A stretch of DNA of 52,844 nucleotides. Source: Spirochaetales bacterium (lineage in GTDB: Bacteria; Spirochaetota; Spirochaetia; Sphaerochaetales; Sphaerochaetaceae). The stretch's first letter is position 1. Each line of letters starts with the position of its first letter. The position numbers and the translations under genes are program-made. Location of the stretch: NCBI GenBank assembly GCA_022788185.1, contig JALEVV010000061.1, positions 1 through 52,844 on the forward strand, written 5' to 3'. The notes beneath the pieces are model-generated. The model was not told the DNA's origin and searched no databases. It saw only the letters and a program-made list of their open reading frames with translations. Below, piece by piece: positions 1 to 52,844 of the stretch.

Positions 1-140
1 GGAACAGGCGAAGGACGCCTGAACCATAAGGCGAGGCCGGACGGGTCTCGCGGGCCAGAGACGGTGTAAGACATCCTTCGGGATGCAGCCGTCGTTACCA
101 TGGCCGGATTCCCATAGGCTTGCCTGTGGGAGTACGTCAA
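1..140 (+). mobile_element. Right end of an IS200/IS605-family element with guide-RNA (reRNA/omega-RNA) scaffold
   Basis: The first 140 bases form a dense set of hairpins on the plus strand: 5-10 with 16-21, 31-38 with 44-51, 60-64 with 89-93 enclosing 72-76/81-85 (UUCG loop), and a terminal stem 110-118/123-131 (CUUG loop). The terminal stem is followed by GGGAGTACGTCAA. A 'GATTCCC-hairpin-GGGAGTA.GTCAA' end is typical of tnpB-carrying IS605/IS1341 elements, whose 3' end also encodes the TnpB guide RNA. The transposase or tnpB gene would lie to the left, outside the window; the frame open at 1-69 may be its last codons, which is unconfirmed. The element ends near base 140 inside the coding sequence of a hydrolase gene. 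Confidence 0.72.
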
Positions 141-160
141 AGGTGGAAACTGATGCATAT
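1..160 (+). ncRNA. Putative TnpB guide RNA (reRNA) with guide from the interrupted gene
   Basis: In TnpB systems the guide RNA scaffold overlaps the element's right end and the guide is the flanking sequence just beyond it. Here the scaffold would be about 1-140 and the guide about 141-160, which belongs to the disrupted hydrolase gene. The structure is seen directly; expression and TnpB association are inferred, because the nuclease gene is outside the window. Confidence 0.5.
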
Positions 161-540
161 CCTTCATCAGGGTATGCGGAAACGACCATCACGGGAGCAT
201 CCTCCCAGTCGAAGTTCCTGCCCGTTCTTTTCCCATCGGAGATGACTGAACAGCCTCCGTCTTCCGTTTCGACCTTGCTTTTGTAAAAGCCCTTTGACAG
301 GAAACCGGTGAGATAGGAGGCAACCATGGCATCACTGGATGCCCCGCCCCCTTCCAGGAACTCATCAAAACCGTAATCTCCGCGGAAGGTCATGTGGTAT
401 GTGTCATCCTCAATCACGGTAATGCTATTCACTGCGGCTATTTCCGATTTGAACATGGAATATGCACCCGCGATCGTGAAAGCAAGTGCAAGCATAACGA
501 TCACGAGGACTGAAAGGAGTATTTTCCCTTTTCTTTTCAT
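141..540 (-). pseudogene. Linear-amide C-N hydrolase (choloylglycine hydrolase/peptidase C45-like), 5' part, interrupted by IS end
   Basis: The frame starts with an ATG at 540 after a GGGGAAGAG ribosome site. It encodes a membrane or signal segment (about residues 5-27, hydrophobic after MKRKGK), then GGCSVISDGKRTGRNFDW. That is the hallmark of Ntn-type linear-amide hydrolases: the Cys would be the nucleophile exposed by autoprocessing, and GRNFDW is the conserved strand after it. After '...YASVST' the reading frame enters the hairpins of the IS605-type end and similarity stops, so the catalytic core beyond residue 133 or so is lost or lies on the other side of the element. Family members cleave amide bonds in bile salts, penicillins, acyl-homoserine lactones or peptides; the substrate here cannot be assigned. 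The gene lies downstream of pckG but behind a terminator, so it was probably a separate transcript. Confidence 0.6.
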
Positions 541-552
541 TCTCTTCCCCTT

Positions 553-588
553 TGAAAACAAATCCCCGGCATCGAGGTGATACCGGGG
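553..588 (-). terminator. Intrinsic terminator of pckG
   Basis: On the minus strand a CCCCGG/CCGGGG stem (564-588) is followed by ATTTGTTTT. It sits just after the pckG stop codon. Confidence 0.7.
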
Positions 589-608
589 TGATTTTATCTG
601 ATTTCAGA

Positions 609-2438
609 TCAGTTCTTTGCAGCCTTGAGGTTAGCCTCGAGGGTATTGAGCATCTCTGCGAGCTCTGCGGGGAGGTGTGAACCGAACTTGGGATAGTGGT
701 TGGTTCTGATATCCTCAACTTCCCTGAGCCATCCGTCGACATCGACTGTGAGGAGCTCCTTCATGTCAGCTTCGGTGACATCTGCAGGGCGATCGATTGC
801 ATCAACTGTCGGCATGATACCGATCGGTGTGTCGACTGTCTTTGCAGTGCCTTCGCAGCACTCGAAGATCCACTTCAGGACACGGCTGTTATCGCCGTAG
901 CCCGGCCAGAGCCACTTGCCTTCAGCTGTCTTTCTGAACCAGTTGACGTAGAAGATCTTGGGAAGCTTGTCAGCGTCACCAGCCTTACCGACCTCAATCC
1001 AGTGCTTGAAGTAGTCGCCCATGTTGTAACCGCAGAACGGGAGCATTGCGAACGGGTCACGGCGGATTGTACCGGCCTTGACGTCGAGGGTTGCTGCAGT
1101 AACCTCAGATCCGACGATTGAGCCAAGGAATACACCGTGGTTCCAGTTGCGTGCCATGTGGACGAGAGGAATTGTTGAAGGTCTTCTTCCGCCGAAGAGG
1201 ATTGCGGATACGGGAACACCCTGGGGATCTTCCCACTCAGGTGCGATACAGGGGCACTGTGAAGCGGGAGCCGTGAAACGTGAATTCGGATGAGCTGCAG
1301 GAGCCTGCTCCTTGTTGCCCTTGTCCTGGATCCACTCGTTGCCGTGCCAGTCTGTGAGGGGGCCCGGAGCGTCGTAGCCGATGCCTTCCCACCATACATC
1401 CTTGTCAGCTGTAAGAGCGACGTTTGTGAAGATGGTGTTCTTGCTTGCTGCGATGAGAGCGTTCTTATTGGACTTTGCTGATGTGCCGGGTGCTACACCG
1501 AAGAAGCCTGCTTCAGGGTTGATTGCATAGAGGCGGCCGTCAGCACCGTACTTCATCCATGCGATATCGTCACCGACTGTCTCGACCTTCCAGCCTTCGA
1601 TTGTCGGGATGAGCATTGCCAGGTTGGTCTTACCGCATGCTGAGGGGAATGCTGCTGTTACGAAGCGGCTCTTTCCTTCGGGGTTGGTGACCTTGAGGAT
1701 GAGCATGTGCTCTGCAAGCCAGCCCTCATCACGTGCGAGGACGGATGCGATGCGGAGTGCGAGACACTTCTTACCGAGAAGTGCGTTTCCGCCGTAACCG
1801 GAACCGAATGACCAGATTTCCCTGGTTTCGGGGAACTGTGCGATGTACTTCTTTTCCATCGGAGCGCAGGGCCACTTACCGCCGTCTGTCTCACCTTCTG
1901 CAAGGGGCTTGCCAACTGAGTGGAGACAGGGTACGAAGTAACCGTCTGTTCCGAGCAGGTCGAGAACCTTGAGGCCGACACGTGTCATGATCATCATGTT
2001 GATGACGACGTAGGGGCTGTCCGTGATCTCAACACCGAGCTTTGAAATAGGAGAACCGAGGGGTCCCATGCTGAACGGAATGACATACATTGTCCTGCCC
2101 TTCATGCAGCCGCTGTAAAGACCTTTGAGGGTAGCCTTGAGTTCAACGGGATCAATCCAGTTATTTGTAGGACCGGCTTCTTCCTGAGTCTTTGCAGCAA
2201 TGAAGGTTCTCTTCTCAACACGTGCAACATCGGAAGGATCTGAGTTGAAAAGTACGCTGTGGGGCTTCTTCTCTTCATTGAGGCGGACACAGAGGCCTGC
2301 TTCAACACATTCAGCCACCAGCTGATCATACTGAGCGGCAGAACCGTCAGCAAGAACGATCTGATCAGGGGTTGTGAGAGCTGCGATCTCATTGACCCAC
2401 TGGACGAGCTTAGCATTCTTTACTTCGCTAATTGTCAT
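609..2438 (-). CDS. pckG: Phosphoenolpyruvate carboxykinase (GTP)
   Basis: This cytosolic enzyme interconverts oxaloacetate plus GTP with PEP, CO2 and GDP. In anaerobic fermenters it often runs towards oxaloacetate for succinate formation. The 609-residue product matches the GTP-type family length. Visible signatures are the P-loop/kinase-1 segment with active-site Cys (FPSACGKTN, about residue 260), the upstream substrate-binding region [14 protein letters not shown], and [12 protein letters not shown]. The chosen ATG at 2438 has an AAGGAG site 6 nt upstream; an upstream in-frame start at 2507 would add 23 unlikely residues and lacks support. The gene follows the CRP-like gene on the same strand and has its own AT-rich leader (2439-2568) and a terminator at 553-588. 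Confidence 0.96.
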
Positions 2439-2568
2439 GAATTTCTCCTTATTGACTTTTCCTGAAGACCCGGCGTCGGGCCTCCAAGGCATATTATTCT
2501 TTACCACAACAATAATTTAAAATGAGGCATTTTGACAATTGTTAATGGATATTTTTTTACTCTTTTGC

Positions 2569-3105
2569 TCACATGAGATTTGAGTGGTTTCTCGTGTAGC
2601 ACGACATGTAGAGATCTGCAGGCACGTCGGATGGTACGTCGAGAAGCACGTCCGCGATCTTTTTCAGCCTCTGCGTCAGTGTTTTCTTTCCCTCGGGGCG
2701 TTCCTTCATCAGTTCACGCACCAGCTCCCTGCTCTCATGCAGCTGATCGGTAACGGCCTTAAACCTGTTTGCCAGATCCTGTATCATCTTCACTCCGCCA
2801 TTGGGATGGGCGGCCAGGAAGGCCTCCAGATTGTCTGCCCTGATCTCCAGAACCTGTGAGTCCTCGAGGGCAACCGCCGTACCGTTTCTGGCTTCCCCCT
2901 CAAGAAGGCCCATCTCGCCGAGGGATGCACCCTTTTCGCTCACCGTCACGAGACAGATCTCATTCTCGGTTCCGTAATTGAAGTACAGTCCTATCTTTCC
3001 GCTGTAAAGCAGGAACATCGTGCTGCACTCCTCTCCCTGGCGGTAGAGGATCCGGCCCTTTTCAAGCTGTATCAGCCTGTTTCTGTCATCAAAAGTTCTT
3101 TCCAT
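2569..3105 (-). CDS. CRP/FNR-like cyclic-nucleotide-binding domain protein without DNA-binding domain
   Basis: The 178-residue protein is one cNMP-binding beta-roll (about residues 10-115), with the phosphate-binding-cassette-like stretch 'GASLGEMGLLEGEARNGTAVA' shape and the roll motif 'GRILYRQGEECSTMFLL'. A charged helical tail follows (about 115-178). CRP regulators normally have a winged helix after this domain; none is visible here, so this looks like a stand-alone sensor module rather than a transcription factor. A GGAGG site precedes the ATG. It lies between the asd terminator and pckG on the same strand; whether it affects pckG is unknown. Ligand identity (cAMP, cGMP, c-di-GMP or none) cannot be told from sequence. 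Confidence 0.8.
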   Translation of the reverse strand: MERTFDDRNRLIQLEKGRILYRQGEECSTMFLLYSGKIGLYFNYGTENEICLVTVSEKGASLGEMGLLEGEARNGTAVALEDSQVLEIRADNLEAFLAAHPNGGVKMIQDLANRFKAVTDQLHESRELVRELMKERPEGKKTLTQRLKKIADVLLDVPSDVPADLYMSCYTRNHSNLM

Positions 3106-3176
3106 CGATATCCTCCATTAACTGATTATAACAGCATAAAACCCTAGAAATAAACATTACTTAAAGCCATATATGC

Positions 3177-3203
3177 AAAAAAGGTGGCCGGAGCCACCTT
3201 TTT
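3177..3203 (-). terminator. Intrinsic terminator after asd (bidirectional shape)
   Basis: A perfect GGTGGC-CGGA-GCCACC hairpin is flanked by A6 on one side and T5 on the other. On the minus strand it terminates asd transcription ahead of the CRP-like gene. Confidence 0.85.
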
Positions 3204-3217
3204 CACTCTGCTTTGAT

Positions 3218-4237
3218 TTACCTTCCGAGGAAGCGGGAAACGAATGCCTCCGCATTCTGGATCGAACCGCCTGCGGCACCCTTGACGATGTTGTTGACAA
3301 GGAGGCAGAAGCCGATCTTTCCGTTCTTCTTCTTGAGTCTTCCGGTATAAACGACCATTCCCTTCGGATTGCCCCAGAATGCGTACTTGGGCTGGGGGAA
3401 CGTCGGTTCGGGAGAGTAGACGATCGGCTGCTTCGGTGTTGAGGGAAGATCCTGACACTCCCTGAACTCATTCCAGGCCTTCACGATCTCGTCGCACTCC
3501 ACATCCTGTTCGAAGTCCAGCCAGACGGTCTCCAGGTGACCGAACATGACGGGAACACGTACGGTGTATGCATATACGTCGGGATTGATTGAAAGAATCT
3601 TCTTGACTTCCTTCTCGATCTTCTCTTCCTCACCCTTGATGAAGGGGATACAGTTATCGGTGATGTCGAAGGATGAGAGACCGGGATAACCGGCACCTGA
3701 AACACTCTGGTAGCTGTTGATAGTGATTGTCTTAATGCCGAACTTTCTGAGCGGTGCAAGAGCCATTGCCAGACCTGTGGTCACGCAGTTTGCGTTGGTC
3801 ACGCAGAAACCTGTCTGGGGATAGCCCTGAGTCCTGATGAGGTCAAGCTGCTCGACATTGGTATCGGGAATGAGAATTGGCACGTCGGAGTCATAGCGCA
3901 TTGCAGCGGCATTGCTGAATACGTAGAAGCCTCTTGCCCTGAGCTGGGGCTCTGCTTCCATGGCGACTGCTGCGGGAAGGGCTGAGAAAACGATCTTAAC
4001 GCCTGCTTCCTTCATTGCATCGAAGTTGAATTCCTTCACTTCAATGTCCTTAATCTGCTCAGGCATCTCGAAGGGCATGACCCAGTGAGCGGTAGATGCA
4101 TACTTCTGACCTACCCTTGCTGCGGAAGCTGTGCAGTATGCGAGCTCGAACCAGGGATGATCGGAAAGCATCCACATGAAAACCTGGCCAACGGCACCGG
4201 TGGCACCCATTACGGCGACCTTGATCTTATTTTCCAT
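3218..4237 (-). CDS. asd: Aspartate-semialdehyde dehydrogenase (archaeal/fungal-type)
   Basis: It reduces L-aspartyl-4-phosphate to aspartate semialdehyde with NADPH, on the route to lysine/diaminopimelate, threonine and methionine. The 339-residue protein begins with the dinucleotide-binding GATGAVGQ and carries the catalytic Cys in TNANCVTTG (about residue 150), plus the substrate-binding stretch around 'SVSGAGYPGLSS'. These match the archaeal/fungal branch of the family, in which malonyl-CoA reductases also occur; a dehydrogenase role in amino acid biosynthesis is much more likely here. The start ATG at 4237 has a GAAGGTGG site. It is monocistronic, bounded by a terminator at 3177-3203 and by the AraC gene upstream. 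Confidence 0.9.
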   Translation of the reverse strand: MENKIKVAVMGATGAVGQVFMWMLSDHPWFELAYCTASAARVGQKYASTAHWVMPFEMPEQIKDIEVKEFNFDAMKEAGVKIVFSALPAAVAMEAEPQLRARGFYVFSNAAAMRYDSDVPILIPDTNVEQLDLIRTQGYPQTGFCVTNANCVTTGLAMALAPLRKFGIKTITINSYQSVSGAGYPGLSSFDITDNCIPFIKGEEEKIEKEVKKILSINPDVYAYTVRVPVMFGHLETVWLDFEQDVECDEIVKAWNEFRECQDLPSTPKQPIVYSPEPTFPQPKYAFWGNPKGMVVYTGRLKKKNGKIGFCLLVNNIVKGAAGGSIQNAEAFVSRFLGR

Positions 4238-4392
4238 AAAAACCCACCTTCAAATGAATTTTTTCAATTACTTTTTTATTGCAAGGGCAAGAGTAATAAA
4301 AACAGGATTTTTATTCAATATGTTTTTAACAAATTGTTATGAATATTACAGATTGTTATTATAACAACAAACACGTAACTATATCCACCGCT

Positions 4393-5235
4393 TCAGAGAA
4401 TATCCCTCTCCCGTGACATCTGTCTGTAGTCCAGGGGAGTTATTCCGGTCAGCGATCTGAACCGCTGGGAGAAATATGAGGAAGATGAATACCCGATCGT
4501 CATGGCGATGTCGGTGATGCGGTGCTCCGTCGAGGAGAGCAGGTTTTTGGCTATCCTTACCCTTATTTCCTCAAGATAGCGGTATGGTGTCATCGAAAAC
4601 GCCTTTGAGAACTCCCGTACCAGGTGGTACTTGGAAACATGGAACATTGAGGCGATTCCGTCAAGTGTCAGGTCCTCCATGTAATGGGAGTCTATATAGT
4701 CCCTTATGCGGTTCATCTTGCCCTTGGCCTGCTCATCATGCCCCCTTACGGTAAGGGCATCCCTTTCGGTCCTGAGGAGTATGGCCATGAGTTCGAGAAA
4801 GTACGCCCTGACCATTATTTCAAAGCCGTTGCCCCTGCGTCTGAGCTCGCTCACCATATTCCTTATGAGGCTTCTCACCCGGTCATTCTCGCTCCCGAGC
4901 CTGATGATGGGCCGATACTCATCCTCAGACTCATACATGGACAGCGAGAGGTTTGAAACCCCGAGCGCATAGTACTCAAGACGCTCCTTCTCCGACGAAA
5001 TTTCGGTGTGGGAGAAGTTGGGCGGCAGGAGTATGAAATCCCGTTCCCTGACCGGGATTCCGGTATTCCTTATCACGATCTCACCCTCACCCTTTTCAAT
5101 ATAGAGCAGCTCCGAAAACACATGGGAGTGCATGATGCTGTTCCAGTCCCCCTCATACCTGCTATGGCTGATGTAGAGCAGATCAGGGACGGAAATGTGG
5201 TGTTCGCCTGCAATGTCGAAGTGAATGTTGCTCAT
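4393..5235 (-). CDS. AraC-family transcriptional regulator of the adjacent sugar operon
   Basis: The 280-residue protein has an N-terminal cupin sugar-sensing domain (about residues 15-100; 'MHSHVFSELLYIEKGEGEIVI') and a C-terminal pair of helix-turn-helix motifs (about 180-275; 'LTLDGIASMFHVSKYHLVRE' and 'ITDIAMTIGYSSSSYFSQRF'), ending in the usual AraC signature '..TPLDYR'. It is divergent from the ABC transporter operon starting at 5360. The shared 124-bp gap holds two identical 13-bp repeats 21 bp apart, the classic spacing for tandem AraC half-sites, so it probably activates that operon in response to its sugar. Confidence 0.9.
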   Translation of the reverse strand: MSNIHFDIAGEHHISVPDLLYISHSRYEGDWNSIMHSHVFSELLYIEKGEGEIVIRNTGIPVRERDFILLPPNFSHTEISSEKERLEYYALGVSNLSLSMYESEDEYRPIIRLGSENDRVRSLIRNMVSELRRRGNGFEIMVRAYFLELMAILLRTERDALTVRGHDEQAKGKMNRIRDYIDSHYMEDLTLDGIASMFHVSKYHLVREFSKAFSMTPYRYLEEIRVRIAKNLLSSTEHRITDIAMTIGYSSSSYFSQRFRSLTGITPLDYRQMSRERDIL

Positions 5236-5260
5236 GAAAAAATATTATCACATTCCATGA

Positions 5261-5294
5261 AATTGAGCAATTTTTATAAATAATTGAGCAATTT
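5261..5294. promoter_or_regulatory. Tandem AraC-type operator (two direct repeats, 21 bp apart)
   Basis: AATTGAGCAATTT occurs at 5261-5273 and again at 5282-5294, a period of exactly two helical turns. The downstream copy ends a few bases before the expected -35 position of a promoter with -10 TATAGT (5323-5328) that has no good -35 box, the arrangement expected of an activator-dependent promoter. The repeats are seen directly; binding by the AraC protein is inferred. Confidence 0.65.
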
Positions 5295-5359
5295 ATCCAT
5301 ATCTTGCCCCGGAAAACAGCCATATAGTGAAATTACCGGGTGACCGGTGGAGGTAAAAA

Positions 5360-6646
5360 ATGAAAAGAATCTTAACTCTCGCACTCGTGGTGCTCATGGC
5401 TATCACGACTGTTTTCGCAAACGGTGCAAAGGAAACTCCCGCTGCGGAAAAGACAAACACTCTCACAGTATGGGCATGGGATCCCAACTTCAACATCCCG
5501 GCACTTCTCGAAGCCGAGAAGATCTATCAGCAGAAGAATCCTGACTTTAAGCTCAACATCGTTGAGAACCCTTCAAAGGACATTGAGGTCAAGTTCGTCA
5601 CCGCAGATCAGGCAGGCGACTATTCCACACTTCCCGATATCTTCCTGATGCAGGACAACTCCTATCAGAAGTTCATCGCGAACTACCCCGGAATCTTCAC
5701 TACTCTTGACGGCAGCGGCATTAACTTCTCCGACTTTGCCGCAGGTAAGCTTGCAATGTCCACGGCAGGCGGAAAGCACTACGGTGTTCCCTTCGACAAC
5801 GGCGCGGTAATCATGCCGATCAGGACCGACATCATCGCACAGGCCGGTCTCACCGTCGATGATTTCAACGGCGTAACCTGGTCCACATTCTTCGAGAATG
5901 CCACAAAGGTCAAGAAGGTCACAGGCATCGACATGCTCACAACCTCAGGCGGAAGCGAGATTGTCCTCATGATCCTCCAGAGCGCAGGCGCATCACCCTA
6001 CGTGAACGGTAAGGTCAACATCGAGAACAACAAGGTCCTCGAGGAAGCAATCGGAATCTATGCAAGACTCATCAAAGAGGGTCTCATGACCGACTACACC
6101 GACTGGGATCAGTACATCGCATCCTTCAACACCGGAAAGGCAGCAGGTCTCATCCAGGGTAACTGGATCATCTCATCCATCACCGCGGCAGCAGACCAGA
6201 GCGGCAAGTGGGCAGTCGTTCCACTTCCCAAGCTTGACGGTGTGGCAGGTGCAACAAACTACTCCAACAGCGGCGGTGCTTCATGGGCAGTTTCATCCTC
6301 ATGCCGCAACAAGGAACTCGCTTTCGACTTCCTGAAGACAACCCTCGGTTCAAATACCGACCTCTATGACACACTGCTGGTCAACAACGGCGTCATCACG
6401 ACATACATGCCCGCAGCAAAGAGCGCCAGGTATCAGGACAACGTCGAATTCTTCGGCGGACAGAAGGTTTACTCCGACATCGTATCCTATGCAAACGGTG
6501 TTCCCGAGTGTGATTTCGGTTCATACTACAACGATATCCGCTCAGCCCTCACCGACGCCATCACAAACGTCGTCCAGAAGGGTGCTGACATCAAGGCAGA
6601 GATGAAGAAGGCTCAGGAAGCAGTCGAATTCGCAATCGGAGGCTAA
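5360..6646 (+). CDS. Sugar ABC transporter substrate-binding protein (family 1)
   Basis: A 428-residue periplasmic binding protein. Residues 1-20 form a signal peptide ending in 'VFANGAKE', the form common in spirochaete binding proteins. The mature part starts with the family-1 pattern 'TLTVWAWDPNFN' and contains 'DIFLMQDNSYQKF' and 'GKAAGLIQGNWII', typical of oligosaccharide binders. The start is set by a GGAGG site 6 nt upstream. It is the first gene of an operon with two permeases and a GH112 phosphorylase, so its ligand is probably a galactosyl disaccharide. No ATPase gene is present; such importers often share a MsmK/MalK-type ATPase encoded elsewhere. Confidence 0.93.
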   Translation: MKRILTLALVVLMAITTVFANGAKETPAAEKTNTLTVWAWDPNFNIPALLEAEKIYQQKNPDFKLNIVENPSKDIEVKFVTADQAGDYSTLPDIFLMQDNSYQKFIANYPGIFTTLDGSGINFSDFAAGKLAMSTAGGKHYGVPFDNGAVIMPIRTDIIAQAGLTVDDFNGVTWSTFFENATKVKKVTGIDMLTTSGGSEIVLMILQSAGASPYVNGKVNIENNKVLEEAIGIYARLIKEGLMTDYTDWDQYIASFNTGKAAGLIQGNWIISSITAAADQSGKWAVVPLPKLDGVAGATNYSNSGGASWAVSSSCRNKELAFDFLKTTLGSNTDLYDTLLVNNGVITTYMPAAKSARYQDNVEFFGGQKVYSDIVSYANGVPECDFGSYYNDIRSALTDAITNVVQKGADIKAEMKKAQEAVEFAIGG

Positions 6647-6661
6647 TGCCTTACGTTTAAG

Positions 6662-6690
6662 GGGCAGGCACCGGCCTGCCCTCTTTCTTT
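6662..6690 (+). terminator. Intercistronic hairpin between binding protein and permeases
   Basis: GGGCAGGC (6662-6669) pairs with GCCTGCCC (6674-6681) and is followed by TCTTTCTTT. Its place after the binding-protein gene suggests partial termination or mRNA protection, giving more binding protein than permease. Confidence 0.7.
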
Positions 6691-6707
6691 AACCAGGGGG
6701 TGCATTA

Positions 6708-7586
6708 ATGGCTAAAAAACTGACACTGGAGAGAAAACAGAGCATAGTGGGCTGGGGCTTTCTTCTTCCCGCTTCCCTGCTGATCTTCATATTCTGCTTC
6801 TACCCCATGCTCCAGGCGGTGCTGCTGTCCTTCAAACGGGGAAACAATGCGGCTGAACGCTGGGTTGGATTTGCAAACTACACAAGGCTTTTCAAGGACA
6901 AGGTATTCCTTGAATGCCTCTTCAACACCGTATTCTACTTCGTCATCCAGGTGCCCATAATGCTCGTGCTTGCACTGATCCTGGCACAGATGCTAAACAG
7001 CCCTGACGTGAAATGCAAGGGAATCTTCAGGACCATGATCTTCCTGCCGTGCGCGACCTCCCTCGTCTCGTACTCCATGATCTTCAAGTCCCTGTTCGCA
7101 AGCAACGGCTTCATTAACACCATGCTCGGGTGGATAAACATCGCACCCATAGACTGGTTCAACAGGACCTGGCCTGCCAGGATCGTCATCATAATCGCAC
7201 TTGTCTGGAGATGGACGGGTTATAACATGGTCTTCTATCTTGCCGGGCTTCAGAACATCGATGGCTCAATCTATGAGGCAGCAACCATCGATGGATGCAA
7301 CGCATTCCAGAAGCTTACGAAGATGACGATACCCCTTCTGAAACCGACGATCCTCCTTACTGCGATTATGTCGACCTCAGGAACGCTGCAGCTCTTCGAT
7401 GAGTCAGTGAACCTTACGGGAGGCGGTCCCGGAAAGGCGACAATGACGCTGGCCCACTATATCTACAGCACTACGTTCGAGAATACCCCGAACTTCAACT
7501 ATGCAGCCGCCATTTCGGTATTCATACTGATATGCATAAGCATACTGTCATTCATTCAGATGAAGGTAGGTGACAAACGTGATTAG
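6708..7586 (+). CDS. Sugar ABC transporter permease (MalF/UgpA-like)
   Basis: A 292-residue inner-membrane protein with six predicted hydrophobic helices. It carries the EAA loop 'EAATIDGCNAFQKLTKMTIP' (about residues 195-215) that docks on the ATPase. It starts with a short cytoplasmic tail followed by 'GFLLPASLLIFIFCFYPM', typical of the first permease of carbohydrate-uptake-1 transporters. It pairs with the following overlapping gene. Confidence 0.93.
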   Translation: MAKKLTLERKQSIVGWGFLLPASLLIFIFCFYPMLQAVLLSFKRGNNAAERWVGFANYTRLFKDKVFLECLFNTVFYFVIQVPIMLVLALILAQMLNSPDVKCKGIFRTMIFLPCATSLVSYSMIFKSLFASNGFINTMLGWINIAPIDWFNRTWPARIVIIIALVWRWTGYNMVFYLAGLQNIDGSIYEAATIDGCNAFQKLTKMTIPLLKPTILLTAIMSTSGTLQLFDESVNLTGGGPGKATMTLAHYIYSTTFENTPNFNYAAAISVFILICISILSFIQMKVGDKRD

Positions 7587-8388
7587 GAAAAAAGGACTCA
7601 TCGTAACATACATCGTACTGATAACGGCGAGCTTTCTCTCCGTTTTCCCGCTATACTACATGCTCTGCGGAGCAACCAACACAAGCATTGACATCATCAG
7701 GGGACGCCTCATCCCGGGCACCTACCTGATCGAGAACTTCAAAACCCTGATGGATAACCAGAATCTGCCGCTTGCACTCTGGAACTCCGTACGCAACAGC
7801 GTCGTCGTGACCTTCCTCACCCTGCTCGTCTGCTCGATTGCGGGCTACGGCTTCGAGATCTACCACGACAAATACAAGGACTCCCTGATGTCAGTCCTGC
7901 TTGTCGCAATGATGCTTCCCTTCGTTGCAACGATCGTTCCCCTCTTCAAGCTGTTCTCAAAGCTGCACCTGATAAACAGCGTGGCGGCGCTGATACTCCC
8001 GACGGTATCGACACCCTTCATGATCATGATGTTCCGTCAGGCGGCCAGATCGTTCCCGCATGACATCATCGAGGCCTCCCGTCTGGAGGGCCTTGGGGAA
8101 ATCAGGATCTTCTTCACGATGTTCATTCCGGTCATGAGATCCACCTACGGAGCGGCTGCGACCGTGACGTTCATGAATGCCTGGAACAGCTACCTCTGGC
8201 CGAAGATCATCTTCCAGTCAAACGAATCGATCACGATGCCGATGCTGGTTGCAAACCTCAAGGGCGGTTACTTCGTCGACTACGGCATGCTTATGCTCGG
8301 CGTACTTATCTGCACGCTCCCGACCGCGATCATCTTCCTGGCCCTCCAGAAGAGCTTCGCAAACGGCATAACAGGTGCGATAAAATGA
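7579..8388 (+). CDS. Sugar ABC transporter permease (MalG/UgpE-like)
   Basis: Second membrane subunit of the importer, about 269 residues with six hydrophobic helices and an EAA loop 'EASRLEGLGEIRIFFTMFIP'. The GTG at 7579 is preferred because AGGTAGG lies 8 nt upstream; an in-frame GTG at 7570 would add three residues. It overlaps the end of the previous permease by 8 nt, and its own stop overlaps the next ATG (ATGA), so the genes are translationally coupled. Confidence 0.92.
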   Translation: MIRKKGLIVTYIVLITASFLSVFPLYYMLCGATNTSIDIIRGRLIPGTYLIENFKTLMDNQNLPLALWNSVRNSVVVTFLTLLVCSIAGYGFEIYHDKYKDSLMSVLLVAMMLPFVATIVPLFKLFSKLHLINSVAALILPTVSTPFMIMMFRQAARSFPHDIIEASRLEGLGEIRIFFTMFIPVMRSTYGAAATVTFMNAWNSYLWPKIIFQSNESITMPMLVANLKGGYFVDYGMLMLGVLICTLPTAIIFLALQKSFANGITGAIK

Positions 8389-8780
8389 CATACGAGGAAG
8401 CAGAGCTGGTATTCGCATACCAGCTCGCCCTGATAAGCTCCCCCTCGAAGGGTGCAAGAACGAAAAGATGGGAGGAGTATAACTCCACAATCCATGAATA
8501 TGGTCCCTCATTTCTCTCCGAGGAAGCCTTCAGAGAAGCCGAAAGTACTGATTTCATTACATCATTTGTTCTGGGAAAGGTGAAAAACCACACATTCAGG
8601 ACAATAACCGATGATGACGTACTGGCCTATTACAGGGAGAATGCCGATCTCTTCACAAGGGCAGAGGGTGATCCCTTTGCCCCGGAGGAGGTCAGGGACA
8701 TCATCATAAAACGCTTAAGAGAAAGGGAGTACCGGGAAAATGTCGAAGCAATATCACTTCAGCACCGTGACAGTCAGTGA
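8385..8780 (+). CDS. Small protein of unknown function in the sugar operon
   Basis: A 131-residue, charged, probably cytosolic protein with no signal peptide or membrane segment. I do not recognise a firm family. The stretch 'DDDVLAYYRENADLFTRAEG' followed by 'EEVRDIIIKRLREREYRENV' resembles segments found in the chaperone-like helical parts of SurA/PpiC proteins, but the isomerase domain is absent. It begins inside the ATGA overlap with the permease gene, and its last 41 nt overlap the start of the next gene, so it is embedded in the operon and very likely expressed. Confidence 0.7.
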   Translation: MTYEEAELVFAYQLALISSPSKGARTKRWEEYNSTIHEYGPSFLSEEAFREAESTDFITSFVLGKVKNHTFRTITDDDVLAYYRENADLFTRAEGDPFAPEEVRDIIIKRLREREYRENVEAISLQHRDSQ

Positions 8781-9993
8781 AAAGCATGACGGGTCAGAGG
8801 GCAATCCCTTCACCTCGCTCTCAGCTCTTAAGGAAATCGTAACCTCCCCGGGTGACACGATCCTGCTGGAGCGCGGCTCAGTGTTCAGGGGGGAATACAT
8901 CCATCTGAAAAACAGTGACGGCATCACGATAAAGCCCTACGGAAAGGGAAAGCGTCCCGTGATCAGGACCGACTCCGCGGGCATCTGGCATCAGGACTAC
9001 GGAACCCCCCTTGATTCCCCTGCCCACAGGTACAGGGCCGATGTCTCATCGTCAGTCCACCTTCAGGACTGCTCGGACATCAGGATAGAGGGTCTTGAGC
9101 TTACGAATACCGATGACGGTGATAAAAGTGAAGCCTTCAGAATGTGCCATACCGGCGTATCGGCCGTGGCCAGGGACAGGGGTGTGATGAGAAACATCAC
9201 GCTCTATGACCTGTACATACATGATATTAAGGGCAATGTTTACGACAAGCACCTCAACAACGGAGGAATTTACTTCACATGTTCCTCTCCGGAGAATGAG
9301 GCTTCGACCGGTCCCGCCCTCTTTGAGAACGTCACCATAGCCCGCTGCACGGTAACCGACACATCCCGTTGGGGGATTGCGATCGGATATACCTACGCCC
9401 ACAGGGCTTTCAGCGGAAAGGTATGTGACAGGGAGGCATTCAGGAAATACGCCCATAAAAACATAGTGATAGAGGACTGCTATGTGAAGCGTTCGGGAGG
9501 CGATGCCATCACGGTCATGTACGCCCTCTCACCCATTGTCAGGAGAAACCGCAGCGATGATGCGGCTACCGACATAAATGACCGCTTCTACCGCCATCCT
9601 GAAGGCAGGAGCGGCAAGGTTGCGGCAGGCATCTGGCCCTGGAAGTGCCTTGATGCGGAATTTACGGATAATGACGTATACTCGACCCGCCTCAACCAGG
9701 ACGGCATGGCATACGATGCCGACTCGGGGTGGAACACGGTATATGAACACAACAGGAGCACCCTCAACGAGGGCGGAGCAGTGATGTTCTGTCTGGAAGA
9801 GGCGATAGGCTCCGTATACAGGAACAATGTAAGCAGACACGACCTGGGAGGGATCTTCTCCCTGGCCTCAAACCCGGACGGAACCATATCCGGGAATTTG
9901 ATAATAAAGAAAAAAACGGTTCCTCTTCTCAGGAAGAGGATGGATGACGGAAAAGTCATGATGTATGATAACATCCTGACTGAAGAGGAGTGA
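8740..9993 (+). CDS. Right-handed parallel beta-helix protein (polysaccharide-lyase/epimerase-like)
   Basis: A 417-residue protein opening with the pattern seen in pectate-lyase-like beta-helices ('GNPFTSLSALKEIVTSPGDTILLERGSVFRG'). Repeated strand-turn units follow ('NITLYDLYIHDIKGN', 'ENVTIARCTVTDTSRWGIAIG', 'KNIVIEDCYVKRSGGDAI'). There is no signal peptide, so it should act in the cytosol on imported, already short saccharides, perhaps as a lyase, glycosidase or epimerase. The start ATG overlaps the preceding small gene by 41 nt and the stop is 3 nt before the GH112 gene. Exact reaction cannot be assigned. Confidence 0.75.
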   Translation: MSKQYHFSTVTVSEKHDGSEGNPFTSLSALKEIVTSPGDTILLERGSVFRGEYIHLKNSDGITIKPYGKGKRPVIRTDSAGIWHQDYGTPLDSPAHRYRADVSSSVHLQDCSDIRIEGLELTNTDDGDKSEAFRMCHTGVSAVARDRGVMRNITLYDLYIHDIKGNVYDKHLNNGGIYFTCSSPENEASTGPALFENVTIARCTVTDTSRWGIAIGYTYAHRAFSGKVCDREAFRKYAHKNIVIEDCYVKRSGGDAITVMYALSPIVRRNRSDDAATDINDRFYRHPEGRSGKVAAGIWPWKCLDAEFTDNDVYSTRLNQDGMAYDADSGWNTVYEHNRSTLNEGGAVMFCLEEAIGSVYRNNVSRHDLGGIFSLASNPDGTISGNLIIKKKTVPLLRKRMDDGKVMMYDNILTEEE

Positions 9994-9996
9994 TAA

Positions 9997-12138
9997 ATGC
10001 GCAAAAAAGGACAGGTTACCATCCCCACCGATCTGGACGTGATCCAGGAGACAATCGGCATTCTCGGAAAGTGGGGAGCCGATGCGATCCGCGACTGTGA
10101 CGGAACAGAGTTCCCGGAGGAGCTTAAGGGACAGAATGCCAGGATATACAAGACATATTACACGACCAGGAAGGATAATGCGTGGGCCAAGGCACATCCG
10201 GAGGAAATCCAGCAGATATATGTGATGACTCCCTTTTACACCGCCGAAGGCGACACTCTTTCCATCGATCTGATGTATGGTCTTTACCCTGCCATGCTCA
10301 GCCCCAACGCGAAGGACAATGAAAGGTGGTGGGAGGTTATCGACAGAACGACCGGAGAAATAATCAGGGACTGGAGCTATGAAGAGGGTTCCCACACGGT
10401 TACCCTTAAGACCACGCCCTTCCATGCATATACGGTATCATTTCTCGCATTCATAATGTGGGATCCCGTCCATATGTACAATGCCGTGACAAACGGCTGG
10501 GACATTGAGCCCCAGATCACATTCGATGTCAGACAGCCCGCCACGCATGCGTTTTCCCTGGAGCGGCTGAGAAAGTTCATTGCCGAGCACCCCTATGTCG
10601 ATGTGATAAGGTTCACGACCTTCTTCCACCAGTTCACGCTGCTCTTCGATGAGAAGGCACGGGAGAAGTACGTGGACTGGTACGGATATTCGGCTTCGGT
10701 ATCTCCTTACATCCTTGAGAAGTTCGAAAAGGAAGCCGGATACCGCTTCCGGCCGGAATTCATAATCGACCAGGGCTACTACAACGGTCAGTACAGAATT
10801 CCCTCAAAGGAATACAGGGACTTCATGGCATTCCAGCACAGGGAAGTCTGTGCCCTGATAAAGGAGTTCACGGATATCTGTCATGAGGGCGGCAAGGAAG
10901 CGATGATGTTCCTCGGTGACCACTGGATCGGCACGGAGCCCTTCCTTGAAGGCTTTGAGAAGGCAGGAATCGATGCAATCGTGGGCTCTGTCGGAAACGG
11001 CTCCACACTCAGGCTCATAAGTGACATAAAGGGTGTGAAGTACACGGAAGGAAGGTTCCTTCCCTACTTCTTCCCTGACACCTTCCACGAGGGCGGGGAT
11101 CCTGTCCGGGAAGCCAAGGTAAACTGGGTGACCGCAAGAAGGGCGATCCTCAGAAGTCCCATCGACCGTATCGGCTACGGCGGATACCTGAAGCTCGCAC
11201 TTCAGTTTCCTGACTTCATCGACTACGTGACATCGGTGTGTGACGAGTTCAGGGAACTCTATGAGAATGCGAAGGGAACGACACCGTACTGCTTTAAGAA
11301 GGTTGCGGTACTCAACAGCTGGGGCAAGGCCAGAAGCTGGGGTGCCCACATGGTCCACCATGCACTCTATCAGAAACAGAACTACAGCTATGCAGGTGTG
11401 ATCGAGGCCCTCTCAGGAGCCCCCTTCGATGTCTCGTTCATAAGTTTCGATGACATAAAGAACAATAAAACCCTGCTTTCATCGTTTGACTGCGTCATCA
11501 TGGTGGGAGACGGGGACACCGCCCATACGGGAGGATATGTCTGGGAGGATCCCGAGATCATCACGGCCATCAGGGCATTCGTCCATAACGGCGGCGGCCT
11601 CATCGGAGTCGGTGAGCCCTCCGGCCATCAGTGGCAGGGACACTACATCCAGCTCTATGACATTTTCGGAGTGGAAAAGGAAACCGGATTCACCCTTGGA
11701 TACGATAAGTATAACTGGGATGAGAAGGAACACTTCATCACTGCGGAAACAGGCAGGAACGTTGATTTCGGTGAAGGAAAGAAAAACATCTATGCACTGG
11801 AAGGAACTCAGATCCTCGTTCAGAACGGTAAGGAAGTTCAGATGGCGGCAAGGGACTATGGGAAAGGCCACGGAGTATATATTTCAGGGCTTCCCTACAG
11901 TGCGGAAAACACACGCCTCCTCCACAGGGCTATCCTCTGGGCAACCGGATCTGAGGACATGCTCCATACCTGGTTCAGCGAGAATCCCAACGTGGAAGTG
12001 CACTCCTATGTGAAAAACGGCAAATATGCCGTCGTCAACAATACATACGAGCCGCAGGAGACCGTGGTCTGGAAAGGAGACGGTTCTTCCTTTGAGCTGA
12101 AGCTTGAGGCCAATCAGATAATCTGGTACGGAATTTGA
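9997..12138 (+). CDS. GH112 phosphorylase (galacto-/lacto-N-biose or galactosyl-rhamnose phosphorylase)
   Basis: A 713-residue cytosolic protein, the usual size for GH112. The start 'GQVTIPTDLDVIQETIGILGKWGADAIRDCDGT' and the internal 'GIDAIVGSVGNGSTLRLISDI' and 'EGRFLPYFFPDTFHEGGDP' regions match the family. A glutamine-amidotransferase-like domain ('VGVGEPSGHQWQG' region) and a small C-terminal beta domain follow. GH112 enzymes split Gal-beta-1,3-GlcNAc/GalNAc (milk or mucin glycans) or Gal-beta-1,4-rhamnose (pectin RG-I) with phosphate, releasing galactose 1-phosphate. No N-acetylhexosamine kinase is next to it and a beta-helix protein is, so the galactosyl-rhamnose activity is a real alternative. 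It is the last gene of the operon, ahead of a terminator. Confidence 0.88.
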   Translation: MRKKGQVTIPTDLDVIQETIGILGKWGADAIRDCDGTEFPEELKGQNARIYKTYYTTRKDNAWAKAHPEEIQQIYVMTPFYTAEGDTLSIDLMYGLYPAMLSPNAKDNERWWEVIDRTTGEIIRDWSYEEGSHTVTLKTTPFHAYTVSFLAFIMWDPVHMYNAVTNGWDIEPQITFDVRQPATHAFSLERLRKFIAEHPYVDVIRFTTFFHQFTLLFDEKAREKYVDWYGYSASVSPYILEKFEKEAGYRFRPEFIIDQGYYNGQYRIPSKEYRDFMAFQHREVCALIKEFTDICHEGGKEAMMFLGDHWIGTEPFLEGFEKAGIDAIVGSVGNGSTLRLISDIKGVKYTEGRFLPYFFPDTFHEGGDPVREAKVNWVTARRAILRSPIDRIGYGGYLKLALQFPDFIDYVTSVCDEFRELYENAKGTTPYCFKKVAVLNSWGKARSWGAHMVHHALYQKQNYSYAGVIEALSGAPFDVSFISFDDIKNNKTLLSSFDCVIMVGDGDTAHTGGYVWEDPEIITAIRAFVHNGGGLIGVGEPSGHQWQGHYIQLYDIFGVEKETGFTLGYDKYNWDEKEHFITAETGRNVDFGEGKKNIYALEGTQILVQNGKEVQMAARDYGKGHGVYISGLPYSAENTRLLHRAILWATGSEDMLHTWFSENPNVEVHSYVKNGKYAVVNNTYEPQETVVWKGDGSSFELKLEANQIIWYGI

Positions 12139-12147
12139 ATCAGCAGA

Positions 12148-12185
12148 AGTGCCCCATTCTGACAGGAGGGGCACTCTTATTTTTC
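12148..12185 (+). terminator. Terminator of the sugar-uptake/phosphorylase operon
   Basis: AGTGCCCC (12148-12155) pairs with GGGGCACT (12168-12175), followed by CTTATTTTT. Confidence 0.85.
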
Positions 12186-12203
12186 CGCCCCAAAGACTGC
12201 ATC

Positions 12204-12236
12204 ATGAAGGACGGAGCAGGTTGTCTCCGTCCGGAT
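12204..12236. repeat. Palindromic repeat, copy 1 (flanks toxin-antitoxin-like cassette)
   Basis: ATGAAGGACGGAG...CTCCGTCCGGAT contains an 8-bp perfect inverted repeat (12209-12216 with 12225-12232). The near-identical, same-orientation copy at 13652-13685 differs only in the loop and one inserted G. On the minus strand each copy could fold as a terminator-like hairpin downstream of an operon, but with poor U-tracts. Confidence 0.65.
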
Positions 12237-12262
12237 TTACCGCATCCCCCGATATGGAAGGC

Positions 12263-12679
12263 TCACTTTCCTTTCGCTTCTTTCAGACGGTCAATGGCCA
12301 TTTCCATATCCAGCGTGTGGTATCCATAGTACATGGTGTTGATGGTGTCAGCGTCTGCAATCCTGTAGATGGTTTTGCTCGATTCTCCTGTATAAAAATG
12401 CCAGTATCGATACAGATAACCTGCCCAGTAAAGCGTTTCATTGTCAAACACGATCCCATTCCTGGAAAAGCCCTGGGGATACTCTTCCTTCATCCGTTCC
12501 ATGATATATTCCTTACCTGCCCATTGGGTAAAGTCGAAGTCGCTGTCCAGCCCCTCCGCTATCTTTGATTTCATGAATGCCCGGATGAATGTATCGCTGT
12601 CGTATCCTTCCCTGCCGCTCATTTCAAAGAGGGATCCCTGCATCTGGGAAAGAGAACGCCTTAAAGCAATATCCATCAT
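12263..12679 (-). CDS. Conserved small protein, probable partner of the DUF3990 gene
   Basis: A 138-residue soluble protein ('MDIALRRSLSQMQGSLFE', then 'WAGKEYIMERM' and 'YWAGYLYRYWHFYTGESS'). I recall proteins of this kind sitting next to DUF3990 genes in Clostridia and spirochaetes, but its function is not established. Its start overlaps the end of the upstream reading frame by 4 nt (ATGA), which indicates translational coupling and a two-component module. In toxin-antitoxin logic it would be the neutraliser or an accessory factor; that is inference only. Confidence 0.65.
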   Translation of the reverse strand: MMDIALRRSLSQMQGSLFEMSGREGYDSDTFIRAFMKSKIAEGLDSDFDFTQWAGKEYIMERMKEEYPQGFSRNGIVFDNETLYWAGYLYRYWHFYTGESSKTIYRIADADTINTMYYGYHTLDMEMAIDRLKEAKGK

Positions 12680-13521
12680 GACTCAAAACCTCTCATAATC
12701 TCATCAAAATACCGCCCATCCCGCCTGTGTTTCATGGCGATACGATCGGCAGCAGCAACACCTTCCCTTCTTCTTACAATACTTTTATCCTTAAGAATCA
12801 TAAGTTCAAGCTTAGTCAGGGGTCTCTCTTTAATGATCCTGACCTGATCGCAGGCCTTCTGGGTAATCGCAACATACTGCCTTCCTAAGTTCAGCGCAGA
12901 AAGAGAACCTGTGAGAGCCGTATCTGTAACCCGGGATTCAAAGAAGTCCGTAAGTACCTGATACATTCTGTCATTTGCAATGTACCCTACGATTACATCG
13001 TATCAATCTGCCATATGGGCGTATTTCTCATAGATTGCACTACCCTTTTCACCATCCATGTATCCCCGGTAATAAGCAATCAGCATGGCCCAGTCGAGTC
13101 CAGCCTCTATATCCAGAACCCTGAGATCAGCCATATCGAATTCAAGGGTATAGAAAACAGGATTCTTTTCGTTGGAGACCAGAGTCAGGGGCTGGATCGG
13201 GTCCGTACCCATATAAAAGCCGCGGCCAAAGTCACACTTATTACGACTGATGGGCTGAATGGCACCGGAAAGCCCAAAACGGGAAGCGTGGTAGAGGACA
13301 CAGTCTTCCCCTCCTGTATTCTCCCTGTCAGCGATGTACTCTGCCAGATCCAGATGGTGAGACACGCAAATTCCATATAACTCTTTCTGAGCCATCAGAC
13401 TTGGGTGGGCTTTACCGTTTTCCCAACGGTTGACCGTTACCGGCGGGATACCCATCAGGGAAGCGAGCTGTTCCTGGTTAATATTCAGTTCTTTGCGGAT
13501 TCTCTTTATCAAGTCTTTCAT
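12676..13521 (-). pseudogene. HTH-DUF3990 (ADP-ribosyltransferase-like) toxin gene, interrupted by an in-frame TGA
   Basis: The N-terminal part (13003-13521, 172 residues) has an XRE-type helix-turn-helix (about residues 1-60; 'LNINQEQLASLMGIPPVTVN') fused to the DUF3990 core ('LYHASRFGLSGAIQPISRNK', 'DFGRGFYMGTD'). A TGA at 13003-13005 stops it after '...YAHMAD'. Reading on in the same frame gives 'YDVIVGYIANDRMYQVLTDF' and the complete C-terminal half of the family, ending at 12676. There is no frameshift, and no good ribosome site before the downstream ATG at 12966. The simplest reading is one nonsense mutation in a single ~281-residue gene; readthrough is possible but unproven. TGA is used as an ordinary stop elsewhere (pckG). 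Confidence 0.8.
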
Positions 13522-13651
13522 AGTATGTTTTTCTTAACATCTCTGGATATTTATAATATATCATCTGTTAATATTTTTACCAATCAGAAATACTCTTGGA
13601 GTTATTCGTCATCATAAAAGGCTGGTTTATCTTTCCTGCTGAAGCCACTTT

Positions 13652-13685
13652 ATGAAGGACGGAGCCGACTATCTCCGTCCGGGAT
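13652..13685. repeat. Palindromic repeat, copy 2 (flanks toxin-antitoxin-like cassette)
   Basis: Near-identical to 12204-12236, in the same orientation, with GGACGGAG (13657-13664) pairing with CTCCGTCC (13673-13680). It lies between the histidine-kinase stop and the HTH-DUF3990 promoter region, so the two copies bracket the cassette. Confidence 0.65.
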
Positions 13686-13696
13686 CATACCATTGC

Positions 13697-16609
13697 TTAC
13701 CTTCTCACATACTCTGCGATGACAAGTCTGAGACGGTCGAAGTCGATGGGCTTTGCGATATGGGCATTCATGCCCGCATCGAGGGAAGCCCTCTTGTCAT
13801 CCTCAAATGCATTGGCGGTCATCGCTATGATGGGAATGGAAAGTGCCCTTGAATGGGAGGACTTTCTTATCGCACGGGCCGCCTGATGGCCATCCATCTT
13901 CGGCATCTGGATGTCCATGAAGATCATGTCAAATTCATCTTCACCGGAGGAAGCGAACCTTTTCACGGCTTCCTCTCCGTCACCCGTTACAGTCGCATTG
14001 ATGCCCAGTATGCCGAGAAGCTCGGTGATTATCTCGGCATTTATCTCGTTGTCCTCGGCAATGAGTATGTTCAGTCCGGCAAACATTGCCACATCTTCAT
14101 CTCCGGCAGCTCCGGCGGATTCATCCCGGTACTGCTGCAGGGCACGCTGGAAGCCTGAAAGGAAGAACGGCTTTGGCAGGAATATGTCCACACCTGCCGC
14201 CCTTGCCTCATCCTCGATTTCCGACATGTCATATGAAGAGAGGATGAAGATGGGAACCTCCGGTCCCACCTGAGCCCTGATTCTCCTCACCGTCTCCACT
14301 CCGTCCAGATCGGGCATCTTCCAGTCAATTATAAGCACGTCAAAGGCATTTCCGCCGTTTACGGCACTGACCGCCTTCTCAACCGCCTCAAGACCGCCGG
14401 AAGCGGACTCGGCTGAGATTCCCGCATCAGAAAGGGCCCGGGTAACGTCATCACAGACATCCTTCTCATCATCCGCAACAAGGACATGCGTGACGCCGGC
14501 TTCCCTGAAGAATTCCGCACTGTCCTCCTCTTCCACCCTGGTAAAGTCAAGGTCGACGGTGAAGACCGATCCGCGCCCTACCTCACTTTCAACCGTGATC
14601 GTACCTCCCATGAGATCGATGAGGCTCTTCGTGATGGACATGCCCAGTCCGGTTCCCTGAATCTGACCTGTCATGGCAGAGCTCTCCCTTGAGAAAGGCT
14701 CAAAGATTACTTTCATGAATTCAGGGCTCATTCCCTGACCGTCATCGGTTACGGTGAAACGGAAGTGACTGGTCGCGCCCCTGCTTCCGGTACACTCCGC
14801 AAGCAGTTCAATGTGACCGCCGCGACCTGTGTATTTGACCGCATTGGAAAGCAGGTTGAGCAGTATCTGGTTAAGGCGGAGGCTGTCCGCCAGAATGTGT
14901 TCGGGCATAGCACCGCGGGTGCGGATCTCGAAGCTCTGCTGCCTGGCCCTCACCTGCACTCCCACGATCTCGGAAATGCTCATGAGCAGGGATGACAGGG
15001 AGACATCGGTGATGTTGAGACTTGTCTTTCCGCTCTCGATCTTGCTCATGTCAAGCACGTCATTGATGAGACCGAGAAGGTGCTGGGAGGATGAGGAGAG
15101 CTTCTTTGCTATCTCAAGCACCCTCTCGGGATCAGAGGCATCCCTCACAAGCAGCGTCGAGAACCCGATGATCGCATTCATCGGGGTCCTGATGTCGTGG
15201 GACATGTTTGCAAGGAAGTTGCTCTTTGCGCTGTTGGCGTTCCTTGCAATCTCAAGGGAGGATGCAAGGGCATCGCGCAGCCTTCTGTCCTCACTCCTGT
15301 CCGCAATTACGATGACATCACGCTCCAGGGTGCTGAAGCGGGTGGAATATGCCGTGATCTCAAGGTACTTACCCGTTCCGTCAGCCCTGTTGGTGTACTC
15401 CTCACTCCAGAATACCCTTTCATTCCCGCTGTGCAGTTCATCCAGCTTTTTTGCTATCGCGCATTCGGGATCCTCAGGATCGATTGCGGAAAGGTCAGCC
15501 TTAACTTCCTCAGGCAGCACGCCCATGATCTCACGGATATTGGACGTTATGGAAGAAACCGCACCGGTATTGTGTTCAAGGATAATGAAGACATCATTGA
15601 CGTTATGGGAAAGGCCGTCAAAGAGCTCATCCCTGAACCGTATTTCATCGCTCTGCCTGTTTTTTTCCTTTGCCACCAGGTAAAGGACGAACATCAGTAT
15701 GATAATGAGAACGGCTCCCGCAACCATCACGCCGAGTCCGGCAGTAGCCTGCTGGAGGAGGTTGATGTTCCTGTTGACGATATCCGATTCGATCATGCCG
15801 ACAAGACTCCATGATGAAAATGAAATCGGACGGTAGATCATGTAGTAGGAAACATCCCTGATTTTCAAAGACACTGCACCGCTCACTTCAGAACTGATGG
15901 CACTCTCGATCTGGGCAAGCTGCACGGATGTCATATCCGAGTGGTGGGATAGGTAATCAAAGAGATTGTAGAACCTGTCAGCGCTTTCCCTGAACGAGGA
16001 GCCGTTCATAATGATGCGTCCCTCGTCAGATATCACATAGTTCTCGGTCTCTCCGTCAAAGGCACTTATGTTAAGCAGGCCCAGCATTGAATCATTGCGG
16101 AACACCACTGCAATCGCTTCGAACGCAAAGCCGTCATACTCCAGAGGAGCGCATTTGACACCGTAGAGCGTCTGACTGTCAGCGCCGGGAAGTGAGACGT
16201 CAGAGACAATGTCCTTTTCCTTCAGGAGCAGGTCAACGATATCACCTCCGAGGTCAAAGCGTTTATAATGACCTGATGTGTCCATCATCTCACCGTTTCC
16301 TGAAACGAAGTAGAAAGTTTCGAAGCCCAGGCTGTTCTGCCAGTCATCGATCATCTTCCTGACAAACCCATCATCCTGTCTTGAACCGGAAAAGTACTCA
16401 AGCTGCGATACCTGCTGATGCATGGATGCGAGGGTGTTCTGCTGAATATTGCTTATCTGCAGTGAAATATATGAGTAGAGCTCCTCAAGATGCGATACGC
16501 TCTCCTCAAATATCATTCTGTCCGAGTAGTGCATGTATGACACGCTCATCACGGCTGCCGCAACCGTGATGAGAACAGAAACAAGAATGGTAAGGAGAGC
16601 TCTTTTCAT
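13697..16609 (-). CDS. Hybrid sensor histidine kinase with two receiver domains
   Basis: A 970-residue membrane kinase. Domains in order: membrane helix (about 5-25), periplasmic cache-like sensor (about 30-285), second helix (about 290-313), PAS-like region (about 330-440), HisKA with phospho-accepting His471 (MSHDIRTPMNAIIGF), HATPase with N box near residue 589 and G boxes (DDGQGMSPE, GTGLGMSIT), receiver 1 with Asp762, and receiver 2 with Asp899. It has no HPt or output domain of its own; a free HPt protein is encoded two genes upstream on the same strand, so the relay probably runs kinase, receiver, HPt, then an unlinked regulator. It is 12 nt after a fusion lipoprotein gene that is a likely ligand-presenting partner. 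Confidence 0.93.
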   Translation of the reverse strand: MKRALLTILVSVLITVAAAVMSVSYMHYSDRMIFEESVSHLEELYSYISLQISNIQQNTLASMHQQVSQLEYFSGSRQDDGFVRKMIDDWQNSLGFETFYFVSGNGEMMDTSGHYKRFDLGGDIVDLLLKEKDIVSDVSLPGADSQTLYGVKCAPLEYDGFAFEAIAVVFRNDSMLGLLNISAFDGETENYVISDEGRIIMNGSSFRESADRFYNLFDYLSHHSDMTSVQLAQIESAISSEVSGAVSLKIRDVSYYMIYRPISFSSWSLVGMIESDIVNRNINLLQQATAGLGVMVAGAVLIIILMFVLYLVAKEKNRQSDEIRFRDELFDGLSHNVNDVFIILEHNTGAVSSITSNIREIMGVLPEEVKADLSAIDPEDPECAIAKKLDELHSGNERVFWSEEYTNRADGTGKYLEITAYSTRFSTLERDVIVIADRSEDRRLRDALASSLEIARNANSAKSNFLANMSHDIRTPMNAIIGFSTLLVRDASDPERVLEIAKKLSSSSQHLLGLINDVLDMSKIESGKTSLNITDVSLSSLLMSISEIVGVQVRARQQSFEIRTRGAMPEHILADSLRLNQILLNLLSNAVKYTGRGGHIELLAECTGSRGATSHFRFTVTDDGQGMSPEFMKVIFEPFSRESSAMTGQIQGTGLGMSITKSLIDLMGGTITVESEVGRGSVFTVDLDFTRVEEEDSAEFFREAGVTHVLVADDEKDVCDDVTRALSDAGISAESASGGLEAVEKAVSAVNGGNAFDVLIIDWKMPDLDGVETVRRIRAQVGPEVPIFILSSYDMSEIEDEARAAGVDIFLPKPFFLSGFQRALQQYRDESAGAAGDEDVAMFAGLNILIAEDNEINAEIITELLGILGINATVTGDGEEAVKRFASSGEDEFDMIFMDIQMPKMDGHQAARAIRKSSHSRALSIPIIAMTANAFEDDKRASLDAGMNAHIAKPIDFDRLRLVIAEYVRR

Positions 16610-16621
16610 TTACTTTATCCT

Positions 16622-18559
16622 CTATTCAAACGTAAGGTAAGGCACACCCCCGCTGAATGCTGCATCAGGCTGATTCATCATAAGCGGAAGAACCTTTGAG
16701 ACAATTCCCTTCGTGCTGAAAAACTTATTCTTAATCTCATCGGAAAGGGGTGCATCGCAGAAGACGGGATCGGCCAGGACAGTCATGTTGCCGACAAGCA
16801 TTACCCTGTAAGTCTTATCCTTCTCAAGATCGGAGCCCTGATAGCTGAATGTGAGGTTTCCGGTCTGCCTGATCTTATAGGAGAAACCTGATGTGACCGG
16901 GATCATGTTGACATGCGGTATCGGATTCCGGCCACCATCCCTGACATCTATGAGCTCTTTCATCAGCTGATCAACCTCGGCCCCCGTGAGATCACCCACG
17001 AGAATACCCTTTCTGGGAGAAGCAAGCCTGCCGATATCGGCTGAAGTGTAGTCACCTGCGAAAATGGACCAGTCAAGCAGTCCCGAGAAGGCGACTGCCA
17101 CATCCGCACGGAAGAGACCTTCAGCTTCATTTCCGTCATAGTGCAGAGTATATTTTTCGGGCTCGAACCAGATACCCTCCTTCATGGTCGTAAGCAGTGC
17201 GTTCTCAGCCAGGTTACCCCCTGATGTCATGCCGTATGGAACATAAGTGTCATTGGTGAAGAGAACCTCTTCCTCCGCTTTTCCACCCCCTGAGAGCAGC
17301 AGCTCATTGAAGGCATTGAATGCATCTTCCGCCGTGGCATATTCACGGGCAACAATCTTCTGCACGATCTTATGGGAGACGGAGAAGAATGAGGTGGATG
17401 CAAGCCTCATGTAGAGATGGTTGCTCTCGATCTGAGGTGCGATCTCGGAAAAATACTCAGGCATCACGATCCTGTTCGTTGTGGTATAAGAAAGCATCGG
17501 GGAACCTGCGGAGGTATGACGCTCCCCCTCTTCAGAGAAAATCGCGTTCAGAATGTCCATGACAGCCTCGTACTTTGCACTGTCAGCAGCAACATTCTTA
17601 TTCACCGCAACCTGGAATGTGGGATAGGTCAGCAGCCAGTTGTCCCTTTCACTTTCACCGAAGAACGGAAGCATCACGGCATCGATTCCGTATGCCTTGC
17701 TGAGCGTCTGACACATATCAGCCGTTCCCCTGATCATCGCGGCCTTACCGGTATTGAACTCGGCGTTCACGGGCGTAAGGGCCTTGTTGTAATCGGCTGC
17801 GGGAATAAGCGCATCATCCACAAAGCGCATGAGGTTTTCGAAGACGGGAAGCCAGAGATCCCGGTCCAGGCCGACACTCTCTCCTTCCTTCTCACTCTCA
17901 TAACGCTGTCTCCAGGCAACACCGTCAACGGCAGTAAGATTGGGAATCGAAACGCCCTGAAGCAGTTCAAGACATGTGTAGTCATACCTCCAGTCTATTG
18001 AAACGGGTATGATTCCGTTTTCAGAGAGCACGGTGCATGCGTTTTTGAAGCTCTCATAGTCTTTGGGAAGCTCAAGCCCGCAAGCTTCGAAAAGGGCGCG
18101 GTTAGCCACTATGCCGTCTATTTCCGCGGAGCTCGGGAGCCACTTCACGGCCCCGTCCTCATCCCTGTTCTGGTCGAGGATCGAGGAGTGGAATCTGGCG
18201 GCGACCTCGGTGCGGCTTAAATCAAGCAGCTGGTCCCTGATGTTCTTTGTGTCGTTAAGGGAGAACCTCCTTAAGAGGAGTATGTCGTAAAGCTCTCCGT
18301 GCTCATTGAGGTAATCAAGGGCAGTGATATCGTTGACCGCAGTCACCACATTGATGTCGACATCGGGAAAGAGCTCTGCAAGATATGGCGTCAGCTGCTT
18401 CATGGGAGTGACGTCATACAGGTACATGGTGACGCTGACCCTCTCATCGGTTTTCTGTTCGGTTGCCTTTTCAGCTACCGGTGATACGGCACTCTGCCTT
18501 TTTACCCCGCAGCCCAGAAGGACTGACACGCATAAAACAATAAGCAAAAGCTTTCTCAT
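16622..18559 (-). CDS. Lipoprotein: solute-binding domain fused to 5'-nucleotidase C-terminal-like domain
   Basis: The ATG at 18559 (GAGGT site upstream) gives a 645-residue lipoprotein with lipobox VLLGC at the end of the signal peptide; a longer frame from 18619 adds residues before the signal peptide and is unlikely. Residues about 35-420 look like a family-1 extracellular solute-binding protein. Residues about 470-620 match the substrate-recognition domain of periplasmic 5'-nucleotidases ('ADVAVAFSGLLDWSIFAGDY', 'LTGAEVDQLMKELIDVRDG', 'KTYRVMLVGN'), without the metallophosphatase catalytic domain. It lies between the HPt gene and the hybrid kinase, with no permeases nearby. A role as periplasmic sensor for the kinase is inferred. 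A paralogue is divergently encoded at 19237. Confidence 0.82.
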   Translation of the reverse strand: MRKLLLIVLCVSVLLGCGVKRQSAVSPVAEKATEQKTDERVSVTMYLYDVTPMKQLTPYLAELFPDVDINVVTAVNDITALDYLNEHGELYDILLLRRFSLNDTKNIRDQLLDLSRTEVAARFHSSILDQNRDEDGAVKWLPSSAEIDGIVANRALFEACGLELPKDYESFKNACTVLSENGIIPVSIDWRYDYTCLELLQGVSIPNLTAVDGVAWRQRYESEKEGESVGLDRDLWLPVFENLMRFVDDALIPAADYNKALTPVNAEFNTGKAAMIRGTADMCQTLSKAYGIDAVMLPFFGESERDNWLLTYPTFQVAVNKNVAADSAKYEAVMDILNAIFSEEGERHTSAGSPMLSYTTTNRIVMPEYFSEIAPQIESNHLYMRLASTSFFSVSHKIVQKIVAREYATAEDAFNAFNELLLSGGGKAEEEVLFTNDTYVPYGMTSGGNLAENALLTTMKEGIWFEPEKYTLHYDGNEAEGLFRADVAVAFSGLLDWSIFAGDYTSADIGRLASPRKGILVGDLTGAEVDQLMKELIDVRDGGRNPIPHVNMIPVTSGFSYKIRQTGNLTFSYQGSDLEKDKTYRVMLVGNMTVLADPVFCDAPLSDEIKNKFFSTKGIVSKVLPLMMNQPDAAFSGGVPYLTFE

Positions 18560-18566
18560 AAATACC

Positions 18567-18917
18567 TCATATATTGCTGATGGCTTCGATGACGGCATTG
18601 TATGCCCTTTCGACCTCATCCATCATTGCGATTCCCTCATCATCATTTCCGGCCCTGAAGAACTCCACCTGGGAGATGAGAAGCCCATACAGGGTTTTAA
18701 GGGAAAGATTTCCCGCCACGCCCTTGAGTGTGTGGGAAGCTCTGAACATCAGCTCATGGTCCCTTTCCTCAACGGCTTTCTTCAGCTCGGAAAAGGTTTT
18801 GTCATCAAGCAGTTTCTTAAGCAGTCTGAGGTAGAGCGTCTCACTGTTCATGAGTCTCTTAAGTGCGTCATCGGGATCAATCCCGGCAGCGATCAAGGCA
18901 GTTTTGTCAATCATCAT
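18567..18917 (-). CDS. HPt phosphotransfer protein
   Basis: A 116-residue four-helix HPt domain with the phospho-accepting histidine (about residue 62) in 'RASHTLKGVAGNLSL'. It passes phosphoryl groups between receivers. It is the first gene of an operon with the fusion lipoprotein and hybrid kinase; its stop overlaps the ribosome site of the lipoprotein gene. An AAAAGGGGATGG site precedes two adjacent ATGs; the second (18914) is an equally good start. Confidence 0.9.
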   Translation of the reverse strand: MMIDKTALIAAGIDPDDALKRLMNSETLYLRLLKKLLDDKTFSELKKAVEERDHELMFRASHTLKGVAGNLSLKTLYGLLISQVEFFRAGNDDEGIAMMDEVERAYNAVIEAISNI

Positions 18918-19236
18918 CCATCCCCTTTTCTGTTTCTGCAGAAGTTAAATAACCTATGACAGCAGTCATAACCAATCCCATCAGCTCATGCCCAGCGGAA
19001 ACAGAAGGATACAGCATACTCCTAACGCCCCGATACAATGCTTAAATCAATGAAAAAAGCGCTGTTAAAGATCCAGAAGACGGTAGGTGCAAGTTATTAT
19101 TATTCCCCTTACCTGATACTAACATTAATCTGCGGTGGAACACAACAAAAAAAGTAATCCGCAGACATTTGTCACAAGATTATGTTTGACCACGTCTGTT
19201 TTCTGATATATCATGGTCTGAACAGGGGAGTAATGC
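18918..19236. promoter_or_regulatory. Divergent promoter region between the two sensor-lipoprotein transcripts
   Basis: This 319-bp AT-rich gap has no ORF or RNA gene that I can support. It must carry promoters for both the HPt operon (minus) and the 19237 gene (plus). Only the plus promoter is clear. Confidence 0.6.
19186..19214 (+). promoter_or_regulatory. Sigma-70-type promoter of the 19237 lipoprotein gene
   Basis: TTGACC (19186-19191), a 17-bp spacer and TATCAT (19209-19214), 22 bp before the GTG start. Confidence 0.65.
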
Positions 19237-21102
19237 GTGAAAAGGTTATCAATAATCATGACAGCGCTGCTTATGACGTTTCTTCTGTTCACCTCATGCG
19301 GTGCTCAGAAGCAGGAAGAGAACACGCAGCCGATTGAAATAAGCATGTATCTGTGGGACAAGGGCATGACCAGGGAGCTGACTCCCTGGCTTGAGCAGCA
19401 GTTTCCCGACATCAGGTTCACATTCACCGTTGCATACAATACGATGGCCTACTACTCTGATCTTGCAGAGCGCGGCGGTGATATTCCTGACATCATCACC
19501 TGCAGACGCTTTTCCTTAAATGATGCGGTAAATCTTTCCGACAGGCTCATGAACCTCAGCCAGAGCGACATAGTAGGAACCTTCTATCACGGATATATAG
19601 AGAACAACAGGGAAACTGACGGAAGCATAAGATGGCTTCCGATGTGTGCCGAGATTGATGGCTACATCGCTAATCTCGATCTCTTCGAAAAGTATGGAGT
19701 GAAGATTCCCGAAAACTATGACGAATTCATCGAGGCCATGAATACATTTGAGGAAAATGGCGTAAAAGGCTTCATAACGGACTGGAGGGCAGACTATACC
19801 TGCCTTGAACAGCTTCAGGGAGTAAGCATCCCGGCCCTCATGTCTCTTGACGGCACACTCTGGAGGATGAAGTACGAAAGCGGGGAAGCCGGACTTGATG
19901 AGAAGGTATGGCCCCAGGTCTTTGAGCGCTTTGAAGAGTATATAAAGGATATAAATGTTCTTCCCGGTGACAGTGAACTGGGCTGGGTCGACATCAACCC
20001 CGTGTTCCTGAGAGGGGAAGCCGCAGTGATGAGGGGAACGGCAAATGACTGTAAGGTGATGTTATCCCAATATGGCCTGAGGACCGCAATGCTCCCCTAC
20101 TACGGAGAAACCTCCGATGACAACTGGATACTCACATATCCCCTGTGTCAGCTGGCCGTAAGCAGGAACGTTGAGGCTGACAGTGAGAAGCAGGAAGCGG
20201 TGATGAAGGTCCTTTCCGCCATCTTCAGCGAAGAAGGTCAGCGCAGGGTGGCATCCGGCACCTCAGTGCTTTCCTACAACAAGAATGTAAACATGGAGCT
20301 CAGTGATTCCCTTAAGTATGTGGCCGAGTGTGTGGACAGGAATCATCTGTACATGAGACTTGCTTCCACGGAGTTCTTCTCCGTTTCAAAGGCAATGGTC
20401 ACGAAAATGCTTGACGGTGAGTATGGCTGGCAGGAAGCATATGAAGAGTTTGACAGGGCCCTCAGGGCAGAACCCGATCCTGCCGAAGGAATTGCCATAA
20501 TAGAACAGCAGGAAGCATATCCCATCACCTTCACGGAGCACGGAATGGCATCAGCCTCCTCCCTGATCAACACAATGAAAACCGGCCTTGGGCAGGATAT
20601 TGCGATAGGATATTCCAGTGTCGTAAGCTCCCCCATATTCAAAGGACCCTACACTGAACAGCAGCTGAAATGGCTCATGACCTTCAAAACGATTGCATAC
20701 AAGTGTGAATACACTGGGGAAGAGATCATGAGAATCATGGATTGGCTCGTTAACGCGAAGGAAGACGGATCAAATCCGGTCAGACACTATAACAACCTTC
20801 CCGTAACGGGCGGAATGGAGTACACGGTCCGCGATAACGGGGACGGCACGTTCACCCTTGTGAGCGTCACCTCTGACGGAAAGCCTCTTGATAAGGAAAA
20901 AGTCTACAGCGTGCTCCTGGTGGGAGAGGATGCATACATCGAGAGTGCCCTTTACGGCAACAGTCCGATGCCCGATGACCTCAAGGCAAAGCGCCATCAG
21001 CAGAAGGTCGCCGAATACAACAGCTATGAGTGCATGCTCGATGCGGTTGCATCATGTCAGCAGCTGCTTCCGCCTACCCCATACATCACGATAGTGGACT
21101 GA
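19237..21102 (+). CDS. Lipoprotein paralogue: solute-binding domain plus 5'-nucleotidase C-terminal-like domain
   Basis: The GTG start at 19237 has AGGGGAG 6 nt upstream. The 621-residue product has a signal peptide with lipobox FTSC, a family-1 solute-binding domain (about 30-410) and a 5'-nucleotidase C-terminal-like domain (about 455-600; 'YTEQQLKWLMTFKTIAYKCE', 'VYSVLLVGED'). It is clearly paralogous to the product of 16622-18559 over its whole length, sharing 'CRRFSLNDAVNL'-type and 'TDWRADYTCLEQLQGVSIP'-type segments. It is followed after 3 nt by a sugar-phosphate kinase gene. No permease is nearby, so uptake is less likely than sensing. The ligand is unknown; the nucleotidase-type domain hints at a phosphorylated or nucleotide-like molecule. 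Confidence 0.82.
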   Translation: MKRLSIIMTALLMTFLLFTSCGAQKQEENTQPIEISMYLWDKGMTRELTPWLEQQFPDIRFTFTVAYNTMAYYSDLAERGGDIPDIITCRRFSLNDAVNLSDRLMNLSQSDIVGTFYHGYIENNRETDGSIRWLPMCAEIDGYIANLDLFEKYGVKIPENYDEFIEAMNTFEENGVKGFITDWRADYTCLEQLQGVSIPALMSLDGTLWRMKYESGEAGLDEKVWPQVFERFEEYIKDINVLPGDSELGWVDINPVFLRGEAAVMRGTANDCKVMLSQYGLRTAMLPYYGETSDDNWILTYPLCQLAVSRNVEADSEKQEAVMKVLSAIFSEEGQRRVASGTSVLSYNKNVNMELSDSLKYVAECVDRNHLYMRLASTEFFSVSKAMVTKMLDGEYGWQEAYEEFDRALRAEPDPAEGIAIIEQQEAYPITFTEHGMASASSLINTMKTGLGQDIAIGYSSVVSSPIFKGPYTEQQLKWLMTFKTIAYKCEYTGEEIMRIMDWLVNAKEDGSNPVRHYNNLPVTGGMEYTVRDNGDGTFTLVSVTSDGKPLDKEKVYSVLLVGEDAYIESALYGNSPMPDDLKAKRHQQKVAEYNSYECMLDAVASCQQLLPPTPYITIVD

Positions 21103-21105
21103 CAG

Positions 21106-22011
21106 ATGTACATAACGGTAACATTCAACCCTTCAATCGATTACATCGTCTTCGTCGATGACTTCAGGACGGGCAGGCTCAACAGGGCAAAAGCCGAGCA
21201 TGCGGTTCCCGGAGGCAAAGGTTTAAACGTATCCATGGTACTCAGGAACCTGGGAAAGCAGACAAAAGCCTTCGCATTCACGGGCGGCATCCTGGGTGAC
21301 GCTCTTATTGAGATGGTAAAGAAGGAAGGTATCGACTTCGTTTCAATCCCCGCATCATCAGGTGAAACCAGAATAAACATCAAGCTGAAAAGCGGAGAGG
21401 AAACGGAGATAAACGGAAGGGGACCTTCGATCGGAAAAGAAGAACTTGAGCGCCTCATATCCCTGCTTGGGGTAGAACTTCACGAAGGTGACACACTGAT
21501 ACTCTCCGGAAGCGTTCCCTCAACCCTTCCAAAGACAGTCTACCGGGATCTGGCTGCAATGGCACGTGAAAAAGGTGCACGTTCAGTCGTCGATGCGGAA
21601 GGAGAACTGCTGATCTCAGCCCTTTCCGCAAACCCCTTTCTGATCAAGCCTAACCGTGACGAACTTGAGGCAATATCGGGAATTTCTCCCATGACGGCAG
21701 AAGACATAAAGGAATATGCAAAGAAGCTCAGGGCAATGGGAGCAGAGAACGTGCTCGTGTCCCTGGGTGGTGAAGGTGCCTTGCTTGCGTCCTCGGACGG
21801 TAACGTTTACTTTCATCCGGCCCCGAAAGGTCATGTGATAAACTCAGTGGGCGCAGGAGATTCCATGGTCGCGGGATTCCTGTCTTCACTTGAGGATACA
21901 GGATGCTTTGAAACGGCACTTAAGTATGCCGTGGCAGCAGGAAGTGCGGCTGCATTTTCCGGGAAACTTGCAGACAGAGCGTTGCTGGAAGAATCACATT
22001 TCACATATTGA
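21106..22011 (+). CDS. fruK: 1-phosphofructokinase (PfkB family)
   Basis: A 301-residue PfkB-family kinase, with the family N-terminus 'TVTFNPSIDYIVFVDDF', the substrate-binding 'VPGGKGLNVSMVLRNLG', and the ATP-binding signature with catalytic Asp 'INSVGAGDSMVAGFL' near residue 250. This subgroup phosphorylates fructose 1-phosphate to fructose 1,6-bisphosphate; the close relative tagatose-6-phosphate kinase (LacC) is an alternative. It starts 3 nt after the fusion lipoprotein and is co-transcribed with it. No fructose PTS gene is in the window. Confidence 0.85.
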   Translation: MYITVTFNPSIDYIVFVDDFRTGRLNRAKAEHAVPGGKGLNVSMVLRNLGKQTKAFAFTGGILGDALIEMVKKEGIDFVSIPASSGETRINIKLKSGEETEINGRGPSIGKEELERLISLLGVELHEGDTLILSGSVPSTLPKTVYRDLAAMAREKGARSVVDAEGELLISALSANPFLIKPNRDELEAISGISPMTAEDIKEYAKKLRAMGAENVLVSLGGEGALLASSDGNVYFHPAPKGHVINSVGAGDSMVAGFLSSLEDTGCFETALKYAVAAGSAAAFSGKLADRALLEESHFTY

Positions 22012-22025
22012 TCCATCAGTATGAA

Positions 22026-22055
22026 AAGACCGCAGGCTTCTGCACCTGCGGTCTT
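22026..22055. terminator. Terminator between convergent fruK and uraA
   Basis: AAGACCGCAGG (22026-22036) pairs with CCTGCGGTCTT (22045-22055). The U-rich tail is better on the minus strand (TCTTTTC), so it mainly ends the permease transcript. Confidence 0.75.
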
Positions 22056-22073
22056 AAACCATCTGATGGTTTA

Positions 22074-23363
22074 TCAGTTCTTTTTTGCGGGAATGATCAG
22101 GTTGAGGATTATACCCACGAGGGTTGCAAGTGCAACCGAGCCGAGTGAGAACTCGAGTGCGGAACCGATGCTGAACTTAAGAAGTCCGCCGCCGATACCG
22201 ATGACGAGGATGATCGAACTGATCGTGAGGTTTCTCTTATCCTGATAGTCAACGCCTGAATCAACGAGGGTCCTGAGACCGGAGGATGCGATGACACCGA
22301 AAAGGAGCATCGAGATACCACCGAGGACGGGATTGGGGATCGTCTGGATCAGGGCACCGAACTTCGGGAAGAGGGAAAGGATGATCGCGATCACGGCAGC
22401 ACCGCCTGTTACCCAGACGCTGTATACGCCTGTGAGTGCGAGTACACCGACATTCTCACCGTAAGTGGTGTTGGGTGGGCCGCCCCAGAGGGATGCCCAG
22501 GTGGTTGCAAGACCGTCACCGAGGAGTGTCCTCTTGAGACCGGGTTCCTCATAGAAGTTCTCACCCACTACCTTTGAGATCACAAGGGTGTCACCGAGGT
22601 GCTCACAGATCGTGGCAAAGGACACGATGATGAAGGTAAGTATGGGAACCAGGGCGAACTTCGGAAGCGCGAAGGAAGGGAATCCGAACCATGCGGCAGT
22701 CTTCACGGGTGTGAAGTCGATAATTGCGTAGGCAGGGAAGATGAAGCCCATGATGAGAGTGAAGAGATAGCCAGCAAAGAGCCCCATGAGAATTGGGATT
22801 ACGGAGAAGAAGCCCTTGAAGAATACGTTGAACACAACTGTCACCGCCAGGGTGAAGAGTGCTATCGAGAGATAGACGAGGCTGTAGGTTGAGGGATCGG
22901 AGGTGTTCTCATACATTGCCATGCTCATTGCGGTCGGTGCCAGGTTGAGACCGATGACAACGATTACCGAACCGATGACCACGGGAGGAAGTGCCCTGTG
23001 GATCCAGCCGGAACCGGCCCTGGAAATGATGAACGCGATCAGGGCATACATGAGACCTGAACAGAACGCACCACCCATTGCATAGGGCCAGCCATACTGG
23101 GATGAGATGGCGATAAGCGGCGTGATGAAGGCGAAGGATGAACCGAGGAATGCGGGAACCTTTGCCTTAGTGAGCAGGATGTAGATCAGGGTACCGGTAC
23201 CGGCTGTAAAGAGCGCGGTGGTGGGCTGAAGACCTACGAGGATAGGTACCAGGATCGTTGATCCGAACATGGCAAATACGTGCTGGACTGAAAGGGGCAG
23301 CCACTCTCCGAGGGGTGGTCTGTCTGCCGGGCCGTACTGCATCTTTGAGTTTGTTTTAGACAT
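22074..23363 (-). CDS. uraA: Uracil/xanthine permease (NCS2 family)
   Basis: A 429-residue inner-membrane nucleobase transporter with about 14 hydrophobic segments and the NCS2 signature region 'PNTTYGENVGVLALTGVYS' (about residue 300). It imports uracil or a related base by proton symport; uracil versus xanthine specificity cannot be separated with confidence. The start at 23363 has its GGGAG site buried in a 9-bp stem of a compact three-way-junction leader, which suggests translational control. Confidence 0.9.
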   Translation of the reverse strand: MSKTNSKMQYGPADRPPLGEWLPLSVQHVFAMFGSTILVPILVGLQPTTALFTAGTGTLIYILLTKAKVPAFLGSSFAFITPLIAISSQYGWPYAMGGAFCSGLMYALIAFIISRAGSGWIHRALPPVVIGSVIVVIGLNLAPTAMSMAMYENTSDPSTYSLVYLSIALFTLAVTVVFNVFFKGFFSVIPILMGLFAGYLFTLIMGFIFPAYAIIDFTPVKTAAWFGFPSFALPKFALVPILTFIIVSFATICEHLGDTLVISKVVGENFYEEPGLKRTLLGDGLATTWASLWGGPPNTTYGENVGVLALTGVYSVWVTGGAAVIAIILSLFPKFGALIQTIPNPVLGGISMLLFGVIASSGLRTLVDSGVDYQDKRNLTISSIILVIGIGGGLLKFSIGSALEFSLGSVALATLVGIILNLIIPAKKN

Positions 23364-23371
23364 AAATAATA

Positions 23372-23424
23372 CTCCCGGGACCTCATCCTACATCAAATGA
23401 GTGGTTTATTTAACCTCCCGGGAG
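23372..23424 (-). promoter_or_regulatory. Structured leader of uraA (three-way junction that hides the ribosome site)
   Basis: On the minus strand CTCCCGGGA (23424-23416) pairs with TCCCGGGAG (23380-23372). Between them lie two hairpins: GGTT-AAATA-AACC (23415-23403) and CTCAT...ATGAG (23401-23382). The linkers are 0, 1 and 1 nt. The 3' strand of the closing stem contains the GGGAG ribosome site, 8 nt before ATG. It matches no riboswitch class I know. Alternatively the two near-palindromic CTCCCGGGA(G) boxes, 43 bp apart, are DNA operators. Confidence 0.5.
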
Positions 23425-23494
23425 ATGAAATATTAAATTTTTTCACCATTATTTTCAGATAACAGCTACAGATATGTTGCACTTTGTTTCAAAA

Positions 23495-24859
23495 TCAGTT
23501 TTTGAAGCTGTGTACCGGTGCGGGGATCCTTCCTCCCCTCTTTATGAACTCCTCGCAGGAAAATCCGTTCACGCGCATGATCGGGGCATAGCCGAGCAGT
23601 CCTCCGAAGACGGCCTCATCGCCCACGCTCTTTCCGTAAACGGGGATGATCCTGACGGCTGTAGTCTTCTGGTTGATCATTCCGATTGCCATCTCATCGG
23701 CAATGATGCCGGAAATGGTTGAGGCGGGAGTATCCCCGGGAATCGCGATCATGTCCAGACCGACAGAGCATACACAGGTCATTGCTTCCAGCTTCTCAAG
23801 GGTGAGCGAGCCCGCCCTTACCGCATTGATCATGCCCTGATCCTCACTGACCGGGATAAACGCACCTGAAAGTCCGCCCACATAGCTTGAAGCCATGATG
23901 CCGCCCTTCTTGACGCTGTCGTTGAGGAGGGCAAGGGCTGCGGTCGTGCCGGGGGCTCCCACCTTCTCCAGACCCATAGCCTCAAGGATCTCCGCAATGG
24001 AGTCACCCACTGCAGGTGTGGGGGCAAGGGAAAGGTCCACGATGCCGAAAGGAATGCCGAGTCTTCTCGAAGCTTCCTGGGCAACGAGCTGTCCCAGCCT
24101 CGTTATCTTGAATGCGGTCTTCTTGATCTTCTCGCAGAGCGTCTCGAAGTCACTGCCCTTCACTTCCTCAAGTGCATATTTGATGACACCGGGACCGCTG
24201 ACACCCACGTTTACCACCGCATCGGTCTCGGTGACACCGTGGAAGGCACCGGCCATGAACGGGTTGTCATCGGGAGCGTTGCAGAAAACAACGAGCTTGG
24301 CGCACCCGATGGAATCATTCTCGCGGGTGAGATAGGCACACTCCCTGATGATGGTGCCCATCAGGGCAACCGCATCCATGTTAATGCCCGTTTTGGTTGA
24401 GCCGAGATTTACGGATGCACATATGTGCTCAGTGGACTTAAGGGCCTCGGGAATTGACCTGATCAGGAGCTCCTCACTCTTTGTCATACCCTTTGCGGGC
24501 AGGGCCGAAAAGCCTCCCAGGAAGTTGACGCCCACTTCATTTGCCGCACTGTCCAGGGTCTTTGCGATTTTCACATAGTCATCGGTCGTCTTACAGGCAG
24601 CGGCACCGACAAGCGCGATCGGGGTAACGCTGATTCTCTTGTTCACGATAGGAATGGCATATTCCCGCTCTATTTCCCGTCCGGTCTTCACCAGATCCCT
24701 CGCGGTGCGGGTGATCTTCTCGTGAATGCGGCGGCAGAGCACATCCAGATCATCGCTTATGCAGTCAAGCAGGGAGATACCCAGCGTGATCGTCCTCACG
24801 TCCAGGTTCTCCTTCTCGATCATGTTATTGGTCTCAATTACTTCATTTATGTTGATCAT
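23495..24859 (-). CDS. UPF0210 (DUF711) family protein
   Basis: A 454-residue soluble protein matching the UPF0210/DUF711 family in length and motifs ('[20 protein letters not shown]', '[15 protein letters not shown]', '[21 protein letters not shown]'). The structural family relates to glycyl-radical-like barrels, but its reaction is unknown to me. It nearly always pairs with the small ACT-domain gene that precedes it here; the stop of that gene is 2 nt before this start. Confidence 0.88.
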
Positions 24860-24861
24860 TA

Positions 24862-25134
24862 TCAGATCCTCTGCATGCGGTTGAAGATATCCTCTCTCTG
24901 CAGCTTGACGATGCAGCCGATCTCACGTCCGAGTGCCTCAAGCTCCTCTGAAATCGTAAGGAACTCCTTGGCGGATCCGTTGGTGTCAGCGATCATCATC
25001 ATGTTGAAATATCCGTCAACAATCGTCTGGCTGATGTCCAGGATATTGACTCCGTTGTCTGCAAGATAGGTACAGATTCTTGCGATGATGCCGACGCAGT
25101 CCTTTCCGACCACTGTGATAATACTCTTCTTCAT
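24862..25134 (-). CDS. ACT-domain protein (UPF0237)
   Basis: A 90-residue stand-alone ACT domain ('[23 protein letters not shown]'), which usually binds an amino acid as a regulator. The ATG at 25134 is chosen because GGAG lies 7 nt upstream; the longer frame from 25155 has no ribosome site. It forms a two-gene operon with the UPF0210 gene. Confidence 0.88.
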
Positions 25135-25254
25135 TTTCTTACTCCGATTACCCATTAAACACTTTCCTCATGTTTTTGCATATATGAAAAAGCAACCTTA
25201 AACAGGAAAAATTTTGCATTTACTTTATTCATCCCCAAGGGGAAAAATATCCAT

Positions 25255-25944
25255 ATGACTGAATATTTGCTCGGTACCCCGGAATGGGAATATCTCATAA
25301 GGATAACGCTTGCCGCACTGTGCGGCGGCATCATAGGCTATGAGCGTGAAAAGAGGCTCAAGAATGCGGGAATCAGAACCCACATCCTGGTCTCCATGTC
25401 AGCCGCCCTCATGATGGTCATCTCCAAATACGGCTTTAACGACGTGCTCAGTAACACCGGTATCGGCATCGATGCCTCACGTGTCGCCGCATCGGTGGTA
25501 TCGGCAATTGGTTTTCTTGGTGCGGGCGTCATCTTCGTCCGCAAGGAAAACACCATAGGCGTCACAACTGCGGCAGGTCTCTGGTCAACGGTTGGTCTGG
25601 GCCTTGCCATAGGTGCGGGAATGTATGTGACGGGAACCGTTTTCACCTTCATGGTCCTTGCCATCCAGCTCCTGCTCCACAACAGACGTTTCAGGTTCTC
25701 GACCCAGACCACCGGTGCGATAACACTGAAGATCGACAGCACGGACTTCACTATCGGACAGGTGAACAGCATCTTCCGGGAAAAGAAGCTTGACGTGAGG
25801 AACATCAGACTGACGCTGCAGGACGGCGGACAGCTGCTGTCGGCCATAATAATCTTCTCAAAAAAGGACAATCTCAACGATGTCGTCCACCAGCTGGAGT
25901 CCATCGGCACCCTGACCTCGATTGAAATAACAACGTTCGGTTAA
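25255..25944 (+). CDS. MgtC/SapB-family membrane protein
   Basis: A 229-residue inner-membrane protein with the MgtC pattern 'GGIIGYEREKRLKNAGIRTH', four to five membrane helices up to about residue 145, and an ACT-like cytosolic tail. Family members affect Mg2+ homeostasis and ATP synthase in some bacteria; the role here is open. It starts after AAGGGGAAAAATATCC and is divergent from the ACT/UPF0210 operon. Confidence 0.88.
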   Translation: MTEYLLGTPEWEYLIRITLAALCGGIIGYEREKRLKNAGIRTHILVSMSAALMMVISKYGFNDVLSNTGIGIDASRVAASVVSAIGFLGAGVIFVRKENTIGVTTAAGLWSTVGLGLAIGAGMYVTGTVFTFMVLAIQLLLHNRRFRFSTQTTGAITLKIDSTDFTIGQVNSIFREKKLDVRNIRLTLQDGGQLLSAIIIFSKKDNLNDVVHQLESIGTLTSIEITTFG

Positions 25945-26057
25945 GACTCGGTGTTGATTGTGTGAAGGTCCGACAGCTGTACATGGTTTCACGCAATCTT
26001 CATTTGCCCTGTTGCTCACTGCAGGCTACCTTTAGCCACGTAAGGAGCAAATCAGGA

Positions 26058-27206
26058 ATGAAAAAAAGATTATTGATGTTTTTATCGGTACTGATGATCT
26101 CGGCAGCGCTTCTCTTTGCCTCACCGGCAGCGGAGAAGCTGTATGATGAGTTCTCATCAGCAGTGAATAACGGCGATGTGACACTCGCCATGAATAAGTA
26201 TTCGGAGCTTGAGAGCCGCGTGACAAAGGAACTCGGCACGGCCTCAGCCACCCTTGAAAAGGCAGTAAAGAAGAATAATGCGGAGCTGTACCGCAACACT
26301 CTTTCAGAAATCGCAGCCCTGAAGTCCTATCGCATCACGAAGGCTCAGAGCGACAGCCTGCTTGCAGCGGCAGTTGCGACCGACAATCAGGATGCCCTCT
26401 CCTGGCTTTATGAAAAGAGCCCGTACTACAGCCCGGTCCTGACCTTCAGCACAGAAGTCACTTCGGGGACAAGACGTTACAGCTCAGCCTCGTCAGTCTC
26501 TGTAAAACCCGGTGAGGAAGTAACCCTTCCCACATCATCAGGCGTAAGCGCCGCAGCCGCGGGTCAGCTGGCAGGCTGGGGAATCACGAAGGATGCGGTC
26601 ACGTACAAAGCCGGGGAAACCATTAAGATGCCCGCAACGGACCAGACCCTTTTCGCAATCTACGAAAGCGGCGTCTCCTTTAAAGATGAGGCTACCTCCA
26701 CCGATATCTTCACACCCGCAGTCTCAGGTGATGAGGTGACGGTTCCCGCGGTCTCGAAGGAAGGCGCGGCCTTCGAAGGATGGTATGACAGGGCCTCGGG
26801 ATATTACATCACACCCGAATCGGACACATTCACGCTCAGGGGCAACGGTGCTTCCTTCACCGCCCTCTGGAAGGAAGTGAAGGCAGGTGACATGACGACA
26901 GGGGCATACAGCCATGATTCGCTTCCGGTGAATACCCAGATTCCCCTCACCTTCACCGTAACAAACACGGGAACTGAGACCCTCACGGGAGTAAGGCTTT
27001 CAGTCAGCTGCGATGACGACGATGTGACGCTGATCAGCAATGGCGCCTCCCTCAGGTCCCTTCCCGCAGGAAGGAACATCACCCTGACAGGGGTGAAGCT
27101 CGTTGCCTCCCAAAATGCTTCAGGCAGGACGGTTCCCATAACACTGGCCGTAACGGATGACGAAGGACTTTCCTTCGAAACGACGTACGAAATAAAAATC
27201 AGATGA
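26058..27206 (+). CDS. Secreted envelope protein with InlB-type repeat and Ig-like C-terminal domain
   Basis: The ATG at 26058 begins a signal peptide 'MKKRLLMFLSVLMISAALLF' cleaved near FASPAAEK; a longer frame from 25962 is unlikely. The 382-residue product has a helical region (about 25-130), one Listeria-Bacteroides-type repeat ('FEGWYDRASGYYITPES', about residues 265-285), and a CARDB/NEW3-like beta domain at the end ('NTQIPLTFTVTNTGTETLTG'). Probably periplasmic or surface-exposed; function unknown. A strong terminator follows. Confidence 0.75.
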   Translation: MKKRLLMFLSVLMISAALLFASPAAEKLYDEFSSAVNNGDVTLAMNKYSELESRVTKELGTASATLEKAVKKNNAELYRNTLSEIAALKSYRITKAQSDSLLAAAVATDNQDALSWLYEKSPYYSPVLTFSTEVTSGTRRYSSASSVSVKPGEEVTLPTSSGVSAAAAGQLAGWGITKDAVTYKAGETIKMPATDQTLFAIYESGVSFKDEATSTDIFTPAVSGDEVTVPAVSKEGAAFEGWYDRASGYYITPESDTFTLRGNGASFTALWKEVKAGDMTTGAYSHDSLPVNTQIPLTFTVTNTGTETLTGVRLSVSCDDDDVTLISNGASLRSLPAGRNITLTGVKLVASQNASGRTVPITLAVTDDEGLSFETTYEIKIR

Positions 27207-27215
27207 TACTCTCCC

Positions 27216-27252
27216 GATGTCCCGGATGCGAAAATCCGGGGCATCCTTTATA
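27216..27252 (+). terminator. Terminator after the envelope-protein gene
   Basis: A 12-bp stem (27216-27227 with 27234-27245, one G-U pair) with loop GCGAAA, followed by CTTTATATT. Confidence 0.85.
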
Positions 27253-27314
27253 TTGTCAAACATCTGCATATCTGATATAAAAGTCGACAATTTAATTATT
27301 TTACGGAGCGCAAC

Positions 27315-28820
27315 ATGGCATTCTATTATGAAGATCTTTCCAGGACATTCAGTGAATTCCTTCTGGTCCCTGGATATTCCCCCGAGACCTGCATTCCTTC
27401 CGCGGTTTCACTGAAGACACCCCTTGTCAGATACAGAAAAGGTTATGAGGAGCCATCGCTCACTCTCAACACTCCTCTGGTATCGGCAATCATGCAGTCT
27501 GTATCGGGCGTGAAGATGGGTGAAGCCCTGGCACGTGAAGGCGGAATAGCATTCATCTACGGCTCCCAGTCCGTAAAGGATGAGGCTGAGATGGTGAGAA
27601 AGGTTAAGAGAAGCAAGTCAGGCTTCGTTGAATCGGATTCAAACCTCACACCTGATTCGACTCTCAATGATGTCATCGCCCTCTCCGCATCGACGGGCCA
27701 CTCCACGATAGCCGTGACCGATGACGGAAGCGGAAACGGAAAGCTCCTCGGAGTCGTTACCAGCCGTGACTACAGGGTATCACGCATGGATGGCAGCGAG
27801 AAGGTCAGCTCCTTCATGACACCCTTTGAAAAGCTCATAGTTGCGAAGGAAGGCATCACGCTGAGTGAGGCCAACGACATAATCTGGGAACACAAGCTCA
27901 ACCAGCTTCCCATCATCACGGAGGACGGACACCTTTCATCCTTCGTTTTCAGGAAGGATTATTCAGAACATAAGGCAAATCCCCATGAGAACCTCGATTC
28001 GAAGAAGAGATACATAGTGGGTGCGGGCATTAACACCAGGGACTACATGGAAAGGGTTCCAGCCCTCATCGAGGCAGGTGCCGACTGTCTCTGCATCGAC
28101 TCCTCAGAGGGATATTCCGCATGGCAGAAGAACACGCTGAAGTGGATCAGGGACACCTACGGTGACTCGGTGAAGGTCGGTGCAGGCAACGTCGTTGACG
28201 CGGAAGGCTTCCGCTTCCTTGCGGACTGCGGTGCCGACTTCGTAAAGATCGGTATCGGCGGAGGCTCGATATGCATAACAAGGGAAACCAAGGGTATCGG
28301 ACGCGGACAGGCCAGTGCCGTCATCGATGTGGCAAGGGCCAGGGACGAGTACTTTAAGGAGACGGGCATCTACGTTCCCATCTGCTCCGACGGAGGTATC
28401 GTCTATGACTACCACATGACGCTTGCCCTGGCCATGGGTGCGGACTTCCTGATGCTGGGACGCTACTTTGCCCGCTTCGATGAATCCCCGTCCAACAAGG
28501 TGAACGTCAACGGCGTATACATGAAGGAATACTGGGGAGAAGGCTCCTTCAGGGCCAGGAACTGGCAGAGATACGACATGGGAGGCAAGAAGAACCTCTC
28601 CTTTGCCGAGGGTGTCGACTCCTACGTTCCCTACGCAGGTTCCCTCCACGACAACCTGGAGGTCACGACCTCCAAGATAAGGTCGACGATGTGCAACTGC
28701 GGTGCGCTGACGCTGGAGGAATTCAGGGACAAGGCAAAGCTCACGGTCATTTCACCGACGTCCATCGTTGAGGGCGGTGCACACGACGTACTGCTCAAGG
28801 ACAGGTCGGAAGTAAAATGA
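27315..28820 (+). CDS. guaB: Inosine-5'-monophosphate dehydrogenase
   Basis: Oxidises IMP to XMP with NAD, the committed step to GMP. The 501-residue protein has the (beta/alpha)8 barrel, an inserted pair of CBS domains (about residues 100-215), and the catalytic Cys loop '[12 protein letters not shown]' near residue 315. The distal flap carries '[15 protein letters not shown]', longer and more divergent than the E. coli type, as in the larger IMPDH branch of some parasites and spirochaetes. It is monocistronic, between terminators. Confidence 0.92.
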
Positions 28821-28827
28821 ATTTTAC

Positions 28828-28867
28828 AGGCGGCTATGCGGTTTTTTCCGCATGACCGCCTTTTTTC
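28828..28867 (+). terminator. Terminator of guaB
   Basis: AGGCGG...CCGCC hairpin with an inner ATGCGG/CCGCAT pair and six Ts (28861-28866). Confidence 0.9.
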
Positions 28868-28922
28868 TGTTTAAGCGGAACCGTTTTTTTTGGTATTCTG
28901 AGTCAAAGGAGACTAAAACTTT

Positions 28923-30008
28923 ATGAAGATCGGTATTCTTACGGCCGGCGGCGACTGCCCGGGCCTCAACGCAGTAATCAGAGGTTTCGCTAAATACGTT
29001 TACAACCAGATTCCGGGAGCGGAAATCATCGGTGTGCAGGATGGTTACAGGGGGCTCATCACGGGTGAAGTGACGAAGCTTAAGGAATCTGACTTCTCGG
29101 GAATCCTTAACATCGGAGGCACGATCCTCGGTACCAGCAGACAGCCCTTCAAGCAGATGAAGGTTGAGGACCAGAACGGTGAGTCCAGACTCGACCAGAT
29201 GGTGAAGAACTATAAAAAGAACAAGTTCGACCTGCTTGTCACGTTAGGCGGCGCGGGAACACACAAGACCGCATCCCTGCTGGCAGATGCCGGGTGCAAC
29301 GTCATCGGACTTCCCAAGACAATCGACAACGATATCTGGGGCACCGACGTAACCTTCGGCTTCCACTCCGCACTGGATATCGACACCGAGTGTATTGACC
29401 GCATCCATACCACGGCTGCAAGCCATGGACGCACGATGCTCATCGAGATCATGGGCAACAAGGTTGGCTGGCTGACGCTCTACTCCGGTATTGCCGGTGG
29501 CGCCGACATCATCCTCATCCCCGAAATCCCCTATGACCCGGATGAAGTGTGCGAGATGGTAACCAGGCGTTACGAGAGCGGAAAGGCCTTCACGATCATA
29601 GCGATCGCTGAGGGTGCGATGAGCCGCAAGGAAGCCCAGATGAAGAAGGCTGAGCGTCTTGAGGCCCGCGGCGGAGAGGCAACAGCCACGAACATTCTGG
29701 CCCGCTACATCCAGGACAAGGCAGGGGTTGAGACAAGAACCGTCGTTCCCGGCCACATCCAGAGAGGCGGAAGTCCCTCACCCTATGACAGACTCCTCAG
29801 CACCGAGCTCGGCTCCTATGCGGGCAAGCTGGTCCAGGAAGGCAACTTCGGCAAGACCGTTGCCATCATCAACAACCAGATCACATACAACCGTCTCAGC
29901 GATATCGCCGGAAAGACGAAGTACGTCGATGAAGACAACCAGATGATCAAGATCGGTCGTTCCATCGGCATCTCCTTCGGAGACGGAAAGAAATTCAAAG
30001 GCATCTGA
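28923..30008 (+). CDS. pfkA: 6-phosphofructokinase
   Basis: Phosphorylates fructose 6-phosphate to the 1,6-bisphosphate in glycolysis. 361 residues, with 'GILTAGGDCPGLNAVIRG', LGGAGTHKTA and PKTIDNDI. The residue equivalent to E. coli Gly104 is Gly, as in ATP-dependent enzymes, but the position of Gly124 is Lys, as in the PPi-dependent and actinobacterial types. I therefore favour ATP as donor but cannot exclude PPi or polyphosphate. The AAGGAG site precedes the ATG. Its stop and the next start share a base (TGATG), so it is coupled to a Ppx-like gene and ppk. Confidence 0.9.
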   Translation: MKIGILTAGGDCPGLNAVIRGFAKYVYNQIPGAEIIGVQDGYRGLITGEVTKLKESDFSGILNIGGTILGTSRQPFKQMKVEDQNGESRLDQMVKNYKKNKFDLLVTLGGAGTHKTASLLADAGCNVIGLPKTIDNDIWGTDVTFGFHSALDIDTECIDRIHTTAASHGRTMLIEIMGNKVGWLTLYSGIAGGADIILIPEIPYDPDEVCEMVTRRYESGKAFTIIAIAEGAMSRKEAQMKKAERLEARGGEATATNILARYIQDKAGVETRTVVPGHIQRGGSPSPYDRLLSTELGSYAGKLVQEGNFGKTVAIINNQITYNRLSDIAGKTKYVDEDNQMIKIGRSIGISFGDGKKFKGI

Positions 30009-30934
30009 TGAGAAAAGTAGCAATAATAGACTTTTCATCGTCCTCAGTCTCCCTCCTCATAGCAAAGGTGGAGGGAGCCGTAATGGAAAGCCTCACACAC
30101 ACAAGAACACCCCTTTCATTTGCCAGCACCATCTACCAGGATAGGGAGCTGACGGAGATAGAGGTGCTGGAAACCGAGGACATAACCGAAAGCTTCATCG
30201 AGCTTTCCAGGAAGGAAGGAGTATCCTCCCTCTATGCGATCGCATCGGCAAATCTTTCGGGCATCAAGGGCATGGATGCGATCCTTGACAGGATCGCTGA
30301 CAAGACAGGTCTTACGATCTACCGCCTCGACATTGCGGCGGAAGCGGAAGCCCGCCTGATCGCCAATGAGCGTTACAACATCCTGCCGCGTACCGTGCTG
30401 GTTGATTTCGGCTCCGCAACGCTGAAGCTCTACAGCTTCTCCAACTACCTCTCCCAGGTACCGCTCGGACCGCTTACCATCGCACAGGATTACGTGAGCG
30501 AGGTGATCCCGTCTCCTGCCGAGGCCAAGAACATCAAGCAGAAGATAAGGGAAACCCTTGAGGAAGCTGACCTGCCGGAGTCCGGATTCTTTGAGAATGC
30601 GGTGCTGGCAGGGGTCTATGCATGGGCCATTTACCAGCTCTATGCAGAGTACTTCGAGCTTGAGCACAACCACGGAGAGATGATCATCCAGTACAAGAAG
30701 CTGAGAAAGCTTTGCAAGTACCTGATCAAATCGGAAGGCCGGTCGATGCTCATCTTAAAGAACGCACCGGAACTGATGAAGCAGGTCGTCCCGGCAACCA
30801 TTCTGGCAAAGGAACTGCTTAAACGCTTCGGCGTTACCAACATAGTGATTTCGGATCTGGGCGTAAAGGAAGGTATACTGAAAAGTATAGTCCAGGGAAA
30901 GAGAGAACAGAAGGGACTGTCACTGGAGGGGTGA
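30008..30934 (+). CDS. Ppx/GppA-like protein with degenerate active site
   Basis: A 308-residue protein of the acetate-kinase/Hsp70 fold. Family landmarks are present in weakened form: 'IDFSSSSVSLL' instead of IDxGSNSxRL, 'AEAEARLIANER' for the E(x)EAxL motif, and 'VDFGSATLKLY' for the DIGGGSTEL phosphate loop. The lost glycines in the last motif suggest reduced or altered phosphatase activity. It is co-transcribed with pfkA (1-nt overlap) and lies 10 nt before ppk, which supports a polyphosphate-related, possibly regulatory role. Confidence 0.75.
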   Translation: MRKVAIIDFSSSSVSLLIAKVEGAVMESLTHTRTPLSFASTIYQDRELTEIEVLETEDITESFIELSRKEGVSSLYAIASANLSGIKGMDAILDRIADKTGLTIYRLDIAAEAEARLIANERYNILPRTVLVDFGSATLKLYSFSNYLSQVPLGPLTIAQDYVSEVIPSPAEAKNIKQKIRETLEEADLPESGFFENAVLAGVYAWAIYQLYAEYFELEHNHGEMIIQYKKLRKLCKYLIKSEGRSMLILKNAPELMKQVVPATILAKELLKRFGVTNIVISDLGVKEGILKSIVQGKREQKGLSLEG

Positions 30935-30944
30935 TCTTAACAAA

Positions 30945-33008
30945 ATGAATGACGCTGTATCCAAATGCATAAACGGCATCTACATAAACCGCGAATATTC
31001 CTGGCTGCAGTTCGACAAACGTGTTCTCGATCAGGCGATGGACCTGACGAACCCGCTGCTTGAAAGGTGCAAATTCCTTTCAATCTTCACATCCAATCTG
31101 GATGAGTTCATCCAGGTGCGTCTCGGTTCCCTCATGAACCAGACAAAGGATGCTCCTGCAGAGGAGGAGAACAAGACAAACATGACGGCAAAGGAACAGA
31201 TTGCCGCCATAAACACGATTCTCCCGGGCCTTTACAAGGCAAGCAGTGAAACCTTCCGCTTTCTGAAGGGTGAACTCTACGACAAGGGAGTGAGCCTCCT
31301 CAAAGGAAAGGATCTTTCCGAAAAGCAGCGTCTGGCCGCTGAGGAAGCCTTCCTGTCCCAGGTGCTTCCCAGGGTAAGCCCGGTCGTTCTGGATGCAAAG
31401 CACCCGATGTTCAAGTTCGAGAACCTGAAGACCTATCTCCTTGTGCGTCTTGAGAGAAAGGGCAGGGTCCTATACGGCGTTGCAAAGCTCCACTCCACCA
31501 CTCCCCGCCTCTTCCGTCTGGCCAAGGGCAAGAAGGTCCATCTCATTACGGCAGAGGACCTGCTCCAGCTCTTTGCGGAAAAGGTCTTCCCCGGCTTCAC
31601 CATCAGGGAAACGATACTGATAAGGGTCACGAGGAACGCTGACTTCGATGCCTTCTCAAAGGATGCCGATGACGAGTTTGACTACGACTTCTCCCGCCTC
31701 ATCCAGACAAGGGTAGAGGGTCGCACGAGAGGCGATGTGATCAGGCTTGAGACGAATGCCGAGCCCAGTGACGAGCTTTCCGCCTTCATAAGACAGCACC
31801 TTGAGGTCAGGAAGAGCGCATCCTTCATCGTCCCCGATCACTTCGACTACAAATTCCTCTTCTCCATGCCGGATTACTTCGATTACGAGAGCCTTGCCGA
31901 CCTGAGATTCAGTGCCGCCCGCCCCGTAATACCATCGGCCCTTGCAAAGACCTCCGACCTCATTTCGGAAGTAAGAAGGAAGGATATCTTCCTGGCATAT
32001 CCCTACCAGAGCATGGATGTCCTCATCAGGCTCCTGAATCAGGCAGCCGATGATGAGCGCGTCACCTCGATCAAGATCACGATCTACCGCCTTGCGAAGA
32101 ACTCGAAGATAATCTCAGCACTGCTGAGAGCCCGCGAGAACGGCAAGGAAGTCGTTGCCGTAATGGAGCTCTGTGCCCGCTTTGACGAGGAGAACAACCT
32201 CGACAACGCCGAAGTGCTGCAGGATGCAGGATGTACCGTCTTCTACGGTATCGATGACTACAAAGTACACTCCAAGATCATCTCGATAACGCTGGAGGAG
32301 GATGGAAAGATAAGCTACATCACCCACATCGGCACGGGTAACTACAACGAAGGAACGGCGAAGCAGTATACGGATCTCAACATCATCACCGCCGAGGATG
32401 GAATCGGACGTGACGGTGCGGAGTTCTTCCGCAACCTGGCGGTCCTTAATCTCGATCATGAGTACTCACGCCTGCTGGTTGCACCCCATACCCTGAAGTC
32501 GGGCCTGATTAAGGAAATCGACCGCGAGATCGAAAAGGGCAAGGACGGTGTCATCAGGGCCAAGTTCAACTCCCTCACCGATCTGGACTGCATCAACAAA
32601 CTCGTTGAGGCAAGTAAAGCCGGCGTGAAGGTATCACTGGTGGTCCGGGGAATATGCTGTCTGCTGCCCGGAGTTCCCGGCGAGACAGAGAACATCTCCG
32701 TACTCAGCATCGTGGGACGCTTCCTCGAGCACTCCAGGATCTACTCCTTCGGACGGGAGGGAGAGGAAAGGGTCTACATCGCATCAGCCGACATGATGAC
32801 GAGAAACCTGGAAAAGCGAGTTGAGATCGCGGTTCCCGTCCTCGACAAAAACGTGAGAAAGAGGATTCTCTCAATCCTCACGACAATCGAGAACGATAAC
32901 GTCAAGGGTCGCCGTCTCTCCCCTGACGGCAGGTATAAGAAGATACAGTCGCTTTCAAAGATGGTGAACAGTCAGGAAGAGTGCCTGAGAAACGCCAATA
33001 CACTTTAA
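30945..33008 (+). CDS. ppk1: Polyphosphate kinase
   Basis: Reversibly makes polyphosphate from ATP. 687 residues, the usual PPK1 length. The N-terminal domain has 'NREYSWLQFDKRVLDQA', and the phospholipase-D-like catalytic half carries the phospho-accepting His in 'DDYKVHSKIISIT' (about residue 440) and 'THIGTGNYNEGTAKQYTDL'. A GGAGGGG site precedes the ATG. It is the last gene of the pfkA-ppx-ppk operon and is followed by a terminator. Confidence 0.95.
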   Translation: MNDAVSKCINGIYINREYSWLQFDKRVLDQAMDLTNPLLERCKFLSIFTSNLDEFIQVRLGSLMNQTKDAPAEEENKTNMTAKEQIAAINTILPGLYKASSETFRFLKGELYDKGVSLLKGKDLSEKQRLAAEEAFLSQVLPRVSPVVLDAKHPMFKFENLKTYLLVRLERKGRVLYGVAKLHSTTPRLFRLAKGKKVHLITAEDLLQLFAEKVFPGFTIRETILIRVTRNADFDAFSKDADDEFDYDFSRLIQTRVEGRTRGDVIRLETNAEPSDELSAFIRQHLEVRKSASFIVPDHFDYKFLFSMPDYFDYESLADLRFSAARPVIPSALAKTSDLISEVRRKDIFLAYPYQSMDVLIRLLNQAADDERVTSIKITIYRLAKNSKIISALLRARENGKEVVAVMELCARFDEENNLDNAEVLQDAGCTVFYGIDDYKVHSKIISITLEEDGKISYITHIGTGNYNEGTAKQYTDLNIITAEDGIGRDGAEFFRNLAVLNLDHEYSRLLVAPHTLKSGLIKEIDREIEKGKDGVIRAKFNSLTDLDCINKLVEASKAGVKVSLVVRGICCLLPGVPGETENISVLSIVGRFLEHSRIYSFGREGEERVYIASADMMTRNLEKRVEIAVPVLDKNVRKRILSILTTIENDNVKGRRLSPDGRYKKIQSLSKMVNSQEECLRNANTL

Positions 33009-33017
33009 TAGGATAAG

Positions 33018-33045
33018 CACCTGAGCATCCCCGCTCAGGTGTTTT
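33018..33045 (+). terminator. Terminator of the pfkA-ppx-ppk operon
   Basis: CACCTGAGC (33018-33026) pairs with GCTCAGGTG (33033-33041), then TTTT. Confidence 0.85.
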
Positions 33046-33078
33046 ACGTTTACCCTCCAATCTGTTATCATCCTAGAC

Positions 33079-35109
33079 ATGATAGAACTGGCACTTCCCG
33101 CAGGCAGTCTGGAAACTGCACTGACCGCCTTCAGCCACGGAGCTGATGCGGTATATTTCGGTCTTAAGGATTTCTCGGCACGCAAGGGTGCCGTGAACTT
33201 CTCCCTTGAGGACCTCTCAAAGATAAGAAGATATTCCCTTGAGAACGGCAAGAAGACATACATAACGATAAACACGTTAATCGATGACGCATCGGTTTCC
33301 AGAGTAACCGATCTTCTCGATGAAATTGCCTTCTATGGAACCGACGGGATAATCATTCAGGATCTGGGAATTGCCGACATTATAAGAAAACACTACCCCA
33401 CACTTCCCCTGCATGGTTCCACACAGCTGGCAGTCCATACCTCAGACGGAGTCAAGGCCCTTCAGGACCTGGGCTTTGAGCGGGTCGTGCTCTCAAGGGA
33501 GCTGAATCTTAAGGAAATTGAGAAGATAAGAAGGGAGTGTCCCGATGTGGAGCTCAAGGTCTTCATCCACGGAGCACTGTGCTATGGATTCTCAGGACTA
33601 TGCTCAGCCTCCGCGATAAAGTGTTCCCGCTCCGCCAACGGAGGGGAATGTGCCCAGATATGCCGCTCCTGGTTTACCGATGAGAGAACCGGTGAAAAGG
33701 GATACTTCTTCAGCATGGAAGACATGATGGCAGGGGAAAAGCTGAAGGTCCTCAACGAAATGGGAATAGACAGCGCCAAGGTGGAAGGACGTCTCAAGGC
33801 GCCAGAGTACGTTGCCGCCGTCACCGAGTACTACCGTTCAATACTCGATAAAGGCAGGGCAACCCTGGAAGAGGAAGATGCAGTGAGGACAACCTTCCTC
33901 AGAAAGAGCAGTGACGGCTACTTCTCCTATAAGGCGGACCGTCCGTACCTCCTTTCCGGAGGCTATCCCGGCCATATGGGACTTTATGTGGGAACAATAG
34001 AAGAGGAGTACGGCAGGGACAGAATCATAAGAACTGAAGTCCCCGTCGAAGACCATGACGGTCTTCAGTACTTCATCGAAAACCCATCAGGTCTTCCGGA
34101 AGCAGTAAAGTTCCCAGCCACAGTGAAGGCAAGAACAAAAAACACATTAAGACTCAGGATAGTCTCACCGGAACGCCTTAAGGGAAAGGAAATATGGAAG
34201 ATCTCCGACTCCACCAGAAGGGAGAAAACACAGAGTGCGAACATTCCGCTTTACAGAAAACCGGTGGACATAACAGTGACACTGACTGACAGTGAAATAA
34301 CGGCTGAAGCACTTGGAAAAAAGGTATCAAAGGAACTGAAAACGGAGGAATCAAAAACTCCGAAGGATATCAATGAACTTCTGAAGAAGACATTCTCGGA
34401 ATCAGGAACTTCGAAGTACACGCTGAAAAACCTGAATTACAGAAACTGTTCATCCCTGAAATCCCCGTTCCTTCCCCCATCATTCCTCAAGGACTTAAGA
34501 AGAAGTTTCTATCAGGAGCTGGACACGGTAAAACCCGGTAGGACCGAAATTGCACAGCCCGCTCAAAGCAGCGAAGGATTCATTCTTCCGGACCGGGAAC
34601 TTCTCTCAGGTGACCTGCCCTGGTCCCTGGAGCCGAAGAGAATCGGTGAAAGGACTTACATCACCCTGCCTCCAGTGACCTTCAATGAGGAGCAGACCTA
34701 CAGGGATGCACTGGAAAGCGTGAAGGGCAGAACCAATGTCACTATAGGTCTCAACAACATCGCTCAGATAAGGTTTGCCAAGGCACATCCCGAGTACGAT
34801 TACTTTGCCGACATCTGGTTCTACGTCCCCAACAGATTCACGGCGGCATTACTGAAGAGGGAGATCCCGAACCTGATCGGAGGATACCTCTGGTTTGAAC
34901 GGAAGGAGTACTCAGCCTGGCCGTGGAAGCCCACCGTCACGGACTATGAACCTCCCTTCTTCATCTCAAGAACGTGCTATAGGCACGATGCCCTGGGCCT
35001 TCCATGTAAAGGCTGTTCAAAGCATGAGGACTACACCCTCTCCCAGGCTCCCGACACATTTACGGTGAAGGTACGCTCCTGCCTGACCGTGATGGAAAGA
35101 AACAGATAA
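33079..35109 (+). CDS. Peptidase U32 family protein (RlhA/TrhP-like RNA hydroxylation)
   Basis: A 676-residue protein with the U32 TIM-barrel start 'ALPAGSLETALTAFSHGADAVYFG' and the signature region 'FIHGALCYGFSGLCSASAIK' followed by 'GGECAQICR' (about residues 155-200). Those cysteines, with others near the C terminus ('CYRHDALGLPCKGCSKH'), are typical of the RlhA/TrhP branch that hydroxylates 23S rRNA or tRNA uridines with prephenate; older annotation as collagenase is doubtful. It starts at 33079 only 34 nt after the previous terminator. Confidence 0.85.
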   Translation: MIELALPAGSLETALTAFSHGADAVYFGLKDFSARKGAVNFSLEDLSKIRRYSLENGKKTYITINTLIDDASVSRVTDLLDEIAFYGTDGIIIQDLGIADIIRKHYPTLPLHGSTQLAVHTSDGVKALQDLGFERVVLSRELNLKEIEKIRRECPDVELKVFIHGALCYGFSGLCSASAIKCSRSANGGECAQICRSWFTDERTGEKGYFFSMEDMMAGEKLKVLNEMGIDSAKVEGRLKAPEYVAAVTEYYRSILDKGRATLEEEDAVRTTFLRKSSDGYFSYKADRPYLLSGGYPGHMGLYVGTIEEEYGRDRIIRTEVPVEDHDGLQYFIENPSGLPEAVKFPATVKARTKNTLRLRIVSPERLKGKEIWKISDSTRREKTQSANIPLYRKPVDITVTLTDSEITAEALGKKVSKELKTEESKTPKDINELLKKTFSESGTSKYTLKNLNYRNCSSLKSPFLPPSFLKDLRRSFYQELDTVKPGRTEIAQPAQSSEGFILPDRELLSGDLPWSLEPKRIGERTYITLPPVTFNEEQTYRDALESVKGRTNVTIGLNNIAQIRFAKAHPEYDYFADIWFYVPNRFTAALLKREIPNLIGGYLWFERKEYSAWPWKPTVTDYEPPFFISRTCYRHDALGLPCKGCSKHEDYTLSQAPDTFTVKVRSCLTVMERNR

Positions 35110-35113
35110 ATAA

Positions 35114-35140
35114 GGGGAACCATCCGGTTCCCCTCTCTCT
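35114..35140. terminator. Terminator between convergent U32 and oxidoreductase genes
   Basis: GGGGAACC-ATCC-GGTTCCCC (35114-35133) followed by a pyrimidine run TCTCTCTC. Confidence 0.75.
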
Positions 35141-36117
35141 CACTCATTACCGAGCTTAACGCCCCAGGCCTTTCTGAAGCCATCCATCAGCCTCATCACC
35201 CTTGCCGATTCCCTGTGCGGCATTGAGGGCGGTTCAATTAAACCTGCCTCTATGGATTTCTTAGCTTCGATAAGCTCATATTCATACCCATTGTACTGGG
35301 GTACTATGGCGATTTCCTCAACGACCTCCATTGTCCTGCCTGGACCATATATCGTGAGACCTGAAGGATTATTCACATTCTCAACCAGGATAGTACCCTC
35401 CGTTCCGTAGATGAAACCCCTCCTGTCAGATATGGTTGTGGCATCGGAGAAGAGAACGGCCTGAGAACCATCCTCAAAATTGAGACACATGGAGTTTTTC
35501 AGATCGACACCCGATTCACCCTTTGTGCAAAGGCCAGCCATTGAAGTAATGGACAGTCCTTCCCTTGCCATGAGGGCAAAGTTAAGGGGATAGACGCCGA
35601 TATCAAGAAGCGCGCCTCCGCCAAGGGCAGGATCAATGATCCTTTCCTTGTCACTGATCTTATATCCGAGGTTTGCAGTGACCGAAGTAACCTTTCCGAT
35701 GCGGCCCGATGCGATGATGTCGTTTATCATCTTCCTGACTGGCATGTACCGGGTCCAGATCGCCTCACCCACATACACACCCTTCTCTTTTGCCTTCTCA
35801 AAGACCTCTGCGGCCTCCGCTTCATTGACTGTGAATGCCTTCTCGCAGAGAATCGGCTTATTATGCTCAATGCAGAGGAGCATATGCTCCTTATGGAGGG
35901 AGTGGGGAGTAGCCACATAGACAAGTTCCACCGCGTCATCACTTACGAGTTCCGGGTAAGAGCCATATGCAACAGATGCACCGAACTTTTCCTTAAACGC
36001 TTCAGCCCGCTCCGCATCCCTTGCCGCAACGGCATAGAGCTCGAATCCTTCCGTATGATTGATCGTATCAGCCATGGTGGCTGCGATGCGTCCGCATCCA
36101 ATGATACCTACCTTCAT
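35140..36117 (-). CDS. Gfo/Idh/MocA-family oxidoreductase
   Basis: A 325-residue NAD(P)-dependent sugar or inositol dehydrogenase-like enzyme. Rossmann motif 'GIIGCGRIAATMADTI' at the N terminus, the conserved 'EKAF' lysine motif near residue 93, and the substrate-binding 'DIGVYPL' (about residue 173). Closest in layout to glucose-fructose oxidoreductase-like/trans-dihydrodiol dehydrogenase members; the substrate is unknown. Its start overlaps the stop of the upstream membrane-protein gene by 4 nt. Confidence 0.88.
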   Translation of the reverse strand: MKVGIIGCGRIAATMADTINHTEGFELYAVAARDAERAEAFKEKFGASVAYGSYPELVSDDAVELVYVATPHSLHKEHMLLCIEHNKPILCEKAFTVNEAEAAEVFEKAKEKGVYVGEAIWTRYMPVRKMINDIIASGRIGKVTSVTANLGYKISDKERIIDPALGGGALLDIGVYPLNFALMAREGLSITSMAGLCTKGESGVDLKNSMCLNFEDGSQAVLFSDATTISDRRGFIYGTEGTILVENVNNPSGLTIYGPGRTMEVVEEIAIVPQYNGYEYELIEAKKSIEAGLIEPPSMPHRESARVMRLMDGFRKAWGVKLGNE

Positions 36118-36962
36118 TTTTTCTTCTCCTTCTTTTCCTTCCTGTCTTCAGCGCTCTTCAGCTCGTCAAACTTCATCGTGGGTATGAAGCGGCGGGCGAA
36201 ACGTCCCTGCCCCCGGCTCTTCACGTAGAAATAACCGATAAATGAGAATACCACCGCACCGATGAAGTTTACGAAGAGATCCTTCATGGTGTCGATGATG
36301 CCGATATCCAGATAGCCTCCAAGGCCAAGGGAAGTACCGTCTGAAAGAATGACATCGGTAATGCCCGTAATGTGCACCACCCTGTTTGACTTCGTGGGAT
36401 CGAGCATGGTGGTATGAATCGCATTGATCACAGTGTCCTTCTGCATGTCGGAACCCGTAAAGAAATCCATGCCGAACTCGAAGAACTCCCAGAGCACTCC
36501 GACGGTCATCGAGAAACAGAAGGCGACGAAGGCAAGGAAGAACGGCGAGAGGTCGAACTTTATGTTTTCATTCCTGTTGAATATGTCACAGAGGGAGAAA
36601 CCCACGGCGGCTGCCAGGAAGCCGGTGGTTGTATGAAGCATCGTATCCCAGAAGGGAACATTGATGTAATAAGCCTTCAGCTCCCCGAGAATCTCGGCGG
36701 CATAGATGAACACGATGACTATGATCTCAAGTGTGTCGGGTATGTCTATATGCCAGTTATGCTCGATGAAAGACGGAATCGTCATCAGAAAGAGTGCCAG
36801 GGCACAGAAGAACACGCTTTCCCAATCCCGGTTGAAGACCTGTGCGACCAGAGTGAGGATTACGGACAGCCTCAGCAGCAGATAAACCGCAAACAGACCT
36901 TTATGTTCCCGGATCTGTTCTTTCAGCGATATTGTGTGAATTTTCTCTCTTCTTTTTCTCAT
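36114..36962 (-). CDS. Membrane protein (DUF2238/YjdF-like)
   Basis: A 282-residue protein with about six hydrophobic helices and the recognisable 'FWDTMLHTTTGFLAAAVGF' and 'VLWEFFEFGMDFF' segments of DUF2238/YjdF proteins, ending in a lysine/glutamate-rich tail. Function unknown. It lies 53 nt downstream of an ArsR-type repressor gene on the same strand, so it may be metal- or metalloid-regulated together with the oxidoreductase. Confidence 0.7.
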   Translation of the reverse strand: MRKRREKIHTISLKEQIREHKGLFAVYLLLRLSVILTLVAQVFNRDWESVFFCALALFLMTIPSFIEHNWHIDIPDTLEIIVIVFIYAAEILGELKAYYINVPFWDTMLHTTTGFLAAAVGFSLCDIFNRNENIKFDLSPFFLAFVAFCFSMTVGVLWEFFEFGMDFFTGSDMQKDTVINAIHTTMLDPTKSNRVVHITGITDVILSDGTSLGLGGYLDIGIIDTMKDLFVNFIGAVVFSFIGYFYVKSRGQGRFARRFIPTMKFDELKSAEDRKEKKEKKK

Positions 36963-37015
36963 TGAAAAAAGTATAATCCCTTTCTGTTAAAAAGACACTA
37001 AAAAGAGAGTTTTTA

Positions 37016-37291
37016 TCAGTAAAGTATTGCAGTAAGTATTTCCAGGGCATTCTTCCTGCCTTCATCACTCAGTGCATAATGACTCCACTTTCCGATTTCG
37101 GTTCTGGTCACTATACCTGCATCCTGCAGTATCTTCATGTGGTATGAGAGCGTCGACTGAGGCATATTCAGCTTCTCAGTGAGCACGCACACGCACTTTT
37201 CCCCTTCCCTCAGAATCTCAATTACCTTCAGTCTTGTCGGATCGGCAAACGCTTTCATTATCCCTGATCTGTATTTGTAATCATCCACCAT
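37016..37291 (-). CDS. ArsR-family repressor
   Basis: A 91-residue winged-helix protein ('MKAFADPTRLKVIEILREGE', recognition helix 'MPQSTLSYHMKILQDAGIV'). It carries the Cys-x-Cys pair 'EKCVCVL' in the position of the ELCVCDL metalloid-binding motif of ArsR, so As(III)/Sb(III) or another thiophilic metal is a plausible inducer. First gene of a probable operon with the membrane protein and oxidoreductase. Confidence 0.88.
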   Translation of the reverse strand: MVDDYKYRSGIMKAFADPTRLKVIEILREGEKCVCVLTEKLNMPQSTLSYHMKILQDAGIVTRTEIGKWSHYALSDEGRKNALEILTAILY

Positions 37292-37434
37292 GGGTATATT
37301 TTACCACGGATACCGGAACTTTTCATACTGTGTGTTTTTTTCGATTTGTTTTCTGTTGATTGTGTGGATTTGAAATCCTGAAGATTGTGATATGGCAGAT
37401 ACAATTGCATATTATTCTGCAAAGGATAAATGCT

Positions 37435-39237
37435 ATGACCAGAAAACTTATTCCGGCACTCATGATCATACTCATGGTGCTCTCTTCCTGTAACTCAACA
37501 CAGAGTGAGGAGCCTGACACATCGGCTCTTACCACTCCGGTGACAGCCGCGGACATGGTTGTCTCTCCGGACAGGGTATCCGCACCCACAATTAAGGCAG
37601 AAGGCGGAAAACCAATGATGGCTGACAACTCAGCCGTCACCTTCTCTTCCTCAGTGGACGAGACACCCTATCTTGAAAGTGTCTCATCTCCTGACAATCC
37701 GTACACGCTCTACGATGATGCCGATATCCCTTCATCATACTCCTTCACCGATAAGACGGTGACTGGAACGGACGGAATAGTGAAGATAATCAATGATGAC
37801 GGAGTCTCATACAACTACATCATCACTGATGAGAACCTGACATCAGTAACAGTCTCAAGTGATGTCCCTTATATGGTGACACTCTCTGACGTGACTATAA
37901 ACTCAGCTGACACTCCAGCCCTTATTCTTAAGGGAGACGGAAAGTGTTTTCTGAATCTCAGAGGCATATCAAAGCTTTCAGACACGGCCGATAACGCAAA
38001 GAAGGGTGTCATTACCGCAGAGTCCGACCTCATCATCACGGGTGACGGCTCACTTTCAGTTACCGCCTCAAAGAAGCATGGCCTTAAGATCGACGGAGTC
38101 CTGAGAATCCTTTCAGGAAGCATAACGGTAACGACCACCAAAACCTCCGACGGCAATGCCATCTCCGTCGACACCCACTACATTCAGGACGGGGGCAATG
38201 TCACGATATATGCTACCAACGATACCTATGGTTCTGAAAACAAGGGCATCAAGGTTAACGGAACAGAGGAGCGGGAAAGCGGAAAGCTCGTCATCAACGG
38301 AGGCCGTCTCACGATAGAGAGCGTGGACAAAGGCATCACTGCAGGCTGGAAGCTTGCTGAAGATGCTGAGACAGAGACAACCGATGATGACCCCGATCCT
38401 TCCCTTTACATCAACAACGGTGTCGTAACCATCACGACAACAGGTACGATCTACGAGGTAAGCGAGGATGAGTCCCTCTCTCCGGAGGGAATCGAAGCCA
38501 AGAATGACCTTGTCATCAACGGAGGTCTCATCCAGGTTTCAGCAACGGACGATGCCCTCAATGCCGGTGCGCTTATCGAGATCAGCGGGGGCATGGTCTT
38601 CTGCCAGAGCCGGAATGCCGATGCAGCCGACTCCAACGGAGAGATCAGGATCAGCGGAGGCACGTTAATCGCCCTTGGTTCAGACGCTCCCGAAACCGGA
38701 ATTGACTGTGACTTAAGCTCCAACTTCACCTACACAGGCGGAACAGTCATCGCCGTGTCCGGTGGAAGCAACAACTCTCCCGAGTCATCGGAGACCACAG
38801 GCTGCGTGATACTCGAGAACATCACAGGCTCTTCCTTCGCACTGAAGGATGGAGATGGCAATATCATCATCGCATATGCGGTCCCGGAAGGACACTCCAG
38901 TGCCAGTGCCGTACTCATCGCATCTGATAAGATAACAAAGGGAAACACCTACACCTTCATGACAGATGCAGACATCCGGGGAAGGAAAACCTTCAACGGT
39001 CTTATCGACGCATCTTCGGTCTCAGGTACGTCTAAGACCATCGAAGTCACTTCAAACATAACCGGCACATCCCAGGACATGATGGGAAGAGGCGGCATGA
39101 TGGCCCATCCCGAAGGCTTTGAAATGAAAGGCGGACACGAAGGTTTCAGAATGGTACCTCCCGAAGGCTTCGATCCATCAGCAATGACGCCCCCTGAAGG
39201 TTTTGCCCCAGGCAGGATGCCACCGGAGAACAGATAA
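37435..39237 (+). CDS. Lipoprotein with Cthe_2159-type carbohydrate-binding beta-helix
   Basis: The ATG at 37435 (AAAGGAT site) starts a lipoprotein signal with VLSSC; a longer frame from 37360 is unlikely. The 600-residue product matches the Cthe_2159 domain family: repeated beta-strand units such as 'DLIITGDGSLSVTASKKHGL', 'NDLVINGGLIQVSATDDALN' and 'NGEIRISGGTLIALGSDAPE'. Characterised members bind acidic polysaccharides such as pectin and may be lyases. The last 50 residues hold four 'PEGF/HEGF' units in a Met/Gly/Pro-rich, low-complexity tail. Surface-anchored; probably a polysaccharide binder. A terminator follows. Confidence 0.82.
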   Translation: MTRKLIPALMIILMVLSSCNSTQSEEPDTSALTTPVTAADMVVSPDRVSAPTIKAEGGKPMMADNSAVTFSSSVDETPYLESVSSPDNPYTLYDDADIPSSYSFTDKTVTGTDGIVKIINDDGVSYNYIITDENLTSVTVSSDVPYMVTLSDVTINSADTPALILKGDGKCFLNLRGISKLSDTADNAKKGVITAESDLIITGDGSLSVTASKKHGLKIDGVLRILSGSITVTTTKTSDGNAISVDTHYIQDGGNVTIYATNDTYGSENKGIKVNGTEERESGKLVINGGRLTIESVDKGITAGWKLAEDAETETTDDDPDPSLYINNGVVTITTTGTIYEVSEDESLSPEGIEAKNDLVINGGLIQVSATDDALNAGALIEISGGMVFCQSRNADAADSNGEIRISGGTLIALGSDAPETGIDCDLSSNFTYTGGTVIAVSGGSNNSPESSETTGCVILENITGSSFALKDGDGNIIIAYAVPEGHSSASAVLIASDKITKGNTYTFMTDADIRGRKTFNGLIDASSVSGTSKTIEVTSNITGTSQDMMGRGGMMAHPEGFEMKGGHEGFRMVPPEGFDPSAMTPPEGFAPGRMPPENR

Positions 39238-39248
39238 ACAGCACATAC

Positions 39249-39286
39249 AGGCGACCCCGGACCGGGTCGCCTTATTCTTTTCTTTT
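39249..39286 (+). terminator. Terminator of the carbohydrate-binding lipoprotein gene
   Basis: AGGCGACCC (39249-39257) pairs with GGGTCGCCT (39264-39272), then TATTCTTTTCTTTT. Confidence 0.88.
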
Positions 39287-39436
39287 GCCAATTAAGCAAA
39301 AGCTCTGCTATCAGTAATATGAAAAGGAATTTGCCCCGACTCAGAAGTAAATCCATTGAAAATCAAACTTCAGCCTTTCCCCTTCCTCAACACATCCAAA
39401 TCGCTTACTATTCTAGAAACGGAGGATTATTCAGTT

Positions 39437-40759
39437 ATGAACGAAGAACTCATTCAGGGTTACAGAGACTTCCTTGATAACGGCAAGACCGAGAGGGAGT
39501 GCATTTCAGAGACGGTGAAAGCCGCTGTGGATAAGGGCTATAAGGAGCTCTGCACCGTCACTGAACTGAAGCCCGGTGATAAGGTATATCATGTTAACAG
39601 GGATAAGTCGATCGCACTCTTCCACATCGGATCGGAAGACATCGAGAAGGGAATGAACATTCTTGGTGCGCACATCGACTCTCCCAGACTCGATCTTAAG
39701 ATGAAGCCGCTTTATGAAAAGGACGGCATCGTATATCTCAACACCCACTACTACGGCGGCATCAAGAAGTACCAGTGGGTTGCACACCCGCTTGCCCTTC
39801 ACGGCGTGGTTTTCAGAAAGGACGGCACATGCGCCCTCGTGAATGTCGGTGAAGATGAGGATGACACAGCACTTTGCATCTCCGACATCCTGCCCCACAT
39901 CGCACAGGACCAGATGAAGAAGACCGCTTCCGAGTTCTTCCCCGGTGAGGATCTCGATCTCGTCGTGGGACTCACACCGAGAGGAAGCGAGGAAAAGGAT
40001 GCGGGAAAGAATGCAATCATGGAACTCATTAAGGAGCGCTATGACATTGAGGAATCGGATTTCCTCTCCGCAGAGCTGGAGGTCGTTCCCGCAGGAAAGA
40101 CAAGAATGCTCGGCTTCGACCGCTCCATGATCCTCGGATACGGCCAGGATGACAGGGTATGCTCCTACACATCCCTTCAGGCACTGCTTGAAGCAGAGGG
40201 AGTACCTGAGAGAACCGCATGCTGTCTTCTTGTCGACAAGGAAGAAATCGGTTCAACGGGAGCAACGGGAATGGACAGCGCACTGCTTCCCAACATCCTT
40301 TCCGAAGTGCTTGCACTTCTCGGAAAGACCAGTGACCTCTCCCTCAGGAGGACACTCAGGAACTCCTATATGCTTTCAAGCGACGTTAACTCCGCTTACG
40401 ATCCCCTTCACACCGAGCTTTACGATAAGCAGAATTCATCAGTGCTTGACGGAGGAGTAGTATTCAACAAGTACACGGGCTCACGCGGAAAGTCAGGTGC
40501 AAGTGATGCAAACCCCGAGTTCATCGCAAAGCTCAGGAAGGTCATGGATGACAACGGAGTCACATTCCAGATGGCAGAGATGGCCAGAGTCGATGTGGGT
40601 GGCGGCGGTACGATCGCGAAGTTCGCCGCTTACTACGGCATGGAAGTGATCGACTGCGGTGTCGCGGTGCTTTCTATGCACGCTCCCTGGGAGATTACAA
40701 GCGCCTTCGATGTTGAAAGCGCATATAACTGCTACAGGGCATTCCTGACTCTGAAATAA
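39437..40759 (+). CDS. M18-family aminopeptidase
   Basis: A zinc aminopeptidase of about 440 residues that releases N-terminal residues from cytosolic peptides. Metal and catalytic motifs visible: 'GAHIDSPRLDLK', 'VDKEEIGSTGATG', 'LSSDVNSAYDP' and 'SMHAPWEITS'. The ATG at 39437 is preferred (GGAGG 11 nt upstream); an alternative in-frame TTG at 39356 adds 27 residues with no family support. Confidence 0.9.
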   Translation: MNEELIQGYRDFLDNGKTERECISETVKAAVDKGYKELCTVTELKPGDKVYHVNRDKSIALFHIGSEDIEKGMNILGAHIDSPRLDLKMKPLYEKDGIVYLNTHYYGGIKKYQWVAHPLALHGVVFRKDGTCALVNVGEDEDDTALCISDILPHIAQDQMKKTASEFFPGEDLDLVVGLTPRGSEEKDAGKNAIMELIKERYDIEESDFLSAELEVVPAGKTRMLGFDRSMILGYGQDDRVCSYTSLQALLEAEGVPERTACCLLVDKEEIGSTGATGMDSALLPNILSEVLALLGKTSDLSLRRTLRNSYMLSSDVNSAYDPLHTELYDKQNSSVLDGGVVFNKYTGSRGKSGASDANPEFIAKLRKVMDDNGVTFQMAEMARVDVGGGGTIAKFAAYYGMEVIDCGVAVLSMHAPWEITSAFDVESAYNCYRAFLTLK

Positions 40760-40771
40760 GGTATAATGAAG

Positions 40772-40797
40772 GGGCCATGTCTGATTTGACGTGGCCC
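40772..40797. terminator. Hairpin between convergent aminopeptidase and TRAP permease genes
   Basis: GGGCCATGT (40772-40780) pairs with ACGTGGCCC (40789-40797), one G-U pair; tails are only moderately T-rich on both strands. Confidence 0.65.
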
Positions 40798-40813
40798 TTG
40801 CTGTTTCAGCTTA

Positions 40814-42730
40814 TCAGTTAACAGTCTTCTTTATGTTTGAAATCAACACGATGCAGGCAACTACAATTCCAAGAACAACTCCTGCAATGTCTGTCCAAAC
40901 CTGTCCCTGAATGAACATAAGTACGGCGGAAGCAAACATCAGGATTCTGAATACAGGATTGATCTTTCCCTTCAGCCAGCCTGTGACAGCCACACTAAGG
41001 AGGAACACTGCAAACAGTGCAAGCACTGACACATACAGCGTTGCTCCGATAGAGGTGTCAACGATCAGGAGTGCGGGATTATACACATAGACAAACGGGA
41101 TGATGAATCCTGAGAGTCCAAGCAGAAAAGCCCTGATTCCGGTCTTTCCCGGGTTTCCTCCAGCGATTCCGGCACCTGCGTAAGCCGCCAAAGCGACAGG
41201 CGGAGTAATGAACGATACTATAGCGAAATAGAAAACGAACATGTTTGCAGCCAGCTCTGAAAAACCTGCATTGACAAGGGGTGTTACTCCGATTGTAGCT
41301 GCGATGATGTATGCCGCGGTTGAAGGGAGTCCCATACCCATGACGATACATGCAAGCATTATCAGAACAAGCATCAGGAAAGTGTTTCCGCCAGAAAGTC
41401 TGAAGACGATACTCGTGAATTTTACTCCGATACCAGTCATTGACACGATTCCGATGACAATTCCGGCACAGGCACATGCAATCGCGACACTGACAGTCGT
41501 CTTCATGCTCTTCACACATGTCTGATAAAGCTCCTTAATGGGTAACCTCTTTTCTAATACAAGACATTTTACGGTACCGACTATCAGAAGCGAGATTATC
41601 GCATAAACCGCTGAATAGTTTGCAGAGAATCCGAATGCCAGCAGGCATACAAGCAGTACTCCGATCGGCACTATATAATACCAGCCGGTCTTCAGTACTT
41701 CCTTAACTCGGGGTAACTTCTCAGGATCCTCACCTTTAAGTCCAAGCTTGTCAGCCTCAAGGTAAACGGAGATTCCGAGAGCCAGATAGTAAAGCAGGCC
41801 GGGGATAATTGCCGCAATTACAATGCTGGAATAAGGAATTCCGGTCAGATCCGCCATGATGAATGCGGCAGCGCCCATTACGGGAGGAAGTATCTGTCCT
41901 CCTGTGGATGCGACTGCCTCGACTGCACCAGCATATTCAGACTTATATCCGACCTTCTTCATGAGGGGAATGGTGAAAGTACCTGTCGTTACGACGTTGG
42001 CCACGGCAGATCCGTTGATCGAGCCCATTAGTGCGGATGACACCACAGATGCTTCCGCAGGACCTCCCTTCATCTTACCTGTTGCTGCATATGCGATATC
42101 GATGAAGAACTGTCCTGCTCCGAATGCATCAAGCATCTCGCCGAGAATGATGTAAAGACACACAAAGGTTACGCTTGCGCCTATGCATGTTCCGAAAATA
42201 CCCTCAGTTGTCCAGGCAAGATATTCGGTTATCGCAGTTATCGAATATCCTTTATGCTTAATCATGGCTGGCATTGCCTTACCAAAGAGTGCATACAGTA
42301 TGAAAATGGCAGAAAGAACTGTGAGGGCTGCCCCTACCTTTCTTCTGGCTAATTCCATAATAATCAGGATAAGGAACACACCCATGATAATTTCAGGCAG
42401 GGTTGCACCTGTCATTGCTCTATTCACCATTATGGGGGATGACATATTGATGACATAATATGTGCCGACAGCCAGCACTATGGCCGTCAGAAGAAGAGTA
42501 ACGACAGATCCGATATTTTTCTTTTTGTCTATCTGATTCTTCAGCTCATACAGGAAGAAAACGAGAATGAAAAGAAAAGTATGAAATACACGTTGCTGGG
42601 CAACACTTATTGATGACTTGTATGCAAAGAAAAAGTGCGCCATTGCACCGATAACCGACACAATACCGATGAACACGTTTATCATTTTCTGGGTTTTGCG
42701 TACTTCATCGTTTCTGGTAATTTGATCCAT
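40814..42730 (-). CDS. TRAP transporter fused permease (DctQM, TAXI type)
   Basis: A 638-residue inner-membrane protein joining the small and large TRAP permease subunits: about four helices at the N terminus, then the DctM part with 'GSINGSAVANVVTTGTFTIP' and 'GQILPPVMGAAAF' and 'GMGLPSTAAYIIAAT'. Such fusions go with TAXI-type binding proteins. It drives uptake with an ion gradient. It is the last gene of the LysR-controlled cluster; a GGGAGGT site lies 12 nt upstream of the ATG. The substrate is unknown. Confidence 0.93.
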   Translation of the reverse strand: MDQITRNDEVRKTQKMINVFIGIVSVIGAMAHFFFAYKSSISVAQQRVFHTFLFILVFFLYELKNQIDKKKNIGSVVTLLLTAIVLAVGTYYVINMSSPIMVNRAMTGATLPEIIMGVFLILIIMELARRKVGAALTVLSAIFILYALFGKAMPAMIKHKGYSITAITEYLAWTTEGIFGTCIGASVTFVCLYIILGEMLDAFGAGQFFIDIAYAATGKMKGGPAEASVVSSALMGSINGSAVANVVTTGTFTIPLMKKVGYKSEYAGAVEAVASTGGQILPPVMGAAAFIMADLTGIPYSSIVIAAIIPGLLYYLALGISVYLEADKLGLKGEDPEKLPRVKEVLKTGWYYIVPIGVLLVCLLAFGFSANYSAVYAIISLLIVGTVKCLVLEKRLPIKELYQTCVKSMKTTVSVAIACACAGIVIGIVSMTGIGVKFTSIVFRLSGGNTFLMLVLIMLACIVMGMGLPSTAAYIIAATIGVTPLVNAGFSELAANMFVFYFAIVSFITPPVALAAYAGAGIAGGNPGKTGIRAFLLGLSGFIIPFVYVYNPALLIVDTSIGATLYVSVLALFAVFLLSVAVTGWLKGKINPVFRILMFASAVLMFIQGQVWTDIAGVVLGIVVACIVLISNIKKTVN

Positions 42731-42760
42731 GATTCAGCAATACCTCCCAATATGAATTTA

Positions 42761-42784
42761 CCGGAGGACATGACAGTCCTCCGG
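42761..42784 (-). repeat. Intercistronic hairpin between TAXI binding protein and TRAP permease
   Basis: Nine perfectly paired bases, CCGGAGGAC (42761-42769) with GTCCTCCGG (42776-42784), without a U-tract on the coding strand. Probably mRNA stabilisation or pausing after the binding-protein gene. Confidence 0.7.
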
Positions 42785-42795
42785 CTTTGTTAAGG

Positions 42796-43779
42796 TTACC
42801 TGAGGTTTGCAGGTACTGTCATTCCTATCTCATCAAAATATCTGATGGCTCCTTTGTGGAGAGGAATATCAATTTCTTCGAGAGCAGTCTCAAGCACGAC
42901 ATCCCTTTCAACTGCCTTTGCGGATGAAGACCATTCACTTCTGTTTTCCCAGATGGTCTTTGTGACAAGATATGCCTCATCCTCAGTAAATGCGTCCTCG
43001 GTAGTAATCATGATGATTCTTGCCTTTGGGATCGTAACATCGTAGTTAATACCTTCATATGTACCTGCAGGAAGAGTGTACTTTGTGTATGCAGGAATCT
43101 TCTCATAGAATGCATCATTCTCAACAGGGATCATTTTTGCATTCGCACTTGTAACAAGTTCCTTGAGGGAAGCAGAGTTGATTGGGTTAGTTGCAATCAT
43201 GGCATCGATCTTACCATCCTTGAGTGCGGAAACACCATCAGACTCGGACATATACTGTGCGGAGATATCATTCAGGGAAATACCATAGCTTTCAAGAAGA
43301 ATCTGAGCCATCATCTGTCCACCTGAACCTGCAGAGCCGAGGGAAACGACCTTACCTTTCAGATCCTCGATGGAATTAATACCTTTTCCTTCAAGTGTAA
43401 ATACCTGAAGATAGTTGTAAATTGTGGAGAAAAGAGCTCTGAGTTCAGGAACTGCATTCCCTTCATAACCACCGATTCCCCTGTAAGCAAGGGATGCAAC
43501 TTCGGTCTGGCTTATTGCCATTTTGTAGGAACCGTCCCTGAGACCCTTGATGTTTGCTATTGATGCAGCGGTTGCCTCTCCTGTCACATACCAGTTAGGG
43601 ATATGATCGGAAAGAGTCTGGGCCATTGCAATACCCATCGGGTAAAGTGCACCTGCAGTCCCTGCTGTTCCAATAGTGAAATACACGTCCTCATTCTTTG
43701 CTGCGGTTTCCGATGAACCATTTGCAAAGACGGAGAACATACACAGTGCGATTAAGATGATTGTTAATCCTTTTTTCAT
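42796..43779 (-). CDS. TAXI-family TRAP transporter solute-binding protein
   Basis: A 327-residue periplasmic protein with signal peptide ending in 'VFANGSSE'. The TAXI pattern 'TIGTAGTAGALYPMGIAMAQ' stands at the start of the mature part and 'GKVVSLGSAGSGGQMMA' lies near residue 140. AAGGAG precedes the ATG. It is encoded 21 nt after the EPSPS-like gene and ahead of the fused permease. The ligand is unknown; TAXI proteins bind small carboxylates or amino acids. Confidence 0.93.
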   Translation of the reverse strand: MKKGLTIILIALCMFSVFANGSSETAAKNEDVYFTIGTAGTAGALYPMGIAMAQTLSDHIPNWYVTGEATAASIANIKGLRDGSYKMAISQTEVASLAYRGIGGYEGNAVPELRALFSTIYNYLQVFTLEGKGINSIEDLKGKVVSLGSAGSGGQMMAQILLESYGISLNDISAQYMSESDGVSALKDGKIDAMIATNPINSASLKELVTSANAKMIPVENDAFYEKIPAYTKYTLPAGTYEGINYDVTIPKARIIMITTEDAFTEDEAYLVTKTIWENRSEWSSSAKAVERDVVLETALEEIDIPLHKGAIRYFDEIGMTVPANLR

Positions 43780-43800
43780 ATCATTTTTCTCCTTTTAGAT

Positions 43801-45099
43801 TTATTTAACGATATCCAGTTTTTCAATATTTGCGCCGAGAGCCTTCATGTGGTCAAAGAACTCAGGATAGGAAACTCCGACATATTCAGCATTGTCGATG
43901 ATTGAAGGACCTTCCGCGATCAGGGCTGCAATGGTTGCTGCCATAACAATCCTGTGGTCATGATGGCCATCAATGAATGTTCCATGGAGCTTTGAGGGAT
44001 AGATTACGAGTCTGTTATCCTCCTCTTCAAAATGGCCACCCATCTTAGTAAGCTCCGTCACTATGGTGTGAGTTCTGTCAGTTTCCTTAAGCCTTGATGC
44101 AGCAATATTATTAAGGACTGTTTTGCCTTCCTTTGCAGCGAGCCCGAGCACGGCATAAATGGGAACAGCATCGGGAGTACCGATACAGTCGATCTCCTGC
44201 CCGACAAGATGGTCACTGCCCTTCACGACAATTCCATCATCGATGATGTCAACAGTGCATCCTGCATTGCGCAAGACCTCAATGTTCTGTCTTTCACCGG
44301 CATATGTGTTGGGATCAAGATTGTGGAAGGTTGCAGTTGAGCCTGTGATCGCGGTTGCCACGGTGGGATAACCGGATGAACCCCAGTCACCGGGAATTAC
44401 GAAGTCAGTCGGATTAACCTTCTGTCTTCCCCTGATTACATACTTCTTATAATCATGGTTTTCGATTTCAATACCGACTTCCTTCAGCATGCCGATAGAC
44501 ATGTCGATATAGGGCTTTTCATACGGAGCACCCTCAATTGTGATCTCTGAATCATTTTCTGCAAGTGCACAGCACAGGAACATTCCGACGTTGAACCATT
44601 GAGAGTTGTGTCCGGGCATTGTACAGCTGCCTCCTTTCAGACCTCCCTCAACATACAGCGGCGCCAGTCCGTTATTCCTCGTGGACAGGATGTGGGCTCC
44701 CATTTTGTTAAGTCCGTCAATTTCAGGGCCTGCAGGGCGGTAACAGATCTGATAGTCACCCGAGATTACGTTAGCTCCCGGGAAGAACGCTGCAAGTGCT
44801 ATCATAGCATAAAGTCCTGTGCCTGAATTTCCGACATCAAGTACATTTTTCGGCTGTTCAAGCTTTCCGCCCTTTCCGTAGACAATCCATCTGTTGTCAT
44901 CAGAGAGATCAAATTCGATTCCGAACTGCCTAAGGCAGTCTATTATCGAATAGGTATCAATATTGTGAAGCGGGTTCGTAACTGTTGTAATTCCATCTCC
45001 CATGGCACCGAAGATAAGAGCCCTGGCAGTACCGGACTTGTTTCCCGGTATCATGATCGAACCTTTCAGCTCAGGCGTGTTGTTTACTAAAAACTTCAT
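43801..45099 (-). CDS. EPSP synthase-like enolpyruvyltransferase, divergent
   Basis: A 432-residue member of the 3-phosphoshikimate 1-carboxyvinyltransferase family. Many active-site residues are kept: 'GNKSGTARAL' (Lys, Ser, Arg), 'YRPAG' Arg, 'NSQWF' Gln, 'TPDAVP' Asp, 'RLKETDR' Glu/Arg and 'HHDHRI'. Two conserved positions differ from E. coli AroA by manual alignment: the LGNAGTAMR arginine is Tyr ('VGNSGTGLYAM') and the C-terminal catalytic-site Lys (in TAKTFPDYF) is Val ('VGVSYPEFF'). A GGAGG site precedes the start. Being first in a LysR-controlled operon with a TAXI-TRAP transporter, and apart from other shikimate genes, it may act on a different substrate than the housekeeping enzyme. 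Confidence 0.8.
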   Translation of the reverse strand: MKFLVNNTPELKGSIMIPGNKSGTARALIFGAMGDGITTVTNPLHNIDTYSIIDCLRQFGIEFDLSDDNRWIVYGKGGKLEQPKNVLDVGNSGTGLYAMIALAAFFPGANVISGDYQICYRPAGPEIDGLNKMGAHILSTRNNGLAPLYVEGGLKGGSCTMPGHNSQWFNVGMFLCCALAENDSEITIEGAPYEKPYIDMSIGMLKEVGIEIENHDYKKYVIRGRQKVNPTDFVIPGDWGSSGYPTVATAITGSTATFHNLDPNTYAGERQNIEVLRNAGCTVDIIDDGIVVKGSDHLVGQEIDCIGTPDAVPIYAVLGLAAKEGKTVLNNIAASRLKETDRTHTIVTELTKMGGHFEEEDNRLVIYPSKLHGTFIDGHHDHRIVMAATIAALIAEGPSIIDNAEYVGVSYPEFFDHMKALGANIEKLDIVK

Positions 45100-45156
45100 G
45101 TGATAATCCTCCGGATTTGTGTTTAGTTGTTGGTTTTTGATTCAATTATCCGAGTG

Positions 45157-45176
45157 TATTTCCAACTTGTGAAATA
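45157..45176. promoter_or_regulatory. Candidate LysR-type operator in the divergent promoter
   Basis: TATTTC-N8-GAAATA, an inverted repeat with the T-N11-A core, lies between the divergent LysR and EPSPS-like genes. It overlaps the -35 region for the minus-strand promoter, and a TATAAT (45188-45193) for the LysR gene lies just beside it. Confidence 0.55.
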
Positions 45177-45232
45177 ATTATTTTTGATATAATTTATAAT
45201 AAAATCCAATAAATCCTGATTGGAGCATACAT

Positions 45233-46135
45233 ATGGACATCAGAGCACTTTATTCCTTTCTTAAGGTCATTGAGAAAAAAAACTTTTCCGAGGCATCGGA
45301 AGAACTGAACATGACACAGCCTACCCTCTCCCAGCAGATTTCAAAGCTGGAGGACGAACTGGGAGTGAGACTGATAAACAGAACGACAAGAAGTTTTGCC
45401 ATTACTGATGCAGGACGAGAGTTCGAGAAATATGCACGGAGTATAACTGCCCTTTTCGAGGAAGCAACAGACTCCCTGATACAATACAGAAATGTAAGCA
45501 CCCGCCAACTCAGGATCGGAGTTGTGCCGACACTGGGCAGGATACACCTCACAAAATACGTACTTTCATTCGGACAGAAAGAAATGGGACTTGAAATTGA
45601 ACTGGTTGAAGATTTCTCAGAAAACCTCTATAAGGCATTGGAGAGAAATAAGGTTGATGTGATAATAGCGAATAGAATTCCTTTTAAAGAAAAGCATCAT
45701 GTCTCAATTGAACAGTATTCCCTTTTCCAGGGGCGAATGGTCGCCGTCTGCGGGCCGGAGCACAGATTCTCAGGTGAAAAAACCGTAACGCTTGAAGAGT
45801 GTGCGGAGGAACCGATAATACGCCTTTCATCACACTCTTCCGTATTCATAATCATCGACAGACTTTTCAAAAAGCTCAGACTGAGGCAGAAGGTTATCTG
45901 CTCATGCGAGACAACGAGTAACATGATATCCCTTGTGGATGCAAACTATGGTATTTCATTCCTCTCAGACCGAATCGCTAAAAACTATGCAACGGACAAG
46001 ACATGCATAGTCAAAATCACACCGAAGATACATGCAGACATGGTAGTGTGTGCAAGAAATGACAGAAAGGATGAGGATATTATTTCAAAGTTCATAACCC
46101 ACATGCAGGCCGTAGTGAAGACCGAGGATCCGTAA
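45233..46135 (+). CDS. LysR-family transcriptional regulator
   Basis: A 300-residue regulator with an N-terminal winged helix ('FLKVIEKKNFSEASEELNMT', 'QPTLSQQISKLEDELGVRLI') and a type-2 periplasmic-binding-like effector domain (about 90-295). It is divergent from the EPSPS-like/TAXI-TRAP operon and probably controls it, with the TATTTC-N8-GAAATA box as its site. The stop lies 2 nt from the stop of the convergent YkgJ gene. Confidence 0.92.
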   Translation: MDIRALYSFLKVIEKKNFSEASEELNMTQPTLSQQISKLEDELGVRLINRTTRSFAITDAGREFEKYARSITALFEEATDSLIQYRNVSTRQLRIGVVPTLGRIHLTKYVLSFGQKEMGLEIELVEDFSENLYKALERNKVDVIIANRIPFKEKHHVSIEQYSLFQGRMVAVCGPEHRFSGEKTVTLEECAEEPIIRLSSHSSVFIIIDRLFKKLRLRQKVICSCETTSNMISLVDANYGISFLSDRIAKNYATDKTCIVKITPKIHADMVVCARNDRKDEDIISKFITHMQAVVKTEDP

Positions 46136-46137
46136 CA

Positions 46138-46542
46138 TCAATATGAGTCTTCACCTCCCTTTATCGCTTTCATACGCTTTACAGTGCTTCTCACATGGTG
46201 AAACATCTCAAGCACGGGAGGACATACGGAGGCAAGCTCAAGCACGTTGTTGAGCCTCTCGGACATATTGTCCCTTGATGTATAGGGAAAGTCTCGGCAG
46301 TCTTCGGGACGGGCTTCTTCGGAAAGGATGCATCCATCCTTACCCAGCAGTGCACAGGGAAGCCCCTTTGCATTGGATCCGTCTTCCAGATATTTATCCC
46401 TGAACTGGTCAGGGGGCAGTTTCAGGTCAGCGGCGGCCTTTTCAAGTTCGCTTACCGAAAATACCCCTTTGAACTTCCTGCAGCAGTTCCTGCATGATGA
46501 ACAGTCATAGCTCATGAAAGGCTTTATCGACTGTTTTCTCAT
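46138..46542 (-). CDS. YkgJ-family cysteine-cluster protein
   Basis: A 134-residue protein with the metal-binding pattern of the YkgJ family: 'YDCSSCRNCCRKF', 'LPCALLGKDGC', 'EDCRDFPY' and a late 'SVCPPV'. These eight or so cysteines probably hold a zinc or iron-sulfur centre; function unknown. The start has no strong ribosome site. Confidence 0.82.
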   Translation of the reverse strand: MRKQSIKPFMSYDCSSCRNCCRKFKGVFSVSELEKAAADLKLPPDQFRDKYLEDGSNAKGLPCALLGKDGCILSEEARPEDCRDFPYTSRDNMSERLNNVLELASVCPPVLEMFHHVRSTVKRMKAIKGGEDSY

Positions 46543-46639
46543 CGACCATGATCTTCAGGAACATGACGGTGCTTTTTCCTCCTCTCTCTTCCGGCTGTAG
46601 ATGCGAATGTTTCCATGATTATGTTAATACCACGGAAGT

Positions 46640-46670
46640 AAAAAAGAGGGGCCTGTTTCCAGGCACCCTC
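46640..46670 (-). terminator. Terminator of glnN
   Basis: On the minus strand GAGGG-T-GCCTG-GAAA-CAGGC-C-CCTC followed by six Ts. Confidence 0.88.
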
Positions 46671-46691
46671 AGGGAAGGTAGATTATTATAA

Positions 46692-48779
46692 TCAAACGTA
46701 GAACAGCATTTCACCGTATGTAGGATATGGCCAATCCTTCTGATCTACGATTAATTCAAGACTGTCTGCGAAGTCCCTCACAACGTCCATTGCGGGGATG
46801 ATCGCATTTCTGGAGTAGTGTGCCAGATCACTTCCTGTGTACTCTGCAGAGAGGGTAACAGTCTTCTCCAGCTCGGTCACTGCGCCTTCAAGCTTGTCAA
46901 TGAGGGCGGTAACCTCAGTGATGAGGGCTGACTCGCTCCTGCATTCAAGGGTCGGGATGACGCTCTTCTTTGCCGCGACGGAAGCTGCAACCTCACCTGC
47001 ATACTTCATGCATGCGGGCAGTACCTGTCTGTTGACCATGTCGATGAGGGTCATTGCCTCGATGTGGATGGTCTTGTAGTACTCCTCATTGAGGATCTCG
47101 TAGCGGGAGTGCATCTCAACGGAATTGAAGATTCCGAACTCACTGAAGAGCTCGATGTTCTTCGGGGCAATGAATGCATCATAGGCATCGGGAGAGCTCT
47201 TGAGGTTGAGGAGGCCTCTCTTCTCTGCTTCAGTCACCCACTCAGGAGCATAGTTGTTGCCGTTGAAGACGATTCTTCTATGCTCTGAATAGGTCTTTCT
47301 GACAAGTTCCGTTACCGCACTGTTGAAATCCTCGGCATCCTTGAGAACCTCGTAGAAGCCTCTGAGTTCCTTTGCGACAATTGTGTTGAGAACGATATTC
47401 GGACCAGCTACTGAGAATGAAGATCCGAGCATTCTGAACTCGAACTTGTTGCCTGTGAAAGCAAACGGGCTCGTTCTGTTTCTGTCTGTCGTATCCTTGG
47501 GGAATGCAGGCAGTACATGGACGCCGAGCTCCATCTGCACCTTGCCCTTTCCGTTCACGGCCTTTCCGCTTACGAGACCCTCGAGGATCTCGGTGAGCTC
47601 ATCACCCAGGAACATCGAAACGATTGCGGGAGGTGCTTCGTTGGCTCCGAGACGGTGATCGTTGCCTGCACTGGCTACGGACACCCTCATCAGATCCTGA
47701 TACTCATCGATGGCCTTGATGACTGCAACGAGGAAAAGAAGGAACTGAGCATTATCCTTAGGACTGTCACCCGGCTCAAGGAGGTTAATGCCGGTGTCAG
47801 TACTGATGGACCAGTTGTTATGCTTGCCGCTGCCGTTCACGCCTGCAAAGGGCTTCTCATGGAGAAGGCATGCAAATCCATGGCGGTCAGCGATCTTCTT
47901 CATCAGCTCCATTGTGAGCTGGTTGTGATCAACGGCGATGTTGGTGGTACCGAATACGGGAGCGAGCTCATGCTGACAGGGCGCAACCTCGTTGTGGCTT
48001 GTCTTTGCGTTGATGCCGAGCTTCCAGAGTTCCCTGTCCAGGTCCTTCATGTAAGCCGATACCCTGCTCCTGATGGCACCGAAGTAGTGATCCTCCATCT
48101 CCTGTCCCTTGGGGGAGCGGGCACCGAGAAGGGTCCTGCCTGTGTAGATGAGATCCTTTCTTCTGGCGTAATCCTTCTTGTCGATGAGGAAGTACTCCTG
48201 CTCGGGACCGACCGTGGTGGTAACCTTCTTTACATCGGTCTTGCCGAAGAGGTGAAGGAGCTTCACTGCCTCTTCACTGACTGCTTCCATTGATCTTAAA
48301 AGCGGTGTCTTCTTGTCTAGGACTTCACCTGAGTAGGAACAGAATGCGGTCGGGATACACAGTGTGTCATCCTTAATGAATGCATAGCTTGTCGGATCCC
48401 AGGCTGTATAACCGCGGGCTTCGAAGGTTGCCCTGATACCGCCTGAGGGGAAGGATGATGCATCAGGCTCACCCTTGATGAGTTCCTTACCGGAGAACTC
48501 AAGAAGGACCTTTCCTCCGTCAATGGGTGAAATGAAAGCCTCATGCTTCTCTGCCGTGATGCCTGTCATCGGCTGGAACCAGTGCGTATAGTGTGTGCAG
48601 CCCTTCTCTATTGCCCATGTTTTCATTGCATTGGCAACACTGTTGGCCACATTGAGATCAAGATCCTTGCCTTCCGCAACGGTCTTCTTCAGAGCTTTGT
48701 AGACATCCTTGGGGAGGCGCTCCCTCATTGTCTCATCGTTAAATACCAGACATCCGAAGTAATCAGCGACTGTTTCCAT
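46692..48779 (-). CDS. glnN: Glutamine synthetase, type III
   Basis: Makes glutamine from glutamate, ammonia and ATP. The 695-residue length is typical of GSIII (about 700). Diagnostic segments are '[21 protein letters not shown]' (about residues 78-98), '[11 protein letters not shown]' with metal-binding glutamates, '[18 protein letters not shown]', and '[13 protein letters not shown]' for the ATP/glutamate site. The ATG at 48779 is preceded by GGAAGGAG. A strong hairpin and T9 lie between promoter and start, so expression is probably controlled by attenuation; a terminator follows the gene. Confidence 0.95.
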
Positions 48780-48796
48780 TGTTTTTCTCCTTCCTG

Positions 48797-48839
48797 AAAA
48801 AAAAAGGACGTTTTGGCCTGAGCCCTAACGTCCTTGTTA
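48797..48839 (-). promoter_or_regulatory. glnN leader: terminator overlapping a hexaloop hairpin (ANTAR-type candidate)
   Basis: On the minus strand AAGGACGTT (48835-48827) pairs with AACGTCCTT (48812-48804), followed by T9: a complete intrinsic terminator about 20 nt before the start codon. The competing hairpin TAAC-AAGGAC-GTTA (48839-48826) has a six-base loop with A at position 1 and G at position 4, and uses the bases of the terminator's 5' arm. A candidate promoter is AGTCAA/GTTTTA on the plus strand (48871-48876 and 48847-48852; minus-strand TTGACT-18-TAAAAC). Confidence 0.55.
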
Positions 48840-48994
48840 TGCATGTGTTTTACAAAAAATCCTTAAGTTTAGTCAACATAAATTTGAAAAAATTTCAGAA
48901 TTATTTTGTATAATCTTTTCATAAAAAGATTTAGATGCGCTAAAAGCGTTCAGCTCAGTCTAAGGATGCCCTATTTCGGAGAAAAAGTTAACCC

Positions 48995-49708
48995 TCAGCA
49001 GCCGATAAACGACAATATCCTCTCCTTTGAGGCCGTGAGAACGAGTTCCCGGGGAAAACACGCCTCCTCAAGCAGTGCGGCACACCTTTCCAGATGCCCG
49101 ACCTGTGATGGATCATGGGCATCCGAGGAAGTGATGACGTATACCCCCTTGGCCCTGCAGAGAGCTAGCATGGTACGGTAGTTCTCATGACAGCCGGGAC
49201 GGGACTCCGGCTCCCTTAAGGAGCTCTCATTCACTTCCAGTGCCACATGGTATTCAAGACATGCGTCCGTGAGGGCGTCGTAATCCAGCGGAATGAGGTT
49301 GCTGTCGGGATGGGAGACAAACGATACTTTCGGATGCTTCATGCATGAAATTAGGTTTTCGGTATTCTTTTTCCTACCCTGGTCATGGTAGCAGTTCAGG
49401 TGTATCCCCGCTATCGCGTAATCAAGGAGGGACATGAACCTGTCCTCGAGGGACAGCTTTCCGTCATCAAGGACGTTAACCTCACTTCCCAGAATCAGCT
49501 GAATCCCGCTGAGAGTGCGGGGGACTGCACTGAAATTGGCAAAGTAAAAGGGATGGCATGTTCCCGGAATTCCCGGTGCATGATCACTGATTCCCAGAAG
49601 CTCAAGTCCGGCCTCGGCTGCGGCTGAGGCCATTTCCCTTATCGTTCCGTAGGCATGTCCGCTTGCGATTGTATGTGTATGTATGTCCGCGACTAATGTC
49701 ATGTACAC
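48995..49708 (-). CDS. PHP-domain phosphatase (YcdX-like)
   Basis: A 237-residue metal-dependent phosphoesterase with the four PHP motifs: 'ADIHTHTIASGHAYGT' at the start, 'GISDHAPG', 'GSEVNVLDDG' and the terminal 'SSDAHDPSQVG'. Closest to the YcdX subgroup; the substrate is unknown, and histidinol phosphatase activity is possible but not supported by context. The ATG at 49702 is an equally good start. Confidence 0.88.
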   Translation of the reverse strand: MYMTLVADIHTHTIASGHAYGTIREMASAAAEAGLELLGISDHAPGIPGTCHPFYFANFSAVPRTLSGIQLILGSEVNVLDDGKLSLEDRFMSLLDYAIAGIHLNCYHDQGRKKNTENLISCMKHPKVSFVSHPDSNLIPLDYDALTDACLEYHVALEVNESSLREPESRPGCHENYRTMLALCRAKGVYVITSSDAHDPSQVGHLERCAALLEEACFPRELVLTASKERILSFIGC

Positions 49709-49813
49709 GATGATAGCACTTATCAGGCGCTATGCATAACATTGTTTTTTTATTCATTTTTTATGCATGAACCTATGGACAAAAAAATTTCGTTTTTTGT
49801 ATATTTGCCGTAA

Positions 49814-49925
49814 AGCAGAGGGGAAGGCTGCTGAATCCGGTCTCTCAATCTGCCCACTTCGTTAAGACAAAGGCGTCTTACAATGGATATCCCTCATGGG
49901 ATGTCTGTCGTAAGATGCCTTTTTT
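49814..49925 (+). promoter_or_regulatory. Glutamate synthase leader: mutually exclusive antiterminator and terminator
   Basis: A long terminator (AAGGCGTCTTAC at 49870-49881 with GTAAGATGCCTT at 49910-49921, an inner 8-bp stem, then six Ts) ends just before the ribosome site. A competing hairpin TAAGAC-AAAGGC-GTCTTA (49863-49880) has a hexaloop with A1 and G4 and shares the terminator's 5' arm. A further hairpin (49814-49818 with 49828-49832) lies upstream. The arrangement fits RNA targets of ANTAR antiterminators. Confidence 0.62.
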
Positions 49926-49942
49926 GTTTCAGGAGGATCCTT

Positions 49943-51046
49943 ATGGAGAGTTTTCAGAGAGAGGGTGACGTCAGGATACCTGCAGGCTGTGCGATATCAA
50001 GCATGTTCAGCAGAACGGGACGGAAATTCACCGGCGAGGGGATGATAAAGTCCATCAGCATCATGCATGACAGGTCAAACGGACTCGGCGGCGGTTTCGC
50101 AGGATACGGAATTTATCCCGAGTACAGGGACTTTTATGCATTCCACGTCTTTTATGACAGTGATGATGCAAGACACATCACGGAAGATTTCATCGATGAG
50201 CATTTCGACATCGTGAACCTTTCCAAGATACCTACCAAGAAGAACAAGAACATCACCGATGAGCCTCTTATCTGGAGATACTTCGTCACGCCCCTTCCCA
50301 CCAAGCTTGCCCAGAGTCAGCTTGAGGAGGATGAGTACACGGTACGCTGCGTGGTCAGGATCAACACTCACATAAACGGAGCCTATGTCTTCTCCTCAGG
50401 AAAGAACATGGGTATTTTCAAGGCCGTGGGTTATCCCGAGGACGTGGGCCGTTTCTACCGTGTTGATGAGTATGAAGGCTACGCCTGGACGGTACATGGC
50501 CGCTACCCGACCAACACTCCCGGCTGGTGGGGAGGCGCCCACCCCTTCGGACTTCTGGACTACTCCATCGTCCACAATGGCGAGATCTCATCGTACGATG
50601 CCAACAGGCGTGCGATCGAGATGTACGGCTACAGGTGCACGCTCCAGACCGATACCGAGGTAATCACATACATGATCGACTACCTGCACAGGAAGCAGAA
50701 GCTTTCCCTTGAGGAGTGCGCCCACGTCATCGCGGCTCCCTTCTGGACCACGATAGACCGCATGAGCGAGGACAAGAAGAAGGAGTACACCTACCTCAGG
50801 AACACCTTCTCCTCACTGCTCATCAACGGGCCGTTCTCGATCATCCTGGGCTTCCGCGGCGGGCTCATGGCACTCAATGACAGACTGAAGCTCAGGTCCC
50901 TGGTCGCTGCCGAGAAGGGTGACATGGTCTACTTCTCCTCAGAGGAGAGCGCGATCAAGATCATCGAACCGTCACCGGACAGGATCTGGTATCCGAAGGG
51001 CGGTGAACCCGCCATCGTTACCCTCAATGAGGGAGTGGAGGCATAA
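49943..51046 (+). CDS. Glutamate synthase, glutaminase (class II amidotransferase) subunit
   Basis: The 367-residue product supplies ammonia from glutamine. The nucleophile is probably Cys16 in 'IPAGCAISSMFSRTG', to be exposed by propeptide removal; 'VHGRYPTNTPGWWGGAHPF' and 'IVHNGEISSYDANR' are further class II motifs. The start at 49943 is set by AGGAGG 6 nt upstream; an upstream in-frame ATG (49883) would lie inside the leader terminator and is rejected. It is the first gene of a three- or more-gene, archaeal-type split glutamate synthase operon; the next gene starts 2 nt after its stop. Confidence 0.9.
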   Translation: MESFQREGDVRIPAGCAISSMFSRTGRKFTGEGMIKSISIMHDRSNGLGGGFAGYGIYPEYRDFYAFHVFYDSDDARHITEDFIDEHFDIVNLSKIPTKKNKNITDEPLIWRYFVTPLPTKLAQSQLEEDEYTVRCVVRINTHINGAYVFSSGKNMGIFKAVGYPEDVGRFYRVDEYEGYAWTVHGRYPTNTPGWWGGAHPFGLLDYSIVHNGEISSYDANRRAIEMYGYRCTLQTDTEVITYMIDYLHRKQKLSLEECAHVIAAPFWTTIDRMSEDKKKEYTYLRNTFSSLLINGPFSIILGFRGGLMALNDRLKLRSLVAAEKGDMVYFSSEESAIKIIEPSPDRIWYPKGGEPAIVTLNEGVEA

Positions 51047-51048
51047 GC

Positions 51049-52554
51049 ATGGCTATCAACTACATATATCCCGAATACGAGGTGGTAAGGAATTACGACC
51101 GCTGTATCTCCTGCCGTGTCTGTGAGAGGCAGTGCGCCAACCTGGTCCACCACTACGATGCAAAACGTGAGAAGATGATGAGCGACGAGTCAAAGTGCGT
51201 CGCCTGCCACCGCTGCGTTGCACTCTGTCCGACCCGTGCGCTGAAGATCGTCAAGAGCGACCACACCTTCAAGGAAAATGCCAACTGGACGGGAGAGAAG
51301 ATTACGAACATCTACCGTCAGGCGGAATCCGGCGGCGTACTGCTTGCCAGCATGGGAACTCCCAAGGACTACCCTGTTTACTGGGATAAGATCCTCATCA
51401 ACGCAAGCCAGGTCACGAACCCTTCTATCGACCCTCTCAGGGAGCCTATGGAAACAAAGGTCTTCCTCGGACACAAGAGCGAGCAGATCGTCAGAGACAA
51501 ATACGGCCGCATCAAGAGCGAGTCAACGCCCCAGCTGGAGCTCCAGGTTCCCATCATGTTCTCCGCGATGAGCTACGGCTCCATAAGCTACAACGCCCAT
51601 AAGTCCCTGGCACTGGCCTCAAAGAAGCTCGGTATCTTCTACAACACCGGTGAAGGCGGCCTGCACGAGGACTTTTACGAGTACGGTACAAACACCATCG
51701 TACAGGTGGCATCGGGACGTTTCGGCGTTCACCCCGACTATCTCAAGGCAGGTGCAGCCCTTGAGATCAAGATGGGACAGGGTGCAAAGCCCGGTATCGG
51801 CGGACACCTTCCCGGCGCCAAGATCGTCGGCGATGTATCCAGGACAAGGATGATACCGGAAGGCAGTGATGCCATCTCCCCTGCCCCGCACCATGACATT
51901 TACTCGATTGAGGATCTTAGACAGCTCGTTTACACGCTGAAGGAGGCTACAAACTACACAAAACCGGTCATCGTTAAGATCGCGGCTGTCCACAATGTCT
52001 CGGCGATTGCTTCAGGCGTTGCAAGATCGGGTGCCGACATAATTGCCATAGACGGCTTCAGAGGCGGCACGGGTGCCGCTCCCGCAGCCATCCGCGACAA
52101 CGTCGGTATCCCGATCGAGCTGGCCCTCGCCTCCGTTGACAAGAGACTGAGGGATGAGGGAATCAGGAACAACATCTCCCTCGTGGTCGGAGGCTCGATA
52201 AGATGCTCGGCGGATATCGTCAAGGCCATCGCCCTCGGTGCCGATGCCGTCTACATTGCGACAAGCGCACTGGTCGCACTGGGCTGTCACCTCTGCCGCA
52301 CCTGTCACTCAGGCCGCTGCAACTGGGGTATCGCAACTCAGAGGCCCGATCTCGTCAAGAGACTCAACCCCGAGATCGGTTCCGAGAAGCTCGTCAACCT
52401 CATCCATGCATGGCAGCATGAGATCAAGGAGATGATGGGCGGAATGGGAATCAACAGCATTGAGGCGCTCAAGGGTAACAGGGCGATGCTCCGCGGTATC
52501 GGACTTACCCGGGAGGAGCTGGATATCTTAGGCATTAAGCATGCGGGAGAATGA
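51049..52554 (+). CDS. Glutamate synthase, ferredoxin-FMN catalytic subunit
   Basis: A 501-residue protein with two 4Fe-4S motifs at the N terminus ('CISCRVCERQC', 'CVACHRCVALCP', about residues 20-65), the FMN-binding synthase barrel (about 155-450; 'MSYGSISYNAHKSLALAS', 'GQGAKPGIGGHLPG', 'DGFRGGTGAAP') and the 3Fe-4S cysteines 'GCHLCRTCHSGRC' near residue 410. It forms glutamate from 2-oxoglutarate and ammonia. It overlaps the next gene by 4 nt. Confidence 0.94.
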   Translation: MAINYIYPEYEVVRNYDRCISCRVCERQCANLVHHYDAKREKMMSDESKCVACHRCVALCPTRALKIVKSDHTFKENANWTGEKITNIYRQAESGGVLLASMGTPKDYPVYWDKILINASQVTNPSIDPLREPMETKVFLGHKSEQIVRDKYGRIKSESTPQLELQVPIMFSAMSYGSISYNAHKSLALASKKLGIFYNTGEGGLHEDFYEYGTNTIVQVASGRFGVHPDYLKAGAALEIKMGQGAKPGIGGHLPGAKIVGDVSRTRMIPEGSDAISPAPHHDIYSIEDLRQLVYTLKEATNYTKPVIVKIAAVHNVSAIASGVARSGADIIAIDGFRGGTGAAPAAIRDNVGIPIELALASVDKRLRDEGIRNNISLVVGGSIRCSADIVKAIALGADAVYIATSALVALGCHLCRTCHSGRCNWGIATQRPDLVKRLNPEIGSEKLVNLIHAWQHEIKEMMGGMGINSIEALKGNRAMLRGIGLTREELDILGIKHAGE

Positions 52555-52556
52555 CG

Positions 52557-52844
52557 ATGAAGAGAGTATATGTGAATGAAGAGTGGTGCCTCGGCTGCCA
52601 TCTCTGTGAATATAACTGCGCGTTCGCGAATTCAGATGAGCCGGACATGATCCTTGCGTGCAAGGACAGGCCGCTGGATGCGAAGATCACGATCGAGGAC
52701 AGGGATGACGGCATCCACTTTGCAGTCAACTGCAGGGAGTGCAGGGATCCCCTGTGCCTCAAGTCATGCATAGCCGGAGCCATCTGGAGGGACGGCGACA
52801 TGATCAGGATAGACAGGGACAAATGCGTGCTCTGCTATTCATGC
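52557..52844 (+). CDS. 4Fe-4S ferredoxin-type protein of the glutamate synthase operon (partial)
   Basis: Runs off the right edge. The visible 96 residues carry 'CLGCHLCEYNC', 'CRECRDPLCLKSC' and 'CVLCYSC', i.e. several cubane clusters as in the electron-input subunits of split glutamate synthases. The ATG at 52557 has GGGAG at a good distance; an overlapping ATG at 52551 is an alternative start. Confidence 0.85.
   Translation, partial: MKRVYVNEEWCLGCHLCEYNCAFANSDEPDMILACKDRPLDAKITIEDRDDGIHFAVNCRECRDPLCLKSCIAGAIWRDGDMIRIDRDKCVLCYSC

Follow-up and report, generated by a model that had tools for sequence, protein, structure and literature searches.

The closest described systems are the attenuators worked by ANTAR proteins, an RNA-binding family. 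Their target is defined by two hexaloops, and genes for glutamate and glutamine synthases are among those targeted (Ramesh et al. 2012, PMC3369931). In E. faecalis, deletion of the first hairpin, P1, abolished induction, and both hexaloops were needed for antitermination (PMC3369931). An ANTAR dimer binds a single hexaloop as its minimal site, with Tyr164 of EutV stacking on G4 (Walshe et al. 2022, PMC8934654); the same authors nevertheless conclude that antitermination requires both loops, each contacted by the dimer in turn, and they urge that single hexaloops be studied. Further, NitR/ANTAR control of the GS/GOGAT cluster in Clostridium saccharobutylicum, with antitermination on nitrogen limitation, was described by Stutz et al. 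(2007) as summarized in PMC6316151 and PMC4676874. In the accepted model the ANTAR dimer must visit two hexaloops to overcome a terminator, whereas the conserved leaders described below apparently manage with one.

The window (the whole 52,844-nt stretch of spirochaete DNA that was analyzed) contains such a leader upstream of glnN (Table 1). Like the dual-hexaloop leaders of the EutV/eutP, NasR/nasF, and AmiR/amiE systems, it has an A1/G4 hexaloop that shares its loop and 3′ arm with the terminator, an ANTAR gene is present in the genome, and nitrogen genes lie downstream of leaders of this design, glutamate and glutamine synthases included; unlike them, it has one hexaloop at the RNA 5′ end, with neither a P1 nor a linker. 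It resembles the single site of Walshe et al. in offering one G4 hexaloop as a putative site for an ANTAR dimer, but single sites were expected there in the absence of a polymerase time limit, whereas here they overlap terminators directly behind the promoter. As with NitR of C. saccharobutylicum, an ANTAR protein is linked to GS/GOGAT genes; the present genome, in contrast, is of the spirochaete type and combines a split glutamate synthase with a type III glutamine synthetase. Given that the loop and terminator agree with the known ANTAR leaders while the dual hairpin is missing, we regard the glnN leader as a variant that would work like them rather than as a dual-hexaloop member. Specifically, we consider it likely to be a single-hexaloop variant of ANTAR antitermination, proximal to the transcription start, belonging to a glutamine/ammonium regulon and worked by the only ANTAR protein of the genome.

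Table 1. Positions of the glnN and glt leaders, their genes, and the ANTAR gene (window coordinates unless a locus is named).
Feature	Position	Strand	Basis or remark
glnN promoter, -35 TTGACT	48876-48871	-	Sequence; conservation
glnN promoter, -10 TAAAAC	48852-48847	-	Conservation; 7 nt 5′ of the hairpin
Hexaloop hairpin (P2-like) TAAC(AAGGAC)GTTA, loop A1 and G4	48839-48826	-	Sequence; covariation
Intrinsic terminator stem, glnN leader	48835-48804	-	Folding; covariation over aligned leaders
T9 tract, glnN terminator	48805-48797	-	Sequence
GGAAGGAG, between glnN terminator and ATG	48794-48787	-	Sequence
glnN (predicted target gene), 695-aa type III glutamine synthetase	46692-48779	-	Pfam GSIII_N and Gln-synt_C; ATG at 48779
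PHP-domain gene between the glnN and glt leaders	48995-49708	-	Neighbor, outside the conserved design
Extra conserved 5′ structure, glt leader	49805-49862	+	
Hexaloop hairpin TAAGAC(AAAGGC)GTCTTA, glt leader	49863-49880	+	
glt leader terminator	49869-49922	+	Overlaps the hexaloop
glt operon start	49943-52554	+	
Amidotransferase subunit gene, glt operon	49943-51046	+	
FMN/glutamate synthase subunit gene, glt operon	51049-52554	+	
ANTAR protein gene, 192 aa	L002:3256-3834		

The A1/G4 hexaloop, the use of its loop and 3′ arm as the 5′ arm of a terminator (AAGGACGTT...AACGTCCTT), and the T9 tract, as described in the initial annotation, are read directly from the minus strand. Because the hairpin gives up its loop and 3′ arm to the terminator, the two structures are mutually exclusive. 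In folding calculations the full leader RNA adopts the terminator at -18.5 kcal/mol (z = -4.9, with none of 200 shuffles equally good), and its 5′ part alone, comprising the first 24 to 34 nt, adopts the hexaloop at about -2 kcal/mol. Only about 22 nt separate the 3′ end of the hairpin from the end of the terminator stem, and this short kinetic window is a point against antitermination by a single hexaloop.

The glnN promoter, with a spacer of 18 nt, is predicted to start the RNA at about 48839 to 48841, within some 2 nt of the hairpin, so that no first hairpin could be transcribed from it. A generic promoter/terminator scan missed the leader, since it limited loops to 8 nt and demanded a T at the last position of the -10; the promoter claim accordingly rests on conservation. 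The TTGACT is kept in the window genome (G000), G005, and G010 while the DNA further upstream is unrelated; conservation in G005 and G010 extends over the -10 region and almost all of the stretch between it and the hairpin. The -10 reads TACAAC in G005, G010, and G017, and TTGACA stands as the -35 equivalent in G017 and G019. The TAAAAC of the window genome is weak and off consensus, which counts against our preferred reading. The promoters of related leaders are often a perfect TTGACA-17-TATAAT, and the -10 of the best promoter ends 5 to 14 nt before a 4-bp stem in 80 of 112 nonredundant motifs, suggesting that transcription of most leaders begins right at the hairpin or just a few nucleotides ahead of it.

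These observations bear on the strongest of the alternatives, namely, that glnN has an ordinary dual-hexaloop ANTAR target whose degenerate first hairpin lies upstream in a longer transcript (e.g., read-through from the PHP gene) and was missed. Two hexaloops are present in all experimentally tested ANTAR attenuators, and this requirement (PMC3369931, PMC8934654), set beside the one hexaloop seen here, counts against a single-hexaloop mechanism; the glt leader of the window's clade, moreover, carries additional conserved structure 5′ to its hexaloop. We nevertheless consider this explanation improbable. The 110 nt preceding the glnN hairpin contain no A1/G4 hexaloop, nor does the leader have two tandem hexaloops with a linker of about 5 to 12 nt; among 112 related leaders, 2 have a P1-like upstream hairpin where 3.4 are expected, i.e., chance level; and the position of P1 is occupied by consensus promoters. 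The proposal made tentatively in the initial annotation, a single-hairpin variant whose promoter starts the RNA right at the hairpin, is supported by these results, which point to a single-hexaloop/terminator leader placed directly after a predicted sigma70 promoter and conserved in spirochaetes and Clostridia.

A census of the 52.8-kb window for A1/G4 hexaloop/terminator overlaps returned three, the glnN leader, the glt leader, and one weak intragenic match, and recovered the matching pair noted initially; in both leaders the terminator arm begins within the loop, as had been stated. The glt leader of the window's clade additionally has the above-mentioned 5′ structure, formed by AGCAGAGGGGAAGGCTGCT and a CTCTCTCTG-type partner in the promoter-to-hexaloop interval; it recurs at the corresponding position of L050 and L064 and is not an A1/G4 hexaloop. 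More broadly, the design recurs in spirochaetes and Clostridia, in most cases with a single hexaloop in divergently oriented leaders of glt and glutamine synthetase genes, and at many loci two leaders face each other, that of glt with GAAC/GGAC arms and that of the glutamine synthetase gene with CAGC arms. In G017 and G019, which belong to other genera of the family, a hairpin is found at the same place before glnN, CAGC(AAAGGC)GCTG in G017 and CAGC(AATGGC)GCTG in G019. Counting against our reading, in other species of the genus, such as G001 and G012, the orthologous GSIII gene is without the leader, and the leader occurs at other loci. Rfam searches at both gathering and permissive thresholds returned nothing relevant: there was no match above the gathering score in the window, and three related glt loci gave a tRNA only.

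Related loci totaling 1.52 Mb contain 137 hexaloop/terminator overlaps (hexaloop stem of at least 4 bp), of which 110 are A1/G4, against 2 A1/G4 overlaps in total in three dinucleotide shuffles (about 0.7 per shuffle). In a test with the same stem length that chose sites by their terminator, whether or not a hairpin was present, an A1/G4 hexaloop lies at the 5′ arm of 41 of 46 gltB1 leader terminators versus 18 of 478 terminators elsewhere in these loci (p = 4e-41), which upholds the earlier argument that matching designs are unlikely to arise by chance. As 32 of 78 gltB1 leaders have no terminator at the threshold used, the design is common there rather than universal.

The same comparison weighs on a second alternative, which we consider very unlikely: that the element is a fixed attenuator or a plain terminator, serving the PHP gene or setting basal expression, and that its hexaloop is a by-product of the AAAGG with which terminators often begin. 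A-rich G/C stretches do often open terminator arms and would provide A1 and G4 at no cost, and the glnN terminator lies downstream of the codirectional PHP gene. A terminator, however, has no need of the complementary 5′ hairpin arm, which is rare at other terminators (the above 18 of 478) yet is kept and covaries in these leaders. In an alignment of 40 leaders, this arm covaries with the 3′ arm in 51 double-change cells, a value reached in none of 500 shuffles and far above the slid controls, and the 3′ arm of the terminator also follows the changes; as the alignment was picked by a detector that demands pairing, it is informative only as to variation among pair types. Further, a terminator for the PHP gene alone, a possibility raised in the initial annotation, conflicts with the arrangement in G017 and G019, in which this leader also precedes glnN but the next gene upstream is the divergent gltB1, with no PHP gene between them and no codirectional gene directly upstream; the association of the leader with ANTAR genes (see below) also argues against the second alternative. 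Least probable of all is that the inverted repeat acts as DNA rather than RNA, as the operator of a nitrogen-responsive DNA-binding protein, for although a short interrupted palindrome at +1 is in a usual position of a repressor site, the arms vary freely with pairing kept, conservation of the loop is confined to one strand (A1 and G4; mostly AAAGGC or AAGGAC), an overlap with a terminator would be needless, and the element tracks an RNA-binding protein family.

We used a covariance model of the hairpin and terminator (R1) for a genome-wide census. The glnN leader belongs to its training set and is matched at E = 6e-6 by construction, whereas the glt, asnB, and ATP-grasp leaders of the window genome lie outside that set; the glt leader was matched at E = 0.05. 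The genome-wide comparison of leaders that the initial annotation had called for found two more in the window genome, those of the asparagine synthetase gene asnB (contig C27) and of an operon coding for a circularly permuted ATP-grasp protein and an alpha-E protein (contig C15). In relatives and Clostridia, matches precede genes for GSIII, glnA, gltB1, pyrG, asnB, amt-PII, carA, gdhA, and asnA, as well as a Bmp/PnrA-type transporter and a class I glutamine amidotransferase reading as guaA; those before pyrG, amt-PII, carA, guaA, gdhA, and asnA, too, include leaders on which R1 had not been trained. The leader of the ATP-grasp/alpha-E/transglutaminase-like operon (G000:C15:7143-7196; L176 544-597) has a single hexaloop, and a homologous ATP-grasp gene in L200 is preceded by a similar leader, suggesting a nitrogen-related role for these genes.

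Matches to R1 were found in all 16 relatives with an ANTAR gene and in 3 of 25 relatives without one (p = 9e-9), where an ANTAR gene not found in an incomplete genome is no proof of its absence; one of the three exceptions is a genome that is 86% complete and holds glt and glnN loci, and the other two are marginal. Among the 197 genomes of the phylum, 14 of 20 with an ANTAR gene have matches versus 2 of 177 without one (p = 5e-15); the six ANTAR-positive genomes that have no match under strict filters count against the preferred reading. The assignment to the ANTAR type made at the outset is borne out by this tracking and by the presence of an ANTAR gene in the glt-glnA operon. The window genome has one ANTAR gene above the Pfam cutoff, situated on a different contig between glnA, which it directly follows, and pyrG. 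Sequence overlap did not join the two contigs, and the operon order glt-glnA-ANTAR-pyrG rests on G005, where gltB1, gltB2, an oxidoreductase gene, gltB3, glnA, the ANTAR gene, and pyrG are contiguous and glnN is divergent.

The structure predicted for the ANTAR protein from 13 relatives (pLDDT 93.6) consists of a receiver, a long coiled coil, and C-terminal ANTAR helices. Among PDB structures, the model matches RNA-bound EutV best (TM 0.78); Rv1626, RNA-free EutV, and AmiR come next, in that order. The residue aligned with Tyr164 of EutV is a His, as in AmiR. In the alignment, the protein of the window genome has N (LVVNSPLLDD) at the position of the phospho-accepting Asp expected of a phosphorylation-activated response regulator of the EutV type, and the relatives have N, E, or Q in most cases and D in a few (alignment A4). 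This replacement suggests that phosphorylation is probably not the signal.

On the basis of these observations, the following mechanism is likely for the glnN leader. Transcription would start at the hairpin, and without an active ANTAR protein the nascent RNA would fold into the terminator and stop after about 45 nt. An active ANTAR dimer would bind the single 5′-terminal A1/G4 hexaloop as the hairpin leaves the polymerase and keep its loop and 3′ arm from the terminator, so that the polymerase would continue into glnN. The dimer would probably be active in nitrogen limitation; this sign of regulation, with read-through under nitrogen shortage, is inferred from which genes are targeted and from the Clostridium NitR precedent (PMC6316151). 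The glnN leader would be one of the single-hexaloop leaders of a regulon that, in the window genome, comprises glt, glnN, asnB, and the ATP-grasp operon. We lean, by a narrower measure, toward a wider generalization: a widespread class of ANTAR attenuators that need no more than one hexaloop, located at the very 5′ end of the RNA, and are worked by an ANTAR protein with a mostly nonphosphorylatable receiver. Nitrogen would then be sensed by another route (perhaps via a ligand or the neighboring glutamine synthetase), and the enzymes that use glutamine and ammonium would form one regulon. Stutz et al. (2007) may have described leaders of the same type, which would lower the novelty of the present ones without affecting the mechanism.

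The distance from start to release is roughly 45 to 80 nt in these leaders, so that short synthetic templates could test the single-hexaloop question. The gene set outlines a nitrogen regulon for spirochaetes and many Clostridia, spanning GS, GOGAT, glutamine amidotransferases, and ammonium uptake, with a receiver-like protein as its putative regulator.

Two further arrangements were observed. Two hexaloop-terminators occur in series before the type III glutamine synthetase gene in L062 (-), L063 (-), and L130 (-, at 9751 and 9667). In Clostridia, a further hexaloop-terminator with no promoter at the usual distance lies about 2.2 kb into the divergent operon (L072 6057-, L078 7417-, L100 7060-, L103 7345-, and L113 7441-) and is perhaps an internal attenuator.
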